A stretch of DNA of 64,000 nt from Hypoxylon rubiginosum (lineage: Eukaryota; Ascomycota; Sordariomycetes; Xylariales; Hypoxylaceae). How positions within the stretch are numbered: position 1 is the stretch's first letter; each line of letters starts with the position of its first letter. A model generated the notes under the pieces. It searched no databases. It saw nothing but the letters and a program-made list of their open reading frames with translations, and had not been told where the DNA came from. A program made the translations under genes and the position numbers. Positions 1 to 64,000 of the stretch are shown one piece after another. The DNA lies in assembly GCA_902806565.1 (NCBI GenBank), contig CADCXA010000029.1, positions 372,001 to 436,000 of the forward strand, given 5' to 3'.

Positions 1-290
1 CTCCAGACCTTGGCACAAACGTTTGGCCAATGAGATGATAATTGATTAGCCTAGATTTTTGCTGTACCTAAGGGTACTTCAAGGCACTTGGATGCAAACA
101 AAATACATCCAGGTACTTATAAAGTACTGGCGGAGCATCTAATAACCCGACCCCTGACTCGACGCCAAGGTCGAATGCAGCCGGCGTGTCATTTTAGCAA
201 GTGCCAAATCGGCCAAATCGCGACAAGCTGTCCAGATACCTTAGTGAGCTTCTTCTTAAGTTTCACAACTCTGGTGCACAACAACACAAG

Positions 291-1094
291 ATGAAGCCAA
301 CATTCTTGTCGGTCGGGCTGTTTGCCTACTTTGTCTCTCTGGTTTCGGCGACTGCTTTAACCTACAAGATCTCAGCTAACGAAAAGGCCTGCTTCTATGC
401 TGCGCCTGAGAAGAAAGGCTCTAAGGTCGCCTTTTATTTCGCCGTACGTTCAAGCGCAAACCACGACCTCCTACCCGGTGCTTGGCTGACATAAATTTGC
501 ACAGGTCCAATCCGGAGGTTCTTTCGACATCAACTACGAGGTTACTGGTCCTGGGGACAAGGTCATTCTTGATGGAGAGAAAGAGCGCCAAGGCGACTTC
601 GTCTTCACGGCCAACGAGGTCGGCGAGTACAAGTTCTGCTTCGACAACGACATGAGCACATACTCGGAGAAGTTTGTCGACTTTGAGATTGCTGTGCGTA
701 GATCCCACCCCTCCCCCACCATACATACAATTCTGATGAGGTCTGTCTAGGTCGAGGACGAAGTACGAGCCCAGCTTCCATCTAAGCAAGGATCGACTCC
801 AGAACAGACGTCGGCCCTCGAGGAATCCATATATAAGGTTTCGGGCCAATTATCTACGATAGCTCGAAACCAGAAATACTTCCGTACACGAGAGAACCGA
901 AACTTCAGCACCGTCAGGAGTACGGAAGGACGCATTGTCAACTTCAGCTTAATCCAGTGCTGTATGATGGTCTGCATGGGTGCTCTGCAAGTCTTCGTCG
1001 TCCGATTCTTCTTCCAGGTACGTGACCTTTTCATAGACGGCTAGTTTTAAGCTTATACTAACCGTCTCAGGGCGCACGAAAGGGCTATGTGTAA
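291..1094 (+). CDS. p24/Erp family (emp24/gp25L) ER-Golgi cargo receptor
   Basis: Predicted 210-residue type I membrane protein from four exons: 291-443, 505-693, 751-1017 and 1071-1094. All introns are phase 0 with GTACGT or GTGCGT donors, and the last has a TACTAAC branch point. The N-terminal 20 residues are a signal peptide (FAYFVSLVSA). A lumenal GOLD domain follows, with the family's paired cysteines in KACFY and KFCFD. Next come a membrane-proximal coiled coil (near TSALEESIY), a TRENRNFSTV segment and a C-terminal membrane span. The short cytosolic tail begins RFFFQ; the FF pair is the usual COPII-binding signal, and the tail ends ARKGYV. The p24 family works in heteromeric complexes that sort cargo, including GPI-anchored proteins, into COPII vesicles. 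Length matches the family (about 200-215). The protein resembles fungal Erp2/3/4-type members, but the exact subfamily is not certain. Confidence 0.93.
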
Positions 1095-1958
1095 ACGAAG
1101 AATGTGAAACACGAAGACCTGGAGGGTTTTTGCGGCGTATACTGGAACACCAGTTGGTATTGGCAACTCGTTATGTATCATAGGAGTTATAAATAGGATG
1201 GGAATGCTGGTTCGGCTAGACGAAAATTCCTACGACTAATATAGGAGAAGTTTACGGTCTTCCTAAATGTCCCCAGCTTTATCTGGCCACTCAGTCTTCT
1301 TCTTGATGCCCCCCCTATACCCAAAGCCTTAACATATATCTGTGTTCCTTACACCTTGGGGTTGTCGCTGTGAAGCTGGCACTTTCAAAGGTGGGCGTTG
1401 ATTTAATAACTGCATCATATGGAATGTACGTTATACCCTCTACCTATGTAAGTAAGGCTTATAATATGTTTCAATCTGCCAGTAGTTCAACAGCCCCGGT
1501 TTGCCGCTAACATCGTGACTGTACTTCATCTTGGCTGGTAGTAAAAAAAGGCAGTGGCCTAGTTGGTTGAACCAGTGGTGTTGCTTCCATTTTTCTTTCC
1601 TTTCGCCCCAACTCGTAGGGAAATTATTTCTCTCTTATTATCAATAATATCAAATAGAGATTAGAAAACAGTACTCCCTGATTCTATAAAAGTAAATTGT
1701 CGAGCTTACCCCCTATCTACCACGCAACTTGGAGCTTGGCTTCGTTAGTTGCATAGATTCATTAATCGTAGCGAACTAAATATGCATCCCAGCCACAATC
1801 CAACTATTTTTTTCTGGCCCACTTTAAGCATAGAGTAGCCTTGCAGGTCTTTAACTGCTTCTGCCATATTTTTCTATTTTCTATCGAGTCTTGCCGACCT
1901 TCGCCTGAACGTGTTTGAACAACAAACCCCATCCGCGACTGAAAGCACGACCATTACC
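1095..1958. other. Intergenic, p24 to SNW gene
   Basis: AT-rich spacer carrying the 3' UTR of the p24 gene and the promoter and leader of the SNW gene. No open frame has support. Pyrimidine-rich tracts near 1590-1640 and 1860-1890 fit a fungal promoter and leader. Confidence 0.6.
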
Positions 1959-3845
1959 ATGGCGGCATCGCTTACGGCTGCTTTACCCAAGCCGAAGTAC
2001 ACTGGCGAGGATGAAGATATCCCAGCGCACGCCCAGCAACGCGGCCCTCGAATCGTTGGCGCCGGTGAAATAGACGAGTCGCAAATTGTGCTACGAAGAA
2101 CAGGTCCGCCGCCATATGGCCAACGCAGAGGATGGCGACCGCGAGGCCAAGAGGACTTCGGAGATGGCGGTGCATTCCCAGAAATACCCGTCGCACAGTA
2201 CCCTCTATTAATGGGAAAGGAGGCGAATACAAGCAACGCCCTAGCTATCCAAGTCGACGGCGAGGGCAAAGTCAAGTACGATGCCATTGCCAAACAGGGC
2301 CACGGCGAGGGGAGAATAGTACATTCGTCATTCAAGGACCTCATCCCGCTTCGGCAGCGCGCAGATGCGGGCGAGATTAACTTGGAGAGACCTAGTGAGC
2401 AAGAGGTGGCAGAAACAGCAGAACGAACAAAAAATGCCCTAGCTTCCCTCGTCAGCGGCGCTGTGGCTTCTCAGAAGCCCAAGAACGTCAATGTCGGACA
2501 GCGAAAAGAGCCAACTTTCGTTCGCTATACGCCGGCGAATCAAATGGGGGATAATTCGAAGAAGCAGGACCGCATCATGAAAATTGTTGAGAGGCAAAGG
2601 GACCCAAGTACGTATATTCTAAACATACTTTTTCGATGCCATCCCATTCCTCGAGGATATACTGCAAGTCTGGTATCTGTATCTTTACTAACGATGGTCT
2701 TCTATAGTGGAACCCCCCAAGTTCAAGCACAAGAAAATACCACGAGGCCCTCCCAGCCCACCGCCGCCTATCATGCATTCACCCCCACGAAAGTTGACTG
2801 CCGAAGACCAAGAGATGTGGAAGATCCCACCCCCTGTATCAAATTGGAAGAACAGCAAGGGCTTCACGGTCCCTCTCGACAAACGATTGGCAGCAGATGG
2901 AAGAGGGTTGCAAGACGTCACAATCAACGACAAGTTCGCCCAACTTTCAGAGGCACTCTATGTAGCGGATCGGCATTCTCGCGAGGAGGTGCGGCAACGG
3001 GCGCTCATGCAGCAGAGACTGGCAGAAAAGGAGAAAGCACAGAAAGAGGAGAATTTGCGTATGCTGGCCCAAAAGGCCCGAGAAGAGCGTACTGGTGCTT
3101 CAAAACGCCGCGATTCAAGGTCATCGCGTGACTCAAGGTCGCGATCCCGTAGCAACAGTTACTCAGATTCTGGCTCAGACAGCGACGACTCGGAGATCCG
3201 CGAAAGAGAACGAGCCCGCCAAGAGAAACGGCGAGAGGAGGAACGCAAGCTCCGGCAATCCCGCATGGGTGCAGAGATGCGGATGAAAGTTATGGCACGG
3301 GAACAGGGCCGTGATATCTCGGAGAAGATTGCATTAGGTCTGGCGAAACCTACGCAGCAGGCCGAATCCATGTACGATTCACGTTTGTTTAACCAGTCAA
3401 GCGGGTTCGACAGTGGTATCAATGAGGATAACCCCTACGACAAGCCGCTATTCGCAGCCCAGGATGCGATCAGCAGTATATACCGTCCGAGCCAGAACAT
3501 GGATGAGTATGAGGATGAAGGCGCCGGAGATCGCGAAATGGCCAAAATCCAGAAGACGAGCCGATTCGGCGAGGTGCTAGGCAAAGGCACATTTAAGGGT
3601 GCTGGAGACGCCGAGGTTAGTAGTTACCCGAAAACCTTACGATGGAATTGTACTAATTTAAATGGGAACAGGCACGGGAAGGGCCAGTCCAATTTGAGAA
3701 GGACACGGCCGGCAAGGACCCCTTCGAGATGGACAAGTTTATGGCCGAGGTGGATCAGAGCTCTTCGTCGAAGAGAGGCTACGGGCTACAAGACGGCGAG
3801 TCGAGGCGGCCGAAACGTGCTCGGGTGGAGGAAGACGACGACTGA
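1959..3845 (+). CDS. prp45: SNW/SKIP domain pre-mRNA processing protein (Prp45)
   Basis: Predicted 576-residue nuclear protein from exons 1959-2607, 2708-3615 and 3672-3845 (introns phase 1, then phase 0). Prp45/SKIP joins the spliceosome around catalytic activation with the NineTeen-associated proteins, and also acts as a transcription coregulator. The SNW domain lies in the middle and contains the SNWKN signature (in PPPVSNWKNSKGF). A proline-rich run precedes it (KKIPRGPPSPPPP). A basic, charged helical region with an RS-like stretch (SRDSRSRSRSNSYSDSGSDS) follows. The C-terminus is acidic after a KRARVEEDDD nuclear-localisation-like end. The ATG at 1959 is chosen because it is the first ATG of the open frame and sits in ACCATGG; the open frame upstream has no ATG. 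Family length in moulds is about 570-590. Confidence 0.95.
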
Positions 3846-5687
3846 AGGGCTTGCACTATATAAGTCCTTATTCATTATAATTGTACATAAAAGAGTTGAA
3901 GTCCCGCCAGCACAATTACGGATTCGTGTTGCTATATTAGCCCCTATTTTAATGAAATGAGGCTGAGTCGGCACTTACGTGGCATTGGCGCTCTTCGTCA
4001 GCCTTTGAGACTAGTTCACTAATATCTAGCCTTTAGACGAACAACATCAGGGACCAGAAAAATAGCACACATTTAGCGTACAAGGTTTGCTAGAAATATG
4101 CTGGTTTTTCTTGTTCATAGTCGACGAATAGAGACCTACGTCCCTATGTAGGTGGATGCCAGGAGTGTTCACTGTATTTCGGTTAGTCGCGTGGGTATCT
4201 CTAAGTAGACATATCATCCTCTTTTCGCAATGTTGATTTCTTAGTAGGCGAAACACCTTTTCCTTTGCTTTTGATATACACCCATTTATAGCTAAGGTTA
4301 AGATTAAGATAAGGTGATATCGTACACTTTCGTAGGTGCATCGCATCGTAGAGCGCATATCGCAAAGGAGCGAGATCTAGACCATGATTTCCATCTTGGC
4401 ATGCAGCCCCGATTGGCCCCCGGCTAATCCTCCCGAAACGTATCGATAAGTAATGCATCACGTCATCAGTGGGCAGTGCATTTTTGGATCGCAGTGCGGA
4501 TCAGATCTTTACGAAACGTTCTGCAAGGACCCGCCGCACGATTGAAACAGAGCAATGTGTTGGCTCAGTCTGCAGTGCTTAAGACTTGAGAACATCAAAT
4601 TAATATCGGCAGCGTTGGTATCACAACATACAGCCATTCAATTTTGATGGTTTAAAAAATGAAAGCTTAAAGGGTTGGCTAATATAGGGTGCCAGACGTT
4701 TGGGTGTGAAGTCGAAGTCAAAAGGAAAAAGGTACATGCAAGTACCTGGATACGACGAGGGGCCGCAATGATGAATGATGGGTTTCGGGCCTTATCACCG
4801 ATAACATGATGTATCATGTCGAACTTCATGGCACCACCTCGACCCGATACGTCAGACCGGCCAGACCGGCATCATCGGCACTAGCAGTTACTATAATGGA
4901 CCGAACGTGGAACTCCCAACGCGTCAGCCTCCAAGTTTCTGTAGCTGTCTGGCTGTCTAGTCTCCATACATCTCCATACAGGAATTTTTCGTACCAGACA
5001 TGCCACAAAGTTGCCCGGTAAACGGTGGGTAATGTAGTGATGTGGTGGTGTAAGGGCGGTTGTGTACATGTCCATATACATACATCTATAGGTGCCATTA
5101 CACCGTTGCAGTTAGGGTTTTTGGAATAGAACGAGGGGGCTCAGAAAAAGGACCCAACCTCGTATTGCCAGTTCTCTTTCTAGTCGAGGTGTGACATCCA
5201 AGTTGACAGGTGCAGTTGCCATTGCAGATGTGTGCGGTGTTTACTCCCAGCCCATTCGATAAAACTGCTTTATCCCCATCCCCATCCACTTAGACTGGAC
5301 CACCGAATCTTGGAATTCTGCATGCCACATCAAAAGCAACGCTCGCTATCAAACCTCCCTTTACCTATACCAAACTCATACCCAACTTCACACACCACAA
5401 CTCTACTATTATCATCGTGATTCTACTCACAGTCTTGCAGGCCTAGACAAACCTTTATTTATTAAGCAAAGGAGAAATCTTCTTTCCAAAGAAAAAAACA
5501 CACAGCTTCGCCTTTTCACGGCCCTATCTTTGCTACCTGCCTCAAGTAGACTTTCAGGCTATTAGCGACACTGCGGCGCAGCTGTTCGTATCTATCTCGC
5601 TCTCGCTCTCGCTTCCTTCACAGTCGCTAGGCAGACGTCGGAAAAGCTCATCGACGAGCGTATTTCGCACTTCTCTAATAAACAAAA
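3846..5687. other. Intergenic, SNW gene to GH16 gene
   Basis: A 1.8-kb spacer without a supportable gene. It holds the SNW 3' UTR and the GH16 promoter. From about 5240 the plus strand is C/T-rich with CCCATC repeats (5273-5289) and a CTCTCG run (5598-5613), typical of a long fungal leader ending at the GH16 start. Short frames here lack homology or consistent composition. Confidence 0.6.
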
Positions 5688-7089
5688 ATGGGCTGGGAGA
5701 ATTCAAGAAGTCTGCCCAAGACAGGGCCTGCTTCTTTTCAGGTTAGAGATGCCGAAGGTCCAGTCGAGCTAGTATCCGGACCGCCGCCGTATTATTCGAC
5801 GGAACAGCATCTACCTCCAAGAGCCAACATGGCATATAATGCACAACCGAAGGCGCCTTGGTGGAATCCGAGGTACTGGAGGAAGAGAATCTGGGCCATT
5901 GTCATAACAATTATTGTTATCATTATCGTCATCGTCATTGTCGTCCCGGTCGAGGTCGCTAAGGCCAACCGATACCCGGATTACACAGCACTCAACTACA
6001 CATTATCAGACACATGTAAGCTAATTTATTTCAACTTTACATAGCCAGTTTTATTGGGCTGAACTAACAATATCAACTAGACACCGGAACCAGCTTTTTC
6101 GACAAGTTCAATTATTTTGAAGGGTACGATCCCGCTTCAGGGTTTGTTCATTACGTCCCACAGGCGCGAGCTGAGCAGTTGGTAAGTGAATCCTTCCAAG
6201 ACCCTTGCCGACACTATAACTAACTTCTCACTCTCAGAACCTCACATATACGACCACCGACACAGCAGTTTTGAAAGTCGACACCAGCGTCGGCCCCACT
6301 TCCAACCCTGATGCGTCGACCGGCCGCTTCTCCGTGCGCGTCGAGTCCAAGACGCAGTACGACAAGGGCCTCTTCATTTTCGACGTCAAGCACACGCCGT
6401 ACGGCTGCGGAACGTGGCCGGCCCTCTGGCTCGTCGACCCGAACAACTGGCCGGAGAACGGGGAGATCGACGTGATGGAGGCCGTGAACAACGCGACGGA
6501 CGGCAACCAGATGACGCTCCACACGACGGACCAGTGCACGATGGACGTGAAGCGCAGGATGAGCGGCGAGACGCTGACGGGCAACTGCTACAACGCCACG
6601 GACGATAACGCCGGCTGCGGCGTCGGCGGCCCCGCCGCGAGCTACGGGAGCGCCTACAACGACGCCGAGGGCGGCGTCATGGCGATGGAGTGGCGGGACG
6701 AGGGCATCCGGATCTGGTCGTTCGGCCGCGACGGCATCCCCACCGACATCGCGGCCGGGAGCCCCGACCCGAGCACCTGGGGCGAGGCCACGGCGGACTT
6801 CCCCGATACGAACTGCGACATCGGTTCGCACTTCAAGAACCAGAGCATCGTCATCAACATTGACCTCTGCGGGCAGTGGGCCGGCAACGTCTACGCCTCG
6901 AGCGGCTGTACGTTTTTCTTTTTTCTTTTATCATCTTTTATCATCCTTGTTTTTGTAAAGGCCCAAATTGCTAATAAATCTAATTATACAGGCCCGAGCA
7001 ACTGCACCGACTACGTCGCCAACAACCCGGAAGCCTTTACCAACGCGTTTTGGGAGTTTGGCGCGTTCGAGGTCTACACGGCTTCGTGA
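5688..7089 (+). CDS. GH16 endo-1,3(4)-beta-glucanase, type II membrane protein
   Basis: Predicted 398-residue glycoside hydrolase from exons 5688-6015, 6081-6181, 6238-6907 and 6992-7089. Cytosolic residues 1-68 are proline-rich. A single strongly hydrophobic Ile/Val span (about 69-88) then acts as signal anchor, with no separate signal peptide. The extracellular part has the GH16 fold. The catalytic motif GEIDVMEAVN is intact: Glu219 is the expected nucleophile, Asp221 the assisting acid and Glu224 the acid/base. A conserved GTWPALWLV segment lies just upstream, and several NxS/T sites suggest glycosylation. GH16 enzymes of this kind cut beta-1,3 or mixed-linkage glucan, and the N-terminal anchor places this one at the plasma membrane facing the wall. 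Exon 3 is much more GC-rich than the flanks. Precise substrate cannot be read from sequence. Confidence 0.92.
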
Positions 7090-7534
7090 AGCTAGCGTTC
7101 GTTCGCGAAGTCTTTATGTAACCTTTCGATCTGGTTCGGATTCGGAGTTAGGGGCGGTTATTTTTTGGACGTTTAACTTTTGGTCGGGGGATCAAGGGTG
7201 GTATTATTTACTAATGAGCAAAAAGCGCTGAAAGAATCGGCATGGGTATAGAAAGGTTTTATATGGATATGGACGTTTCTTGACTGTGCGATGTACCTAG
7301 GCCAAAAGGAGGATGTGTGTGTGTATGTGTGAATATCCTATATACTACCAGTATGATGAACGGGTGGTCTCTTATGGTTTGGTGGCATGGTACTATAGGA
7401 ACTAGAGAAGCCATCACAATGGCTTAGTCAAATTGGAACGAGAGAATATCAGGGTTTTAAAAAATTCATATCTAGTTGCTAACATGTACCTATCGGTCTC
7501 ATCTGCTCTTCATCCCCACCTCCCCTTTTTTTCT
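7090..7534. other. Intergenic between convergent genes
   Basis: Holds the 3' ends of the GH16 gene (+) and the small secreted protein gene (-). A short GT-rich run lies at 7311-7331. Nothing else is seen. Confidence 0.6.
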
Positions 7535-7840
7535 TCACTGCAATCCGATTTCCTTCTCATACTCGTACGACCAGTCGATGATGTTAATGAGCTTAGCATC
7601 GGCCGCGTACGCCAGGTCCTGGTACTCCTTGTACAAAGCCTGCCCTTTAGCTAGGAGGTCGTCGCTGGGCCGCGGCTGCAGCTCGCGCAGCGTGTTCTGG
7701 ATGTTGACGACGTCGGCCCGGATGTTGTAGATGCTGCGGCTGACGTTGGACTGGAAGTTGACGAGGAGCTCGTCGTGGGCGGCGACGCTGGTCGTGGCGC
7801 CGACGGCGAGGAGGAAGAGGAGGGGGGATGCTGGTTTCAT
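7535..7840 (-). CDS. Small secreted hypothetical protein
   Basis: Single-exon frame of 101 residues, not matched to a named family. The first 21 residues form a clear signal peptide (MKPASPLLFLLAVGATTSVAA) followed by a mature helical, hydrophilic chain without cysteines. One NVS glycosylation site is present near residue 33. The alternating pattern (VVNIQNTLREL, QALYKEYQDLAYAADAKL) suggests an amphipathic helical bundle, loosely like fungal hydrophobic-surface-binding proteins, but the protein is shorter and the match is not firm. The GC-rich body (7620-7830) stands out from AT-rich flanks, which supports real coding. Convergent with the GH16 gene. A cell-surface or effector-like role would be speculation. 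Confidence 0.68.
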   Translation of the reverse strand: MKPASPLLFLLAVGATTSVAAHDELLVNFQSNVSRSIYNIRADVVNIQNTLRELQPRPSDDLLAKGQALYKEYQDLAYAADAKLINIIDWSYEYEKEIGLQ

Positions 7841-9387
7841 GGTGGGTGGTCTTGGAATGTGTGGTTGCTGTGTCTAGGTCCCTAGGTGGGTTGTGGTTAG
7901 CTACCTAGGTTATTATTGTACTGCTGGGGCCGGATAGGGGTTAGGGGGGTTGACTGACTGGTATTTCGTCGTAACGAGCGTATGTCTCTGTGTGCTACGT
8001 TCAAGACGCCTGTGTAACTTGCCGGGCTATAAAGCATCTTTATATATATATATACAGAACCTCACCTATCAAGTATTCACCAAACAAGCTTTCTATACGT
8101 CGCATATCGAGGTTGAAGTGAACACAGGAGGTAGGCAGGCGAACAGCCTAAATCTCCCTACACCACCTCGCAACCGCACCTACCTATGCAGGTCGGAGCA
8201 TAGATCTAGATGAGTCGGGTGCCTATCTCGCATACGTGCATGATATTCATATTCATCCCATTGGTTCCGGAATGAGATGGTGACCCTGTCGTGTCAGTAA
8301 AGGATTTCGGTTGTCAACTTCGCCCTGGAGGAAGACCACGTATAATAGTACAGAGAGAGTGAGCTGGAAATGCGGAAGAGTATAGCATACCTACCTGGCA
8401 GGCAGCTGGGCCGTCTGGGCATGCTCTAACATGCGACAGGATAATACCCTTATGCGGGGATGTCTCTTCCGCGAAGGAGCTGCGCGTGTAGATGTATGTG
8501 AATGGGATTAGGGATTTCGATATACCTGCTGCCTGGGTCCTTTTTCTGTTCATTACGTAGCTTCAGCCGAAGCGATATTTGATGACAGTTAGTTGATAGA
8601 ATGCCTCGAGACATATAATTCCTGCTCCTCGTCCTTGGGACAAACATTCAAGCTCAGGTTCCCCCAATTGGAGAGATTTGAGATGCTATTTGAGATGCCA
8701 TCAGCATATGATTATGAGATCCTTCGGTAATAAAAATATAACCTTTGGCAGGAATTATCTAGTGTTACTCACTGTTAGCTTTTGTCGTCTATGGACTCTG
8801 TAGCACCTAGCTATGGCATGTATTGTTAAGAACTTAGTTGTCACTAAAGCCCGACCTCGTATTAGGCGAGAAGCCGCGTCAACAAATTGTTTGAAGGTGG
8901 CATCAACTTCCCTTAGACATATCCAGAAGATCGAAACATAAGTCGTGCGTCTCAGCGTACAGTTTACTATAGTACACCTTGAGTAAACTACGAAACCCTG
9001 TGAAAAGCAGGGCGTGATTTAAAGTGTAAGTTATCCCCTTATCTGCAAATGAAATGGGCAAAATTACCTAGGTATACAAGGCGAAGAGTAAGCTGGTTAT
9101 CGATATCATTATTATCGTGCTCTAGGTGACTATAAATCATCCTCGAACAGACATCAGTAGCTAGCCGCTCCGAAATATCTCCCGTAAACACACATCAATA
9201 CCTGAAGTGGAGAATGTATTTACCCCATATATAGATTCCGCAAAAACCGTAACGCCGTAATGCTATGCAGAGGTAAGTCGCCCAACGCCATATAACAACC
9301 GACCTCACCAACCTAGCCATCAAAAGATGGCTTCTTTTATAGTTACTCGTACAGCCTTCGTTTGCGTCCCCCTCTCTCTGGAATTCC
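7841..9387. other. Intergenic, secreted protein gene to Tim22
   Basis: A 1.5-kb AT-rich spacer. It contains a short TA microsatellite (about 8038-8054) and several ACCTAGGT-type palindromes (near 7905 and 9068). Frames present (for example 7950-8213) have no family resemblance. Confidence 0.55.
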
Positions 9388-10080
9388 CTACTCGTCGTCC
9401 TTGGGCTGCCGCAGCCAGGTGTCGATAGCGGCGCTGAAGGCGGCGAAGGCGGCGCAACCCCCCGCGACGGCGGTGGGTCCGCCGCCGCGGGCGAGGATGC
9501 CTCCCGTCAGGCAGCCGGCGGCGGTGCCGTTGAGCAGGTCGTTCTTGGCGCGGTAGCCCTCGATGCCGCACTCGATGCCGGCGAACATCAAGCCGACGAG
9601 CCCGAAGTTCTTGGCCGTGCTGTAGGACCGCGACCCCATGTCCTTGAAGCCCACCTTCAGCTGCTGCCGCCACGGCAGCGACGCGATCGACTGCGGCATC
9701 CCGCCCGGCGTGCCTGCTGTGTGGTACGGCGTGTCGTAGGACATCTGCGGAGCTGCTTGTTAGCGAAGGGGGGAAGGGGTTCGTGGGGGTAAGGTCGGAA
9801 GAAGGAGGAATATGGGGCGCGTACGGATGCCATGAACATGCCGAATAGGCCGCCCATTCCGAAACCCATCACGCCCGAGACGGCGGCTTTACCGAAGCAC
9901 GATTCCATCATGTTGTTTAGCTAGACCATCGAATTAGCGATCGGCAATCCCTCTCCTCCCCCGCACAAGCTTCGAAGAAGAAAAAAGCGAACGGACCATT
10001 TTGATGTTGGGATCATTGGGGTTATATGGCGACGATCCTGTAGGGGCGCCAGCACCGGCGCCGGCTCCGGGGAAGTTCAT
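9388..10080 (-). CDS. tim22: Mitochondrial inner membrane translocase subunit Tim22
   Basis: Predicted 178 residues from exons 10080-9997, 9920-9825 and 9744-9388 (all phase 0). Tim22 forms the twin-pore channel that inserts carrier proteins into the inner mitochondrial membrane. Visible features are a Gly/Ala/Pro-rich N-terminus; the first membrane segment with a glycine-rich helix ([18 protein letters not shown]); MSYDTP after it; then the PRAT/Tim17 region with [20 protein letters not shown] and [19 protein letters not shown], the family's most conserved stretch. The ER/YRAKND core is intact. Length is normal. The first donor is GTCCGT, less usual but compatible with fungal use. It diverges from the SET/NAP gene. 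Confidence 0.93.
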
Positions 10081-10864
10081 CTTGAAGTAGCCGTGGATAT
10101 GTGGTGGGCGATGTCGATATGCGTTTGGCTGTGATGCGATAGATCTGATAAGGGATTGTTGAAGATCAATTATTTTTCTGCCGGACGCTACCGCCTGCTA
10201 AATTGCAGCTTTCCCGCTAGACATCCGCCCACCTGCTAGTAGACAGGCAGACAGGGGACCTGCGTCGGCCCGCTTATTTTAGGTTAAAGTGATTTCTTAG
10301 ATCGATTCTCAAAAAAATCTCTTTTATTGAAAATGGATATTGATTTGATACGTCTTTAGGTACCGTCGCAACCTATCATGTTAATAAAATGTGATTTTCC
10401 CTATCTATGTCGCTATTTTTGAAGAAGTGAAGAAAATATTTAATTAGTACCTAGGTCATATATTCTTGATTTTAAGCATATGCTGAACTAGAAATAGAAA
10501 CACTGATTTTGTACTTCGTAGAGAAGATATGGTCGCTTTCCATTAAAAAAAAACCACAGAACTGTTCTTGGACCCCTGCCAAGACACTGCGGGGTCCTCT
10601 CTGGCGGTGACAACCCACTGGGAAAAAAAATACAATACAACGTTCAGGCACGTTGTCTGCACGACCTGTCACTAGCCTTGTCAGCCAATGACGGAAGTTA
10701 GCTGATCAACGAAGAATTTTTTTTTTCCTTCTAGGCACGTAGGCACAAGTTTTCTCTTAAATTCACAGACAATAAATTCACCGATAACTCCGTTTTCTAA
10801 CCGTCTCAACTTACTCAACCTACCTTATACCTTACGAATACCATCAGATTCATCTACTACGGCA
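10081..10864. other. Divergent promoter region, Tim22 / SET-NAP
   Basis: Shared upstream region of two divergent genes. AT-rich, with a T-run at 10717-10726 and a C/A/T-rich leader (10790-10864) before the histone chaperone start. No gene seen. Confidence 0.55.
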
Positions 10865-12054
10865 ATGGCGGACGAAGTTGACATGGCCGATGTGGCGCTC
10901 GCCACCTACGAGGAGCTAATGGACCTCGAGAGAGACTTTGAGGATACCGAGACGGAAATACGTAAGTACCCGTGCTGTCCGGAAATAATCATAAGAGTCC
11001 TTCATGGTCTCAGCCCATAATACGCAATGGAGCCCTGTTCAGTCGACGAAGGGAGATATGTACTAATATGTCGATTACCTAGTCCGCCAGCAGGTCATTC
11101 TCACCAAGCCGCTCTATGAGAAGAGAGAGAAGCTGATCGCCAAAATTCCAAACTTCTGGGCTCTGGTTTTTGAGCAGGCGCCCGCGGATCTTGACCAATT
11201 TATCCATCCCACTGACTCTGCTGTGCTCTTGTCCTCATTAACCTCTCTCTCCGTCTCTCATTTCGATATTGAAAATGGCGGAAAGGGAGAACCCCGCAAC
11301 TTCTCCATCAAGATGGAATTCTCCGAGAATGAGTGGTTCGAGAACAAGGTTCTTGAGAAGAAGTTCTGGCACCGCGAGTCCAAGGACGGTGATGCCGGCC
11401 TAGTCAGCGAGCCGGTCCCCATCAAGTGGAAGTCAGCCGACAAGGATCTCACCCAAGGCATGCTCGACCTCGCTGTGAAGGTCTGGGAAAACGACAAGAA
11501 GCAAGGACAGAGCGATAGCACTAAGGTGAAGAAGGAGAAGGACTACACCCCCGATGAGAAGGCGTTGAAGGAGAAGGTCAACGCCACTAGCCGAGGCGCA
11601 GTTTCCTTCTTCGCTTGGTTTGGCTTCCGTGGTCTGAACATCTCTGAAGAGGAGAGTCGTCTTGCTGTCGAGAAAGAGAAAAAGGAGCGGGCTGACCGAG
11701 CCGCGGGTAAGGTACCCGACCTCCAAGAGGTAGACGACGAAGAAGACGAGGATGAAGATGAGGATGAGGACCCCTTCGAGCTGGAGGTATTCCGCGAAGG
11801 TGATGAGTTGGCTATCGAGATCAGCGAAGACCTCTGGCCCAACGCTATCAAGTACTTCAGTAAGCTTTAGTCTAACTCACTAAAATAGGATATTGCTAAT
11901 GCCAGAAGCCCAAGCTCAAGAGGTCGACATTAGCGATATGGACTTCGAAGATATAGACGAGGACGAGGAGATGGATGAAGATGACGAGGAAGAGAAACCC
12001 AAAACCAATGGTGCCCAACCCCCGTCTAAGAAGCGAAAAGCTTCTGCCGAGTGA
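10865..12054 (+). CDS. SET/NAP-family histone chaperone (Vps75-like)
   Basis: Predicted 340 residues from exons 10865-10961, 11083-11859 and 11906-12054. Nucleosome assembly proteins bind H2A-H2B or H3-H4 and shield them during chromatin assembly; the SET/Vps75 branch works with acetyltransferases. The dimerisation helix begins at LEDLERDF-like residues and runs through LYEKREKLIAKIPNFWALVF, where KIPNFW is the SET/NAP signature. The earmuff beta-region includes NEWFENKVLEKKFWHR, again typical of the family. It ends in long Asp/Glu blocks (EEDEDEDEDEDPFE and DEDEEMDEDDEEE) followed by a KKRK nuclear localisation signal. A Lys-rich insert (KVKKEKDYTPDEKALKEKV) lies in the middle. SET-like is favoured over Nap1 on length and motif. 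Confidence 0.92.
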
Positions 12055-13504
12055 AAAAACGATTGCTAAAGAAGAGTGAAGGTTCCTAATTTTCGGCAGC
12101 TTGCGGTTCGCATACGGATGACCGCAGAGGTTTTATAAAAAAAAGATTCCCATGGTGAGCGAAGGTGACGCTCGGAAAAATCCAATTCGTCTGCATTTGA
12201 GATTTCGATACCAAAACATAAAAGTTCCGATGTTTTTCATAGAGTGGATAGATTTCACATGAGTCGTAATAAATTATGACAACAAGCTACAAGCTGAACA
12301 ATGTGCCTCTATCATACGAGCTCAATCACGATTAATTGGGTACTTCCTATTATAGGGGTAGATACTTGCAGTATTGCATGACGTAAGCTTGTTAGCTATC
12401 TCTTCCTGCTCACTAAATGGAGTTTTAACTGAATAGTAGCTACGTAGCTACTGTCGCTTAGTGAAATATACGAGGAATTGTCCTTCTAATTTGAAGTTGG
12501 GACGAAAGGTTTTGAAGTCGCATACGGCATGTGTGATACCGGAGACGCCAGAGCTAAAGACCCCTGGCGATTTACCCCAGCAGCCCCAGCCAGGACGGAA
12601 CCAGGGGTAAAACATCTCCACTATCTTCCTCCCGTCAACTTTTGCTTTCTTCAACTTCACCTTTAATTCTTCATAGCTACTACAAACCTATGATTGAAAA
12701 GAAATAAGATGACCTCTATATCTGATTATTTATTCTGCAATGTTTAGATTGACAATACTCCATGACCTTCGCAATGAACATGCTGGATCTACCAACAAGA
12801 GACTATTCCCGTCTCCTTACCTACCTAGGTAGGTAGTTCGCGATGCCTTACCCCTGGTCTGATGTCGTTTGAAGAAGGGGGGCTCCGCGCAGATCGAACC
12901 CGAGCTGTTTCAGCGCACCGATTCATCTGACATAGCCTCACGCTTCGCGATTAAGCTTCCTACGCACCAGATTCGCCCACTAGGAACCGAGCTTTGGACT
13001 GGACAAGCTCGTTAAGCTTGTAAGGTGATTGACATGAGCGTACCGTTGCAGCCTGTGGTTTGGTTCATACGGCATGGTTTGCCGACCCTGTCCTGCTATT
13101 ACTCTCGAGAGTAAGCAGTTTTCACATCTTCAACTATTCCCCTTCTCTTCATCATCGCTTCTAGATCGAAGCTCTTGGTTTGTTTCGTTTCTTCGTGCGA
13201 TCTTTTTTTCTTAGTTTCTATACTCGCTCTTGGCCGAGTCTTTCTTTACGTTGCCTTCATTTCGTCCTAGTGACCTTATTATTATAATTATCTTGTCCAT
13301 AGCCTCCGAGAGACTTGGGCTGCCAAGAGTAATAGATACCGTATTGTCTATCATCTTCGTGGAGCTTTAGCCTGGACGCATCGTACTTCCATAGAGGTCG
13401 TTGCATACTCTGGGACATGAGGTCATATTAAGTGATTTTATTTTCTCTTCTTTTTAGAGGCTAGCCCTTGTATATTCCTTCGGCCGCATCAACACTCATT
13501 CGAA
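12055..13504. other. Intergenic, SET-NAP to GH76
   Basis: A 1.45-kb spacer. A perfect palindrome CCTACCTAGGTAGG lies at about 12821-12834. From about 13120 the DNA becomes C/T-rich and forms the long leader of the GH76 gene. No gene has support. Confidence 0.55.
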
Positions 13505-14984
13505 ATGCGACCAACACTCCAAACGGCGGGCGTCGTGAGCCTGCTGGCAGGTGTGACTGGCGCTATTCAAGTTGACTTTACCAATGATGGTATGATACCC
13601 CCTACCGTAGCTTGTATTCCTGCGGCTGACATGGTATAGACTCGATAAAAGATGCGGCAAGCACCGCTGCGTTCGGGTTGTTGAAATATTACACGGGAAA
13701 TAACACAGGTGATACACCGGGCAACTTACCTGATCCGTATTTCTGTACGTGACCCGATTCGCTTTGATATAACCTCTACTCATACCAGTATCAGGGTGGG
13801 AAGCCGGCGCTATGTTCGGAACAATGATCGATTATTGGTTTTATACTGGAGACGAAACGTACAACGATGTGACGACACAAGCGATGGTGCACCAGGCAGG
13901 CGAAGACAACGACTACATGCCGCAGAACCAGACAAGAACGTTAGGGAACGATGACCAGGGATTCTGGGCCATGGCGGCCATGTCCGCCGCAGAGAACAAT
14001 TTTCCAAATCCACCCGACGGCCAACCGCAATGGTTAGCACTGGTCCAAGCAGTATTCAACGAATATGTTTCTCGATGGGATCCGAACACGTGTGGCGGGG
14101 GCCTGCGGTGGCAGATATTCACGTTCAACAACGGGTTCAACTACAAGAACTCCATCTCCAACGGCTGCTTTTTTAACATCGCCTCCCGGCTGGCAAGATA
14201 TACGGGGAACCAGACGTACGCGGACTGGGCCGAGAAGGTGTGGGACTGGATGGAGGAGGTCAAGTTCATCGACCAGGACTTCAACATCTTCGACGGAGGA
14301 GGCGTGGAGAACAACTGCGTCGACATCAACAAAGCCCAGTGGACCTACAACGCCGGCATATTCTTGCAGGGTACAGCCATGATGTACAACGTCACAGAGA
14401 CGGACACCTGGAAGCAGCGGGTGGAGGGCTTGGTGAGCAGGACGGTCGCGTATTTCTTCGACGACGGAATCGTGGTCGAGCGGCCGTGCGAGTCGTTCAA
14501 CTCGTGCGACTTCGACCAGCAGAGCTTCAAGGGGTACCTGATGCGGTGGATGGCGTCGGCCTCGCAGATGGCGCCTTTCACCTTCGACACGCTCATGCCG
14601 CTCGTCAAGTCCTCCGCGGCGGCGGCGGCCCAGCAGTGTTCCGGGTCCCCGCCGGCGACCGACTTCAAGGGCCAGCCCGGCACGGCGTGCGGGTTCAAGT
14701 GGACGGCCAAGGCCGCCTTCGACGGCCTCGCGGGCGTCGGCGAGCAGATGAGCGCGCTGTCCGCGATGCAGTACACCCTCGTCAAGAAGCAGGAGGCCAA
14801 GGCGCCCGTCACGGCCGACACGGGCGGGACGTCGGTCGGCAACCCGAACGCGGGGCGCCCTCCGGACGAGTACATGCCGATGCCGGTGGTGATCACGACG
14901 GGCGAGAAGGTGGCGGCGGGCTTCCTGACGACCGCGGTTGCCTTTAGCGTTATGGGCGCGTCCTTTTTCATCATGAAAGAGTAG
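13505..14984 (+). CDS. GH76 alpha-1,6-mannanase, Dfg5/Dcw1 type
   Basis: Predicted 459 residues from exons 13505-13589, 13640-13744 and 13795-14984. The acceptor at 13794 is chosen because it restores the conserved WWEAGAM. A signal peptide covers residues 1-20 (SLLAGVTGA end). The GH76 domain follows, with the paired catalytic aspartates in GNDDQGFW (Asp116 and Asp117). Other family blocks are [10 protein letters not shown] and [17 protein letters not shown]. The C-terminus is a hydrophobic segment (about 437-457) ending FFIMKE, after a Pro/Gly-rich linker, compatible with a GPI-anchor signal. Dfg5/Dcw1 enzymes move GPI proteins onto wall glucan through their mannose core. The third exon is much more GC-rich from 14200 on. 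Length fits the family (about 450-460). Confidence 0.94.
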
Positions 14985-15544
14985 GCAAGGCAAGGCAAAT
15001 TTGCATATCGTGACGAGGAAACGAGGAAATCTCTGGCACCGGGACCATTAGACATGGTATATATCTACTTAGGAATTATGCCTGGCGAGAGCATAACAAG
15101 GGCGTTCCGGATGGATGTACATTTTCTTGAATATATACCTGCTTTGAAAGCACATTTTTCATAATAAGTCGTAAATACGTATAGAAGACCATTTACGAGA
15201 CTGATCATAGCGAGTTGTGTTATCTGTCTCAATATCAGCACCTAGACACGCAATTGGGAAACAAGAAGTCGTAACCATGTGGTATGTATGTGCCTAGACA
15301 TGAGAAGTATATTGCCTTTGTAGTAAATCTAGATTGGCTGAGATTGCTCAGATGCCTCCCTAGACATCAATATCTTCGTGTCCTCCACTGAGCGTAACAG
15401 ATTTCAGCAACCCCTTCTTTACACCGAGTAGGGGCTTACAACACGTACATATGGAGCTCCGCAACACTTTTGCAGCTCAGCTAGGTGACCAAGCGAACCC
15501 GTTTATGCTATATCAAGCACCCTCGTCTCCATCTCCAAGTAGCC
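14985..15544. other. Intergenic between convergent genes
   Basis: Carries the 3' ends of the GH76 gene (+) and mitochondrial IF3 gene (-). AT-rich, no further structure seen. Confidence 0.55.
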
Positions 15545-16498
15545 TCACACCGTCTCCATATCCATCTCATCCCCCTCCCCCTCCCGCCCCTTCTTCCCCT
15601 TCCTAACCCCCGCCACCCCCTCGAAGAACAACTTCACCGTCCCCCCCACCTCCCCATCCATCCTACGCGCCTCCTTAGCGCCCCCGACCTCGCCCACCGC
15701 CTCCCGCACCGCGGCCAGCACGGCAACGGCCTCGTCGCGCGTCGCGGCCCGGCCCCGCCGTTTTTTGGCCAGGAGCACCTCGACGGAGAGCCCGCGGTCC
15801 AGGAAGTCCCGCAGCCGCCGCAGCTTGTGCGAGAGGTCGTGCGGCGCGATGGACCACGAGAGCTCGAGCTCCTTGCTGTCGACGGTGCGGCGGCGCGCGG
15901 CGCGCTGGGCCTCCTTGGCCACGGCGGACGCGGCCGCGTTGTCGACGACGCGGCACACGGCGGCTAGGGGTTCTACCACCGTCCCCGCAGCAGCAGGATC
16001 GCCGCCGCCATCTTCGGGGGACGGTTCCCGTTGGGGTGGGGGGGCCACCATGACCAGGGTGTGCTTCTTGGGGTTCAGGGACGCGAGGACGGCGGCGGTG
16101 CGCTGGGGCGGGGATAAGGTGCTCTCGGGGGGCGGGGACGCGATGCGCACCCACTGGTACGGGATCTTCTTGTTGGTCAGCCGGCCGTGGAAGGCGTCGG
16201 CGACGACGCGGCGCAGGGGCGGGGTCGTGGTTAGCGTGCGGACGTGGACGCCATGGTGTGCCGTCGGTGGTATGGTGGCTAATGGTCTCGACGATGTGAT
16301 GGGTATGGTTCGTGCGAGGATGCGGCTCGAGGAGGAGGAGGAGAAGAGCCGCGGCGGGAAGAGGTAGTAGTAGTATGTCATTGCGTGTTGCGTGGACGAA
16401 AACGAGGGGGAGCTGCTACGGCTGAGGAGGTCCGAGACGAGCACTCGGTGCAGAGCTCGAGCCGGAGAGGCGTAAGGGAGGCACCGTGGGTGTGCCAT
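15545..16498 (-). CDS. Mitochondrial translation initiation factor IF3-like protein
   Basis: Single-exon, 317 residues. Bacterial-type IF3 keeps ribosomal subunits apart and proofreads the initiator tRNA; fungal mitochondrial versions (Aim23 in yeast) are divergent. The N-terminal 90 residues are rich in Ser, Arg and Thr with almost no acidic residues, as in a mitochondrial presequence. The IF3 N-domain entry is recognisable at LTNKKIPYQWVRI. The C-domain has the hallmark KELELSWSIAPHDLSHKLR followed by RDFLDRGLSVEVLLAKKRRG, which mirrors the IF3 pattern KE(I/L)(K/R)-x-D-x-K-FL-G-KV-RGR. A proline-rich loop (PPPQREPSPEDGGGDPAAA) and an acidic tail (EGDEMDMETV) are additions. Extremely GC-rich coding DNA. 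Head-to-head with Imp1, another mitochondrial gene. Confidence 0.82.
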   Translation of the reverse strand: MAHPRCLPYASPARALHRVLVSDLLSRSSSPSFSSTQHAMTYYYYLFPPRLFSSSSSSRILARTIPITSSRPLATIPPTAHHGVHVRTLTTTPPLRRVVADAFHGRLTNKKIPYQWVRIASPPPESTLSPPQRTAAVLASLNPKKHTLVMVAPPPQREPSPEDGGGDPAAAGTVVEPLAAVCRVVDNAAASAVAKEAQRAARRRTVDSKELELSWSIAPHDLSHKLRRLRDFLDRGLSVEVLLAKKRRGRAATRDEAVAVLAAVREAVGEVGGAKEARRMDGEVGGTVKLFFEGVAGVRKGKKGREGEGDEMDMETV

Positions 16499-16989
16499 AC
16501 TGAGTGCCGAAAGGAATTGTATTACTCCCTACTAACAGAATTCCAGTGTTAGGGGTAGGCGTCTGTTGTTGCAAGATTCGCTATGCATTAGAGCTGTGCG
16601 ATGTGTTAAAACTGCTAAAAAGCTGAAGGTTTAGAGCTGCAAGCTGAAAAGGCCAATCATGTTACAGTACACACTTACTAGGATGTTAGCACTAAATGTT
16701 GTAGCTAATAAGCTCAGCGCCAAGACATACATACAAAGCTTCATTCTCATTCACATCAACCGATGCCGTTGCCCCTTTTTATATTCATGTACAAGGTATT
16801 CTATCTATTTTATACTCTCACACTGACTCGATCCACGAGAAATGAGGCATCGTAAGTTCCAGCGTCGTTGACGAGGACCATAACTATAAAAACCAAGACC
16901 TGCGCGCGCCCGAGAACAACGACGTATAAAAGCTCAGACTTCTCTCACTCAACCTCACCTCCCACCCTTTACTCACCACCCCCTCGACC
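16499..16989. other. Bidirectional promoter between two mitochondrial-protein genes
   Basis: A 491-bp AT-rich region between the divergent mtIF3 and Imp1 genes. The Imp1 side ends with a CT/CA-rich leader (16939-16989). A shared promoter is an inference from layout. Confidence 0.5.
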
Positions 16990-17618
16990 ATGCCGTCCCT
17001 CCTAGGCCACCCCCTCCGCGTCCTCCTCTACACCTGCAAGGCCCTGGCCCTGGGCCACGTCGCCGCCACCTACGGCTACAGCTGCGGGTACGGCTGGGGC
17101 CCGTCGATGCTCCCGACCTTCCTGACGCGCGACGAGTGGTTCGTCACCGACCGGTCCCGCCGCCGCGGCCGCGGCGTCCGCGTCGGCGACTGCGTCGTCT
17201 ACGCCATCCCCGTCGAGGCCCGCGAGGAGGGGATCAAGCGCGTCGTCGGCCTCCCCGGCGACTACGTCCTCCTCAACTCCCCCGGCGTCGGGAGCGGTAG
17301 TATGATACAGGTATGATCCCCCCTTTTTATTTTATTTTCATTTTTATTTTCAAATCTTAGTAGTATACCTAGTATCTGTTAGAGAAAATAGCTACTTACA
17401 TACGTATATCGCATTCTTAGGTACCCAAGGGCCACTGCTATATAGTCGGTGACAATCTTCCGTGGTCCAGGGACAGCCGCGACTTTGGCCCCTTGCCCAT
17501 GGGTCTCATCAAGGGTAAAGTGGTCGCTAAGGTGTCCGTGAACGGCTGGTGGCCGCCGAACTGGTTCACCAAGGTAGAAAGTGGTCTTCATCCTCAATTG
17601 GATTCGTCTAAACCATGA
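16990..17618 (+). CDS. imp1: Mitochondrial inner membrane protease subunit 1 (Imp1)
   Basis: Predicted 172 residues from exons 16990-17310 and 17421-17618 (phase 0 intron with GTATGA donor). Imp1 is an S26 (signal-peptidase type) serine/lysine protease that trims presequences of inner-membrane and intermembrane-space proteins. The catalytic Ser39 lies in GPSMLPT and the general-base Lys83 in GIKRVVGLPGD, both intact. The third S26 box is GDNLPWSRDSRDFGPLP. One N-terminal hydrophobic helix anchors it. Ser-Met order (PSM) and length favour Imp1 over Imp2. The DNA of exon 1 is very GC-rich. The tail (VESGLHPQLDSSKP) is family-variable. Confidence 0.93.
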
Positions 17619-18244
17619 CACGACAACACTCTCCCGTGTCAGGTATTTGAAACAGTGCCATGAGAAAAATCATGAATGTATTATGCTTGTATCATGACTG
17701 ATTTGCTTGCGGGTGGTGGGCGGTTCGGAAGAATGATTTGCTGGATATCATTTTTCGGAGAAGGGCAATCTAATTACAATGGCTTAAAACAACCACAGCC
17801 GCAACCACAAGCAGCGACCACGACTCCACGCAAGACGCTCCGTTACACGCAACTCCCAACACGACCTGCTATGACTATCAAGTAGGCTTCACCCCTTTTC
17901 CCCCAAACGGCTATGCCGCAGTGTACAAATGAGATCAAGTGACTTTCTCCCCTTTCCGCAAGGGGGAAGACGAGTTCTTGGTCGGGCAAGAAATGCGAAC
18001 CTGCAATACGCCCACCCGCAGTTCGAAGCCGCCCAATACGGATATGCATTCCCTATAAAATATCAAAGCAGCCTGGACCGTCGACGGAAAATACAGATGC
18101 CTGCTTATATAAAATACGCCCCCAACACCGGAACCAACCATGTCCGTGGGAAATGCCGGCCGAAACGAGGAGTCCAACCATATTAGTCAAAGGAAAAGAA
18201 GACGGAGAAGTTTGGTAGCGATCGTGGATGGGAATGGCACCGCT
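17619..18244. other. Intergenic between convergent genes
   Basis: Holds the 3' ends of Imp1 (+) and Vac8 (-). A CCACAGCCGCAACCACAAGC tract at 17791-17810 is low complexity. No gene has support. Confidence 0.55.
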
Positions 18245-20337
18245 TCATCCCTCTATATGCGCCTTCGACATACTCTGGCCCAGGAGCTCGAGGCAGCGTT
18301 GTGCAAGGTTGATGACTTCACCCTCGTCATCCTCTTCGAATTCGTTATCCGACTCAACTTGTCGGTTTGCGATTTGCTTGATCATCTCCACAATAGCATC
18401 CGACTTGCCAATGTGCGAAATCAGCGTCTTGTCTTCCGATTCCAGTAGCTGGAGGAGGGTCCATATAGCGATATGCTGGAATGTCGCATCACCACTAGCT
18501 AAGAATCTGCTCAGGTAGCCATGTATGCCACCATTCGGTTCCATCCAGTCCTGAATGAAGATCGAATAATCACCAACTACGCTATGTTAATAGACTGTTA
18601 TGGAATATAAGTACAAGTCGATAGAGCACATACCTTTCGAGGACAGATTGCCGAGGGCTGCAGCACTGTTACCCTGTACCTCAATACTGGGCGAATGCGT
18701 CAGAGGGATTAGGACATCGAAGACACCGAGGTTTAGCAAGTGCGTCTTCAGATCATCCGAGAGAGCAAGGACCGCGATCGCGGCCGTCATCTCCGATTGT
18801 ACCGTGACAGGCACATCCAAGACGAGTTGTTTGCATTTCTGTACTGCGCCAGCTTCTAGAACTAAAGCCTTGTTCCGGTCAGAGCTTGCAGCAAGGTTTC
18901 GGAGAGTCGAGATAGCGTGACATTGAATTTCTTCGTTATCCGTAGAGCCCAGAAGATCGACCAAGGGTTTCAGAAAGCCAGCCTCAATTATGGGCGACTC
19001 GTTCAGCGGGTGGATGGAGATGTTCCGTATGCAAGCGACAGCAGAAAGGATAAGGGGTAGATAAGAGGACTGGAGTAGGCGCAATAGAGGGTTAAGACCC
19101 TGAGCTCGAACAATATCTAGCTGGTACTTCTCGTCCGAGGCTAGGTTTCGGAGGGCCAACGCGGCTTGACACTGGACCTTGGGTGATGAAGAGTCCATCA
19201 AGTTGACGAGCGATTGCACAAGCTTGGTCTCGGACGCAGCCAATTTCCGCCGGTTGTTAGCGTCGACGGCAATGTTGCTTAGAGCCGTGGTGCAATAATA
19301 TTGAACATCAACGTCTGGCGACGACAGGAGTTGGACAAGCACGGGGATAGCACCTGCATTTACAAGCTGTTGCCGATTCTCGTCTGCGTCATAGGTCATT
19401 AGAAACTCCATATTATATGATTGACCAATGGCGTGAAGCCGAATGCTTACCTGAATGTGTCATATTGAGTAGTGCGCCAGTTGCGTTTCGTTGAACCCTC
19501 ATATCTCTCGATTTAGCCAGTCGAGTAAGCGGACCTAGTGCTCCTGATCGTGCAATCTTTGCCTTGTTCTCCTCGTGTGTCGCCAAGTTCGTGATGCATC
19601 CTACAGCATTGCATTGTACCTCGACATTCGGAGAAAGCATCTGGCGTATGAGGGGAGTCAAACCGCCAAGTTGGACGATCAGGACCTTATTCTCGGCTAG
19701 TTTGTTTGGTGAGATAGACGGTAAAACAAAGTCGTAGAGCCATACTCACTATTAACGGCAAGGTTTCCCAGCGCTGCACTAGCTGCTCGTTGCACTTCAA
19801 TATCGGGACTTTGAAGTAAGAATAGGATGGGCTCCAGGGTGTCCCGATCGACCTCGCGAACATCTAAGGGTACGTCAGCTCGAAGTCCCAATCTCCCAAG
19901 TATAGATCGGCCGGGTCTAAGCAAATGCCTGCCCCGTGGCTTAGCAATACCAAGTCCCTCCTGCCGATATTGATGTCGTTACGCACCTCGCTCCGTGATC
20001 TCTGCGAATGTTAAACTCGCACTTCGTTGCAGGTCGATATTGTCGGAGAAGACGAGGGTGCTTAGAGCTCGAAGAGGTTCGCCTGAGAAGAAGTCGGTCT
20101 CGCCGCGCTAGAAAACGGTTAGCTTAAAACGGTAGGAAGGTCGATCAGTCGAAGACACACGTTTTCGAGGTATTGGAGTAGGTCGGCGACAGCTTCTCGC
20201 TCGCTATCGGCTAATACAGGCTCGTAGAGACCGTCGCGAGATTTGCCTGCGTCGTGTTTTTTTTAGCACTAGAAAAGCTTGGATTGTCAGGAGACGGGTG
20301 TAGCCGTACCTCCGCAGCACGACTGGCAGGCCCCCAT
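18245..20337 (-). CDS. vac8: Vacuolar armadillo-repeat protein Vac8
   Basis: Predicted 558 residues from seven exons: 20337-20310, 20246-20161, 20107-19987, 19863-19750, 19696-19451, 19383-18634 and 18576-18245. Vac8 sits on the cytosolic face of the vacuole and links it to vacuole inheritance, nucleus-vacuole junctions, homotypic fusion and autophagy. The N-terminus [10 protein letters not shown] has Gly2 for myristoylation and Cys4, Cys7 and Cys8 for palmitoylation, all the expected lipid anchors. The body is a run of about eleven armadillo repeats (blocks such as [30 protein letters not shown]). Near the end an acidic insert ([11 protein letters not shown]) is followed by the conserved ARM-like CLELLGQSM. 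Length agrees closely with fungal orthologues. The many small introns are typical of this gene. Confidence 0.96.
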
Positions 20338-23300
20338 GGCTATGGGCGAAGATAGAAACCGTGATCAATGATGATGATCGTCTGTCTATATAGGTGATGA
20401 AGGATCAACGATGATGAACAGATGTTAGCAAGCTAGCTGCTCTCGTTTTTTCTTCTTAATTATCCAGGGTCATCGAAAATCCGATGTGACAGCACCGAGC
20501 GGCGAGCACTGAAGTTAGGCCCAAATAAGCCAGCAATCCCGAGGTGGTCCTATGATGTATCCTCGTGAGAGACTAGGGCGGGCGAAATATTACGTGCAGG
20601 TCGACGCGATAACAATTGTACGGGTTCGCATTTGCATTTGGCAACGGGACGGGACGATGAGATGATAGTCGAACCTAGACCTGGACTTGGACCTGGACCG
20701 GATCGTTGTTGGGTGGTCAAAGGGGGAAAAAGATGGGATGTCGTTTGAAATCTTTGCTGGGGAGTTGTTTACAAGTGCAAAAGTGCAAGTTGGAAGCTTG
20801 CACCAGAAAGTAGGTAGCAGTTTTGACGAGTCCCAGCAACCCTGCCAACTGCTATCCCCAGTCTCCAGTCCCCAGTCGTAACGTCTTTTTTTGCTAACCT
20901 TTATTAGGTGGATAGCATCAATACCTGAGGTAATACCTGAGGTACCTAAGCTAGCAGTCTGGATGCGCTATTGCCGCTTCTGCTGCGGAGCGCCTAGGTG
21001 ATGCTAGCGTGCTGAGAGAGTGTGGTTTCAGTGCGTACGGAGAAGGAATGGGTGCAGCGTGCAGGTTGCAGGTTACAGAGTGGGTTGCTATTGCTATGTA
21101 CATGTATGGGTGGATGGGTTTCTTGACGGGTGCATAAATTCGTGAATGGGTGCAAATAGATTTCGTAAATTGGGGGGCTATCGATCCTTCCGTTTTTCTT
21201 CATCTCGTATGAACTTGAACTGGGACCCGGAACGAATCGGCGGGCTGAGCCTTGGTCCAGTGTCCACTGTCGCAACCCAGTAGGTACCACCCTTACGCAT
21301 ATTTTTGGTCTCATTGTTTTTATGTCGCCGTATCGCCATCGTCATCGCTATACTAAAGTGTCGAGGAATACACGTAAGAATACTCCATCGGATGAAGAGA
21401 GCTAAATCAAAACCATATAGTTCTGTTTTAGACTCGAATATCCTCGAGGAGATACATCTACATATAATTACGGAGGTATAAGTTCAATACAATAAGGGAA
21501 GCATCAAAATCTGTAGCCAAGGTACATCCCACGTAAGTTACATAAGGTACATTATGTACATCCTACACGATAGCTTACATAAAAGCTAAAGGTCTCTTAA
21601 TCAACGAAACAGGCGCAGATTGACGTATGCCAGCCTTTTCAAGACAGCTCCTTAATCGTTACCTAATAACAAGCCACACAGCCAACCCACTTAAAGCTTG
21701 CTACCGCCACAGCTGCACAGTTACGATTTGGCTTGTGAAGAAAAAGGGAGCCGGCCGCTACCTTTGCTGCTTTGTCTCAGAAATATGACGTTCCATCCAT
21801 CCAAACCAACATGCAGCTTTCCGGCTGATAGGAACCGAGATCAAAGATATGTTCTGATTTTCTGCCGTGATGCTATAATTATCTCCCTTTTACTTTGAGG
21901 CTATTCGCAATCAAAGCTATCGAATCACTTCTTGGCTCCGGAAACGAGCAGGAGACTCGAATCGCACCTCTTGCTCATGATCAGTAGCAGTTCTCGAAAA
22001 ACATGTCATGAGGACCTACCTACTCGAGAGAGACAGTGGCTGAATGACCATGATCCAGCTGGTAGGATGGATCTTGGTTTTAATCCGACTTATTAGTCCA
22101 ACACCTCCAACTCTCTCCTCTCTTGCAACAATGTGCCCTCCCTCCTACGAGTCGCATTACTAGATGACGACAACTTTGCCTTCAGTGCTGCCTATACCAC
22201 ACCAACAGGTGGCTTGGTATAGGTAAGTAGCCATCAGCCGTATTTCTTTACCCAGATCCAAAGCCTATGAAAAGTATCGAATGGATAGTTGCCTGGCTTT
22301 GCTCTTTTACCAAGCCTTGCTGGTACTTGCTGGTAGGTTTCTTTCTTTCACAGGCGTCGTTTGCGCAGAAACGGGATGTCCCAACGATGCCGTGTTCCCT
22401 CGGTGTCACATCACTTCTTAATACGATGTGATAGATCATCTAGTTATCTATCTATTTTCATCGCTTTTATTACTTCGGCCTCGAGGCGTCAAGTATATTG
22501 TTTCTTGCGCGGCTGCGGATTACTATGACTGTGTTCATGCAAGAAGGGGGATCTCGGCACGATACGGGCATATATGTTCATTCGCACTACATCAGATCCG
22601 TATCTGAGAGTTATAGATACGGCGAAGGGTATGTTGGCCTGAATTAGGCAACTAGAAGCTATATGAAACCGAGATGTAATTTATTTTCTTCAAGACTAAT
22701 TTTAAATTATAATGTTGATAACGGTCAATAAAGAAAAAGATAATATGTTGGATCCTTTATACAGTATATATGGTAGTGGTAGTAAGAGATGTGTTGAAGC
22801 AGTGATGGAGTTAAAAGTCTCTACTGATAACACAGGAGCCTACTCATTTACACTTATCTTCAGCTTATTTAAGTTGGCTTTATCACCTCGAGTCCTCTTA
22901 TTATTCAGAGAAGAATGTCAGGATACAGATACACTAGATTACCCAGTCAGGTCGGGGCAAACTAAAAAAGAAGCGAGACAAGGGGCCTCCTATTGATTTG
23001 CAGAGGCTTGAAGATCAGTACAAAACCCACATGTCAATCCCTGTGTTGTCGGTCTCAAGTATCCTAGATGTAGCTCTCCTTATCAAGCGCAGCAAAACGA
23101 CGGCGTCGATACATTGAATGCGGTACATCGATGCCACCATCACCTACCTATCGAAACCCCTAATAGGCTCAGAGGTTCTAGAGGTCCAAGCGGCATTCGC
23201 CCTCTTGATTAATTGTCCTGTCAGATCTTCCCGAATACCCTTGATACCCTGATACCTACCCTACCAGCCTACATAAAAGGCTCTAGGTTTTCGTAGATAT

Positions 23301-23879
23301 CCAGTCGTTTATCAGCGCGACTCGCCCACTCTGCCACTCAACTCGCCAACTCGCCAACTCGCCAACTCGACTTGCCCACCCGGCTGCAGCCCCAAAGTCT
23401 AGAACACTCCGCCGAAGTAGAGGCGAGGCTATTTAAATCCCATGTGGTCTGACCTCACCGGGATCGTCGTCATCGCTCTTTTCCCTATTCTCGTCGGACT
23501 TCATTATCGTCATGTTGAGAGCTGAGGCGTCTATCTCGTGTCTTAGCTAGCAATTCGCCCACTGCTGCTTTCCGACTACATAATTTTTTTTAAAGTTGAT
23601 GTTTATCCAATCGCCAAGCAGCTTCTATCCGATAACAATCTCCCCTTTTTACTCTCCGCACCCCTCCCCCCCCCTCTTCGTCTTCTTCAACTTCGCACTT
23701 AAATCTTCTCCGCGCTCACACCTATTGCCAAACCTCTTGCTACACGCCTCCGGGGAGACGGACGTTCCACCACTAACCTATTCCGCCTGGCCCTAAAACC
23801 AAACCCCCCAAAAGAGCCCCAAAGGGAGCCACTCCAAGCCCCAAGGAATCTAAGGAACCCCCCCAAAGCAGGCAAAGCA
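20338..23879. other. Long intergenic region, Vac8 to Snf4
   Basis: A 3.5-kb gene-free stretch between divergent genes. A 12-bp direct duplication (AATACCTGAGGT) lies near 20920-20943. A tandem 8-bp repeat is listed separately at 23341-23368. The largest frame (22712-22996) is AT-rich, lacks any family resemblance and is not called. The last 300 bp before Snf4 are strongly C/T-rich, as in a long leader. Confidence 0.5.
23341..23368 (+). repeat. 8-bp tandem repeat (ACTCGCCA)
   Basis: About three and a half copies of ACTCGCCA, 0.5 kb upstream of the Snf4 start, with related ACTCGCCCACT copies just before it. Confidence 0.8.
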
Positions 23880-25356
23880 ATGATGGATGACCCTTCGAGC
23901 CGCCAGCTTAATTATACGCCAGGCGACGAGCCACAGCGCGCCCCAGCCGTTTCTGCTTCCGCTGCCGCTGCCACTGCCACTATATCCCCCGCCATATCGT
24001 CGGCCTTGGGCTTGCACTCGACAATACCATTACCTCGAGCCGGTCACGAGCTTCCCTTTGTGCAGCCGTCATCCTATCTCAGACCCAAAATTCGCAGTCG
24101 TACAGTCCCTACGCCCACGACACCGATGACTCCCATTGACGAAGAGCAGCTGCAAGGCCTGGTAAGCTATAGCTACTCTTTCCATGCTTTCCCTTCGCTC
24201 CATCCGACTCCAGGTAGAAGGTTCCCGGTTTGCTAACCATCTGTTCGTGCATGTAGAAAGGCCTGCGCAACTTTCTTCGAGTCAGAACTAGCTACGATGT
24301 GCTTCCTCTGTCATTCCGCCTCATCGTACTTGACAATGATCTTCTGATCAGGAAAAGCTTAGATATATTGATCCAGAATGGTATTCTTCTAAATCCATAT
24401 GACGCTCGCTCCGTTTTGACATGCCACTGATGTGCGAACTGTTAGGAATTGTCTCGGCGCCACTCTGGGATTCCCATCAATCTCGATTCGCCGGCTTGCT
24501 TACCGCGACCGATTACATAAATCTAATCCAATACTACTGCCAGTTTCCCGAGCATATCGACGATGTGGACAAGTTTAGGTTAAGCAGTCTTCGTGGTATG
24601 TTTTTTATGTGCCCGGTGTCAATGCGCGGGCGGATCGTGCAGATCGAAGAAGACAGTGTGGCTGACGCTTTGGTGAAAAAAGATATCGAAAAGGCAATCG
24701 GCGTTCTCCCGTTAGAAACAGTCTCCGTACATCCGACAAGACCGCTTTACGAAGCATGTAGTCGCATGCTTAAGAGCCGTGCCCGCCGGATCCCGCTCGT
24801 CGATATCGACCACGAAACCGAGAGAGAAACGGTCGTAAGCGTCATAACGCAGTACCGCATCCTCAAATTTATTGCGGTCAACACGGAGCAACACACGATG
24901 CTTCTCAAGCAGACGGTACGAGAGATTGGATTAGGCACCTACAAGAACCTCGCGACGGCCAAGATGATGGACTCGGTCCTCGAAGTGATCAATCTGATGG
25001 TGGTTCACAATATCTCGGCCGTGCCTATCGTCGACAAGAACAACGTCGTTCTTAACGTATTCGAGGCCGTCGATGTAATACCATGTATCAAGGGTGGCGT
25101 TTACGAAGAATTAAAGTCCACAGTAGGGGACGCATTATCGAGAAGGCCAGACGATTTTCAGGGTATCTATACTTGCCAAGAGGATGACAGGCTGGATTCG
25201 GTTTTCACCACGCTACGCCAATCCCGAGTGCACAGGCTGGTAGTCATCGATGACAATTGGCATCTTAAGGGAATTATATCTCTGTCCGACATCCTCAAGT
25301 ACGTCTTATTTACCGGCGTTACTAGTGATGAGGGCGAATACTTTCCTCCGCCTTGA
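23880..25356 (+). CDS. snf4: AMPK/SNF1 gamma subunit (Snf4), four CBS domains
   Basis: Predicted 409 residues from exons 23880-24161, 24257-24380, 24446-24595 and 24683-25356. Snf4 is the nucleotide-sensing subunit of the SNF1/AMPK kinase, which controls the response to glucose limitation. The N-terminal 90 residues are Ala/Pro/Thr-rich and low complexity. Then come CBS1 (from LRNFLRVRTSYDVLPLS), CBS2 (ETVSVHPTRPLYEACSRML with RARRIPLVD), CBS3 (TAKMMDSVLEVINLMVVHNISAVPIVD) and CBS4 (CQEDDRLDSVFTTLRQSRVHRLVVID, then LKGIISLSDILKY). The third intron (24596-24682) is set by the conserved join LRDIEKAIG; it is 87 bp and has no stop in frame, so retention would only add 29 residues. Two ATGs adjoin at the start. 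Confidence 0.95.
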
Positions 25357-26156
25357 CAAGCCGATGATGACTTGAGGCTTTTTGACTTTGACGACGCTTA
25401 CGGCACATACACTCGCAATTTGGAAACGGCGGCAAGGAGGTCATGGGGTTAAATGGGCATTGGTAGGCATTGCAAGGGAGTCTGGCGTTTGGAAGACTAG
25501 GGGTATTTGCATACGGACGGGGTGTATTTGATCCCACAGAGGTTCTCGTTCGTTCCATTTCGGCCGTACACGCGTATCGACCGGACGGAGTATTCGAATC
25601 TAGGAGGGTAACGAGTTTTCTAGATGCCTCACCAAGTGGGAGATAAAACTTAGATCTAACTATGGACTATGGAGATATAGCACGGATGGCACATCCTCGT
25701 GATGCAAATACAATGCCCGTATCCAAGGCTGCTTCCTCCGGTTACGCGTCTCTCTGTCCTTAGTTCTTTCTATTCTCACACTATTCTCACTCTATTCACG
25801 TTCCATCTTGCCTTGGATACGTTAGATGTTGCCATGGACTCCGGACTCCATATGAGAGTGCGGACTGCTAATTCTTTCCCCCTTCGAAGGTACAGCCATG
25901 GAACGCCATCCACGACACGTAGCTTCCATTAGGCCTACACAGCATTACATATACCAGGTACCTACCCAGGTATATTTTAGCCATGGAAGGATGGGGATGA
26001 CCGTAACTGTTGCTTGAAAACTCGGAGGACGGCGATAACAGGTTCCTAGGTAAACTCAGATATTTCGTCGTTGCGAGCTTTCAATTTCATTCTCCCATTT
26101 TATCCTTCTATTGCTACATGTTTGGAGCCTGTGAGAAATAGGCTCTGTATGATCAG
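25357..26156. other. Intergenic, Snf4 to RhoGAP
   Basis: 3' UTR of Snf4 and promoter of the RhoGAP gene. Contains GGTACCTACCCAGGTA near 25967 and other copies of the recurrent CCTAGGTA-type motif. No gene seen. Confidence 0.55.
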
Positions 26157-29100
26157 ATGCAGTCTTATCATTATGATAATACTCCGATTCCCGACAAAGG
26201 CAAGGAACACCCACCGACGACGAGCTGGTCCATGTCTTCCCAACCCTTCCCCTACCAACGAAGACGTCCGCTCTCGCACACGACGTTAGGGAGACCGCAG
26301 GCAGCGTTGGCTACTTCTCGCTCGCTCGGTACCATAGAAGTTCCTAGTCGCCGTAAGAGCAACACTTGGACTTCCTCCAGCGGCGACCCGCTGTTGCTCT
26401 CCGAGGGCGACCAGGTAGATGATAGAGAGGCATTCATCAACAACTATAACCATCTCGCCAACAAGGTATCTTCTTATAAGAACCTTTAGCTAACAGATCT
26501 GCTGACTGAGACATAGTACGGCATCCGGCCACTCGTACCTGGTGACTTTTCGGGCAACGTTAGTGAGATCAGCCCATGAGGAAATAGATATTATTTACAA
26601 TGATAATAGGAAAACCCGTCCAGGCCGGGTCAAACTCGAAAAGGAAGCTGGGTCTCCAGAGCCATACGACGGACATCATCTGGACACTCGACCAAGACCG
26701 TCATTGCCAAGGGAGAAGAACGGCATCTTCGTCGCCGGCGCAGCATCAGTGATGCTGCTTTGAATCTTGTGCATCACCCAAGGACAGACGGACTAAAGAA
26801 TAAAGACCTCGAAGCTCTGGTGCGACTATGTGGGAAGAGCTTCTTCTATTTGCCGCTGGGCTATGCCCCGTGTTCCTTGGTGTTGCCCACTTGCTTTCGC
26901 GCAGTCGCGCAAGCTCTCGTACAACATGGTCAGGAAATGAGCCCTATTGATTTATTGCCTCGTAGCTAATGCATGCCCACTGTAGTCGATACGCGGGGAA
27001 TCTTCCGAGTACCAGGCTCCATCCGAGTCGTAAATACGTTATACGAGTATTACTGCGCCGACAGAGACGTGGACAACATCGCCACCACGACTCGATGTCC
27101 GGACCTCCCTGCCCATATTAGGTGCAGTCCTCATGATATTGCATCTGCTTTCAAGAGATTTCTTGCTGGGCTGCCGGGCGGAATTCTGGGGTCCATATCC
27201 TTGTTTGATGCCTTGGTTGCAATTCATTATCAACTCCATGTCGGCCCTGAGTATAGTCAGACCAGACAGACCAAACTCCGGGCTAGACTGATCGCGCTCG
27301 CAATTGGCACCGTCAAGTCTCAGTACCAGAGGGAACTGATTTGCGCTGTGTTTGGCCTGCTATGCCTCATCGGTCGAACTGCAGAAACTGCTCCCCGAGA
27401 GGATGAGCACGGGAGACCACTCCCAACAACGAACCTAATGGGATACAATGCCCTAGGAATAGTGTTCGGCCCTCTATTGGTCAATGACTTGATTGATTCT
27501 TACAAAATGAGGGTGGCGGATCCAGCAGCCGGGCTGGTTTTGCTTCCAGTATCGTCTCCGAAGTCTCGAAAAGAGAGACACAGGCATAGACACCGACACA
27601 AGAGATCGAACACCCAACCTGATGACTCCGCCGTAGACAAGATCCGCATTGCTAATAGCATTGCAGAGATGGTAATAGTACATTGGAGAGAGGTTGTCCG
27701 ACAAATGCGGAGTTTAGGCACTCTGAAGATGAGACGACATGAAGCTGCTGCCCAGTATGACACGGATAGGATTAATGTTATCTCGTCAACCTCGGATTCG
27801 TACTCATTAAGAAACCCACCCTTGCGACCGGGTTGGGATGAGCCTGGACCATCCCATCGACATAAGGATGGAAGCGTTTCTCCCCTTGCCATAACCCCAA
27901 CACCATCACCTAGTAAGTATGTCTTTTCGTGATACAACTTTAAGCATTAACGGTTGGAATTAGAGCTTGGCTTTTCGGCGAAATCTCGAGTCGGCAATGG
28001 AGATCAGCTTAAGCCGCTATCTGTAAAACGACGTCGATCGGGGCCGTCTAGCTCTAACGCTTCACATAAAGCCTCTGCCAAACCGCCAGCGACTTACCTT
28101 TCCCCAACGGTGGAAGAAAGCTCATCGCCTAGCAACGCGATGATAGGTGTAGCCCAGACAGATTGTTCAGTGACAGAACCTGTGCTTAGGTATAGCTTTG
28201 AAAGGGCTTCGCATAGTTCGAGCTTGCGGAGATCGCCGACTGGTAGTGGGAGTAAAACCGAGGGCAAAATCTTCAATGCCGACGGATATATTCGAAGCCA
28301 TGCCGATCTACTCCATCCCGACTTGCCCAACCATAAGTCGAAACTCCACGGTAGCAACTCATCAGACCATATCGTATCCGGTAGCGAGATAACATTCCAT
28401 AGTGTCAGATCGTCTGTTACCGAAGTCGGAAATCATGAGGAATACTTGCCACGATCTGGTAGCTATTCTTCAAGAACCAAGGACCCTGTGTCGCTGGGTG
28501 AATATTCACCAATGAAGCCAAGCACATCGGTAAGATCATTGCTATTAGCTAGCGGAGATTATTTTGACACCCAGGCACAGGATATTAGCCCTGCTGATAG
28601 ATGGGAAGCTCTCACTCGAGCCAGTAGGGCCAGCACGGAATCCCTTTCGCAATCCATAAAGGAGAGACGCTTGAAGCGTGCCCCCAACTACGCAGCGCTT
28701 CGACAAAGCGAAGAGACCCCAAAAGTACCAGAGTGGAAACGACTGCTCACGAACAAGCGGAGCGGAGAGAAACAGAAGCAGCAGCCGGCGAAGCTTTCTC
28801 CTAAGAAGATGAGTAAATTCGAGCTTTCCCCTGTGTCTAGACCTTCTAGGGAAATGATGTCTCCGCGGAAATCAAGAACAGGATCGCCAGCCAAGAGTGT
28901 GTTTGGCGAAGGAAGTGGCTCAGTATCCCAGCGTTCGACCTCGAAACCAATCAACGGCGCGGTCAAGGCAATGACTGCACTATTTAAGAGACCTGCCAAA
29001 TATTCGCCTGCTGGCCCGACCACTGTTCTTACTGGAAGAACAGATCGCAGCTCTATAGATACTGGTAGTGTTCGCTTTCCATGCTCCAGAAGCGCATCGA

Positions 29101-30194
29101 TGTCGAAGTCTGGCAGGTCCAGAGCCTCTCCGTCCGCTAGTTCACAGTCAAAGACTTTCAATGGTTCCAAAAGCGGGCCTCAATTGGATACGCCAACCTT
29201 GATAGGATTCGCGTCCTCGGTCAATCACAGTTATGCTTCTCCGGCTACTTCCTCTCGTGCGACTCCCAAGGATACACCGACCAGGCCGCCGCCTGTTTCC
29301 TTGCGTCCTATAGGCGGTTCGTACTTTGCCCCGAGAAAGGCGCCTCAAATTCCGTCGACGGAGCAAGTGCCCCAGCGCGACCGAGAACTCGACCAGCCGC
29401 CGAGCTTAGGGACCATGGTGCCCCATCTAGAAGAGCCGCCGGTCGCCCAGCACATCGTGTTCCCGCGGCCGCCCCAGGGGGCCCCGATGATGGAGTTCGA
29501 CGGGAGCGAGGACGAGCGGGGGTCGAGCCCGCGGCCGGGAAGTAGCAATTCGATGCTGCACGCGCAGATCCGCAGCCTGCGGCGGCAGCTGGAGGCGCGG
29601 GCGGAGGAGTGCGCGCAGCTGCGGCGGCGGCTCGAGGCGCGCGACAACACGAACTTGGACGTGGGCCGGCTCTGCGAGCAGCTTCGGACGGCGCGGCGCG
29701 AGGCCAGGACGTGGCGCGGGCGGGCCGAGGCGGCCGAGAAGCGCGTCGCGGTGTTCGAGCAGTTCACGGCGCGGGTCCGCGGGCTGCGGGACGCGGTCGC
29801 GGAGGAGACGGGACTGCTGATGCCGGCTCCGGGTGCCGTCGACGGTCAGGTCGACGGGCTGCTGCTAAGCGTTGTGGGCGGTCACGGTCACGGTCAGGGG
29901 CAGCAGGGGCAGGGTTCTTCGTCGTCGTCGGTCTCGTGCTCCGAGCACACGGAGAACTGGGAGGAGCTGCGAGGCCGGATCCGGCAGACCATGAAGGAGC
30001 GGGCCGCGGCCACCGCCGAGGACGCGGACGCGGACGACGAGGGCGGTCCGGCGCGGAAGGGCAAGAAGATGGATAAGGGCAAGGGTCCGTGGAAGAAAAC
30101 GGCGGTGCTTGACGAGCGGACGGCGCAGCTCTGGGCTATTGCCGAGGAGTTGCTGGTGCTTGATAGTCGTAGCAAGGGTGAGGGCGACGAGTAA
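26157..30194 (+). CDS. RhoGAP-domain protein with C-terminal coiled coil
   Basis: Predicted 1275 residues from exons 26157-26465, 26517-26558, 26610-26928, 26986-27912 and 27964-30194. The RhoGAP domain (about 165-400) speeds GTP hydrolysis on Rho GTPases and thereby regulates polarity, actin or wall-integrity signalling. The arginine finger is Arg231 in GIFRVPGS, and the helix block FKRFLAGLPGGILGS is intact. A long Ser/Pro-rich, probably disordered middle follows (about 530-1000). A strong coiled coil closes it (about 1060-1145, MLHAQIRSLRRQLEARAEE onward) before an acidic/basic tail. Exon 3 is read in the frame giving NPSRPGQTRKG and SISDAALNLVHHPR; an alternative open frame (26542-26763) was set aside because it does not join to the GAP domain. 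The DNA becomes abruptly GC-rich from about 29430. The target GTPase cannot be told. Confidence 0.88.
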
Positions 30195-30305
30195 TGGGTT
30201 AATGGTCTGATGGATTAATGGAGGGCTGACGGACCAATGGATCAATGGATTAATGGGCTCTGATGGGCTCTGATGGGCTTAATGGGTTCGAATGGATGGA
30301 TGGCT
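30193..30305 (+). repeat. Degenerate ATGG-rich tandem repeat after the RhoGAP stop codon
   Basis: Beginning at the stop codon, imperfect units of TTAATGG and CCAATGGAT alternate, with an exact GGGCTCTGAT doublet at about 30256-30275. It lies in the presumed 3' UTR. Confidence 0.7.
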
Positions 30306-31617
30306 TGAGGCTGGTTTAAGACGCCGTGGGATAATGGGATAGGGGGAGGGGGGTAATAAGGGTAGTTTGTCACGGGTTATTACGGTAATGGTTGGATCCA
30401 ATTAATAAGTAGTAGTATTGGACGGTGGTAAGGGTAGTTTAGGGTAGTCTTTAGGTGGAGGACGAGTAGAGTCGGTGGTAGACTAGATTTAATGGAATCG
30501 TCGTTGCAATACGGATTCGTGGTGTAGACGTTGATGGTTGGACTGTTGGCTTACTTGGGTGTTACCTAGAGAGTTTTGACTTATCGTTTTATTAAGGGTA
30601 AAATGTCTTGTTCTAAGAATATCGTATTCTCCTAGAGCTCCTAGGACAAGGAGAGCATTGAATTACTCCTAGGTAAGTCTGTAAGAGTAACTTAACTTCT
30701 CGCTTATATGGCAATGCCGAATAGTACTGATAAGCTTGAACAAGTTTCTTGTTTATAGCTTGCCCATTATTGGCTACCTTCTACAGTATACCCAACACAT
30801 AGTATGCAGCCCTGAACAGCAATAAGGACGGTGATGAAGGGTGATTTGCGTCTTAGCTGCTTACTATGTATCTCTCCCTAACCAACCACCTATATGGCCC
30901 ATACCTATATGTAGTATCTCCCTATCATGTAGAGAAGTGCAGAAGCTGTACGACAGATTAGGGAGAACCTGGACTCTTCCATCGGAGAGATTAGGTGCTT
31001 AGAGGCGTTAAGGTTCTCGGCTTGGGAGTGGTAGGGTGGTGAGCTGTCATTGATATGGATGACAACCTTAGCTCCAATGCTTGAAGAAGCAAGAGATGCA
31101 TGTGTTATGCTGTAGGTACTTGATCGTCAAGTATTTATATCACCAACTTTAGGTTTTAGGGTACATAAACTTGCTGTACCCAAAGTTGGATCTGGAAAAG
31201 GATAGACATTGGGCTTGCATGGGTCGTGGCGCGGGATTGGTTGCGATTCCCCAGATTATCGGGAATAGGGTACAAAAGTACAAAGGTACAGAGGTACAGG
31301 GCCTGCATTTCTCCTTCCAGTTTCTTCCTGGTCGAATACGTCTACCAAGTTTCCTTATTCCCCTTCCAAAAAAAAAAACCAGCAACCATTTTCTTAATAC
31401 AACAACAATAGCTCGATATTCTATTGCTAGACGGCCGATGGCTGTGTAAAAGAGGTGGAAGGGCTTCGAACAGATCTAAATGCGCATGGTTGAAGATGAT
31501 TGGCCTTCGGTGCCCATCTCTACTACGACATCGCTACTGTGCTAACATACTTCACCAACCTCGAGTCGGTCCAGAAGTGACGACGTCGTCTAGCCGAACT
31601 TGTACACCTAAAACAAC
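30195..31617. other. Intergenic, RhoGAP to Dcr2-like gene
   Basis: Starts with the imperfect ATGG-type repeat listed separately, then AT-rich DNA with CCTAGGTA-type motifs (30632-30672). No gene has support. A C/A-rich leader precedes the next gene. Confidence 0.55.
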
Positions 31618-33398
31618 ATGACGCGACGGATAGTAAGTTGCTTCTAACCGAAGTCAGTATACGGCTATGTCCCAGAGCTAATGCTAATGCTATCATCTGC
31701 TACTAGGTGCGCACCGTATCCCAGCTCACTGCTGCCGCCGTCTTCACATTCCTTATCGTCTTCCTCCTCGACCGGAATTTCCGCCTCCTCCCCAATGCTG
31801 TCCATGAGTATATGCCCCAGCACCACCACGGGCTCATCGTTACCGATATAACCATCACTACGTGTTCAAAAATCAACCTATTTTCGTCTTGCAAACTCGA
31901 CCCCGAGTCATGGCACCGAGTAGAGAAGAACCTTTATCTGGACAAGTCCTGGGTCTCTAGCGCTTACGTCCACGTCCAGAGGAAGAAAGAAGAGGAGCTC
32001 GTGTCCGATGACAAGGTGGTTGTGGGCGTCACCGTCGGTCGACTTGACCCTTCAACGGGAGGGAAGGGAAAGACCGACGAAAAATGGGAGTCTCGTCCTG
32101 CTGGGTTGTGGGTGCTGCGGTCGTCCAAGCCGACTGCGAGCGATTCTAAGAAGGCCGTGACGGCTATCGATATCCTTTTCGGCGACGACGCCGTGGAAGC
32201 TCGGGACGGGTGGCAACTCCAGAATATGGCGCTGTTGCTAGACGCCGGTCACGACATACCATCGGCCCACATCACGGTCCGACAGGGGACGCAGGTTGAG
32301 CCGATAAGACCTCAGCCGCGGGTGAACGACAATGGGAAATTCAAGATCATGCAGCTTGCAGATCTGCATCTGAGCACAGGCGTGGGTCATTGTAGGGACC
32401 CCGTCCCCGAAAAAATCGAAGGAGAGGATTGCATGGCCGATCTGCGAACTCTGCATTTTGTGACCACGTTGCTAGACGACGAGAAGCCGGATCTGGTAGT
32501 TCTTAGCGGCGACCAGGTGAACGGCGATAGCGCGCCCGATGCGCAGTCGGCCATTTTCAAGTACGCGCAGCTACTCATCAAACGCAAGATTCCCTATGTG
32601 TCTATATTCGGCAATCATGACGACGAAGGGGCGCTGCCGAGACCCGCACAGATGGCGCTGATTGAGCAACTCCCGTATTCGTTGTCGGTAGCCGGACCAG
32701 ATGATATCGACGGTGTTGGTAACTACTATATCGAAGTTCTCGCGCAAGGAACATCGAAGCATTCTGCGCTTACAGTATACCTGCTTGATTCCCACTCATA
32801 TTCTCCGGACGAGCGGCAGTGGAGCGGCTACGACTGGATCAAGAAGAACCAGATAGACTGGTTCCGGCAGACATCCGAGGGTCTGAAGAAGAAACACAAA
32901 GAATACACCCACATTCATATGGATGTAGCATTCATCCACATACCCCTCCCGGAATACAGAGACGCAACCTCTCCGTATGTAGGTGAATGGAGAGAAGGTG
33001 TCACGGCGCCCAAGTTTAACTCAGGATTCCGCGATGCCTTGGTTGAGCAAGGTGTCGTCATGGTCAGCTGTGGACAGTATGTACTCTCATTACCCCCTTT
33101 TATGCCACCTAACTAATATTTAATTTCTAGTGATCATGCAAACGAGTATTGTATGCTATCAAGCAACAAGGAGTCGAAGAAGCCGGAACTTTGGATGTGC
33201 TACGGCGGTGGCGCCGGTTTTGGAGGATACGGCGGCTACGGCGGCTTCGTTCGCCGGGTTCGGTTCTTCGACATCGACATGAACGAAGCGCGAATCACGA
33301 CTTATAAACGACTCGAGCACGGCGATACCTCAGGCCGCATCGATCAGCAGATTATTGTCGACGGGGGCAATGTAGTTCCTCCTAAGAAACACAGCTAG
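31618..33398 (+). CDS. Dcr2-like calcineurin-type metallophosphoesterase, membrane anchored
   Basis: Predicted 550 residues from exons 31618-31632 (only MTRRI), 31707-33076 and 33131-33398. The splice at 33076/33131 rebuilds the conserved GHDHANEY. A signal-anchor segment (about residues 9-25, LTAAAVFTFLIVFLL) precedes a lumenal N-terminal region. All metallophosphoesterase motifs are present in order: ADLHLS, VLSGDQVNGD, FGNHDDEG, FIHIPLPEY and GHDH. These bind a two-metal centre. The relatives of yeast Dcr2 affect cell-cycle start and ER unfolded-protein signalling; Siz1/Siw14-like functions are not implied. A glycine/tyrosine run (GGGAGFGGYGGYGGF) lies near the end. Substrate is unknown. 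Confidence 0.9.
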
Positions 33399-34409
33399 GA
33401 TTAAGTGTTTCTCAAGTTCAAAAAGTAGCAGGAATTGCCATCCTCACTTACCGAGTTCTCCACGCTACGAAGGAGCTTGAAGAAAAACATTACTGCCAAT
33501 TCGCTTTTGGATGGATAGCTGTGCTTTATAAAACGATGCGAATCCGGGAAAATGGGGGATAACAACAAGGCACGACAAAAAAACTACGTGCGGCGTTTTG
33601 GAGCGTGGTAGAAAAGGTTTAGCGGGGAGGCTGTCTGTCTGTAGTCCTGTAGGGGTTTTACGGTGTCAAATAGGAGAGAGGAACGGAATGGCGTATATAT
33701 TTTTCCAGTAGCCGTCAAAAATCGACGAGACGACTTGAGCGTATGGTTCACACAGTACATCGACGAATTCAGGTGCGCCGTGTCTTTGCTAGTAGTTCGC
33801 GTTGGTTGTGATCGTACATAAGATAGTAATGCCGCCTGTCTAATACATGCTTTGTAGGTAATTATCTCTTAGACTTAGTTCCTCACGGGAAGGGCGTGTC
33901 CGTCATCTACAATGTCATTTGCAATCCATACTCTCACTACAGGGACTTGCTAGTGACTGTGATGGTAATTAACCACGGGCATAACAAGTCACGATAGCGT
34001 CTTGGGAAGATAAACTCGATCGCTTGCTAATTTTTATTGTCTGGTAGAAAGTATCTCCTATAGCGAGCGGCGTGACCATCCCTTACAATTCAGGGGTTTG
34101 AAATAGGTTAAGTATTCGCTTCTTTTCCCCCTTTTGACGGTCTTGGGAGTGCCCATTGCAGCATCTTGGAAGCCTGCTAAACCAAGAAGATATTCTCGGT
34201 TTCGAATCTGGGATCCTGTTAGTACCCATCTAGGCCAGTGTTTTATTATTGACGGCGATACTGTTCAAGCCACTTACGTACCAACCACTCAACTCAACTT
34301 TTTAACTCCCGAATCAAATCATACTAAATCGCTACTCACTCCCCTTATTTTTTTTTTCCTAATAAAAAACGATAGTCATTACCCAACCCTCGAGGCCAAC
34401 ACCATGCTG
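33399..34409. other. Intergenic between convergent genes
   Basis: About 1 kb of AT-rich sequence with 3' ends from both sides. A T-run sits at 34347-34358. No gene has support. Confidence 0.5.
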
Positions 34410-35846
34410 CTACCGCATTTCCGTATCGGGCCGAAACGACAAGGAGCGAAACGCGCTGGGAGCCTCCCACAAGCCGAGGCTCGTCGTACTCCGTTGCGAG
34501 ACTGAACTTCGTCGACCCGAAGCAACTGCCACTGCCGCCGCCGCCGCCGCCGCTCGCTCGACGTACGGCTGGAGAGCGTTTAACCGGCGCCGCGTTAGCA
34601 CGAGAACGTCATCGTCGCTATCTTCGTTATCATCGGGCCGGCTGTTGTTGCTGCGGTCACCGAGCGCCCGCGCGCGGACTACGCGGGAACTTTGTCCTTC
34701 GCTCGGCTGTTGTACCTGTTCCTGCTCTTCCTGCTCTTCCTGCCGCTGCCGCTCCTGCTGCCACTCCTGCTGTTGCCGTGCCAGCTCCTCCAGCTCCTCC
34801 AGCTCCCGTCGCGGGTACGGAGTGTCCTCCCACGCGCTGCCGTCGATCAGGCGCAGGAGCCGCCGGTTGTTGTCGTTGGAGGGGTGGTAGTTTAGGCTCA
34901 AGGAATGCATCGCTAGCGGGTTGGGCCGCCGGCCGTACGGGTCCCAGTCCGAGGGGGGCTGGAAGAACGGGTTGGGGATGTTTTCTGAGCGTTCGTCGTG
35001 TTCCCCGTTGACTCCGTTGGATCCGTTGGTTCCGTTTGCCCTCCTGGTCCCGTTGGCGGCCCCGTTGGTGACCCCGTTGGCGACACCGTTGGCCCCGTTG
35101 ATCCCGTCTCTTCTTCTGGCTGCAGTGGCTTCCAATGTATTGAAGACGTCGTCAATGGCCTCCCCGATAGCGTTGAAGGTCTCGTTGGTCCCGTCGGCGA
35201 TGGAGCCAGTGGGCGGCGTAGGGGGCTCCGCGCCGGTGCTGTCGCTATCGCTCTGGCTACTGCCGCCGTCGGAGCTGCTCTAGTACTCCGTGTCCGACAC
35301 CGCATTCCAGGGGGGGTCCTCGGCACCTCCGCCGCCCCTGTTGTAACTCCAGCTTCTGCCGACGCCGCTGCCGCTGCCACCGCCGCCCGCGCGGACGCGC
35401 ACAAACGCCACGCTGAAGCACCGGTCGGCCGTGGGCAGCGCGTGCATGACGGGGCGGGAGTCGACGCCGAACCGGGCCTCGGCCTCGAGCAGGGACCAGA
35501 AGGCGTCGTCGTCCGGGTCGAGGCGGACGGCGCCGGGGGCGGCGGTCCGCGTCTGCTGCGCGTACAGCGCGACCCGGTACCCCTCGCGCCGGCACTGCTC
35601 CCAGCACACGCGGGCGGGGCGCCGGTACGGGACCGCCGGGTGCGGGACCGGGTGGAAGGGCGGCGACGGCGAACGCGACGCGCGCAGGAGCCGGTCCCGC
35701 AGCCGCCGGACCATGACGCGGCAGAGGGCCGCGTGCGCGCGCCGGCGGCTGCGCGGGTCCGGGGGCAGGCGGGTGCGCGGGCGCGGGGGCGACGTGGGTA
35801 GACGGCGCGGGCGGTGCGATGTGCCGTTTACGGTTGCGTACGGCAT
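34410..35846 (-). CDS. Unrecognised family, paralogue 1; one frame interrupted by a single TAG
   Basis: Read from ATG at 35846 the frame stops after 188 residues at TAG (35282-35280), then continues in the same frame to TAG at 34412-34410, 478 codons in all if the stop is passed. Residues 1-188 are Arg/Pro-rich and hold the family core: YRVALYAQQ, DDDAFWSLLEAEARFGVDS, VAFVRVRA and NAVSDTEY. In the two relatives (36.5 kb and 39.7 kb) this EY is followed by Trp, and here the TAG occupies that codon. The next 123 codons have no ATG, so an independent downstream gene would have to skip half of the open frame. The extension has Asn-Gly repeats, a WDPYGRRPNPL block and a Glu/Gln-rich helix (RRELEELEELARQQQEWQ). 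A conservative annotator would call 35280-35846 only. Function unknown. Confidence 0.6.
35280..35282 (-). other. In-frame TAG at a conserved Trp position
   Basis: The codon follows GAG TAC and precedes AGC AGC. A UAG to UGG change in the mRNA (or the reverse mutation in DNA) would give EYW, as in both paralogues. Confidence 0.8.
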
Positions 35847-36491
35847 GGTGGTTTAGGTTTGCTCGAGAGGTTGGGTAGGTAGGTTAGGTAGGTAGGTAAG
35901 TATGTAATCAAATACGTGGTTATCAAAATAACGAATGATGCCGATGATATTACTTAGTATCAAGAGTCTGAGATGTTTTTAAGTGAGTGATGTTGAGAAT
36001 ATCCCTGTACCTACTCAAGAAAGATGCTGAAGATGGGATGTAGTCGAAAGAAAGATGTAGGAAAGGGAAAGGGAAAGAGAAGGGAGAGGGGGCGGGTCTA
36101 AGCTTGGAAATTTAGACCTTGGAGTTGTTTTACGCTTATGGAAGGAGAGAGGGCATGCTGTCACACGTTCATATCACTACTGGTAAGGTACCACTTGTCT
36201 GATCTGGAAGACAACGATTGCTATTGACGGTTTTCGGTTCTAGCTAACGACCACTTTCCAACCCCCCCCCCCTATAGTCTCCGGTAACTCTCATCATGTG
36301 CGTCATGTCGGTGGTTTGAGAGCTTTATGTAAGGGTTCGACAGTAAAGAGTTGAGGGTTGTAGAAGATGTGAGAGGCGTGAGGGATTCTTGAACGAGGAA
36401 AGGAATTTGACGAGAGGCCTGGATGATTATATCCCCCCGCCCAGGGCAGGGCTATTGGATCTCCTCCGTCCTTGTGAATCCTCCACCGTCA
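35847..36491. other. Intergenic between paralogues 1 and 2
   Basis: Promoter side of paralogue 1. A TAGG-type repeat is at 35873-35903 and a purine-rich GGGAAAGGGAAAGAG stretch near 36062-36080. A C-run of ten lies at about 36263. No gene seen. Confidence 0.55.
35873..35903 (+). repeat. (TAGG)n-like microsatellite
   Basis: Imperfect run of GTAGG/TTAGG units, just upstream of the paralogue 1 start on the minus strand. Confidence 0.75.
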
Positions 36492-37241
36492 TCAATACCA
36501 GTACTCCCCGTCAGAGACCGCATTACTCTCCCTCAGCTCATTGTCGAGCGGGTGCAGACCTCGGACGCGCATAAAACGTACCGCGACCTTGGGCAGCTCG
36601 CGCATGAAGTCGGTAGGAACGAGACGTATTCCACCGTTGACGCCACAGCGCGCTACGTCTATGAGTCCCTCCCAGAGTAGGCCGTCTCGTGGATCGATGA
36701 CGGCGGCCTCGGCCATCTTGGAGGCGTACAGAACGATCTGGTAGGGCGAGCGTTGGCAGTTGAGTCGAAAGATCTCCCGGGGCCACTCGCAGACGCCGGC
36801 GAAGTCGCGGAGAAAGCATTCTTCTTTCTTGACAACGGCCCGTGATAGGACCTCTCGGTAGACCCGGACTAGATGCTCGCAATCGCCAGTCTGCTGCCAG
36901 TCCGGTATATAGCCTTGGGGCTGGGTGTGCTGAGGGAATTGCTGCAGCTCTCCGCCGATGCCAGACTGAGGGTTATAGGAAACAGGCTGTTGCTGTTGTT
37001 GGATGGTCCACTCGGCGTCCTAACCAAGATGGATCCTGCGAGAGACATGGAAGTCGGGGACGCTTGCAGCAGGCTGGGGCCATTGCTGCGGATTCTGGAC
37101 CAGCTGTGGACTCTGGACCAGCCATGGATCAATATTCTGATGCGCTTCTGGAGCAGCATGTTGATGGGGTCGATGAGTATATTGCTCAAGTGTCGGATCA
37201 ATGTTTTGAGTGTCGAGGGGAATACTGCGACTGTCGGACAT
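36492..37241 (-). CDS. Unrecognised family, paralogue 2; in-frame TAG near the N-terminus
   Basis: One frame runs from ATG at 37241 to TGA at 36492, broken only by TAG at codon 74 (37022-37020); 249 residues if passed. The part before the TAG is Gln/Pro/His-rich (IDPTLEQY, QLVQNPQQWPQPAAS). The part after it holds the full family core: DWQQTGDCEHLV, FLRDFAGVCEWPREIF, SPYQIVLYASKM, WEGLIDVARCGVNGG, VAVRFMRVRGL and the end SNAVSDGEYWY. The first ATG after the TAG lies inside the core (36716), so that start would cut the conserved domain. A phase-0 intron ending at this TAG is possible in principle (GT dinucleotides at codon starts exist 42-99 bp upstream), but their donors (GTCCAG, GTCCCC, GTCTCT) are poor and no branch point stands out. 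May be a pseudogene, spliced, or edited. Function unknown. Confidence 0.55.
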
Positions 37242-39654
37242 CTTGGTCGTGCAAAGTGAGGCTGGCGTGTTGTAATGATGTATGATAGGGCAGTTGAAAG
37301 AACAATACCACGTTTTAAATCGAATGTTAGATGTGAAGGTGTGTGTTTTTATCTTCAGGAACGTGTGGTTGTGTCGTTAAAAAAAGGTAGATTTAGAATT
37401 CAAGAACTATATAACTTTCTACTTATGTTACGACGGCAACGAAGTTCTCAAATCACGTTGCCCACCTAACGAAAAATTCACTTATCACTGTAGGAAGGCA
37501 CTACCTTATATCGTTTAGACAAACATCGGTTTGTTTATAACGAACAGTTTTTGTGCTTAACATGGCCTTCCCCTACCCCGTCTCTGTGAGGTTATTGTGC
37601 AGTCGCGATGGCGGAATGGAAACTGAAATAAGACAAGGAAACTGCAAAATGCAAAATAACCATTTTGTAAATGTGCTTTCTGACTACGTTCAGAAGTACC
37701 AAACCCAGCCCCTATTCTACGTACTAAAGCATATGCCATTCGCCTGAGGCAAACGATAAGCTCCATTAGCCACTTGCTAACACAAGAAAATTCGTAGTGG
37801 TAACAATTGCGACTTCCTCGCAAATTTAGTATCAAGATACTCTGGTAAAGGGAAACTGGTTCCAAACAGTCAGCAAATTCTCTAGAAGTGAAAGGCCCTG
37901 ACTGAACTTGGATTGAGCAATTGATTGTGTTTTACGCCATGAGGGTGCATTGCAAAATAATATCCTACACCTACCAGGGGGCACGAGACGTGGCAAGCTA
38001 TCTACTGCTATAATTCTAGTTATACAGCGGGTTTAGAAGCTATTTTCTAGCCTTTTAGATATGCTATATCATAATTATATATCTACTCCAACCAGGACTT
38101 CTGTATCTTGCGGGTGTAGCGTAAGTATGTTAACCCCTATCGCTTGGATAAGTGCCGGCTTATTATTATATAAGTGTAATATAAGATAAAAAGAAAATAT
38201 TAATAGGTGAAGGGTTAGTATTAGCTTACCACCCTTCTAGCTGGCCAGATTTGTGTACTAGTAGGCTTGTTGCCTGTTATCTAGTGGCTGCTATGGGTGT
38301 TATTATTTCCAGTTTCTCCTCTTTATTAGAGGGCTTAGGGGAGGGTGGTCTCCTGTGTAACAGAGGGTATGTTTTGGTGAAATATTTCGTAACCTCATAC
38401 AACTTTTTGTACTCCGGAGGGGTTTAAATTAGCCAGCAAAGGTATTTTCTCCTCTCTAGGGAGTTGGGGAATTCCTTTTTATAGAATAGTATAAAGCAGC
38501 TATGTTTATCTTACGGTCTACTATTGACCCTGGGTTTCGGCTTCGGTAGTGTTGGTTAGTCTGCTATGATGACTGAATTCAGAGATGTAGCGGTTAGATG
38601 CTTAAATTTCTATGTATGCTAGTTGAGGACGGTCTCATGTCGGGGACGGCATTGTTATTTTGCTAACTAATACCGTTGTGTTAAAAATTGTTTCTTTCTT
38701 CGAACAGGTATTAAGAAATGAACGTTGGTCAGGGTGTTTTGCGACCTCATTGAGTTGCTAGTGGGACTATTAACAGTGAATCTGGTTGTTTATGCTAAAG
38801 CTCGCGGAGTACTGATCTCTAATATTGATGAAATCCTTTCTTCAGAAGCCATTGCAGGTATCTACAACCGCATTCTCTAAGAGTCTTGCTCCGTATTATA
38901 GGACGATCTAGAATGCACGTATCTAGTGTACCTAGGCACCTATGTAGTCAAGACAGTATCATCAGAGCTCAAGTCAAATATCAGACAAGGATATGTTTGT
39001 ATTTACCTTTTTGAAGTTGTACGTGGTGACATTCATAGTAGTGTTGTTTGAGGAAATAAAAGTCAAGTTTTTATCAGTAGGTACAGTGTACGGCATATTG
39101 TGAGAAAACAACGATCATTATTGATCTCAGCTTTTGGGCTTCAGCCTAACTGAGGACTATCCAAGAGTCTCGTCTTTTTGGTCTTCTCTCTCTCCTCCTC
39201 TCCTTCTCTCGTCTCCTCTCGTCTCCTCTCGTCTCCTCTCGTCTCCTCTCGTCTCCTCCCTTCTCTTCTCTCTTCTCTCTTCTCTCTATCCCCTCTTTTC
39301 CGTGACCTGATGCTGCCATCTGCTACCACCCGTAGAGTGGCGTATTAGGTAGCCACCCCAGCCCCTGATATTTCCACTGGGGTGACTACCGGCAGTGAGC
39401 CAATTTTGTTCGTTCATGGCCCTCCAAACGTCTTCGGCGTTCCAAGATGGTGACTCGCTCCATCTCGAAGAAAGTGCCCGTCATGTCGACGGTCCCAGCA
39501 CCCACAGTGTGGGAGGGAGGGTGTAGCCTCTTCCCCCCCAACCACACCGCGTGAGGCGTCACTGGTTGCCGTTGCTGTAGGTACAGCTGTTACAAGACTC
39601 TAACACCACACGGTATCGCCAGGATTCTCCATAGCTACGCCTCTTGCCCCGGAG
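37242..39654. other. Long intergenic region between paralogues 2 and 3
   Basis: A 2.4-kb gene-free stretch. Roughly 37900-38720 is strikingly AT-rich by eye with many TATA/ATAT steps, which could be a mutated (RIP-affected) repeat relic, but no transposase or reverse transcriptase frame could be read. Pyrimidine repeats at 39170-39300 are listed separately. Downstream of 39330 is a mixed-sequence 3' region of paralogue 3. Confidence 0.5.
39211..39260 (+). repeat. 10-bp tandem repeat (GTCTCCTCTC)
   Basis: Four exact copies of GTCTCCTCTC and a fifth with one change, within a longer C/T-only tract from about 39175 to 39298. Confidence 0.9.
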
Positions 39655-41010
39655 TTACGGCGACCAGTACTCCTCGTTCGAGACCACATTATCCTCGCTC
39701 ATCTCGCCCTCCCCCGGCGGCAGACCATGGACGCGCATGAAGCGCGCGACCATGATGTGCTGGGGGTGGTACGGGAACGCCAGCGGGATGTAGTGAGTGC
39801 CCGCGTTGACACCAAGCCGTGCCACGCCCAGGAGGGAGTCCCAGAACGGGTCGTTACTCGGGTCGAAAGCGGCGTTGTTGACCAGCTTGGCCGCGTACAG
39901 CACTATCTGGTAGTCGGCGCGCTCGCACTCGACCCGGAACACCTCCGAGGGCTGCTCGCCGACCTCGGCGAAGTCGTAGAGGACCTGCTCGTCGTTCCGG
40001 TATAGCTCGACGGTGAGGCAGTTGCGGAATTCGTTCACCAGGGCTTCGCACTCGCCGCACTGGTCCCAGTCGGGTTGAGCCTGGGGGTAGGGCTGCGGTT
40101 GTGGCTGAGGCGGAGGCGGCTGTTGAGGAAATTGTTGAGGAAACTGTTCGTAGGCTAGCTGCTGAGGTAGCTCCCCAGGTAGCTGCTGCGGTCGAGGTTG
40201 GGGATAATGATGGAAGTAGGAACCTTGCGGAGCAGGCTGAGGAGGGTGAAGGAGAGGTCGGTCAATTCCCTGAGGCTGCGGCTGCGGAACAGGCTGGAGA
40301 GGTTGCTGACCTCGAGCCTGATGTCCAGGTTGGAATTGAGGTTGGGGTCTCGGCTGAATCGGTCGGTACCCGCTTTGGTTGCGAGATGGGAGCCGAGGCA
40401 GTGCTAGCACCTGTCCGTGTGAAGGGGTGCCTGCAGCAGCCTGCCGAGTAGGCTGCGAGGTGGCGACGAAAGGATTGTTACCGGAGGTCTTGTTAGAGCC
40501 GCGGCCGCGCCTGATGTTGGCGTTTCTCTGGCTTACCGGGTTGACAGGCGGCCGAGGGGCGGAAAAGGGGTTGTGGCCTGGTAGAGGCGGAGAGGGAGAG
40601 CGACGGGCGTTCCATTGTCTGTAAAATCTCTGGGTGCCCCTACCACTTCCCTGTCCAGCAGGTGCCTGAGGGATAGGTTGAGGCATCGTTGCTGTGTTGT
40701 TAGGAGGCATACCGGCAGACTCATTGTTAGCGTTATCTCTGAGTCTTGGGTCGATATATTCCAAGGACAGGGCAGGAAGGGCCCCAGCGTTGCTGTGAAG
40801 CATAGAGCCCGGGGCGGCGTGTGACGGCTTGCAAGAAGAAGCGTTGGTATGCCCCTGAGGAATGGCATTAGGCACACCGTCAACAGCATTAGGAGTGTCT
40901 TGAGAAATGATGCCAGGTGTGTCGTGTGCTTGTCTGTCGCTCGCTTGTGGGAGTATGAGCTCCCGAGGGTTGATGGTGGGCGCATCGCCGGGAGGGGGGC
41001 CACGATTCAT
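39655..41010 (-). CDS. Unrecognised family, paralogue 3 (intact)
   Basis: Single open frame of 451 residues from ATG at 41010 to TAA at 39655. The first 310 residues are low-complexity: Asn/Ala/Pro-rich, then a long Pro/Gln/Arg-rich part (blocks like QPQPQFQPGHQARGQQPLQP), probably disordered. IDPRL near residue 85 recurs as IDPTL in paralogue 2. The C-terminal domain (about 315-451) is the conserved unit: DWDQCGECEALV, LYDFAEVGEQPSEVFRVEC, ADYQIVLYAAKLVNNAAFD, FWDSLLGVARLGVNAGTHY, VARFMRVHGLPPGEGE and VVSNEEYWSP. The core pattern resembles no family I can name. It has no signal peptide, membrane span or visible catalytic motif. This copy sets the reference for the two interrupted relatives. 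Confidence 0.72.
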   Translation of the reverse strand: MNRGPPPGDAPTINPRELILPQASDRQAHDTPGIISQDTPNAVDGVPNAIPQGHTNASSCKPSHAAPGSMLHSNAGALPALSLEYIDPRLRDNANNESAGMPPNNTATMPQPIPQAPAGQGSGRGTQRFYRQWNARRSPSPPLPGHNPFSAPRPPVNPVSQRNANIRRGRGSNKTSGNNPFVATSQPTRQAAAGTPSHGQVLALPRLPSRNQSGYRPIQPRPQPQFQPGHQARGQQPLQPVPQPQPQGIDRPLLHPPQPAPQGSYFHHYPQPRPQQLPGELPQQLAYEQFPQQFPQQPPPPQPQPQPYPQAQPDWDQCGECEALVNEFRNCLTVELYRNDEQVLYDFAEVGEQPSEVFRVECERADYQIVLYAAKLVNNAAFDPSNDPFWDSLLGVARLGVNAGTHYIPLAFPYHPQHIMVARFMRVHGLPPGEGEMSEDNVVSNEEYWSP

Positions 41011-41100
41011 GTTGACGGTAGCGCTAGTAATGTCTTCCGGTCAGAGAGGGTAGGTGGTACTCGTTATGTATTCGGGGAGGGTAAGTCAAAGAAGAGAAAA

Positions 41101-41165
41101 GGGGGAGAGTGAACGGGGGAGGATGAACGGGGGAGGATGAATGAGGGAGGATGAATAAGGGGAGG
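41101..41165 (+). repeat. Imperfect GGGAGGATGAAT tandem repeat
   Basis: Four to five purine-rich units of about 15-16 bp (GGGGGAGGATGAACG and relatives) immediately upstream of paralogue 3. Confidence 0.75.
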
Positions 41166-41238
41166 TGAAGAGGGATGTGTTGGTGTTTATGTGACTGAGG
41201 GTACGAGCCGACGACAATGCTTGATGTAGTGTGTTGAT

Positions 41239-41375
41239 AAACTCGAGTTTATGGGAGTCTGTAAACTCAAGTGTATGGATAGGTAAAGGCAGACTCGAGT
41301 TTATGTGTATTGATACACCAAGTTTATGTGCGTTGGAATGGTCAAGTTTATGGGTGTCGGTACACTCGAGCTCGT
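41239..41375 (+). repeat. Dispersed CTCGAGTTTATG / CAAGTTTATG repeats
   Basis: CTCGAGTTTATG occurs at about 41242 and 41293, with ACCAAGTTTATG, GTCAAGTTTATG and ACTCAAGTGTATG variants between and after, and a last ACTCGAGCTC. Spacing is 25-50 bp. Possibly a repeated binding site upstream of paralogue 3. Confidence 0.65.
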
Positions 41376-43161
41376 TGGTGTTGATGATATCTTGGAAAAC
41401 GAAAGATGAAAAGTGAACGAGTGCAAAAAATCTAGGCGAGTATATATAGATTTTTTCGTGGATGCTAAAACCCATGGTTGCCCTGTAGCGACGGTGACCA
41501 GCAGCGTGGGCTTCCCAGCGTCGTTGCCCCGAGACAATGCATGTCCGCGTTGCAAACGCGCCTGCACGCCTACGCTGAGGAAGCCACGTAGAATCTGTGC
41601 CATTGTTAGCCCAACTGCACTAGGAATCACAATGGAAATACAATGGTACCGTTTGTCTCGACAATCACCATCCCTCTAAAGTTTGAGGCAAGAGGCAAGG
41701 CCTAAAAGACAACAGTCAGGGTACTACGCTGCTTCTTAACCACTTAAGTTGTCCCTCTTTCCTAGGATAGACCTCTGTAATAATCCCTCTTCTAGAGGAA
41801 ATAGCTCAGTAATGTTTGGACATTACTAGGTTACTGTGGCCAGCCCAGTCCAAGAAGTTGCAGGCGCTGTAGCATATAGGGGTGCATCGAATGCGCCTCG
41901 TGAGCACGAATATTTTTATAAATTATCTTATTAAACGGTTATCACAGAATTTGAGTCTTAGGATATGCAAATCTGGTTTTATTCTTATTGAGCTCGATGC
42001 CTTGAAGATGTCCCATCTTCCAGACTGTCGTTGCAGGACCAATTTAGCATATACCATAAGCATGGCAGCAGATATCACCCTTTTCAACTGACAGCGTAAC
42101 ATAGAACAACATACTCTAGTAACTACAAGCCCAGCCCAAGTAGGAATCCTCAACTTTATGTCAATTTGCGGCATATTTGCCTTACATATTTCCTAAGCCA
42201 GCATCCAACACTGCCAAACTTCAGCAGCTAACTATTTAGCAAAAAACATGAACTCCTTTTTTTCTTTTTTCTCTACTCCTTTCCATCTTCATTAATACTA
42301 CATAGTTTGTACGAGATTGTATCTTTAACTAAAATCAATTTGCTATTCAGAGCATCACGTCGTTTAAATGAATATATGTTCTCTAGCTGAACGGCCAGTT
42401 CAGCCTTCACGAGGTAATCCGTGTTAAGGAGTGACCCCTATCTTTTACCAACCAACTCAAACTAAGCTCTTTTCCATCTACAATTAACCGCAAAAGGCTA
42501 GCGTTGTGACACGTCGTATTAATGTTATTTTGCTTCCATATGTCACCCAGGTAGGGGGTTAAGAAAGGAGGCTAAGGAAGTTTATTCATCCTTATCCCTT
42601 GTACATACACGTTTAATACGAGGGTATTCCCGCGGAATTCAAGCTTACTGAACCTTGAAAGGGAATATCCCTGCACCAAAATGCTTCTAGATTTTCCATC
42701 AACTCAGCCCTATGGTTATTAGAATAGAATGGTTACACTGAGGGTGAGGTAAAAGTCTAAGACGTATTTGTGCAGTCGGCGTACAAGCACTGATGTCTTG
42801 CCTTTCCTCTTTTTTCATCCAAAAACAACAAAATAATAATTGCCAATCTGTAGTTAATTACAGAGGTAAACAAGTCATTTTAATCTCCACGTGGTTTGTT
42901 AGTTTTACTGATTTATTCCTAATTCTAATGGATGCGTGAACGCTTCCCAGGGGTAGTCTAAGAGAATCCCGAGCAGCGGACGGGCTATATGCTATCCCAG
43001 CCTTTGGTCTGTCTTATCTACAACAAAGCAATAGAGCGTCTAATGCGTAATCGTTTCTTCCTCTTTCCACAAAAAGTTCGCCTTATTTGACATGGTACAT
43101 GGTTGCTCTTTCTACTACGCCAATCGGGTTCGTCAACGTGTGTCGGCAAGAATGCGCGCGC

Positions 43162-44096
43162 TTAGGCGCCGGCGACCTTGAAGCGCTCCTCGATGGGCTG
43201 GAACTCCTTGGGGCCAGCGTCGCCGGTGCGGCCGCCGAAGACGAGCTGGGCGTTGAGCTTCCAGCTGTCGGGGATGCCCCACTCGCTGGCCACCTTGGCA
43301 TCGATGAGGGGGTTGTAGTGCTGAAGGTTGGCGCCTACGCCCTCGGCCGTCAGGGCGGTCCAGATGACGTACTGGAGCATGGCGTCCGACTGCAGCGCCC
43401 AGATGGGGAACTTGTCGCTGTACAGGGGGTACTGGGCCTGCATCTTGTTGACCACGTCCTGGTCCTCGAAGAACAAGACCTGTTTCATGTCGTGTCAGCT
43501 TTTGCGCTTATACTTATGCTTATGCTTACGCCGTTCGGTGAGAGGGGAAAACTTACAGTTCCGGCGGCCGCCTTAAACATGTTCATGCGGTCGGCAGTGT
43601 GCTGCCAGGCGTCGGCGGGGACGATGGTCTTGAGGATCTCAGAGGCGTATTCCCAGAGCTTGTCGTGCTCGGCACCGAAGACGACGAGGACGCGGTTGGA
43701 CTGGGAGTTGAAGGAGGAGGGAACGTGGAGGACGGAGTCCTTGACGATCTCCTGGATGCGGTCCTTGGAGATGGCGAGTTCCTTGTTGAGGACGTAGTAG
43801 GTGCGGCGGACCTTGAGGAGGTCGAGGACCGACTCGGACTTGATTGGGGTAGCCATCTTGGTGCTGTAGGGCGCGGAGGGCGTAGAGGTGTTGAGGGAGG
43901 AGGTGATGGTCTTGGCTTGCGGCTTAACGAGGTCGCACTGCGAGGAGCTGGTGGTGAATAATCTCTGGGTAGGACAGGTAGCAGCGAGGGTCTTAAGAGC
44001 TGTTGCTGCTCTGGTGGTAGAAGCGATTGAGGCGGCTGAGGTGGTGGATAGTCGGGTGAAGGAGAAAACGGCTGAAGTGACAATATGGGGGCGCAT
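43162..44096 (-). CDS. Nitroreductase-like protein (Frm2/Hbn1 type)
   Basis: Predicted 285 residues from exons 44096-43557 and 43479-43162 (phase 0 intron, GTAAGT donor). The core (from MATPIKSES at residue 81) is about 205 residues, the usual length of the fungal nitroreductase family, which uses FMN and NAD(P)H; yeast Frm2 and Hbn1 affect fatty-acid signalling and stress. Motifs include LLKVRRTYY near the start, the IQEIVKDSVLHVPSSFNSQS block (the FMN-phosphate region pattern xPSSFNSQ), and ALQSDAMLQYVIWTALTAEGVGANLQHYNP, the central helix. The N-terminal 80 residues are rich in Ser, Thr, Ala and Arg and lack acidic residues, like a mitochondrial presequence. Translation from the internal ATG at 43856 would give a cytosolic form. 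Confidence 0.87.
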
Positions 44097-44260
44097 CGTG
44101 GTCTATTTATTTTCGGGGGGCAAAGCAACGCTACAAGGGGAGTTACACGCTACAGTAAGGGGGGAATGGGTAGTATAGATGTATAAGACGGCAAGTGAAA
44201 GGAGTGGGTGGGTGAGTGGGCAGTGGGTAGTGGGCAGTGGGCGGCGGAATGGGGATGGGA

Positions 44261-44300
44261 ATATGCTAGGATATGCTAGGATATGCTAGGATATGCTAGC
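44261..44300 (+). repeat. 10-bp tandem repeat (ATATGCTAGG)
   Basis: Three exact copies and a fourth differing only in its last base, preceded by a GTGGGCA/GTGGGTA minisatellite-like stretch at about 44206-44243. Confidence 0.9.
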
Positions 44301-45266
44301 CAGGATGTGCCAGGACGGACTAAGGAGCTACAAAGGGCTTGAAGGAACTATTCCGTAATAGAGGTGGGATAAGCTGGTGTTTGGCGGCGGCATACGAAAG
44401 GAGGAGGAAAAAAAGTCCAGAATGCATATGCTATCGTCGCCCGCATATGTATTCCCTATCCCCTACCTTATCCCAGTGCTTGTAGGCACCTTGTCTTATG
44501 TACTTTTTCCTTTAGTGCCCCGCTGACGTACACGAAATCCATCGCTCGGAGATGGAGGGGTTAGAGGGGCAGGTACCATATCTTTTTTTTATTTCGTGCA
44601 TTATACGCTGTAAGATCGATTGGTTCCTTAAGGTTATTTATCCATAAAGATTTCCTTATGGAGGGATTTACTCTGTTGTTCGTTATTATTCGTTATTGTC
44701 TACATACATATAAGCTTATGTTAGGTATCTAGGTAAGGAAAAGAGCTATAGAGTGAAGTATTCCAGTTCAAGATAAGTCTTGTTAACGATACCTAGGTAT
44801 GTACCCGAAGGAAGGTAGTGTTACTTATTGCTGTCTTCTCGTCTATATGCCCCCTCCCGGATCCATCTATTCTACGTGGGTAACATGATACTAGAATACT
44901 AGACAGGTAAGACATAAGACATCCAATATGTACATTACGCCCGGATAAGGTTGTATTCAATTTTTATTTCTTCCTTTTCCCTTACGTGTAACCTCTCTCC
45001 CTTACCAGGTATGTTAAAACTACCTAGATACCTAGATACCTATGCCTTTTTTCAACGGTAGATTGTACGATTTACTGGGTTTTTACCATGCACCTATGCA
45101 CACCGTTACTGCGCGAGTCAAGTTTCGGTAAGCGCTAGATGCGGACCTGACAGTCTGGGCCAAGGATGGCGCAGAATGCAAAACGCCCAGGGCCGAATAG
45201 GCGACGTACCGTCGGATTTCCTATGCTTACACATCCTTAACTAATCCGTCGCCAGTCGCATCGGTC

Positions 45267-45290
45267 TGATTTCCAAACAATTGGAAATCA
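45267..45290. repeat. Perfect 10-bp inverted repeat with 4-nt spacer
   Basis: TGATTTCCAA, then ACAA, then TTGGAAATCA. The arms are exact reverse complements. Could be a dyad binding site or hairpin; about 1.2 kb upstream of the nitroreductase start. Confidence 0.85.
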
Positions 45291-46780
45291 ATCACGCAAG
45301 CAGACAAAGCAAGAACAAAGCAGGGCAAGACAACCAAAAAAGGTCAAAAGTCATTTTTGGTTCCATGCAACCTGACCTTTCGAGTCAAGTTGGATTGTGA
45401 CATCTTTTTTTTTTCCTTCTCTATATTCTCTCACTTTCCCACTAATATGTCTCTTACTATATTCTTCCGTTCTTTTCCTAGGTAGATCAAGTTTGAGGCT
45501 GAGCATCTCTTATATCTTGACGCCCAATGCCTCCTTTTTACCCCGCCATTCATATAAATTATCGTCTATCGTGGTCTTATTAGCCGCCTTCGCGCCCTCG
45601 GCACTCGCTCCACGACGACAAGCTCGTATGGGATTTTGATTAACCGCGCTAAATATGCCAGTCGGCATGTTCTATACTCACTATGGAACGCCGTGTACAT
45701 GGTTCCTGGATAAAACCGTCTGCTCTTCGGCCTGGCTAGGGCTCTCGGTGTTTCGGCGATAGAAGGGGGGGCAGCGAATATGAGGCTGTAGAGAGAGAGC
45801 CAGCGCGGCTAAGTGCGTGTGCTCGGCATTGACGCGATAAGCGAATGTGTTATTCCCTTCTACCTCTTCATCTCTTTAACCTGTAACATGTAACATGCGC
45901 ATGCCTTGACTTCCATGGTATCTACCTAGGTTAGGTATGTAGGAAGTCTGCATCTCGTTTACCGAGTCGTATATATACCTCCTACCTCCTAGGTATATGT
46001 ACCTCCTCATAAATAAAAAGGCAATATACTTACATCGAAACCCAGGCGGATAGAGCCTTGCGTTTTACTTAGCTAGGCTACGCGAAATGCATGTCAGAAT
46101 GTCAGAAAGCTTACCACCCTGTCAGATTACAAGACAGCCAATAGGTGCTACGACCCTGCATCCCTTCGACCCCCTTTGACCACACGCCGCCCGGCCTAAG
46201 GTAATTTCCGCATTGGGTAATTTTCCTCCACTTCCACCTATCGCGTGTCGAGCCGACCGTCGATACGGACTTGTTGGTGTTAGAGGGCGTTGCCGCACAA
46301 AGGGTATCGGGGAGGTTCGGTGCCACGAATCTTAGATGGCATCATTGTCCAGATCACGAATAAGACCAATATTTGCATCATTAACTTGACTTATTGACTA
46401 TGTACTGAATGCGGTGTAACCGTTCATGTACAGTCATGTTGCTTATGGACAGAAAGAAAACGCATCGCATCAAAGCACCACGTCGTCCCCTTGGTTTTTC
46501 CGTTTACTAAGCTTGGTGCGTATGTGCCTCGAAAACTCTAACTGCGCCTCATGCAAGACCCCATAATGCCACCTTGAAAAGAAATGCCCTTCCTGTCCAG
46601 CCCGGTCCCATCCAGCTTGCGCAAACGCCTGACCTCTAGGTGATTTTTGAAGACACCGGACGCTATGAAGAGCAAATGCATGCTTTTGTTGTACCCCTGA
46701 CTGTCGAGGGGTTGATTGTGTATATGTACCGTCGAAATTAGCAAGAAAAATCGTCCAACTGGCCTATTACGGGAGCATCA

Positions 46781-48616
46781 CTACCACGTCTCAGTGATAT
46801 ACTGACCGACGTCTCTCTTAAGCTCCCAGAATCTCTTGGCCTCCTCGCGCTCCAGGTTTCCCTTCGACTGCGCGACTCTGATGAGAGCATCTTCGACACC
46901 TTCACCCATGCCCTGAGAGCTGCCGCAGACGAAAACGCGTCCGTCTACCGAGTTGATGATGGACCACACAAGGTCTGCCTGGTGAAAGACTTCGTCCTGG
47001 ACATATCGGCTCTCGCCACGTCGGCTCTGAACCACCTTCTTGACCTTCTCCTCGTGCACGCCCCATTCGCCATTGTACAGCTCGTCGATAAGCGAGTCTC
47101 GAATACCTTGGAGAACCCAGACCTTGTTGGCGCAGTTGGCATTCTTCAAGCGGTGCTGGACGAAGCCGCGGAACGGTGCGATGCCGACGCCAGCCCCAAT
47201 AAGGAGCATCGGACCATCAGACACAAATTCCTTCGCTAGCGGGTTCGCCATCAGACCCTTGAACATCGGGATATGAATCTGAGGAGCCTTATCCCCAACA
47301 CGTTGGAGCTCCATGAACTTCCGAGACTGACGCTCAAAGAACCCAGAACCCACACCGGTTCGGCAGCCCATCCGCCAGTCAGGCATCTCTTGAACAGTGA
47401 CGGCTATCTCGATAAGACGGTGCTGCTTTCCGTCGCGAATCTCGTAAGACTCGTGCGGGTCATTAGAGAGAGAGTAGAAGCGAGGCATCAATTGCTGGAG
47501 CACCGAGAGTAGTAGGTCTAGGGGCGGCTTGGAGGAAGGGAAGGCACTAAGGAGCTGGGCCAGCGAGATGTAGGGACCGGTACGGAAGTCGCAGAAGACG
47601 CCTTGCCCTTCACCGGCGCAAAGGAACAAGAGGATCTTCTTCTCGTTGGGATCGAGGGCATGCTCAGCAAGAACACGCAATAAAGGCTTGTTGGGCGGAT
47701 ATGATTGAATATCGGAGCACCATGTTAGCAAATCTCTCCGAGTGGTGACGATCTCCCGAGCTTCATCTTCACCCCAGACGGTCGGCCATCTGCCACGTAT
47801 GGTGCGTAGCAGAACAGGCTTGTCGCGTAGGTATCGCGGAACCAGTAGTAAGTCGAGGATATGGTCGACAGCAGCAGAATCATTTGGGGCAGAGATGCCA
47901 ATAGCACCTCCCACCTTAAAGTCTACGCCTTCCTCATGGGGGTAGTCGGTGATGTCAAGATCGAAGTGATACGTGCGCTTCTCGGCACCAGGTCTCGTCA
48001 ATTCACGGGTATTATGGATTCTCGCAGGAAATACATGGTGAGGGTGATGTGGCTGGACGAAAGACGGCGGCTGGATAGAGGTGTCTAATTCCTCTAGGCT
48101 CAGATTCTTGAGCTTGGCCTCGATAGCGGAGCCGATCGAGCTGAGTTGGCTTCCGACGGAAATTGCCGAATCGGTCGGCGAGGGAGTGTTCGATACACGG
48201 CGGATAGACTGGAGGAAAGTGACTTGCTCCGGCATGTCTGGAATCTTAGTCAAGACGGTGGGAATCTCGTCAATCTTCAAGCCAAGAGAGTGGAAGGCCT
48301 CGTTGTCAGGGAGTGGAATGTGCTCATATTCCAGGCCATCCTGCTTCTGCAGCTTCATGCAACAGCCGCCGCCACAGCATCGATTGAGCAATTGCTGCGT
48401 AGATTCGCCAGTAATTCGTTGGACATCGGCGGCACTTTGTACGATCAATCTCGTAGAAGCTCGTCGTCTTCGAGGGGCTTCCTCTGGCTGGGGTTCATCC
48501 TGATCTTCGGAATCCTCAGAATAGGTGAGGGACGGAGCGATGGAAGGGGTGAAAGTCTCCTCCTCAGACACATAGTCGGCGGGCGGGCCCATCAGCTGCT
48601 CGACGGTAGCAGACAT
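46781..48616 (-). CDS. Diflavin-reductase-type FAD/NADPH oxidoreductase without FMN domain
   Basis: Single exon, 611 residues. The C-terminal two thirds match the cytochrome P450 reductase family: FAD-binding RFYSLSND (379-384; the RxYS motif), the GVGSGFF turn (421-427), the NADPH site GAGVGIAPFRGF (474-485), FVCGSSQGMG, and a terminal Trp611 that in this family stacks on the flavin. A connecting helical domain (about 250-370) is present. The flavodoxin (FMN) domain of CPR is absent. Instead residues 1-180 are acidic and Ser-rich and include an unusual CCGGGCC cluster (Cys80, 81, 85 and 86), a candidate metal or redox site. The likely job is passing electrons from NADPH to a partner; the partner is unknown. 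Near other redox enzymes (FAD monooxygenase, IDO fusion). Confidence 0.85.
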   Translation of the reverse strand: MSATVEQLMGPPADYVSEEETFTPSIAPSLTYSEDSEDQDEPQPEEAPRRRRASTRLIVQSAADVQRITGESTQQLLNRCCGGGCCMKLQKQDGLEYEHIPLPDNEAFHSLGLKIDEIPTVLTKIPDMPEQVTFLQSIRRVSNTPSPTDSAISVGSQLSSIGSAIEAKLKNLSLEELDTSIQPPSFVQPHHPHHVFPARIHNTRELTRPGAEKRTYHFDLDITDYPHEEGVDFKVGGAIGISAPNDSAAVDHILDLLLVPRYLRDKPVLLRTIRGRWPTVWGEDEAREIVTTRRDLLTWCSDIQSYPPNKPLLRVLAEHALDPNEKKILLFLCAGEGQGVFCDFRTGPYISLAQLLSAFPSSKPPLDLLLSVLQQLMPRFYSLSNDPHESYEIRDGKQHRLIEIAVTVQEMPDWRMGCRTGVGSGFFERQSRKFMELQRVGDKAPQIHIPMFKGLMANPLAKEFVSDGPMLLIGAGVGIAPFRGFVQHRLKNANCANKVWVLQGIRDSLIDELYNGEWGVHEEKVKKVVQSRRGESRYVQDEVFHQADLVWSIINSVDGRVFVCGSSQGMGEGVEDALIRVAQSKGNLEREEAKRFWELKRDVGQYITETW

Positions 48617-51600
48617 AGTTAACCGAGGTATATCACAGTCTGGTCAATTTTCTTTCGGGAGACTCGATATCGGCGTCAAAGACCAATTGACCGGTTCGTG
48701 TGATTATAGGACGAAGTGCGAAGTTATACTGTGTAGGCAATTACTGAAATGGCGGGGGAGGGGTTGGGACCGGGTTTTTTCTTTCACGCGTCGTGTCGTC
48801 GTGAAATTGGCAAACGTTGTTTTTGGGGGCCCCGGGGTACGGTACGTCTCGAGGGAAATCAATTAGTGGGGTGCCCTTGTGATGAATGAGTGTGACACGA
48901 GGACTTGAAAGCACGCCACGTTTATATAAAATGTCGTAGGTCAATCAAGCAAATGTTCAATTGAACATACGAATTGTAGGATAGAGCATTAAGGACGGGC
49001 GTGCAATGAGTATTGCGGAAAGGGAGTGGGAGTCGTATGTAGAGACTGTAGAGACGACAGAACGGACGGGTTAGTAAGGAATCTTTTTTTTTTTGTGTAG
49101 AAGGGGTGCCGATCTGTAATATTTCAATCTTTACAGGCCCTGCTCAAGTAAGTGATGATGACAGGGGGACCGGAAGGGGGAGATGGGGGGCAGGGGGGAC
49201 AGGGACAGAAGAGGCGATGGCAAAAAAACCCTATCAGATGCTTTGCATTTTAGAGGTGGAAACCGAATTCTGGGCCTAGGTTCCCTGCCGATTTGTTTGT
49301 CGATTCGTCGATCTTTTTGGTTCCGTTAGCAGGTCCGCAAGCCTGAAAAATGCCAAGCAGGACACCTAAGGAAAACATAAAGCTGCCGAACCCAGTACTG
49401 TATACCAGTTAATAGCACTGTCGTACGAGGTATAATAGCGTACATCATACCGCGTATTGTACCACTTTTGATAAAAGAAGCTATGTAATAGGCCTATTGT
49501 AGCTCCGGTCTTTGCCGACCCATTACCGGTGCGTCACTTATCTCCTATATCAGCTATGTATATCAGTCTGTCAATTTGCTAGAGCCATTTCTCGCGAGCC
49601 GCCAGTCTGCCAGCTCAATAAACAAGTCTCACAGTGGACCTAAGGAGTTATCAATCAGGCTATCAGGGTGCAATCTCCTATTTTCCGCTTGACGAAATTA
49701 AATGTATATTCGAAGCTTTGTCCTTGCTTATTATCATTGCTTATTATATCCTCTGGCTCTCTTCAGTATGCCATTATTCATCAACGATACCTAATCCCTC
49801 TCCGTCGGGCTCACATGTCTTACTAGTGACGACGACGATTTCGAAAAGGAGGGTTATAGTACCGCAGTAATCAGTATGTCAGCTATGTTTCCTGCCCTCT
49901 CATGGGCCGCGCCAGCGCGCATGATGTATACACGTAGGCCGATTTTCGTCTCAAGGTATTTCTGGTTGGTTCGTCAAGAATTGCATAATATTTCATCACT
50001 CAGCCATCCGTACCCATTACCCCGGAATCTCCTCCTCCACAAAAATGGGGCCGCCTCTTTGTCGAGCTATGCGAATACGGTCTCATCATTCGACATGATC
50101 CAGTCTCTCAAGTCTAGATTTATCTTCCTCGGCTATTGTCTCCGACGGCAAGTTGGATGGCCAACCGAGAGAGGATCAGTGGAATTATTCACCAACTGGA
50201 CCGAACTGGGTTAAAGATGCCGAGATAATCCTCAATGATAAGGAGGCATTCAACGGCATTCAACGCCATAGCCTTATTTTCAGTCCATGTCGGTGAACAA
50301 ATATCACCAGCCAGGTTCTTACTGGTCAGATCACCTCGGGTGGCCTTTCCTCTCACGCACGGGAATGGCTGACCGGCCTAAGTCTCTCTAGTCGTGGTAT
50401 GGAAATGCGCGGGTTTGTCATTCGTTGTGCTACGAAACGCTGTTACACGACCGATGAGGCGAAGTTATTACAACATGAAGTCAATGAATGAAATGTTGCT
50501 GTATGTCTCTGATGTTGAAAGTGTCCAAGTAACGAGGCTATTGCTGTACCTGTTGCTGTAATGTATTGTACTAGCTGGATACTGAATCCGCTACAAAAGC
50601 CTGGAAATACGTGATCCTTAGGTCTTTGGTTCAGAAACACAGTACGAGGCACAGTGAGATAACTAACGAGCTTGGACATGGGTTACACGATCTCCCTAAA
50701 GGAATGGGGGATCGGAGGATCAAAGCGGGCGATAATCTAATCAATCAGCGAAGTTGTCTCAACCACACGGAGTACAAGAGTTTTATCAATCTAATCAATA
50801 TCGCACCGATATCGGATATCAGATTGCCATGAGTAAGATTACATGGTCGTCTAATTGACATAACGATCACCTATCATCTATGTCTCAGATGGGAAAATTG
50901 GAGTGGATCAGATAAACAAGAAACAGAGTCTTGGAGATTTTGATCTTATTTCCAATTCCTTGGAAATACTCCGCTCTGTATTTAGCATTCTGGTCATTAC
51001 CATTACCTAGGTACTGGGATCGTAATGAGGCTCAGCGTGGCCCACACTAATGCGCTTCTCGAAGCTGTCAAGGGAGGACGACATCAGCTTGCGTTGCTTG
51101 TTGTTTCGAAACGTTCCATCCATCGTATGACCCCCTTTTAAGACCTAAGACCCCAGACCCCAGCAGCCCAGTAGCCTAGCAGCCCAGGGCTTCACCGACA
51201 ATTACACCGCGAGATGAGGCTGGCTGCTTCCGCTGAAAAAGGAATGAGAAAATCTACGGTCCCCTGTAATGATTCTCAACAAATTCCGGTTGCGCTCGAT
51301 GCCGGTCATACCGCTCGCAATTAGTCTGACGAGCGATTTATTTTATTCTAGATGTCAGACTAGCTGTTGATCTGATAAGATTATCATCTTCCGGGGTTCA
51401 GGTCTGTGGGAAATTGGATAACACGGACCAGATGCTGACAGAAAAGCCTCACTACGGCGCAGCTCGCAAATATTGCATCATTCGGCACCTGTCTGTATGC
51501 ACCCTAGTGTACCCTAGTGCACCAGTCGGACGGGAATTCCGATTTTCTTTAGTCACGGGGTTTTGTTTGGGTAACACAAACTCGGTGCATGAGACCCCTT

Positions 51601-52269
51601 TTCTCGGTTAAGTCTTGTGGTGATCAGTATACCTTACCTACCACTTGTTATTCCTTGAAATTCGTAGTCAAACTCATCTTTCCAATACCATTGTACATAC
51701 ACATCAAAATTAGCATGGAGTGATATGAGATCTGGTTAGTCAGGTACAGAAACGGCAAGGTAAGAGGCTTATATGCGCCAAGCTATTAAGATGGGCACAT
51801 GTAAGTATTCAAAGGAGAAAAAAAGGGGCTACTCTCTAAACTCTTTATTTACCTACCTACCGAGGTAGACATCTAAGAAGCATACTAGGAGAAGCTTTTA
51901 CAACTTGCTATACTTCATCTGAAGATTGAAAGTTGAAGATCGAGGTAAGAAGTATTAATTAATACAACGACAATTTAACCCTGTCTTAATCTTATGCTGT
52001 CGACACTACCTACCTCTTAGTATTCCTATTGCCTAAATCCCTTGCCTGGGGATTTCCGGACGGTGAACCTACGAGCGACCGCTATGTTGATATATGCTTT
52101 CGGAGTTCCTGAACTCGTAGGATCTTACTCTGTTAGGATGTTAGATTCGATTGCTGACGTTGGCGGTTGGCGCGAGCTGGTGAATCCTACGAAAGGTGTA
52201 ATTGGTATATATTCGTAGATTCTGCTACTATTCCCATTGACTCTTCTCATTTCAACCCCATTACCGAAG
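48617..52269. other. Longest intergenic region, CPR-like gene to FAD monooxygenase
   Basis: A 3.65-kb spacer between divergent genes, without a supportable gene. It has a T-run (49085-49095), a G/A-rich stretch (49155-49215), an exact GGCATTCAAC doublet near 50246-50265 and a CCCAGCAGCCCAGTAGCC stretch near 51156-51189. Short frames (50443-50832, 49634-50214) have no family support. Could hold degraded mobile DNA, but none can be named. Confidence 0.45.
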
Positions 52270-53890
52270 ATGAGCGAACAGCGCATCAAGGTCGCAATTG
52301 CGGGCGGCGGTATCGCCGGGCTCGCCCTCGCGGCAGGTCTGGCGAAGAAGCCGCACCTCGACGTCCACGTCTACGAGTCGGTCCCGGCGTACAGAGACGT
52401 GGGCGCGGGCCTGGCGCTGCACCTCAACGGGATCAAGGCCATGTCGCTGATCGGCCCGGAGGTGCGCCAGGCGTACGCCGACAAGGCGCTGTCGCTCGGC
52501 GACGAGGAGCGGGAGATGGCGACCGAGGTCATCCTGGCCCACGGCCGGTTCCGGGGCCAGAAGGTGGCGGAGCTCGGCAGGGCGAAGGGGAGGAAGACGG
52601 TCAGCCGGGCCGACCTGCTGGACGGGTTCCTGGCGCTCATCCCGCCGGGGCGCGTCAGCTTCAGCAGGCGGCTCGTCGGCATCGAGGAGCGGCGGTCCGG
52701 CGAGCACCGGGTCCGCCTCTCGTTCGAGGACGGCACCGAAGCCGCGGCCGACTGCCTCCTGGGCGCGGACGGCATCCACAGCGTCACGCGCGGGTATCTC
52801 CTCGGGCCGGACCACCCGGCCGCGGCGCCCGTGAACCACGACGGCTGGCAGATCTACCGCACCATGGTGCCGACCGAGGAGGCGGTGAAGCAGATCGACC
52901 CCAGGTGGACGACCACCGTGCCCATCCTCCTGGGGCCCAGGGGCCACGTCAACTGCATCCCGCTGAACAAGAACACGCGCCTGAGCGCCGGCGTCGCGGT
53001 GCGCGGGGCCGTCTTCTCGGCCGTCGATGGCAGCGCTCCGCCGCTCGACCCTGCCCTCTTCACGGAATACAGCGAGGAGGCACAGCAGATCGTGCGCAGT
53101 ACGTAATATCAGAAGTTCTTCCCCCCTTTCAATATGCTTCGGGAGTAAGATATGCAGGTTGGAAATGATTTACGAGTCATTACGGAATGCTCTTAAGACA
53201 TATCCTAAACTCTTGAACAACTTGCTTAAAGAAGTGCTTTACGTACCTACCTGGTACTTTACTAACTCCCGTCATTGCAGTGGTAGCCAAAGACACGAGC
53301 GCCTCCTGGACGGCCGCCGACCACGACCACGCGCCGTTCTACGCCCGCGGCCGCGTCGCCATGTTCGGCGACGCCGCGCACGCCGCCCTCCCCTTCGCCG
53401 GCAACGGCGCCGCGCAGGCGCTCGAAGACGCCGCCGTGCTCGACCGCCTGTTCGCGCACGTCGACAGCCCCAAACAGATCGCCGCGGCGCTCGAGGCCTT
53501 CGACGCGGTACGGCGGCCGCGGAGCCAGGCCGTCGTGGACCTGGCGCGGAAGTTCGGGCGCGTGTACGCGTACGCCGAGGAGGGCCGCAGTATGTAACGC
53601 CGGGAGTTCCCCTTTTCCCCTCCCTTTCAGCCAGCTTCGGGAGCAAATATTCGAGCGATCTAGGATTCGTTCTTCCCGAGACATATTTCATGACTCAAAT
53701 ATCTTGCCTGAAGAAGTAATTACTGACTCCCGTTGTTGCAGTGCACGAGGACCCAGCGCGCATGAAGCAGTTTTTCGGCGAGATGGCGGCGTTTACGAAC
53801 GAGTTTGACGTCGCGGCGCAGAGCGAGAGGGCTTATAACTTATTCGTGACCGACTATCAGCGTGGGCAGTCGGAGGAACAAGATATATAG
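52270..53890 (+). CDS. FAD-dependent monooxygenase (salicylate hydroxylase-like)
   Basis: Predicted 428 residues from exons 52270-53098, 53281-53589 and 53742-53890. Class A flavin monooxygenases use NAD(P)H and O2 to hydroxylate aromatic substrates. The Rossmann GGGIAGLALAAGL (12-24) opens the protein, the DG motif is in GADGIHS (about 175), and the GD motif in MFGDAAHAALPFAGNGAAQA (from 304) completes the FAD site. The ATG at 52270 is the first ATG in frame and lies just before the Rossmann fold. Both introns are long for this window (182 and 152 bp), phase 1, with the same flanks (a before, tg after), and similar to each other; see separate entries. The exons are extremely GC-rich. Substrate unknown; a kynurenine- or salicylate-like aromatic is a guess. 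Convergent with the IDO fusion gene. Confidence 0.91.
53099..53280 (+). repeat. Intron 1 of FAD monooxygenase, introner-like copy A
   Basis: 182-bp GTACGT...CAG intron, phase 1. Shares with the next intron: AGTTC, CCTTTCA-like tract, GCTTCGGGAG, GACATAT, CTTGC-T-AAGAAGT and ACTCCCGT..TTGCAG, in that order. CGGGAGT and ACTCCCG are complementary and can pair. Confidence 0.8.
53590..53741 (+). repeat. Intron 2 of FAD monooxygenase, introner-like copy B
   Basis: 152-bp GTATGT...CAG intron, phase 1, same junction context as copy A and the same ordered blocks. CGGGAG occurs twice (near 53600 and 53637) and can pair with CTCCCG near the 3' end. Confidence 0.8.
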
Positions 53891-54230
53891 ACTTGGATGA
53901 GGACTACCGTTCGTCTTGTATATATATATTTATAGATCTGGGCTTTTAAGCAGTTGCAATAGAGAACGAAAGGCGGGCAGGCTATTGGAGCATTGTTTAA
54001 AGAAGGAATTCGCATATCTAGCAAGACGTCAAGGGAAAGCGTTTATTTCTTTAATCCCTAAGGAATCAATCCTGTGTAGGTACCTATATAACAGTAACAG
54101 CAATAAATGCTTTTGCAATGACCAGCATATATACCCAACTTCTAGCACCAAATATCCTTTCCTTTCCTTTTATCCTACCCAATACATAATAAACACAAAC
54201 CCCCCCTAACCAGATATCTACCCACCCCCT
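53891..54230. other. Intergenic between convergent genes
   Basis: Short AT-rich 3' spacer with a TATATATATATTTATA run at 53919-53934. No other feature seen. Confidence 0.6.
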
Positions 54231-57200
54231 TCAAGTCGCCGGCGCGAACCGCTCCGCCTCCACCAGCCCCCGGAGCTTAAACGCGCGCAGCGAATTCGTC
54301 GACGGTACGGAGGCGTGGCCGCGGGACTCGCGTCCATGCATGCTGCCCGCGCTGGACCGCGACGTCGACCTTACGCGGCCGGCCGGCAGGTGCGCGCTAG
54401 CGTTCACCGGCATGTCACTGTGCGGGCGCCGCGTGTTTAGGTGGCTTATCATCGAGCTCATCATGGCCGCCTGTGCGCTACTACTACTATTCTTCGGCTG
54501 GCTATCTCCGCCGGCGCCTAGGGGTGGTGTCGGCATGCCGCCGACTACGGGGTAGTACGGCATGTACTGCTGCTGCTGCTGTTGCGGTTGAAATTGAGGT
54601 TGATGGTGTGACTGGGTCGCGGACACGGAGCTGTGGCGGCTGTGCAGCGAGGCGCCGCGGGCGCGGGATTGGTTGAGCTTGCTGAGGAGCATCTCGGCGG
54701 ATGCCGACATGCCGGTTGCCGACGGGTGGCGGACGCGGGACGGCGAGCGGCTGGATCCGCGGCTCGAAGGGGGCGTGGGGAGTCTGGGGCGGGCGGCCAT
54801 CATGCCCATACTCACACCCATCCCCATATCCTGGCCTTTGATCCCGAGACCCATGGCCATCGTGGTCTCGTGCTCGGCTGGAGGCGTGTGCAGGCCGGTC
54901 TGCGCCGCCATCCCGTTCAGGGCAGATCTCTGGATCTCCTCGAAGCTTAGCGGCATCGGGGGCATTCGGCTGAGCCGCCGGATCGCCTTGCTGTTCTTCT
55001 CGACGAAGCTGTTCATGGCTTTTAGAGCTCCGGCGTTGTCCCGCGTCGCGACCGCGCTTGCGTCTCCCGAGCTCCGTCCTCTGGCCTGGTGCACGGCGTT
55101 CAGGGTTATCGGCTGCTGCGGCACGGTGATTTGCATTCCGCTTTGCTGCGTCGAGCCTAGGGTCGCCCGGACTTGCGACATGACGCTGTCAAAGTCGACG
55201 TTTTGGTTCGGGTTCGCGCGAGACATGTAGTAGGATGATTGCTGTCCCGCGACGAGAACCTCCGTGGCGGCTTTGTGCGCCATCACGAATAAGCTTCCGT
55301 CTCGGATGCAGCGCCGCACGAGAGCCCAGCGTGTTCTGGCAGGGTTTCGCTCGAGCTCCGGGTTGTACACCGAGCATTGGGCAAGCTGGGCGTAGAAGAT
55401 TCCTAGGCGGCGCGAGATGCGCTCGAGGATCTGGAGGAGGAAGGTCGACAGCGCCGCAAGGCGGCTGGCTTCGAAGTCCGGGTCCTGCGCCCGGTCGGCG
55501 GAGCTATAGGCGCTGGCAATACTGTCGAACGCGTCCATGCCGGTACCGATCTCTTGGCGAAGATCCTCGAGGAGCTCGATGTCTAGCTCTACGCTCTTGG
55601 CTGCGTAGGCGAAGAGACCGCGCTCTTGGAAGCGCAAGTCGTCTGCGCCGCCGTGGACAAACTGGCCGACGAGAGCTACCTCGTTCATGCAGGCCACGGC
55701 ATCTGTGCTTGTATTCGCGCGGGCTACTGCCCCTAGCACGTCTGGCAGTTGGATATTAGCCCCTGCGCCGCCGGCGTTGGCCACACTGAAGGATAATTTG
55801 AGCACGAGTTCTTGTAACTTTGCTCCGAATAGAGCTGTGAATCCTCCTTGGAGCAGCCTGCTCTGGTAAGTGTAAAAGGTACGAATGGCGATGGTGCTGG
55901 GCAGGTTCTCGCGCAGCCAGATATTGGTGATCCCGCCAGGGTTGTAAGCCGAATTTGAAGATAACGATGCGCCCTGTATTTCGTGCATCTCGACTTGATG
56001 CGCCACCAACGTTTCGACGGTAGTACGTAGGTATGCAGCCCAGCGATCATAGAGAGCAGATATTTGTTCTTCGCCGCCTTGGTAATCGGGCTTTGGCGTG
56101 AGGTGTCCGACGAAGTACTTCGTGAGAAGACTGGCCACCTCGGGGTTGTTCGTGTGGGCTAAGTTATCAAACGACTTGGAGCAGTCGACACCGGCGTTGG
56201 ACTTGATGATTTGGGTGCCTCCGGGATGCATGGGACAAAAATCTGTAACATCGTACACGCTTCCGTGGACACTGATCCACATCCGCGATCCCGGTCTATG
56301 GCCGGTGTGTTGAGCAAGCTGTGACAAAGGAATCGTCGGCAGGTTGCAGGGGAGAGGCTTAGGGGTCATGAAGACATCGAGCATAAATCGTCGTTCCGCA
56401 AAAGCCTTGTTGACAATGAGGTCGACATTTTCCATAGTCGCTGTGCAGTGGGTATAGATTGCCTTGCGAATCCCGTTCATCACGGAATCGAAGACGGCAA
56501 CGGAGCCACAGACATAGAGGTACCCGCCTAGACCGCCCTGCTTCTTGGACATGACGAGATCGGATACAGTCGCGCCCTGCTCGACAATTAGGGTATCGAT
56601 ATATCGAGGAGGAATATGCTTCTCGACAAGGTCTCTAGAATGCGGATCGTAAGCCAAGCCACGTGAGTCTCTCGAGAAGGCGACATGGGCTTCTATGAAA
56701 TCCGCATTGACGTATTCTCTCAACTCGTCCTCGAAGCAGAACTTCTCGCGCGACTGAACGCCAAGGTACAAGTAATTTTTCCCTCCGGACAAGCCGCTCG
56801 TCGATAGGCGATATTGCCAGAAGCTCCGGAACGGAGCAATGCCGCTACCACCGGCGAAAAAGGCGCAAGGAGCCATGTGGTCTAGGGGTAGCTGGAATGC
56901 CATAGGTCGGGAGACACCAACTAAGATCTCGTCATCGGACACCATGTCGTCTGATGGCGGGTGAGGGTTGAAGAAGCCACTGGAAACACCCGCACGGTCT
57001 ATGTCCGCTCCCTTGGAGAAGGTCGAGCATAGCTTGTACTCGGCGCGCGAGATGGCTAGGTCGACGGTGCTGGGAAGTAGCTCATCAGTATAACTCGCGA
57101 TGGAATATGTGCGAGGAATTTCAACAGGGATAAGATCAGCTAGCCACGAAAGATTGTTGAGGCTGAATGCCTTGTCCCAAACATGAGCTGGTGTATCTAC

Positions 57201-59734
57201 TAGCGCATCTTGTAAGAGATCACCTAGTGAGCCTCGTACCGGCCACTCATCTGTGGCTAGGACTTGAAGGACGGTGTTAGAAGAAGCAGCGAGCATGCTG
57301 TGAATCTTTAGGGCTAGCTCCTTAGTGATAGGGGCTAAGTGACCCCGCCGGAGGATATCAGCGACGGTCAGTTTCTTGGGTGTTGTCCTCCTCACAGATG
57401 CCAAGTGCTGCTCGAATCGGGACCACGTGCCAGAAACGTCAACGGGGTTATCGATGTGTGTTTCTAAGCCTAGTGCGGCAGCAACTTTAGCGCATTCCTC
57501 CCAGCTGTTTAGGGGCATCACTGCAAGACGGTCGCCAGGCATAAACGTGATACCAGTGTCTTGAATATCAAGAGTGACGAGAGCAATCGACCGCGTTGCA
57601 TCAGAATCGACATGAGACCGATTCAAAATTCTGGTAACGTAGCGGCATTCTTCGAAAGTCCCCCTCATCTGATGCGGTTCTACTGTTAGATTGCCACCTG
57701 TATAGTGTATGAAGTTAGCCCTATTCGTGTAGCGAAGATTTTAACAGAAACGCGTATGACTTACGGTAAGGTTCAAGGCGCTCCTTCATGGCATCTGAGA
57801 ACTGTTTATGAGTCTCTTCCCACGGACGAGCGCCATCGGCAGCACCTGATAGACCGTTCGTTTCCGTCCGCCCAGTCTTTGCAGCGATTTCTAGAATCCC
57901 AAAGACTTTATAGCGGTGGGCGCCCATGAAGCCTCGTTCGCCTGTATATGCCTCCACAATGCCATCCATGACTCCCATTAGCCGCGGATCGCCGGATTGT
58001 TGCACGAATTCGGGGATGCGGTAGTGATACTCGATGGCGGCAATGAAAGCGCGGAGATTTGAAGGTAGCCAGGCTCGAAGATGAACACCCTCGTTTCCAA
58101 GGAAGGAAGAATACCTATTATGTGTTAGTTTCATCAGGTTTATAACAACTGCACGTAGTGTATCATAGAATATTCTCACTTTTTCCGGCCTAGAAATGCA
58201 TCCATGACAAGGTACGGCGGGAATTGCAATCCCGAAGAAGCTGGGCATCTCCTGGATAAAGGTGCCGAGAATTTGGCCCAACGAACCCACTGGTGAACCG
58301 GGACATAATTCTCGCCAGAGTTGGGGTTGACATTGATGGAATGGAAAGCGTTCGGCATGCGTTCTAGAATCTCCTTTAATCGGATCATCTCTCGTAGGAG
58401 CCCTTCGACGTTCTTGGTCATCACATGCTCTTGGCAGGCGGCGATTGCGTCAGGTCCATGTTGGAAGGATGCTGTGAAGGTGTCAGTGTCGAAGTTGCGA
58501 ATAGGGGGTGATTATATCCAGGTACCTGATGTGTCGGCACAACCTTTGAGAAAAGCGATCTCAGCTTTCTCACCAAACGAAGACCATCGGAGGTCTATAT
58601 TTTCAAAGCGTGCGACGTAAGGATAATTTGACGTAGGGTCCTTGACTTTGAGGTTGTAGGATGACTGGTCGGGAAATGTGAGGTGAGGCAGCGTTCGACC
58701 CATACGGCGCGAGATTTGATAATACGGTAACGCTACGCACCGCGGGATACCGACTAGCTCTTCACCAAGATCATCGCCCATCGGAACATTGGGCTTCTTC
58801 TTTTTGGTCCGAGTCGAAGTGATACCTTCGGTGCCGTCATTTTTCAACTCGTAGCGATAAATAGAACATAACACTATATCATCGAGGTTAGTAATTATAC
58901 TTTATGGCTGATTCCTCCCTCGGGGGCTCGTGATCCAACTTGTTCAGAACAATCGTTCGTAGCCAGCAATGGGAAAAGGAGCCATCAAGCATTAAGAGGC
59001 TTACTTACTCCCTAAGGCTACTAAAGCCGCCCAAAGAGCTTGGTCCGGGATTACTTCCTTGGTGCCTTCTACGAGAGGTAGAGCTGCGACGGACTCTAAA
59101 GCACGCCCTCTAGCGACACATCCAGGCATTCGATCCATCAAATCCGACCATATCCGACCTGGTGTTTTCGCCAAGGCACCAGCAGCCTCTTCGTAATCCG
59201 GCGGGCAGAAACCGTGTTCTGCGCTGAGATAACCATCGAGCCAACCAGTCTTGGGGCCAATCTCTTCCGCTCTTAACATGACTTGCCGAGCCGGTGCTCC
59301 TAAGGCAACAGCCAATAAGTCCTGCTCATGGACATTAAAGGCATCGAGCTCTGCTTGAGTCTTGACCATCCCAATTTCCTCAACAGATGGGATATTGGCG
59401 TATAGTAACTGATTTATTGCCTTGCGTTCTCTATTTACGATATGTTTAGCTGGTGTATGTTAGTGAATTAGTGAGTCGAGCGAGTTCATACCTCATCCGG
59501 AGCCATTCTCCGACATCAACGCCTCGCGGAATCTAATACTGTTAGTTTTGGTCGGGACATAGAGGCTGTCCAACGTACATCGAATGCTGCATGAATATCT
59601 CCTGCTGACTGACCATAACCCGAAAAGGCGCAACCTCGAGGTCCCATTCGACTATTACTTCTACTCGAACCTGCATGGCCGGCTGGACATCTTCCTCCGA
59701 CGGAACCGGATACAGGGCACGACTGTTCGGACAT
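54231..59734 (-). CDS. IDO-like / CPR-type reductase / cytochrome b5 fusion protein
   Basis: Predicted 1691 residues from exons 59734-59579, 59532-59492, 59430-59009, 58873-58526, 58471-58180, 58114-57765 and 57697-54231. Residues 1-52 are Cys/Ser/Gly-rich. About 60-536 resemble indoleamine 2,3-dioxygenase (heme): ALVALG then CSIYRYE, LPSNLRAFIAAIE, and FMGAHRYKV, where His486 aligns with the proximal heme ligand; the usual GTGGT loop is not conserved (GLSGAADGARPWEE instead). About 547-980 are a CPR-type FAD/NADPH reductase: RTYSIASY (732-739), GGSGIAPFRSF (819-829), YVCGS (931-935), ending in RRFMLDVF. About 991-1071 are cytochrome b5 with HPGG (His1027) and His1051 as heme ligands. About 1077-1400 is an unrecognised helical region; the rest is a Ser/Gln-rich tail. 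No FMN domain is seen, so b5 may relay electrons to the IDO heme. Substrate unknown. Confidence 0.85.
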
Positions 59735-61025
59735 GATTATTATCGTAGTGTCTTATGATTCGCAAAATTAGGGAATATCTTGAGCCGGACAAAATTTGAA
59801 GGATAATAAAGCCGCCAGGGCAGAAGTAAATACACCGCCAGGGCAAAGCTAAAGAGAGGACTGTATGTTCTATCGTGTAAAAGACAACAGGAACATTGTG
59901 AAGTAGCCCGAGTGCAGTGAGATGCAATGATATTCTATCAAATAGCCATAGTCTTCACAAGACCGAAGCTTGACTTCGGTGGAGACATGTTCTAGCCAAC
60001 CGTTTAGGAGGAGGCTCCTATCTTAACAAGACCCTAGTACAGAAGAGTGTAATTAGTGGCATCCACGACGGAGATGCTTGCGCTGCAAGGCTAGATAGAC
60101 GAAGATCATCTTCGCGACGCGTCACCCTCTCCTATATCCTCTAACGGCGCTTGTTGTCCAATAGAGGAGGCTGTCATCGATCAAGCCCAACCCGAAGCGA
60201 AACGTGCCAAGCTGGACAAAAGCTGGCATGGGTTGAAGAGAAATATATAAGTCACCGGGGTAGAAGCTTGGCGAGCTGTAGTTTGAAAGAGTTTGCGCGT
60301 TTCGTCGGTAAAAACGAACCTACCAGGTAGACAAATACAGGACTTGGGAAAGGCTGAACTAGAAGCTGAATTCAAGTCTCGCTGTGGTTCTGATCGGGAA
60401 CCTGACTACGACTACATGAATATCTCAAGCTTCTGTCATGTGATGGGTAAGTGCCATGGCCGTTTTCTCTTTCGAGATAGTTGCCTCCTAAGATAACAAG
60501 GGGGGCTTATAAATAATTTCGGGAAATATCACGTTAATGATCAACGGAAGCCATGCATTCCCGTAGATGAGCCATAGATGAATCCTGTCCCTAATGGCAA
60601 GCTCATCAGGTCAGAATTCGACTCAGGCTTAGCTCTCCTAGGTCGTCTGTCCTCTGGTCATCACGCCTTGCCCCACTGATTTACCCACGCTTTTGTTTTG
60701 GCATCGATTCGAAGACGGGAACCGTCACGCCGGCACTCTGGATGTCTCGATTGGTATCATGACCATTGAGACTGGTTCTCGAATAGGAAATATCTCCTAG
60801 TCCCCCTTAAGCTCAAGTCCAGGGGAGTGTTTTTCCTACGATGCTGGTCAACTGAATTTAATAATCGCTAACAAGTTTGAAGTGAATGGGTCTCTGGGAT
60901 CTGGAATTCTGGGCGTTAAATGCCAAGACGCGGCTCCATCCCTTCTTTTAAAATTCTTCGAAAAGAAGCAGGATGGAAGGTAGCATTTGACGGGCATTTG
61001 ACGGGTTACAGGGATTAAACCATGT

Positions 61026-61049
61026 GCCGGGGCGGCCCTTAGCCCCGGC
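61026..61049. repeat. GC-only perfect hairpin (8-bp stem, 8-nt loop)
   Basis: GCCGGGGC, an 8-base loop, then GCCCCGGC. The arms are exact reverse complements, in otherwise AT-rich intergenic DNA. Confidence 0.85.
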
Positions 61050-61370
61050 GTGGGATAGCTCGTGAAACAGTGTTATTAGCCTCATCAAACAGCCCATTAC
61101 CTAATGTTTATTGGCACTTTTATGTGCTTATGCTAGGAGTTGGTACTGTATATACTATTAGAATACACGGTGCATTTTTTGCTTGATTACTTGACTTACG
61201 GTTCGGATCGCCTGATCTTCAAGCAGCTCCATCGCTCATAATTCTTCCAATGACCCAGCTGATGTGCGAGTCTATTCAGTTAGGTACCTCATAACTGTTA
61301 TGAATATAATCGCTTCCTCTGGTGAAAAATACTAGAGCACTGTCTTGATCAAATAAGGGGCTACATAGCC

Positions 61371-61478
61371 AGAAAAAGGGGAACAGCCAGATAGCGCTGT
61401 TAGGAATCGAACCTAAGACCCCTTAGAAAAAGGGGAACAGCCAGATAGCGCTGATAGGAATCGAACCTAACACCCCTC
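61371..61478 (-). repeat. Two tandem 54-bp copies with tRNA 3'-half / B-box sequence
   Basis: Units 61371-61424 and 61425-61478 differ at only a few bases. On the minus strand each contains TTAGGTTCGATTCCTA, a T-arm with the RNA polymerase III B-box GGTTCGATTCC. No anticodon arm or 5' acceptor strand could be paired, so these look like tRNA-derived fragments, not functional genes. Confidence 0.75.
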
Positions 61479-62145
61479 ATGTATAAGATACATTCCAGTC
61501 CCTTATAATATCCTAAGTATAGCGTGCGGGCTTGAAATAGTTATGAAGTATACCCACATCAAAAGACTATTACTGACTTGCGATATTTTTTTTCTTCGCA
61601 AATGCACGAGTCATGAAAACCAATTCTCGATCAAGTAGTCGTTTCGTGCAACACCAGTCCATACCGTCGATCAGAACGCCGAAGTGAAACGGCCTACCTC
61701 CCTACCCAGATACACTCCTATTTTTAACAATCCCAAAACGTCAATTGCCAAGCTAACATAACCTGGTGTAATCGTTTCAAAGTTCCAACTAGAGCTTTCA
61801 AAACTCAATTCGCCTTACTTGAGGCTTGAGGCATATTGAATTGGCATGATTCTTGAATACATCGTCATGTATGGTGTTATTGCGCAATTCCCACTTTGGT
61901 GCTTTGATTAATGTGAATGTAAAAGTTAGTTTAACACGACTGTGGTAGAACGACTGTGGTAGAAGTGTTGTAGCATCAGTGTTAGTACCACCCAGATATC
62001 ACAAAGATTCCTCATATCGTGCAATCAATAATTACCAGAGTTTGAATTGGAAATGCGTCTTCATTCAGCCGATCGATGACCATCGTGGTCGGGTATCATA
62101 TGTTTCAGGTACCTTAGATAGGTACCTTCTATCCGTGATTCCTAC

Positions 62146-63702
62146 TCATGAGATTTTGCTCTTCTTCGGTGATACGGCTTGTTCGCCCTCAGCCTTACTG
62201 ACGGACTCCTTTTTCCGCTTCTTCCCTTGGAGTAATTCGCGCTTTTCCCGTTTCCGCGCCTCCTTGTCTAAGCTGCCGATGACTTTGCTTTCCTTACCAC
62301 ATGGCCACATCTCGAAAGCTGCCATCTCCTGCGCCTCTGTCCATTCCTGCGGCAGCACAGCGAAGACGAGATATGAAGTATGCGTCTTCAGCTCGGGATC
62401 AGTTCGGTGAGCCAGCCTCCCGGCCATCCAAGGTTTGACTGATAGCGAATCGTCAGTGCCATTCTTCAGCGAAGTGCCCTTGCTCTTGCCATTCCCGTTT
62501 CCATTACTATGCTTATTATGATTCGCCGTCTCATCATCGTCATCTTCATCCATATTGGCATCAGCATCATGAGTCTGGCCATGGAACTTTTTGAATCGAC
62601 CCTCGATCTCCTTTAGCTTCCCGACAGCCTCTTCGACATTGGCTGCTGTTTGGTTCATCCCTCGCTCTCCTGGAGGCAGATTCAAGCCAACACGCTCTCG
62701 CGAGACGATAATTCTTCTGTGCGCGACTTCGACCATCTCAATTTCCATCCAGCCTAGCCGACGCATAACATCGATGGTCTTGGTGACTTGCTCAATGCAA
62801 GGAGAGAATGTACAGATATGAGCGGTCCGATCCGCACGTAAAGGTGATTTCCATCCAGATTCGGTGGTATTAAGGGTATCCAGTTCTCCGGTTGATAGTT
62901 CAGATGGCGTTGGTTTTCTTCTCGATAGGTGAGGAAGGGCCTTCCAAGGTGCCGGTAGGTCCAAAAAAACACATTCCGCCTCTGGGCTCTCGCCATGAAC
63001 GAGGAAGCCGTCCTTATAAACGTCTCGGTGGGTAATATCAACTATTCCTTCTAATCGATGATCCTCGATCTCTTTTCGCATCTTTTGATATCGGTCCTGG
63101 TTGAACTCGAAGCTGAACACTTTCCCTTTCGCATCGTGCGCGTGCTTAGGAGAGCCATTATAGACAGCCCTGGCAGAAGCATGCGTGAAGCTGCCACTTC
63201 CAGCACCTGCTTCTATTATTTTCATACCGGGCCGCGCACGTATCCGATGTAAGATGTAGCTATAATCGGGCGTATAGACTACTTGAGTTCGATGCGGTAG
63301 ACTTGTTGTCCATATTTCTGGTGTCGGTGGGAGTATGTGAATAAAACCACTCGGAGCAGTTCTGAGGTCTTTCGTCGTGGTGACCTCTGAGGTAGGAGAT
63401 CCTGCACCATTATTCGAGGCTTCGCCGTCCGCGCTGCTGTCAAGCTTTCGCTTCCTGCCTCGAGAGCCGGTATCGACGATGGAGGCGCGTATTTGAGAAC
63501 CCCAAGGTTTATCGAGTAGAGTGGAGTGAGGGAACGACCCGAATCGTGTGTTGATGACCGCCCCTTCGGCATATCCGTCAACAGTACCTGATGCATCTTG
63601 GAGATAGACGGGTTGGATACTGTCGCGAGATACATGTGCTAGGGCGAGTGAATTCGGTCTTGTTCGAGGCCCAGGGTCAAGAAAGGGCGAGATGCCCGCC
63701 AT
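62146..63702 (-). CDS. trm61: tRNA (adenine-58-N1)-methyltransferase catalytic subunit Trm61
   Basis: Single exon, 518 residues. Trm61 with Trm6 forms m1A58 in the T-loop of tRNAs, needed for initiator tRNA stability. The N-terminal barrel region is followed by HILPPTPEIWTTSLPHRTQV and YTPDYSYIL, both family signatures. SAM-binding motif I is EAGAGSGSFTH. The motif IV region is VFLDLPAPWKAL, and the motif-like CTFSPCIEQVTKTID is the conserved substrate helix. Length is above yeast Trm61 (383) because of a Lys/Ser-rich insert near residues 70-115 and an Asp/Asn-rich insert (MDEDDDDETANHNKHSNGNG). The tail is Lys-rich (KKRKKESVSKAEGE), nuclear-localisation-like. The start is the first ATG in frame; the open frame to 63804 has no earlier ATG. 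Confidence 0.95.
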   Translation of the reverse strand: MAGISPFLDPGPRTRPNSLALAHVSRDSIQPVYLQDASGTVDGYAEGAVINTRFGSFPHSTLLDKPWGSQIRASIVDTGSRGRKRKLDSSADGEASNNGAGSPTSEVTTTKDLRTAPSGFIHILPPTPEIWTTSLPHRTQVVYTPDYSYILHRIRARPGMKIIEAGAGSGSFTHASARAVYNGSPKHAHDAKGKVFSFEFNQDRYQKMRKEIEDHRLEGIVDITHRDVYKDGFLVHGESPEAECVFLDLPAPWKALPHLSRRKPTPSELSTGELDTLNTTESGWKSPLRADRTAHICTFSPCIEQVTKTIDVMRRLGWMEIEMVEVAHRRIIVSRERVGLNLPPGERGMNQTAANVEEAVGKLKEIEGRFKKFHGQTHDADANMDEDDDDETANHNKHSNGNGNGKSKGTSLKNGTDDSLSVKPWMAGRLAHRTDPELKTHTSYLVFAVLPQEWTEAQEMAAFEMWPCGKESKVIGSLDKEARKREKRELLQGKKRKKESVSKAEGEQAVSPKKSKIS

Positions 63703-64000
63703 ATTAAATGCCTTAGCCCGAACGTGTATTAATATTGTAGAGGAATTGGCTCGAAGGTACAATAAAAGGAATACGTCGAGTTTGGAGCTTGACAAAATCC
63801 TCAAATTGCTTGTCGAGCTTCAATCTGGAGAAAAAAAAAAGGATACAAGGGTAGGTAAGAAATCTGAATGGCTATTGATAACGCTAATCGCTAATACTCA
63901 GTCGCGGCTTGGAGGGGCAGAGGGGTAAACGGACCCTAGAAGCCCGAAATCTGCAAGGCTGTACCACCTATCGATTTGCTATAGAGGTACAGACGGTTAC
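63703..64000. other. Upstream region of Trm61
   Basis: 298 bp of promoter with an A-run (63829-63840). No gene seen; the window ends here. Confidence 0.5.

What the first reader, a model, noticed from the sequence alone, without database searches (positions are those of the whole stretch)
34410..35846. In-frame TAG standing in for a conserved Trp: candidate UAG to UGG mRNA editing
Seen directly: paralogue 1 reads NAVSDTEY-TAG, while both relatives read EYW at this place; after the TAG the same frame stays open for 289 more codons, the first 123 without any ATG. Established knowledge: in Neurospora and Fusarium, A-to-I mRNA editing during sexual development turns UAG into UGG codons, restoring full-length proteins from apparent pseudogenes. 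Inference: this gene could be such a target, encoding 478 residues. Competing ideas are RIP (which also turns TGG into TAG), stop readthrough, or two adjacent genes.
Basis: partly seen in the sequence, partly recalled or inferred. Interest (0 to 1): 0.88.

Follow-up and report, generated by a model that had tools for sequence, protein, structure and literature searches.

The report
Neighbouring fungal genes with internal stops
A fungus carries three related neighbouring genes, two of them interrupted by a single UAG stop codon in the kind of RNA loop that related fungi edit during sexual reproduction, so both may be completed only by RNA editing, which has not been shown here.

Summary
Window 35846-34410 (minus) is one frame: 188 codons, TAG at 35282-35280, then 289 open codons, the first 123 without ATG. 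The genome matches Hypoxylon rubiginosum MUCL 52887. The extension is coding-like in this frame and stays open in 9 of 5000 shuffles. RIP, a consensus intron and a known readthrough context are not supported.

Two corrections. (1) In the five other family sequences seen, the protein ends one or two residues after the W, so this TAG sits at the family's usual C-terminus; editing would be of the stop-loss kind, adding an extension no relative shows. (2) The neighbouring paralogue (37241-36492) has its own in-frame TAG at codon 74. Its H. texense relative is coding through that point; the deposited H. rubiginosum model omits exactly that stretch as a 60-nt non-consensus intron, the annotation error described for edited Fusarium genes.

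Both TAGs lie in predicted hairpin loops with U at -1 and purines at +1 and +3, as fungal A-to-I editing prefers. Tad2-like, Tad3-like and DUF726 genes exist, but none has the Ame1 MV residues. No RNA data were available; recent pseudogenes, or a short functional protein for gene 1, remain possible. Known mechanism, perhaps new in Xylariales.

The parts
35283..35846 (-). Gene 1, part before the TAG: 188 codons, family domain ending ...NAVSDTEY
   Evidence: 35-36% identical to the domains of genes 2 and 3
35280..35282 (-). In-frame TAG of gene 1, at the place of the family's conserved Trp; its A at 35281
   Evidence: predicted hairpin loop at all eight flank lengths tried
35269..35289 (-). Predicted hairpin around the gene-1 TAG: CGGAG stem arm, TACTAGAGCAG, CTCCG arm (a U-G pair can shorten the loop to 9)
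   Evidence: loop probability 0.984-1.0; coordinates read by eye
34410..35279 (-). Gene 1, 289-codon open extension after the TAG, with the second TAG at 34412-34410
   Evidence: no Pfam match above cut-off
36492..37241 (-). Gene 2: ATG, 73 codons, TAG, 175 codons, TGA; ends ...SDGEYWY
   Evidence: P0003 98% and P0004 56% identical
37020..37022 (-). In-frame TAG of gene 2 (codon 74); its A at 37021; aligns with Gln in H. texense P0004
   Evidence: predicted hairpin loop at all eight flank lengths tried, loop probability 0.953-1.0
36987..37046 (-). 60-nt stretch that the deposited model P0003 leaves out (donor GTCTCT, acceptor CAG); probably a model artefact that steps round the stop
   Evidence: coding in P0004
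39655..41010 (-). Gene 3: intact paralogue, 451 codons, ends ...NEEYWSP
   Evidence: P0002 98% identical over the 127-residue domain

Best explanation
A small tandem family (three genes, minus strand) of a fungal protein of unknown function, in which genes 1 and 2 each carry one UAG codon presented in a hairpin loop. In fruiting bodies the tRNA-type deaminase Tad2-Tad3 with Ame1 most likely changes A to I, so that UAG is read as UGG. In gene 2 this gives the full-length 249-residue protein (premature stop correction); in gene 1 it gives the family's C-terminal Trp and lets translation run into a 289-residue extension (stop-loss). Shown: the frames, the TAGs, the family, the coding signal, the predicted loops, candidate machinery genes. 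Inferred: transcription, editing, stage and function.
For: Extension coding-like in the gene's own frame and open in 9 of 5000 shuffles. Gene 2 homologous to H. texense P0004 on both sides of its TAG and through it. P0003 omits exactly the TAG stretch with a non-consensus donor, the annotation error described in PMC4817773 and PMC11169179 (passages). Both As in predicted hairpin loops at all eight flank lengths; 441 of 6101 (+-15) and 303 of 6101 (+-30) background TAGs lie in a loop on a stem of 6 or more. U at -1 and purines at +1 and +3, the preferences given in PMC11156358. The TGG codons at the gene-1 place in genes 2 and 3 are not in hairpin loops. In 264 kb only these two stops have at least 70 open codons before, 170 after and coding-like sequence on both sides (cut-offs chosen after seeing gene 2). 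Tad2-like, Tad3-like and DUF726 genes present.
Against: No RNA data. Gene 2's loop is only mildly unusual: 145 of 1000 synonymous recodings and 114-191 of 2000 shuffles do as well. None of the four DUF726 genes reads MV at the place counted as Ame1 500-501 (SL, AN, GV, AR). With looser cut-offs TAG and TAA are equal, 3 each. No known edited gene was recovered as a positive control. No protein model of gene 1 was found. Editing of gene 2 would give Trp where H. texense has Gln, not the ancestral residue.
Confidence: 0.5

Rival explanations
1. Gene 1's TAG is its ordinary stop codon: a functional 188-residue protein ending at EY, where the family ends anyway; the downstream frame is a relic of a once longer protein, or a separate downstream exon or gene.
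For: Five of five other family sequences end 1-2 residues after the W; the extension has no homologue found.
Against: Extension coding-like and in the same frame without a stop over 289 codons; no ATG in its first 123 codons.
Confidence: 0.25
2. Genes 1 and 2 are recent pseudogenes, each with a single nonsense mutation that has not yet been followed by decay.
For: One G-to-A or C-to-T change suffices for each TAG; lineage-specific duplicate genes are often lost (general knowledge).
Against: Two neighbours with one stop each, both TAG, no frameshift in either frame; the other H. rubiginosum entry keeps gene 2's domain at 97-98% identity.
Confidence: 0.2
3. The gene-2 TAG is removed by splicing of the 60-nt stretch as modelled in P0003, constitutively or as an alternative to editing (as PMC11156358 reports for FgBUD14).
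For: Deposited model P0003; 60 nt is a usual fungal intron length (recalled).
Against: Donor GTCTCT; 0 of 96 candidate GT..YAG pairs across the TAG have a donor matching 5 of 6 and a branch-like site; the stretch is coding in P0004.
Confidence: 0.1
4. RIP made the TAGs during sexual crosses.
For: Both TAGs could come from CpA-to-TpA changes; indices of gene 1 are nominally RIP-like (1.26 and 0.82).
Against: TpA 29 seen against 32.1 expected in gene 1 and 25 against 34.0 in gene 2; gene 1 is 70% GC.
Confidence: 0.03
5. Translational stop-codon readthrough without RNA editing.
For: Would also explain open frames after the stops.
Against: Following bases AGC and GAC are not the CUA or CARYYA contexts (contexts recalled; sequence).
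Confidence: 0.04

Closest known systems
Premature-stop-correction (PUK1-like) A-to-I editing in Fusarium graminearum and Neurospora crassa (PMC4817773, PMC11156358)
   Same: Single in-frame UAG in a coding sequence, U at -1, hairpin loop, annotation that skips the stop with a false small intron (gene 2); Sordariomycete host
   Different: Editing not observed here; family without a known function; order Xylariales; two neighbouring paralogues affected at different places
Stop-loss A-to-I editing of canonical UAG stops (PMC4817773, PMC5381528)
   Same: Gene 1's UAG stands at the family's usual C-terminus, and editing would extend the protein
   Different: The extension is 289 residues; two F. 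graminearum hyphal cases in PMC11169179 are 28 and 11 residues
OLD-ZAO antiviral module with PSC editing (PMC12754623), and CHE1 (PMC11169179)
   Same: UAG in a hairpin loop; small false introns in annotation; short form in the uneditied state
   Different: Targets are C2H2 zinc-finger factors beside an OLD deaminase gene; here no Pfam domain above cut-off and no OLD match on this contig

Membership tests
A-to-I edited UAG (PSC or stop-loss) of Sordariomycetes | A-to-G change in RNA of sexual tissue, absent from DNA | not testable with these tools
   No RNA reads are held
A-to-I edited UAG (PSC or stop-loss) of Sordariomycetes | In-frame UAG with coding sequence after it | tested here: met
   Gene 2 by homology on both sides; gene 1 by codon statistics and open length only
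A-to-I edited UAG (PSC or stop-loss) of Sordariomycetes | A in a hairpin loop, U at -1, A/G at +1 and +3 | tested here: met
   against controls gene 1 is unusual (43 of 1000 recodings), gene 2 only mildly (145 of 1000). A preference of the class, not a strict rule
A-to-I edited UAG (PSC or stop-loss) of Sordariomycetes | Host with Tad2, Tad3 and a functional Ame1 | tested here: inconclusive
   Tad2-like, Tad3-like, four DUF726 places; residues at the counted Ame1 500-501 place are SL, AN, GV, AR, none MV
OLD-ZAO module | OLD deaminase gene next to the target | tested here: not met
   Five PF14441 matches, none on contig C29
OLD-ZAO module | Target with C2H2 zinc fingers | tested here: not met
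   No Pfam match above cut-off in gene 1 before the TAG, its extension, gene 2's domain, gene 3, P0003 or P0004
RIP-mutated gene | Excess of TpA and loss of CpA over expectation | tested here: not met
   TpA 29 against 32.1 (gene 1) and 25 against 34.0 (gene 2); the crude indices of gene 1 point the other way
Intron around the TAG | Consensus-like donor, branch site and acceptor across the TAG | tested here: not met
   Gene 2: 0 of 96 candidate pairs. Gene 1: 2 of 234, of 287 and 291 nt with donor GTTTGT, which would remove the conserved end of the domain (40-400 nt scanned)

The most novel reading that the evidence does not exclude
In one tandem family, UAG stops have arisen independently at two different places in neighbouring paralogues (one at the C-terminal Trp, one in the Gln-rich N-terminal part) and are kept as stage locks: the proteins are withheld, or kept short, in mycelium and completed by editing only in fruiting bodies. 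Gene 1 has gone further and evolved a long second module that only the edited message encodes. This would be the first case of editing known in Xylariales and a repeated, family-wide use of correctable stops.
Probability: 0.22. Interest if true: 0.72.

Novelty: new member of a known kind. Interest (0 to 1): 0.5.

Why it matters
If the stops are edited, correctable stop codons extend to Xylariales, for which three searches of the held open-access library listed no paper that I could recognise as a report (listings only). Two neighbouring paralogues with TAGs at different places would be a natural replicate for asking whether such stops are selected as switches or merely tolerated because editing rescues them. 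The case also shows how annotation can hide such genes: one deposited model omits the stop, and no model of gene 1 was found.

Tried and rejected
RIP rejected. My notebook entry called the gene bodies not RIP-like; for gene 1 the crude indices (1.26 and 0.82) in fact look RIP-like, and only the counts against expectation argue against it.

Introns rejected on consensus (40-400 nt). Readthrough motif absent (contexts recalled).

Protein searches: the gene-1 read-through found nothing at E<=1 among the 8000 candidates scored. The gene-3 domain found one H. rubiginosum protein among 85 candidates. The domain alignment found the gene-2 orthologue and one H. texense protein among 5683 candidates. 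No PDB match up to E 1. No Pfam match above cut-off in six proteins; two weak sub-threshold hits in the extension are taken as chance. No Rfam match in the window and no tRNA.

Positive controls that gave nothing: a PUK1-like stop among kinases, where I read 5 of the 10 stretches listed with one TAG only; the DxW(S/A) motif is intact in all five and the TAGs look like intron sequence or lie at the edge of the stretch. DNA-methylase genes of the RID kind: four matches, none with a stop inside. OLD-ZAO neighbours: five OLD-type matches, 7.5 kb read around one of them without a convincing zinc finger, and no listed C2H2 match within 50 kb of any of the five.

No structural evidence is used.

One search was a throw-away pattern to learn whether a whole genome is held.

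I corrected the number of polls and added the results against the reading; the odds of the leading explanation are unchanged.

Full report
WHERE THIS IS. The window lies in a 48,274,338-base genome of 70 contigs, at C29:372001-436000. PMC8403587 (passages) lists H. rubiginosum MUCL 52887 with 48,274,337 bases and 70 scaffolds, and a protein named Hypoxylon rubiginosum is 98% identical to gene 3 over its 127-residue domain. I take the host as H. rubiginosum: Xylariales, Sordariomycetes (classification recalled).

THE OBSERVATION. Gene 1 (35846-34410, minus) reads 188 codons, TAG, 289 codons, TAG. The finder's counts are right. Six family sequences were seen: genes 1-3 of the window, and P0002, P0003, P0004. 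The five other than gene 1 end in EYW plus one or two residues. The TAG thus stands both at a conserved Trp and at the family's usual end, which the finder did not say.

THE EXTENSION. A codon model trained on 41 long ORFs (18,913 codons, the family left out) scores the extension best in gene 1's own frame: 0.021 against -0.104 for the best of the other five frames, with 0 stops against 1-8. The margin lies between the 75th and 95th percentile of 44 chunks of those ORFs, which were not held out of training; in 5 of the 44 chunks another frame scored better. Dinucleotide shuffles stay open over 289 codons in 9 of 5000, over the first 123 in 750 of 5000. No homologue of the extension was found in the own genome (best other match E 0.041) or in the protein collection (8000 candidates scored). 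A coding-like stretch is not expected to arise behind a permanent stop, so it was translated in the past or still is (inference).

GENE 2. The own-genome search with gene 3 returned the neighbour with one TAG inside. Gene 2 runs 37241-36492: 73 codons, TAG (37022-37020), 175 codons, TGA. The conserved domain lies after the TAG, and the first in-frame Met after the TAG lies inside that domain, so without correction, splicing or another start the domain is not made whole. P0003, the model from the other H. rubiginosum entry, is 98% identical to gene 2 but omits 20 codons that include the TAG: a 60-nt 'intron' with donor GTCTCT. P0004 of H. texense is continuous there (HVSGQNAGSTSQQQQ), the TAG aligning with Gln under all three gap settings tried; so editing to Trp would not give the residue of that relative. 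PMC4817773 (passages) describes 69 further F. graminearum genes where annotation introduced introns to avoid in-frame UAGs that are edited to UGG; PMC11169179 (passages) reports the same for CHE1 homologues. Whether the DNA behind P0003 has the TAG cannot be told from the protein.

HAIRPINS. PMC11156358 (parts 1 and 2 of 3 read) gives U at -1, A or G at +1 and +3, and hairpin loops as the preferences. Both As fold into loops at all eight flank lengths from 15 to 100, with sampled loop probability 0.953-1.0 at three of them. Background: of 6101 TAGs sampled from the window and 20 stretches, 441 (+-15) and 303 (+-30) lie in a loop on a stem of 6 bp or more; merely being in a hairpin loop is common, 3082 and 1734 of 6101. 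Shuffled flanks reach a stem of 6 in 8 (+-15) and 47 (+-30) of 2000 for gene 1, and in 191 and 114 of 2000 for gene 2. Synonymous recodings do so in 43 of 1000 and 145 of 1000. The TGG codons at the gene-1 place in genes 2 and 3 are not in hairpin loops. This is moderate support for gene 1 and weak support for gene 2.

RARITY. In 264 kb (the window and 20 stretches of one contig), stops with at least 60 open codons before, at least 100 after, and coding-like sequence on both sides number six, 3 TAG and 3 TAA. With 60 and 150 there are 2 TAG and 1 TAA; with 70 and 170 only the two in question remain, both TAG. The strictest cut-offs were chosen knowing gene 2's lengths.

MACHINERY. A Tad2-like ORF at C21:581547 (HAEFMAL, PCVMC) and a Tad3-like ORF at C27:1836611 (HAALRA, EPCIMCAM, without the catalytic Glu), named from motifs as recalled; PMC12754623 (part 1 of 3 read) states that Tad3 has lost the Glu, there to Val, here Ala. 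DUF726 matches lie at four places, the family of Ame1 according to PMC11087585 (passages and section 17). The paper's key residues MV500-501, counted back from S531 of the GYSLG motif without gaps, read SL, AN, GV and AR here (the fourth counted by eye): none is MV, one has the V. So a functional Ame1 is open. Five OLD-type deaminase matches exist, none on C29.

ALTERNATIVES. RIP: TpA at or below expectation, gene 1 70% GC, though its crude indices look RIP-like. Intron: none credible. Readthrough: contexts not matching (recalled). A natural stop for gene 1 and recent pseudogenes for both remain the serious rivals. Searches for known edited genes in this genome gave no positive control; PMC5381528 (passages) says individual sites are rarely conserved between species, so this counts little either way.

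JUDGEMENT. Editing of both stops is the best single reading at about one half. Gene 2 is the better case for coding on both sides of its stop, which homology shows; gene 1 has the better hairpin but rests on codon statistics. The mechanism is known; the order, the family and the paired neighbours would be new. That no report was recognised rests in the open-access library only: they listed two, one and no papers, which I did not open.

Noticed in passing
window 36492-37241 (-): Gene 2 has its own in-frame TAG at codon 74, not named in the finding; it became part of this report.
   Followed up: yes
own genome C27:250562, C66:1668761, C42:314790, C11:213691, C65:515763: Five OTT_1508-type deaminase matches (the family of OLD editing enzymes), with no listed C2H2 zinc-finger match within 50 kb; 7.5 kb was read around the first only.
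   Followed up: partly
own genome C27:1499712-1500790 (L011, L015): Of four DUF726 places this one has V at the counted Ame1 501 place (GV); a candidate fast-evolving Ame1.
   Followed up: partly
window 18587-19411 (-) and 58514 (-); L039:2943; L038:5370: Other single stops (TAA at three, TAG at L038:5370) with coding-like open frames on both sides at the loosest cut-off; likely gene ends or exon edges, not examined.
   Followed up: no
window 37300-39100: AT-rich stretch (40% GC) between genes 2 and 3, lower in GC than its surroundings; TpA 175 against 163.4 expected.
   Followed up: no
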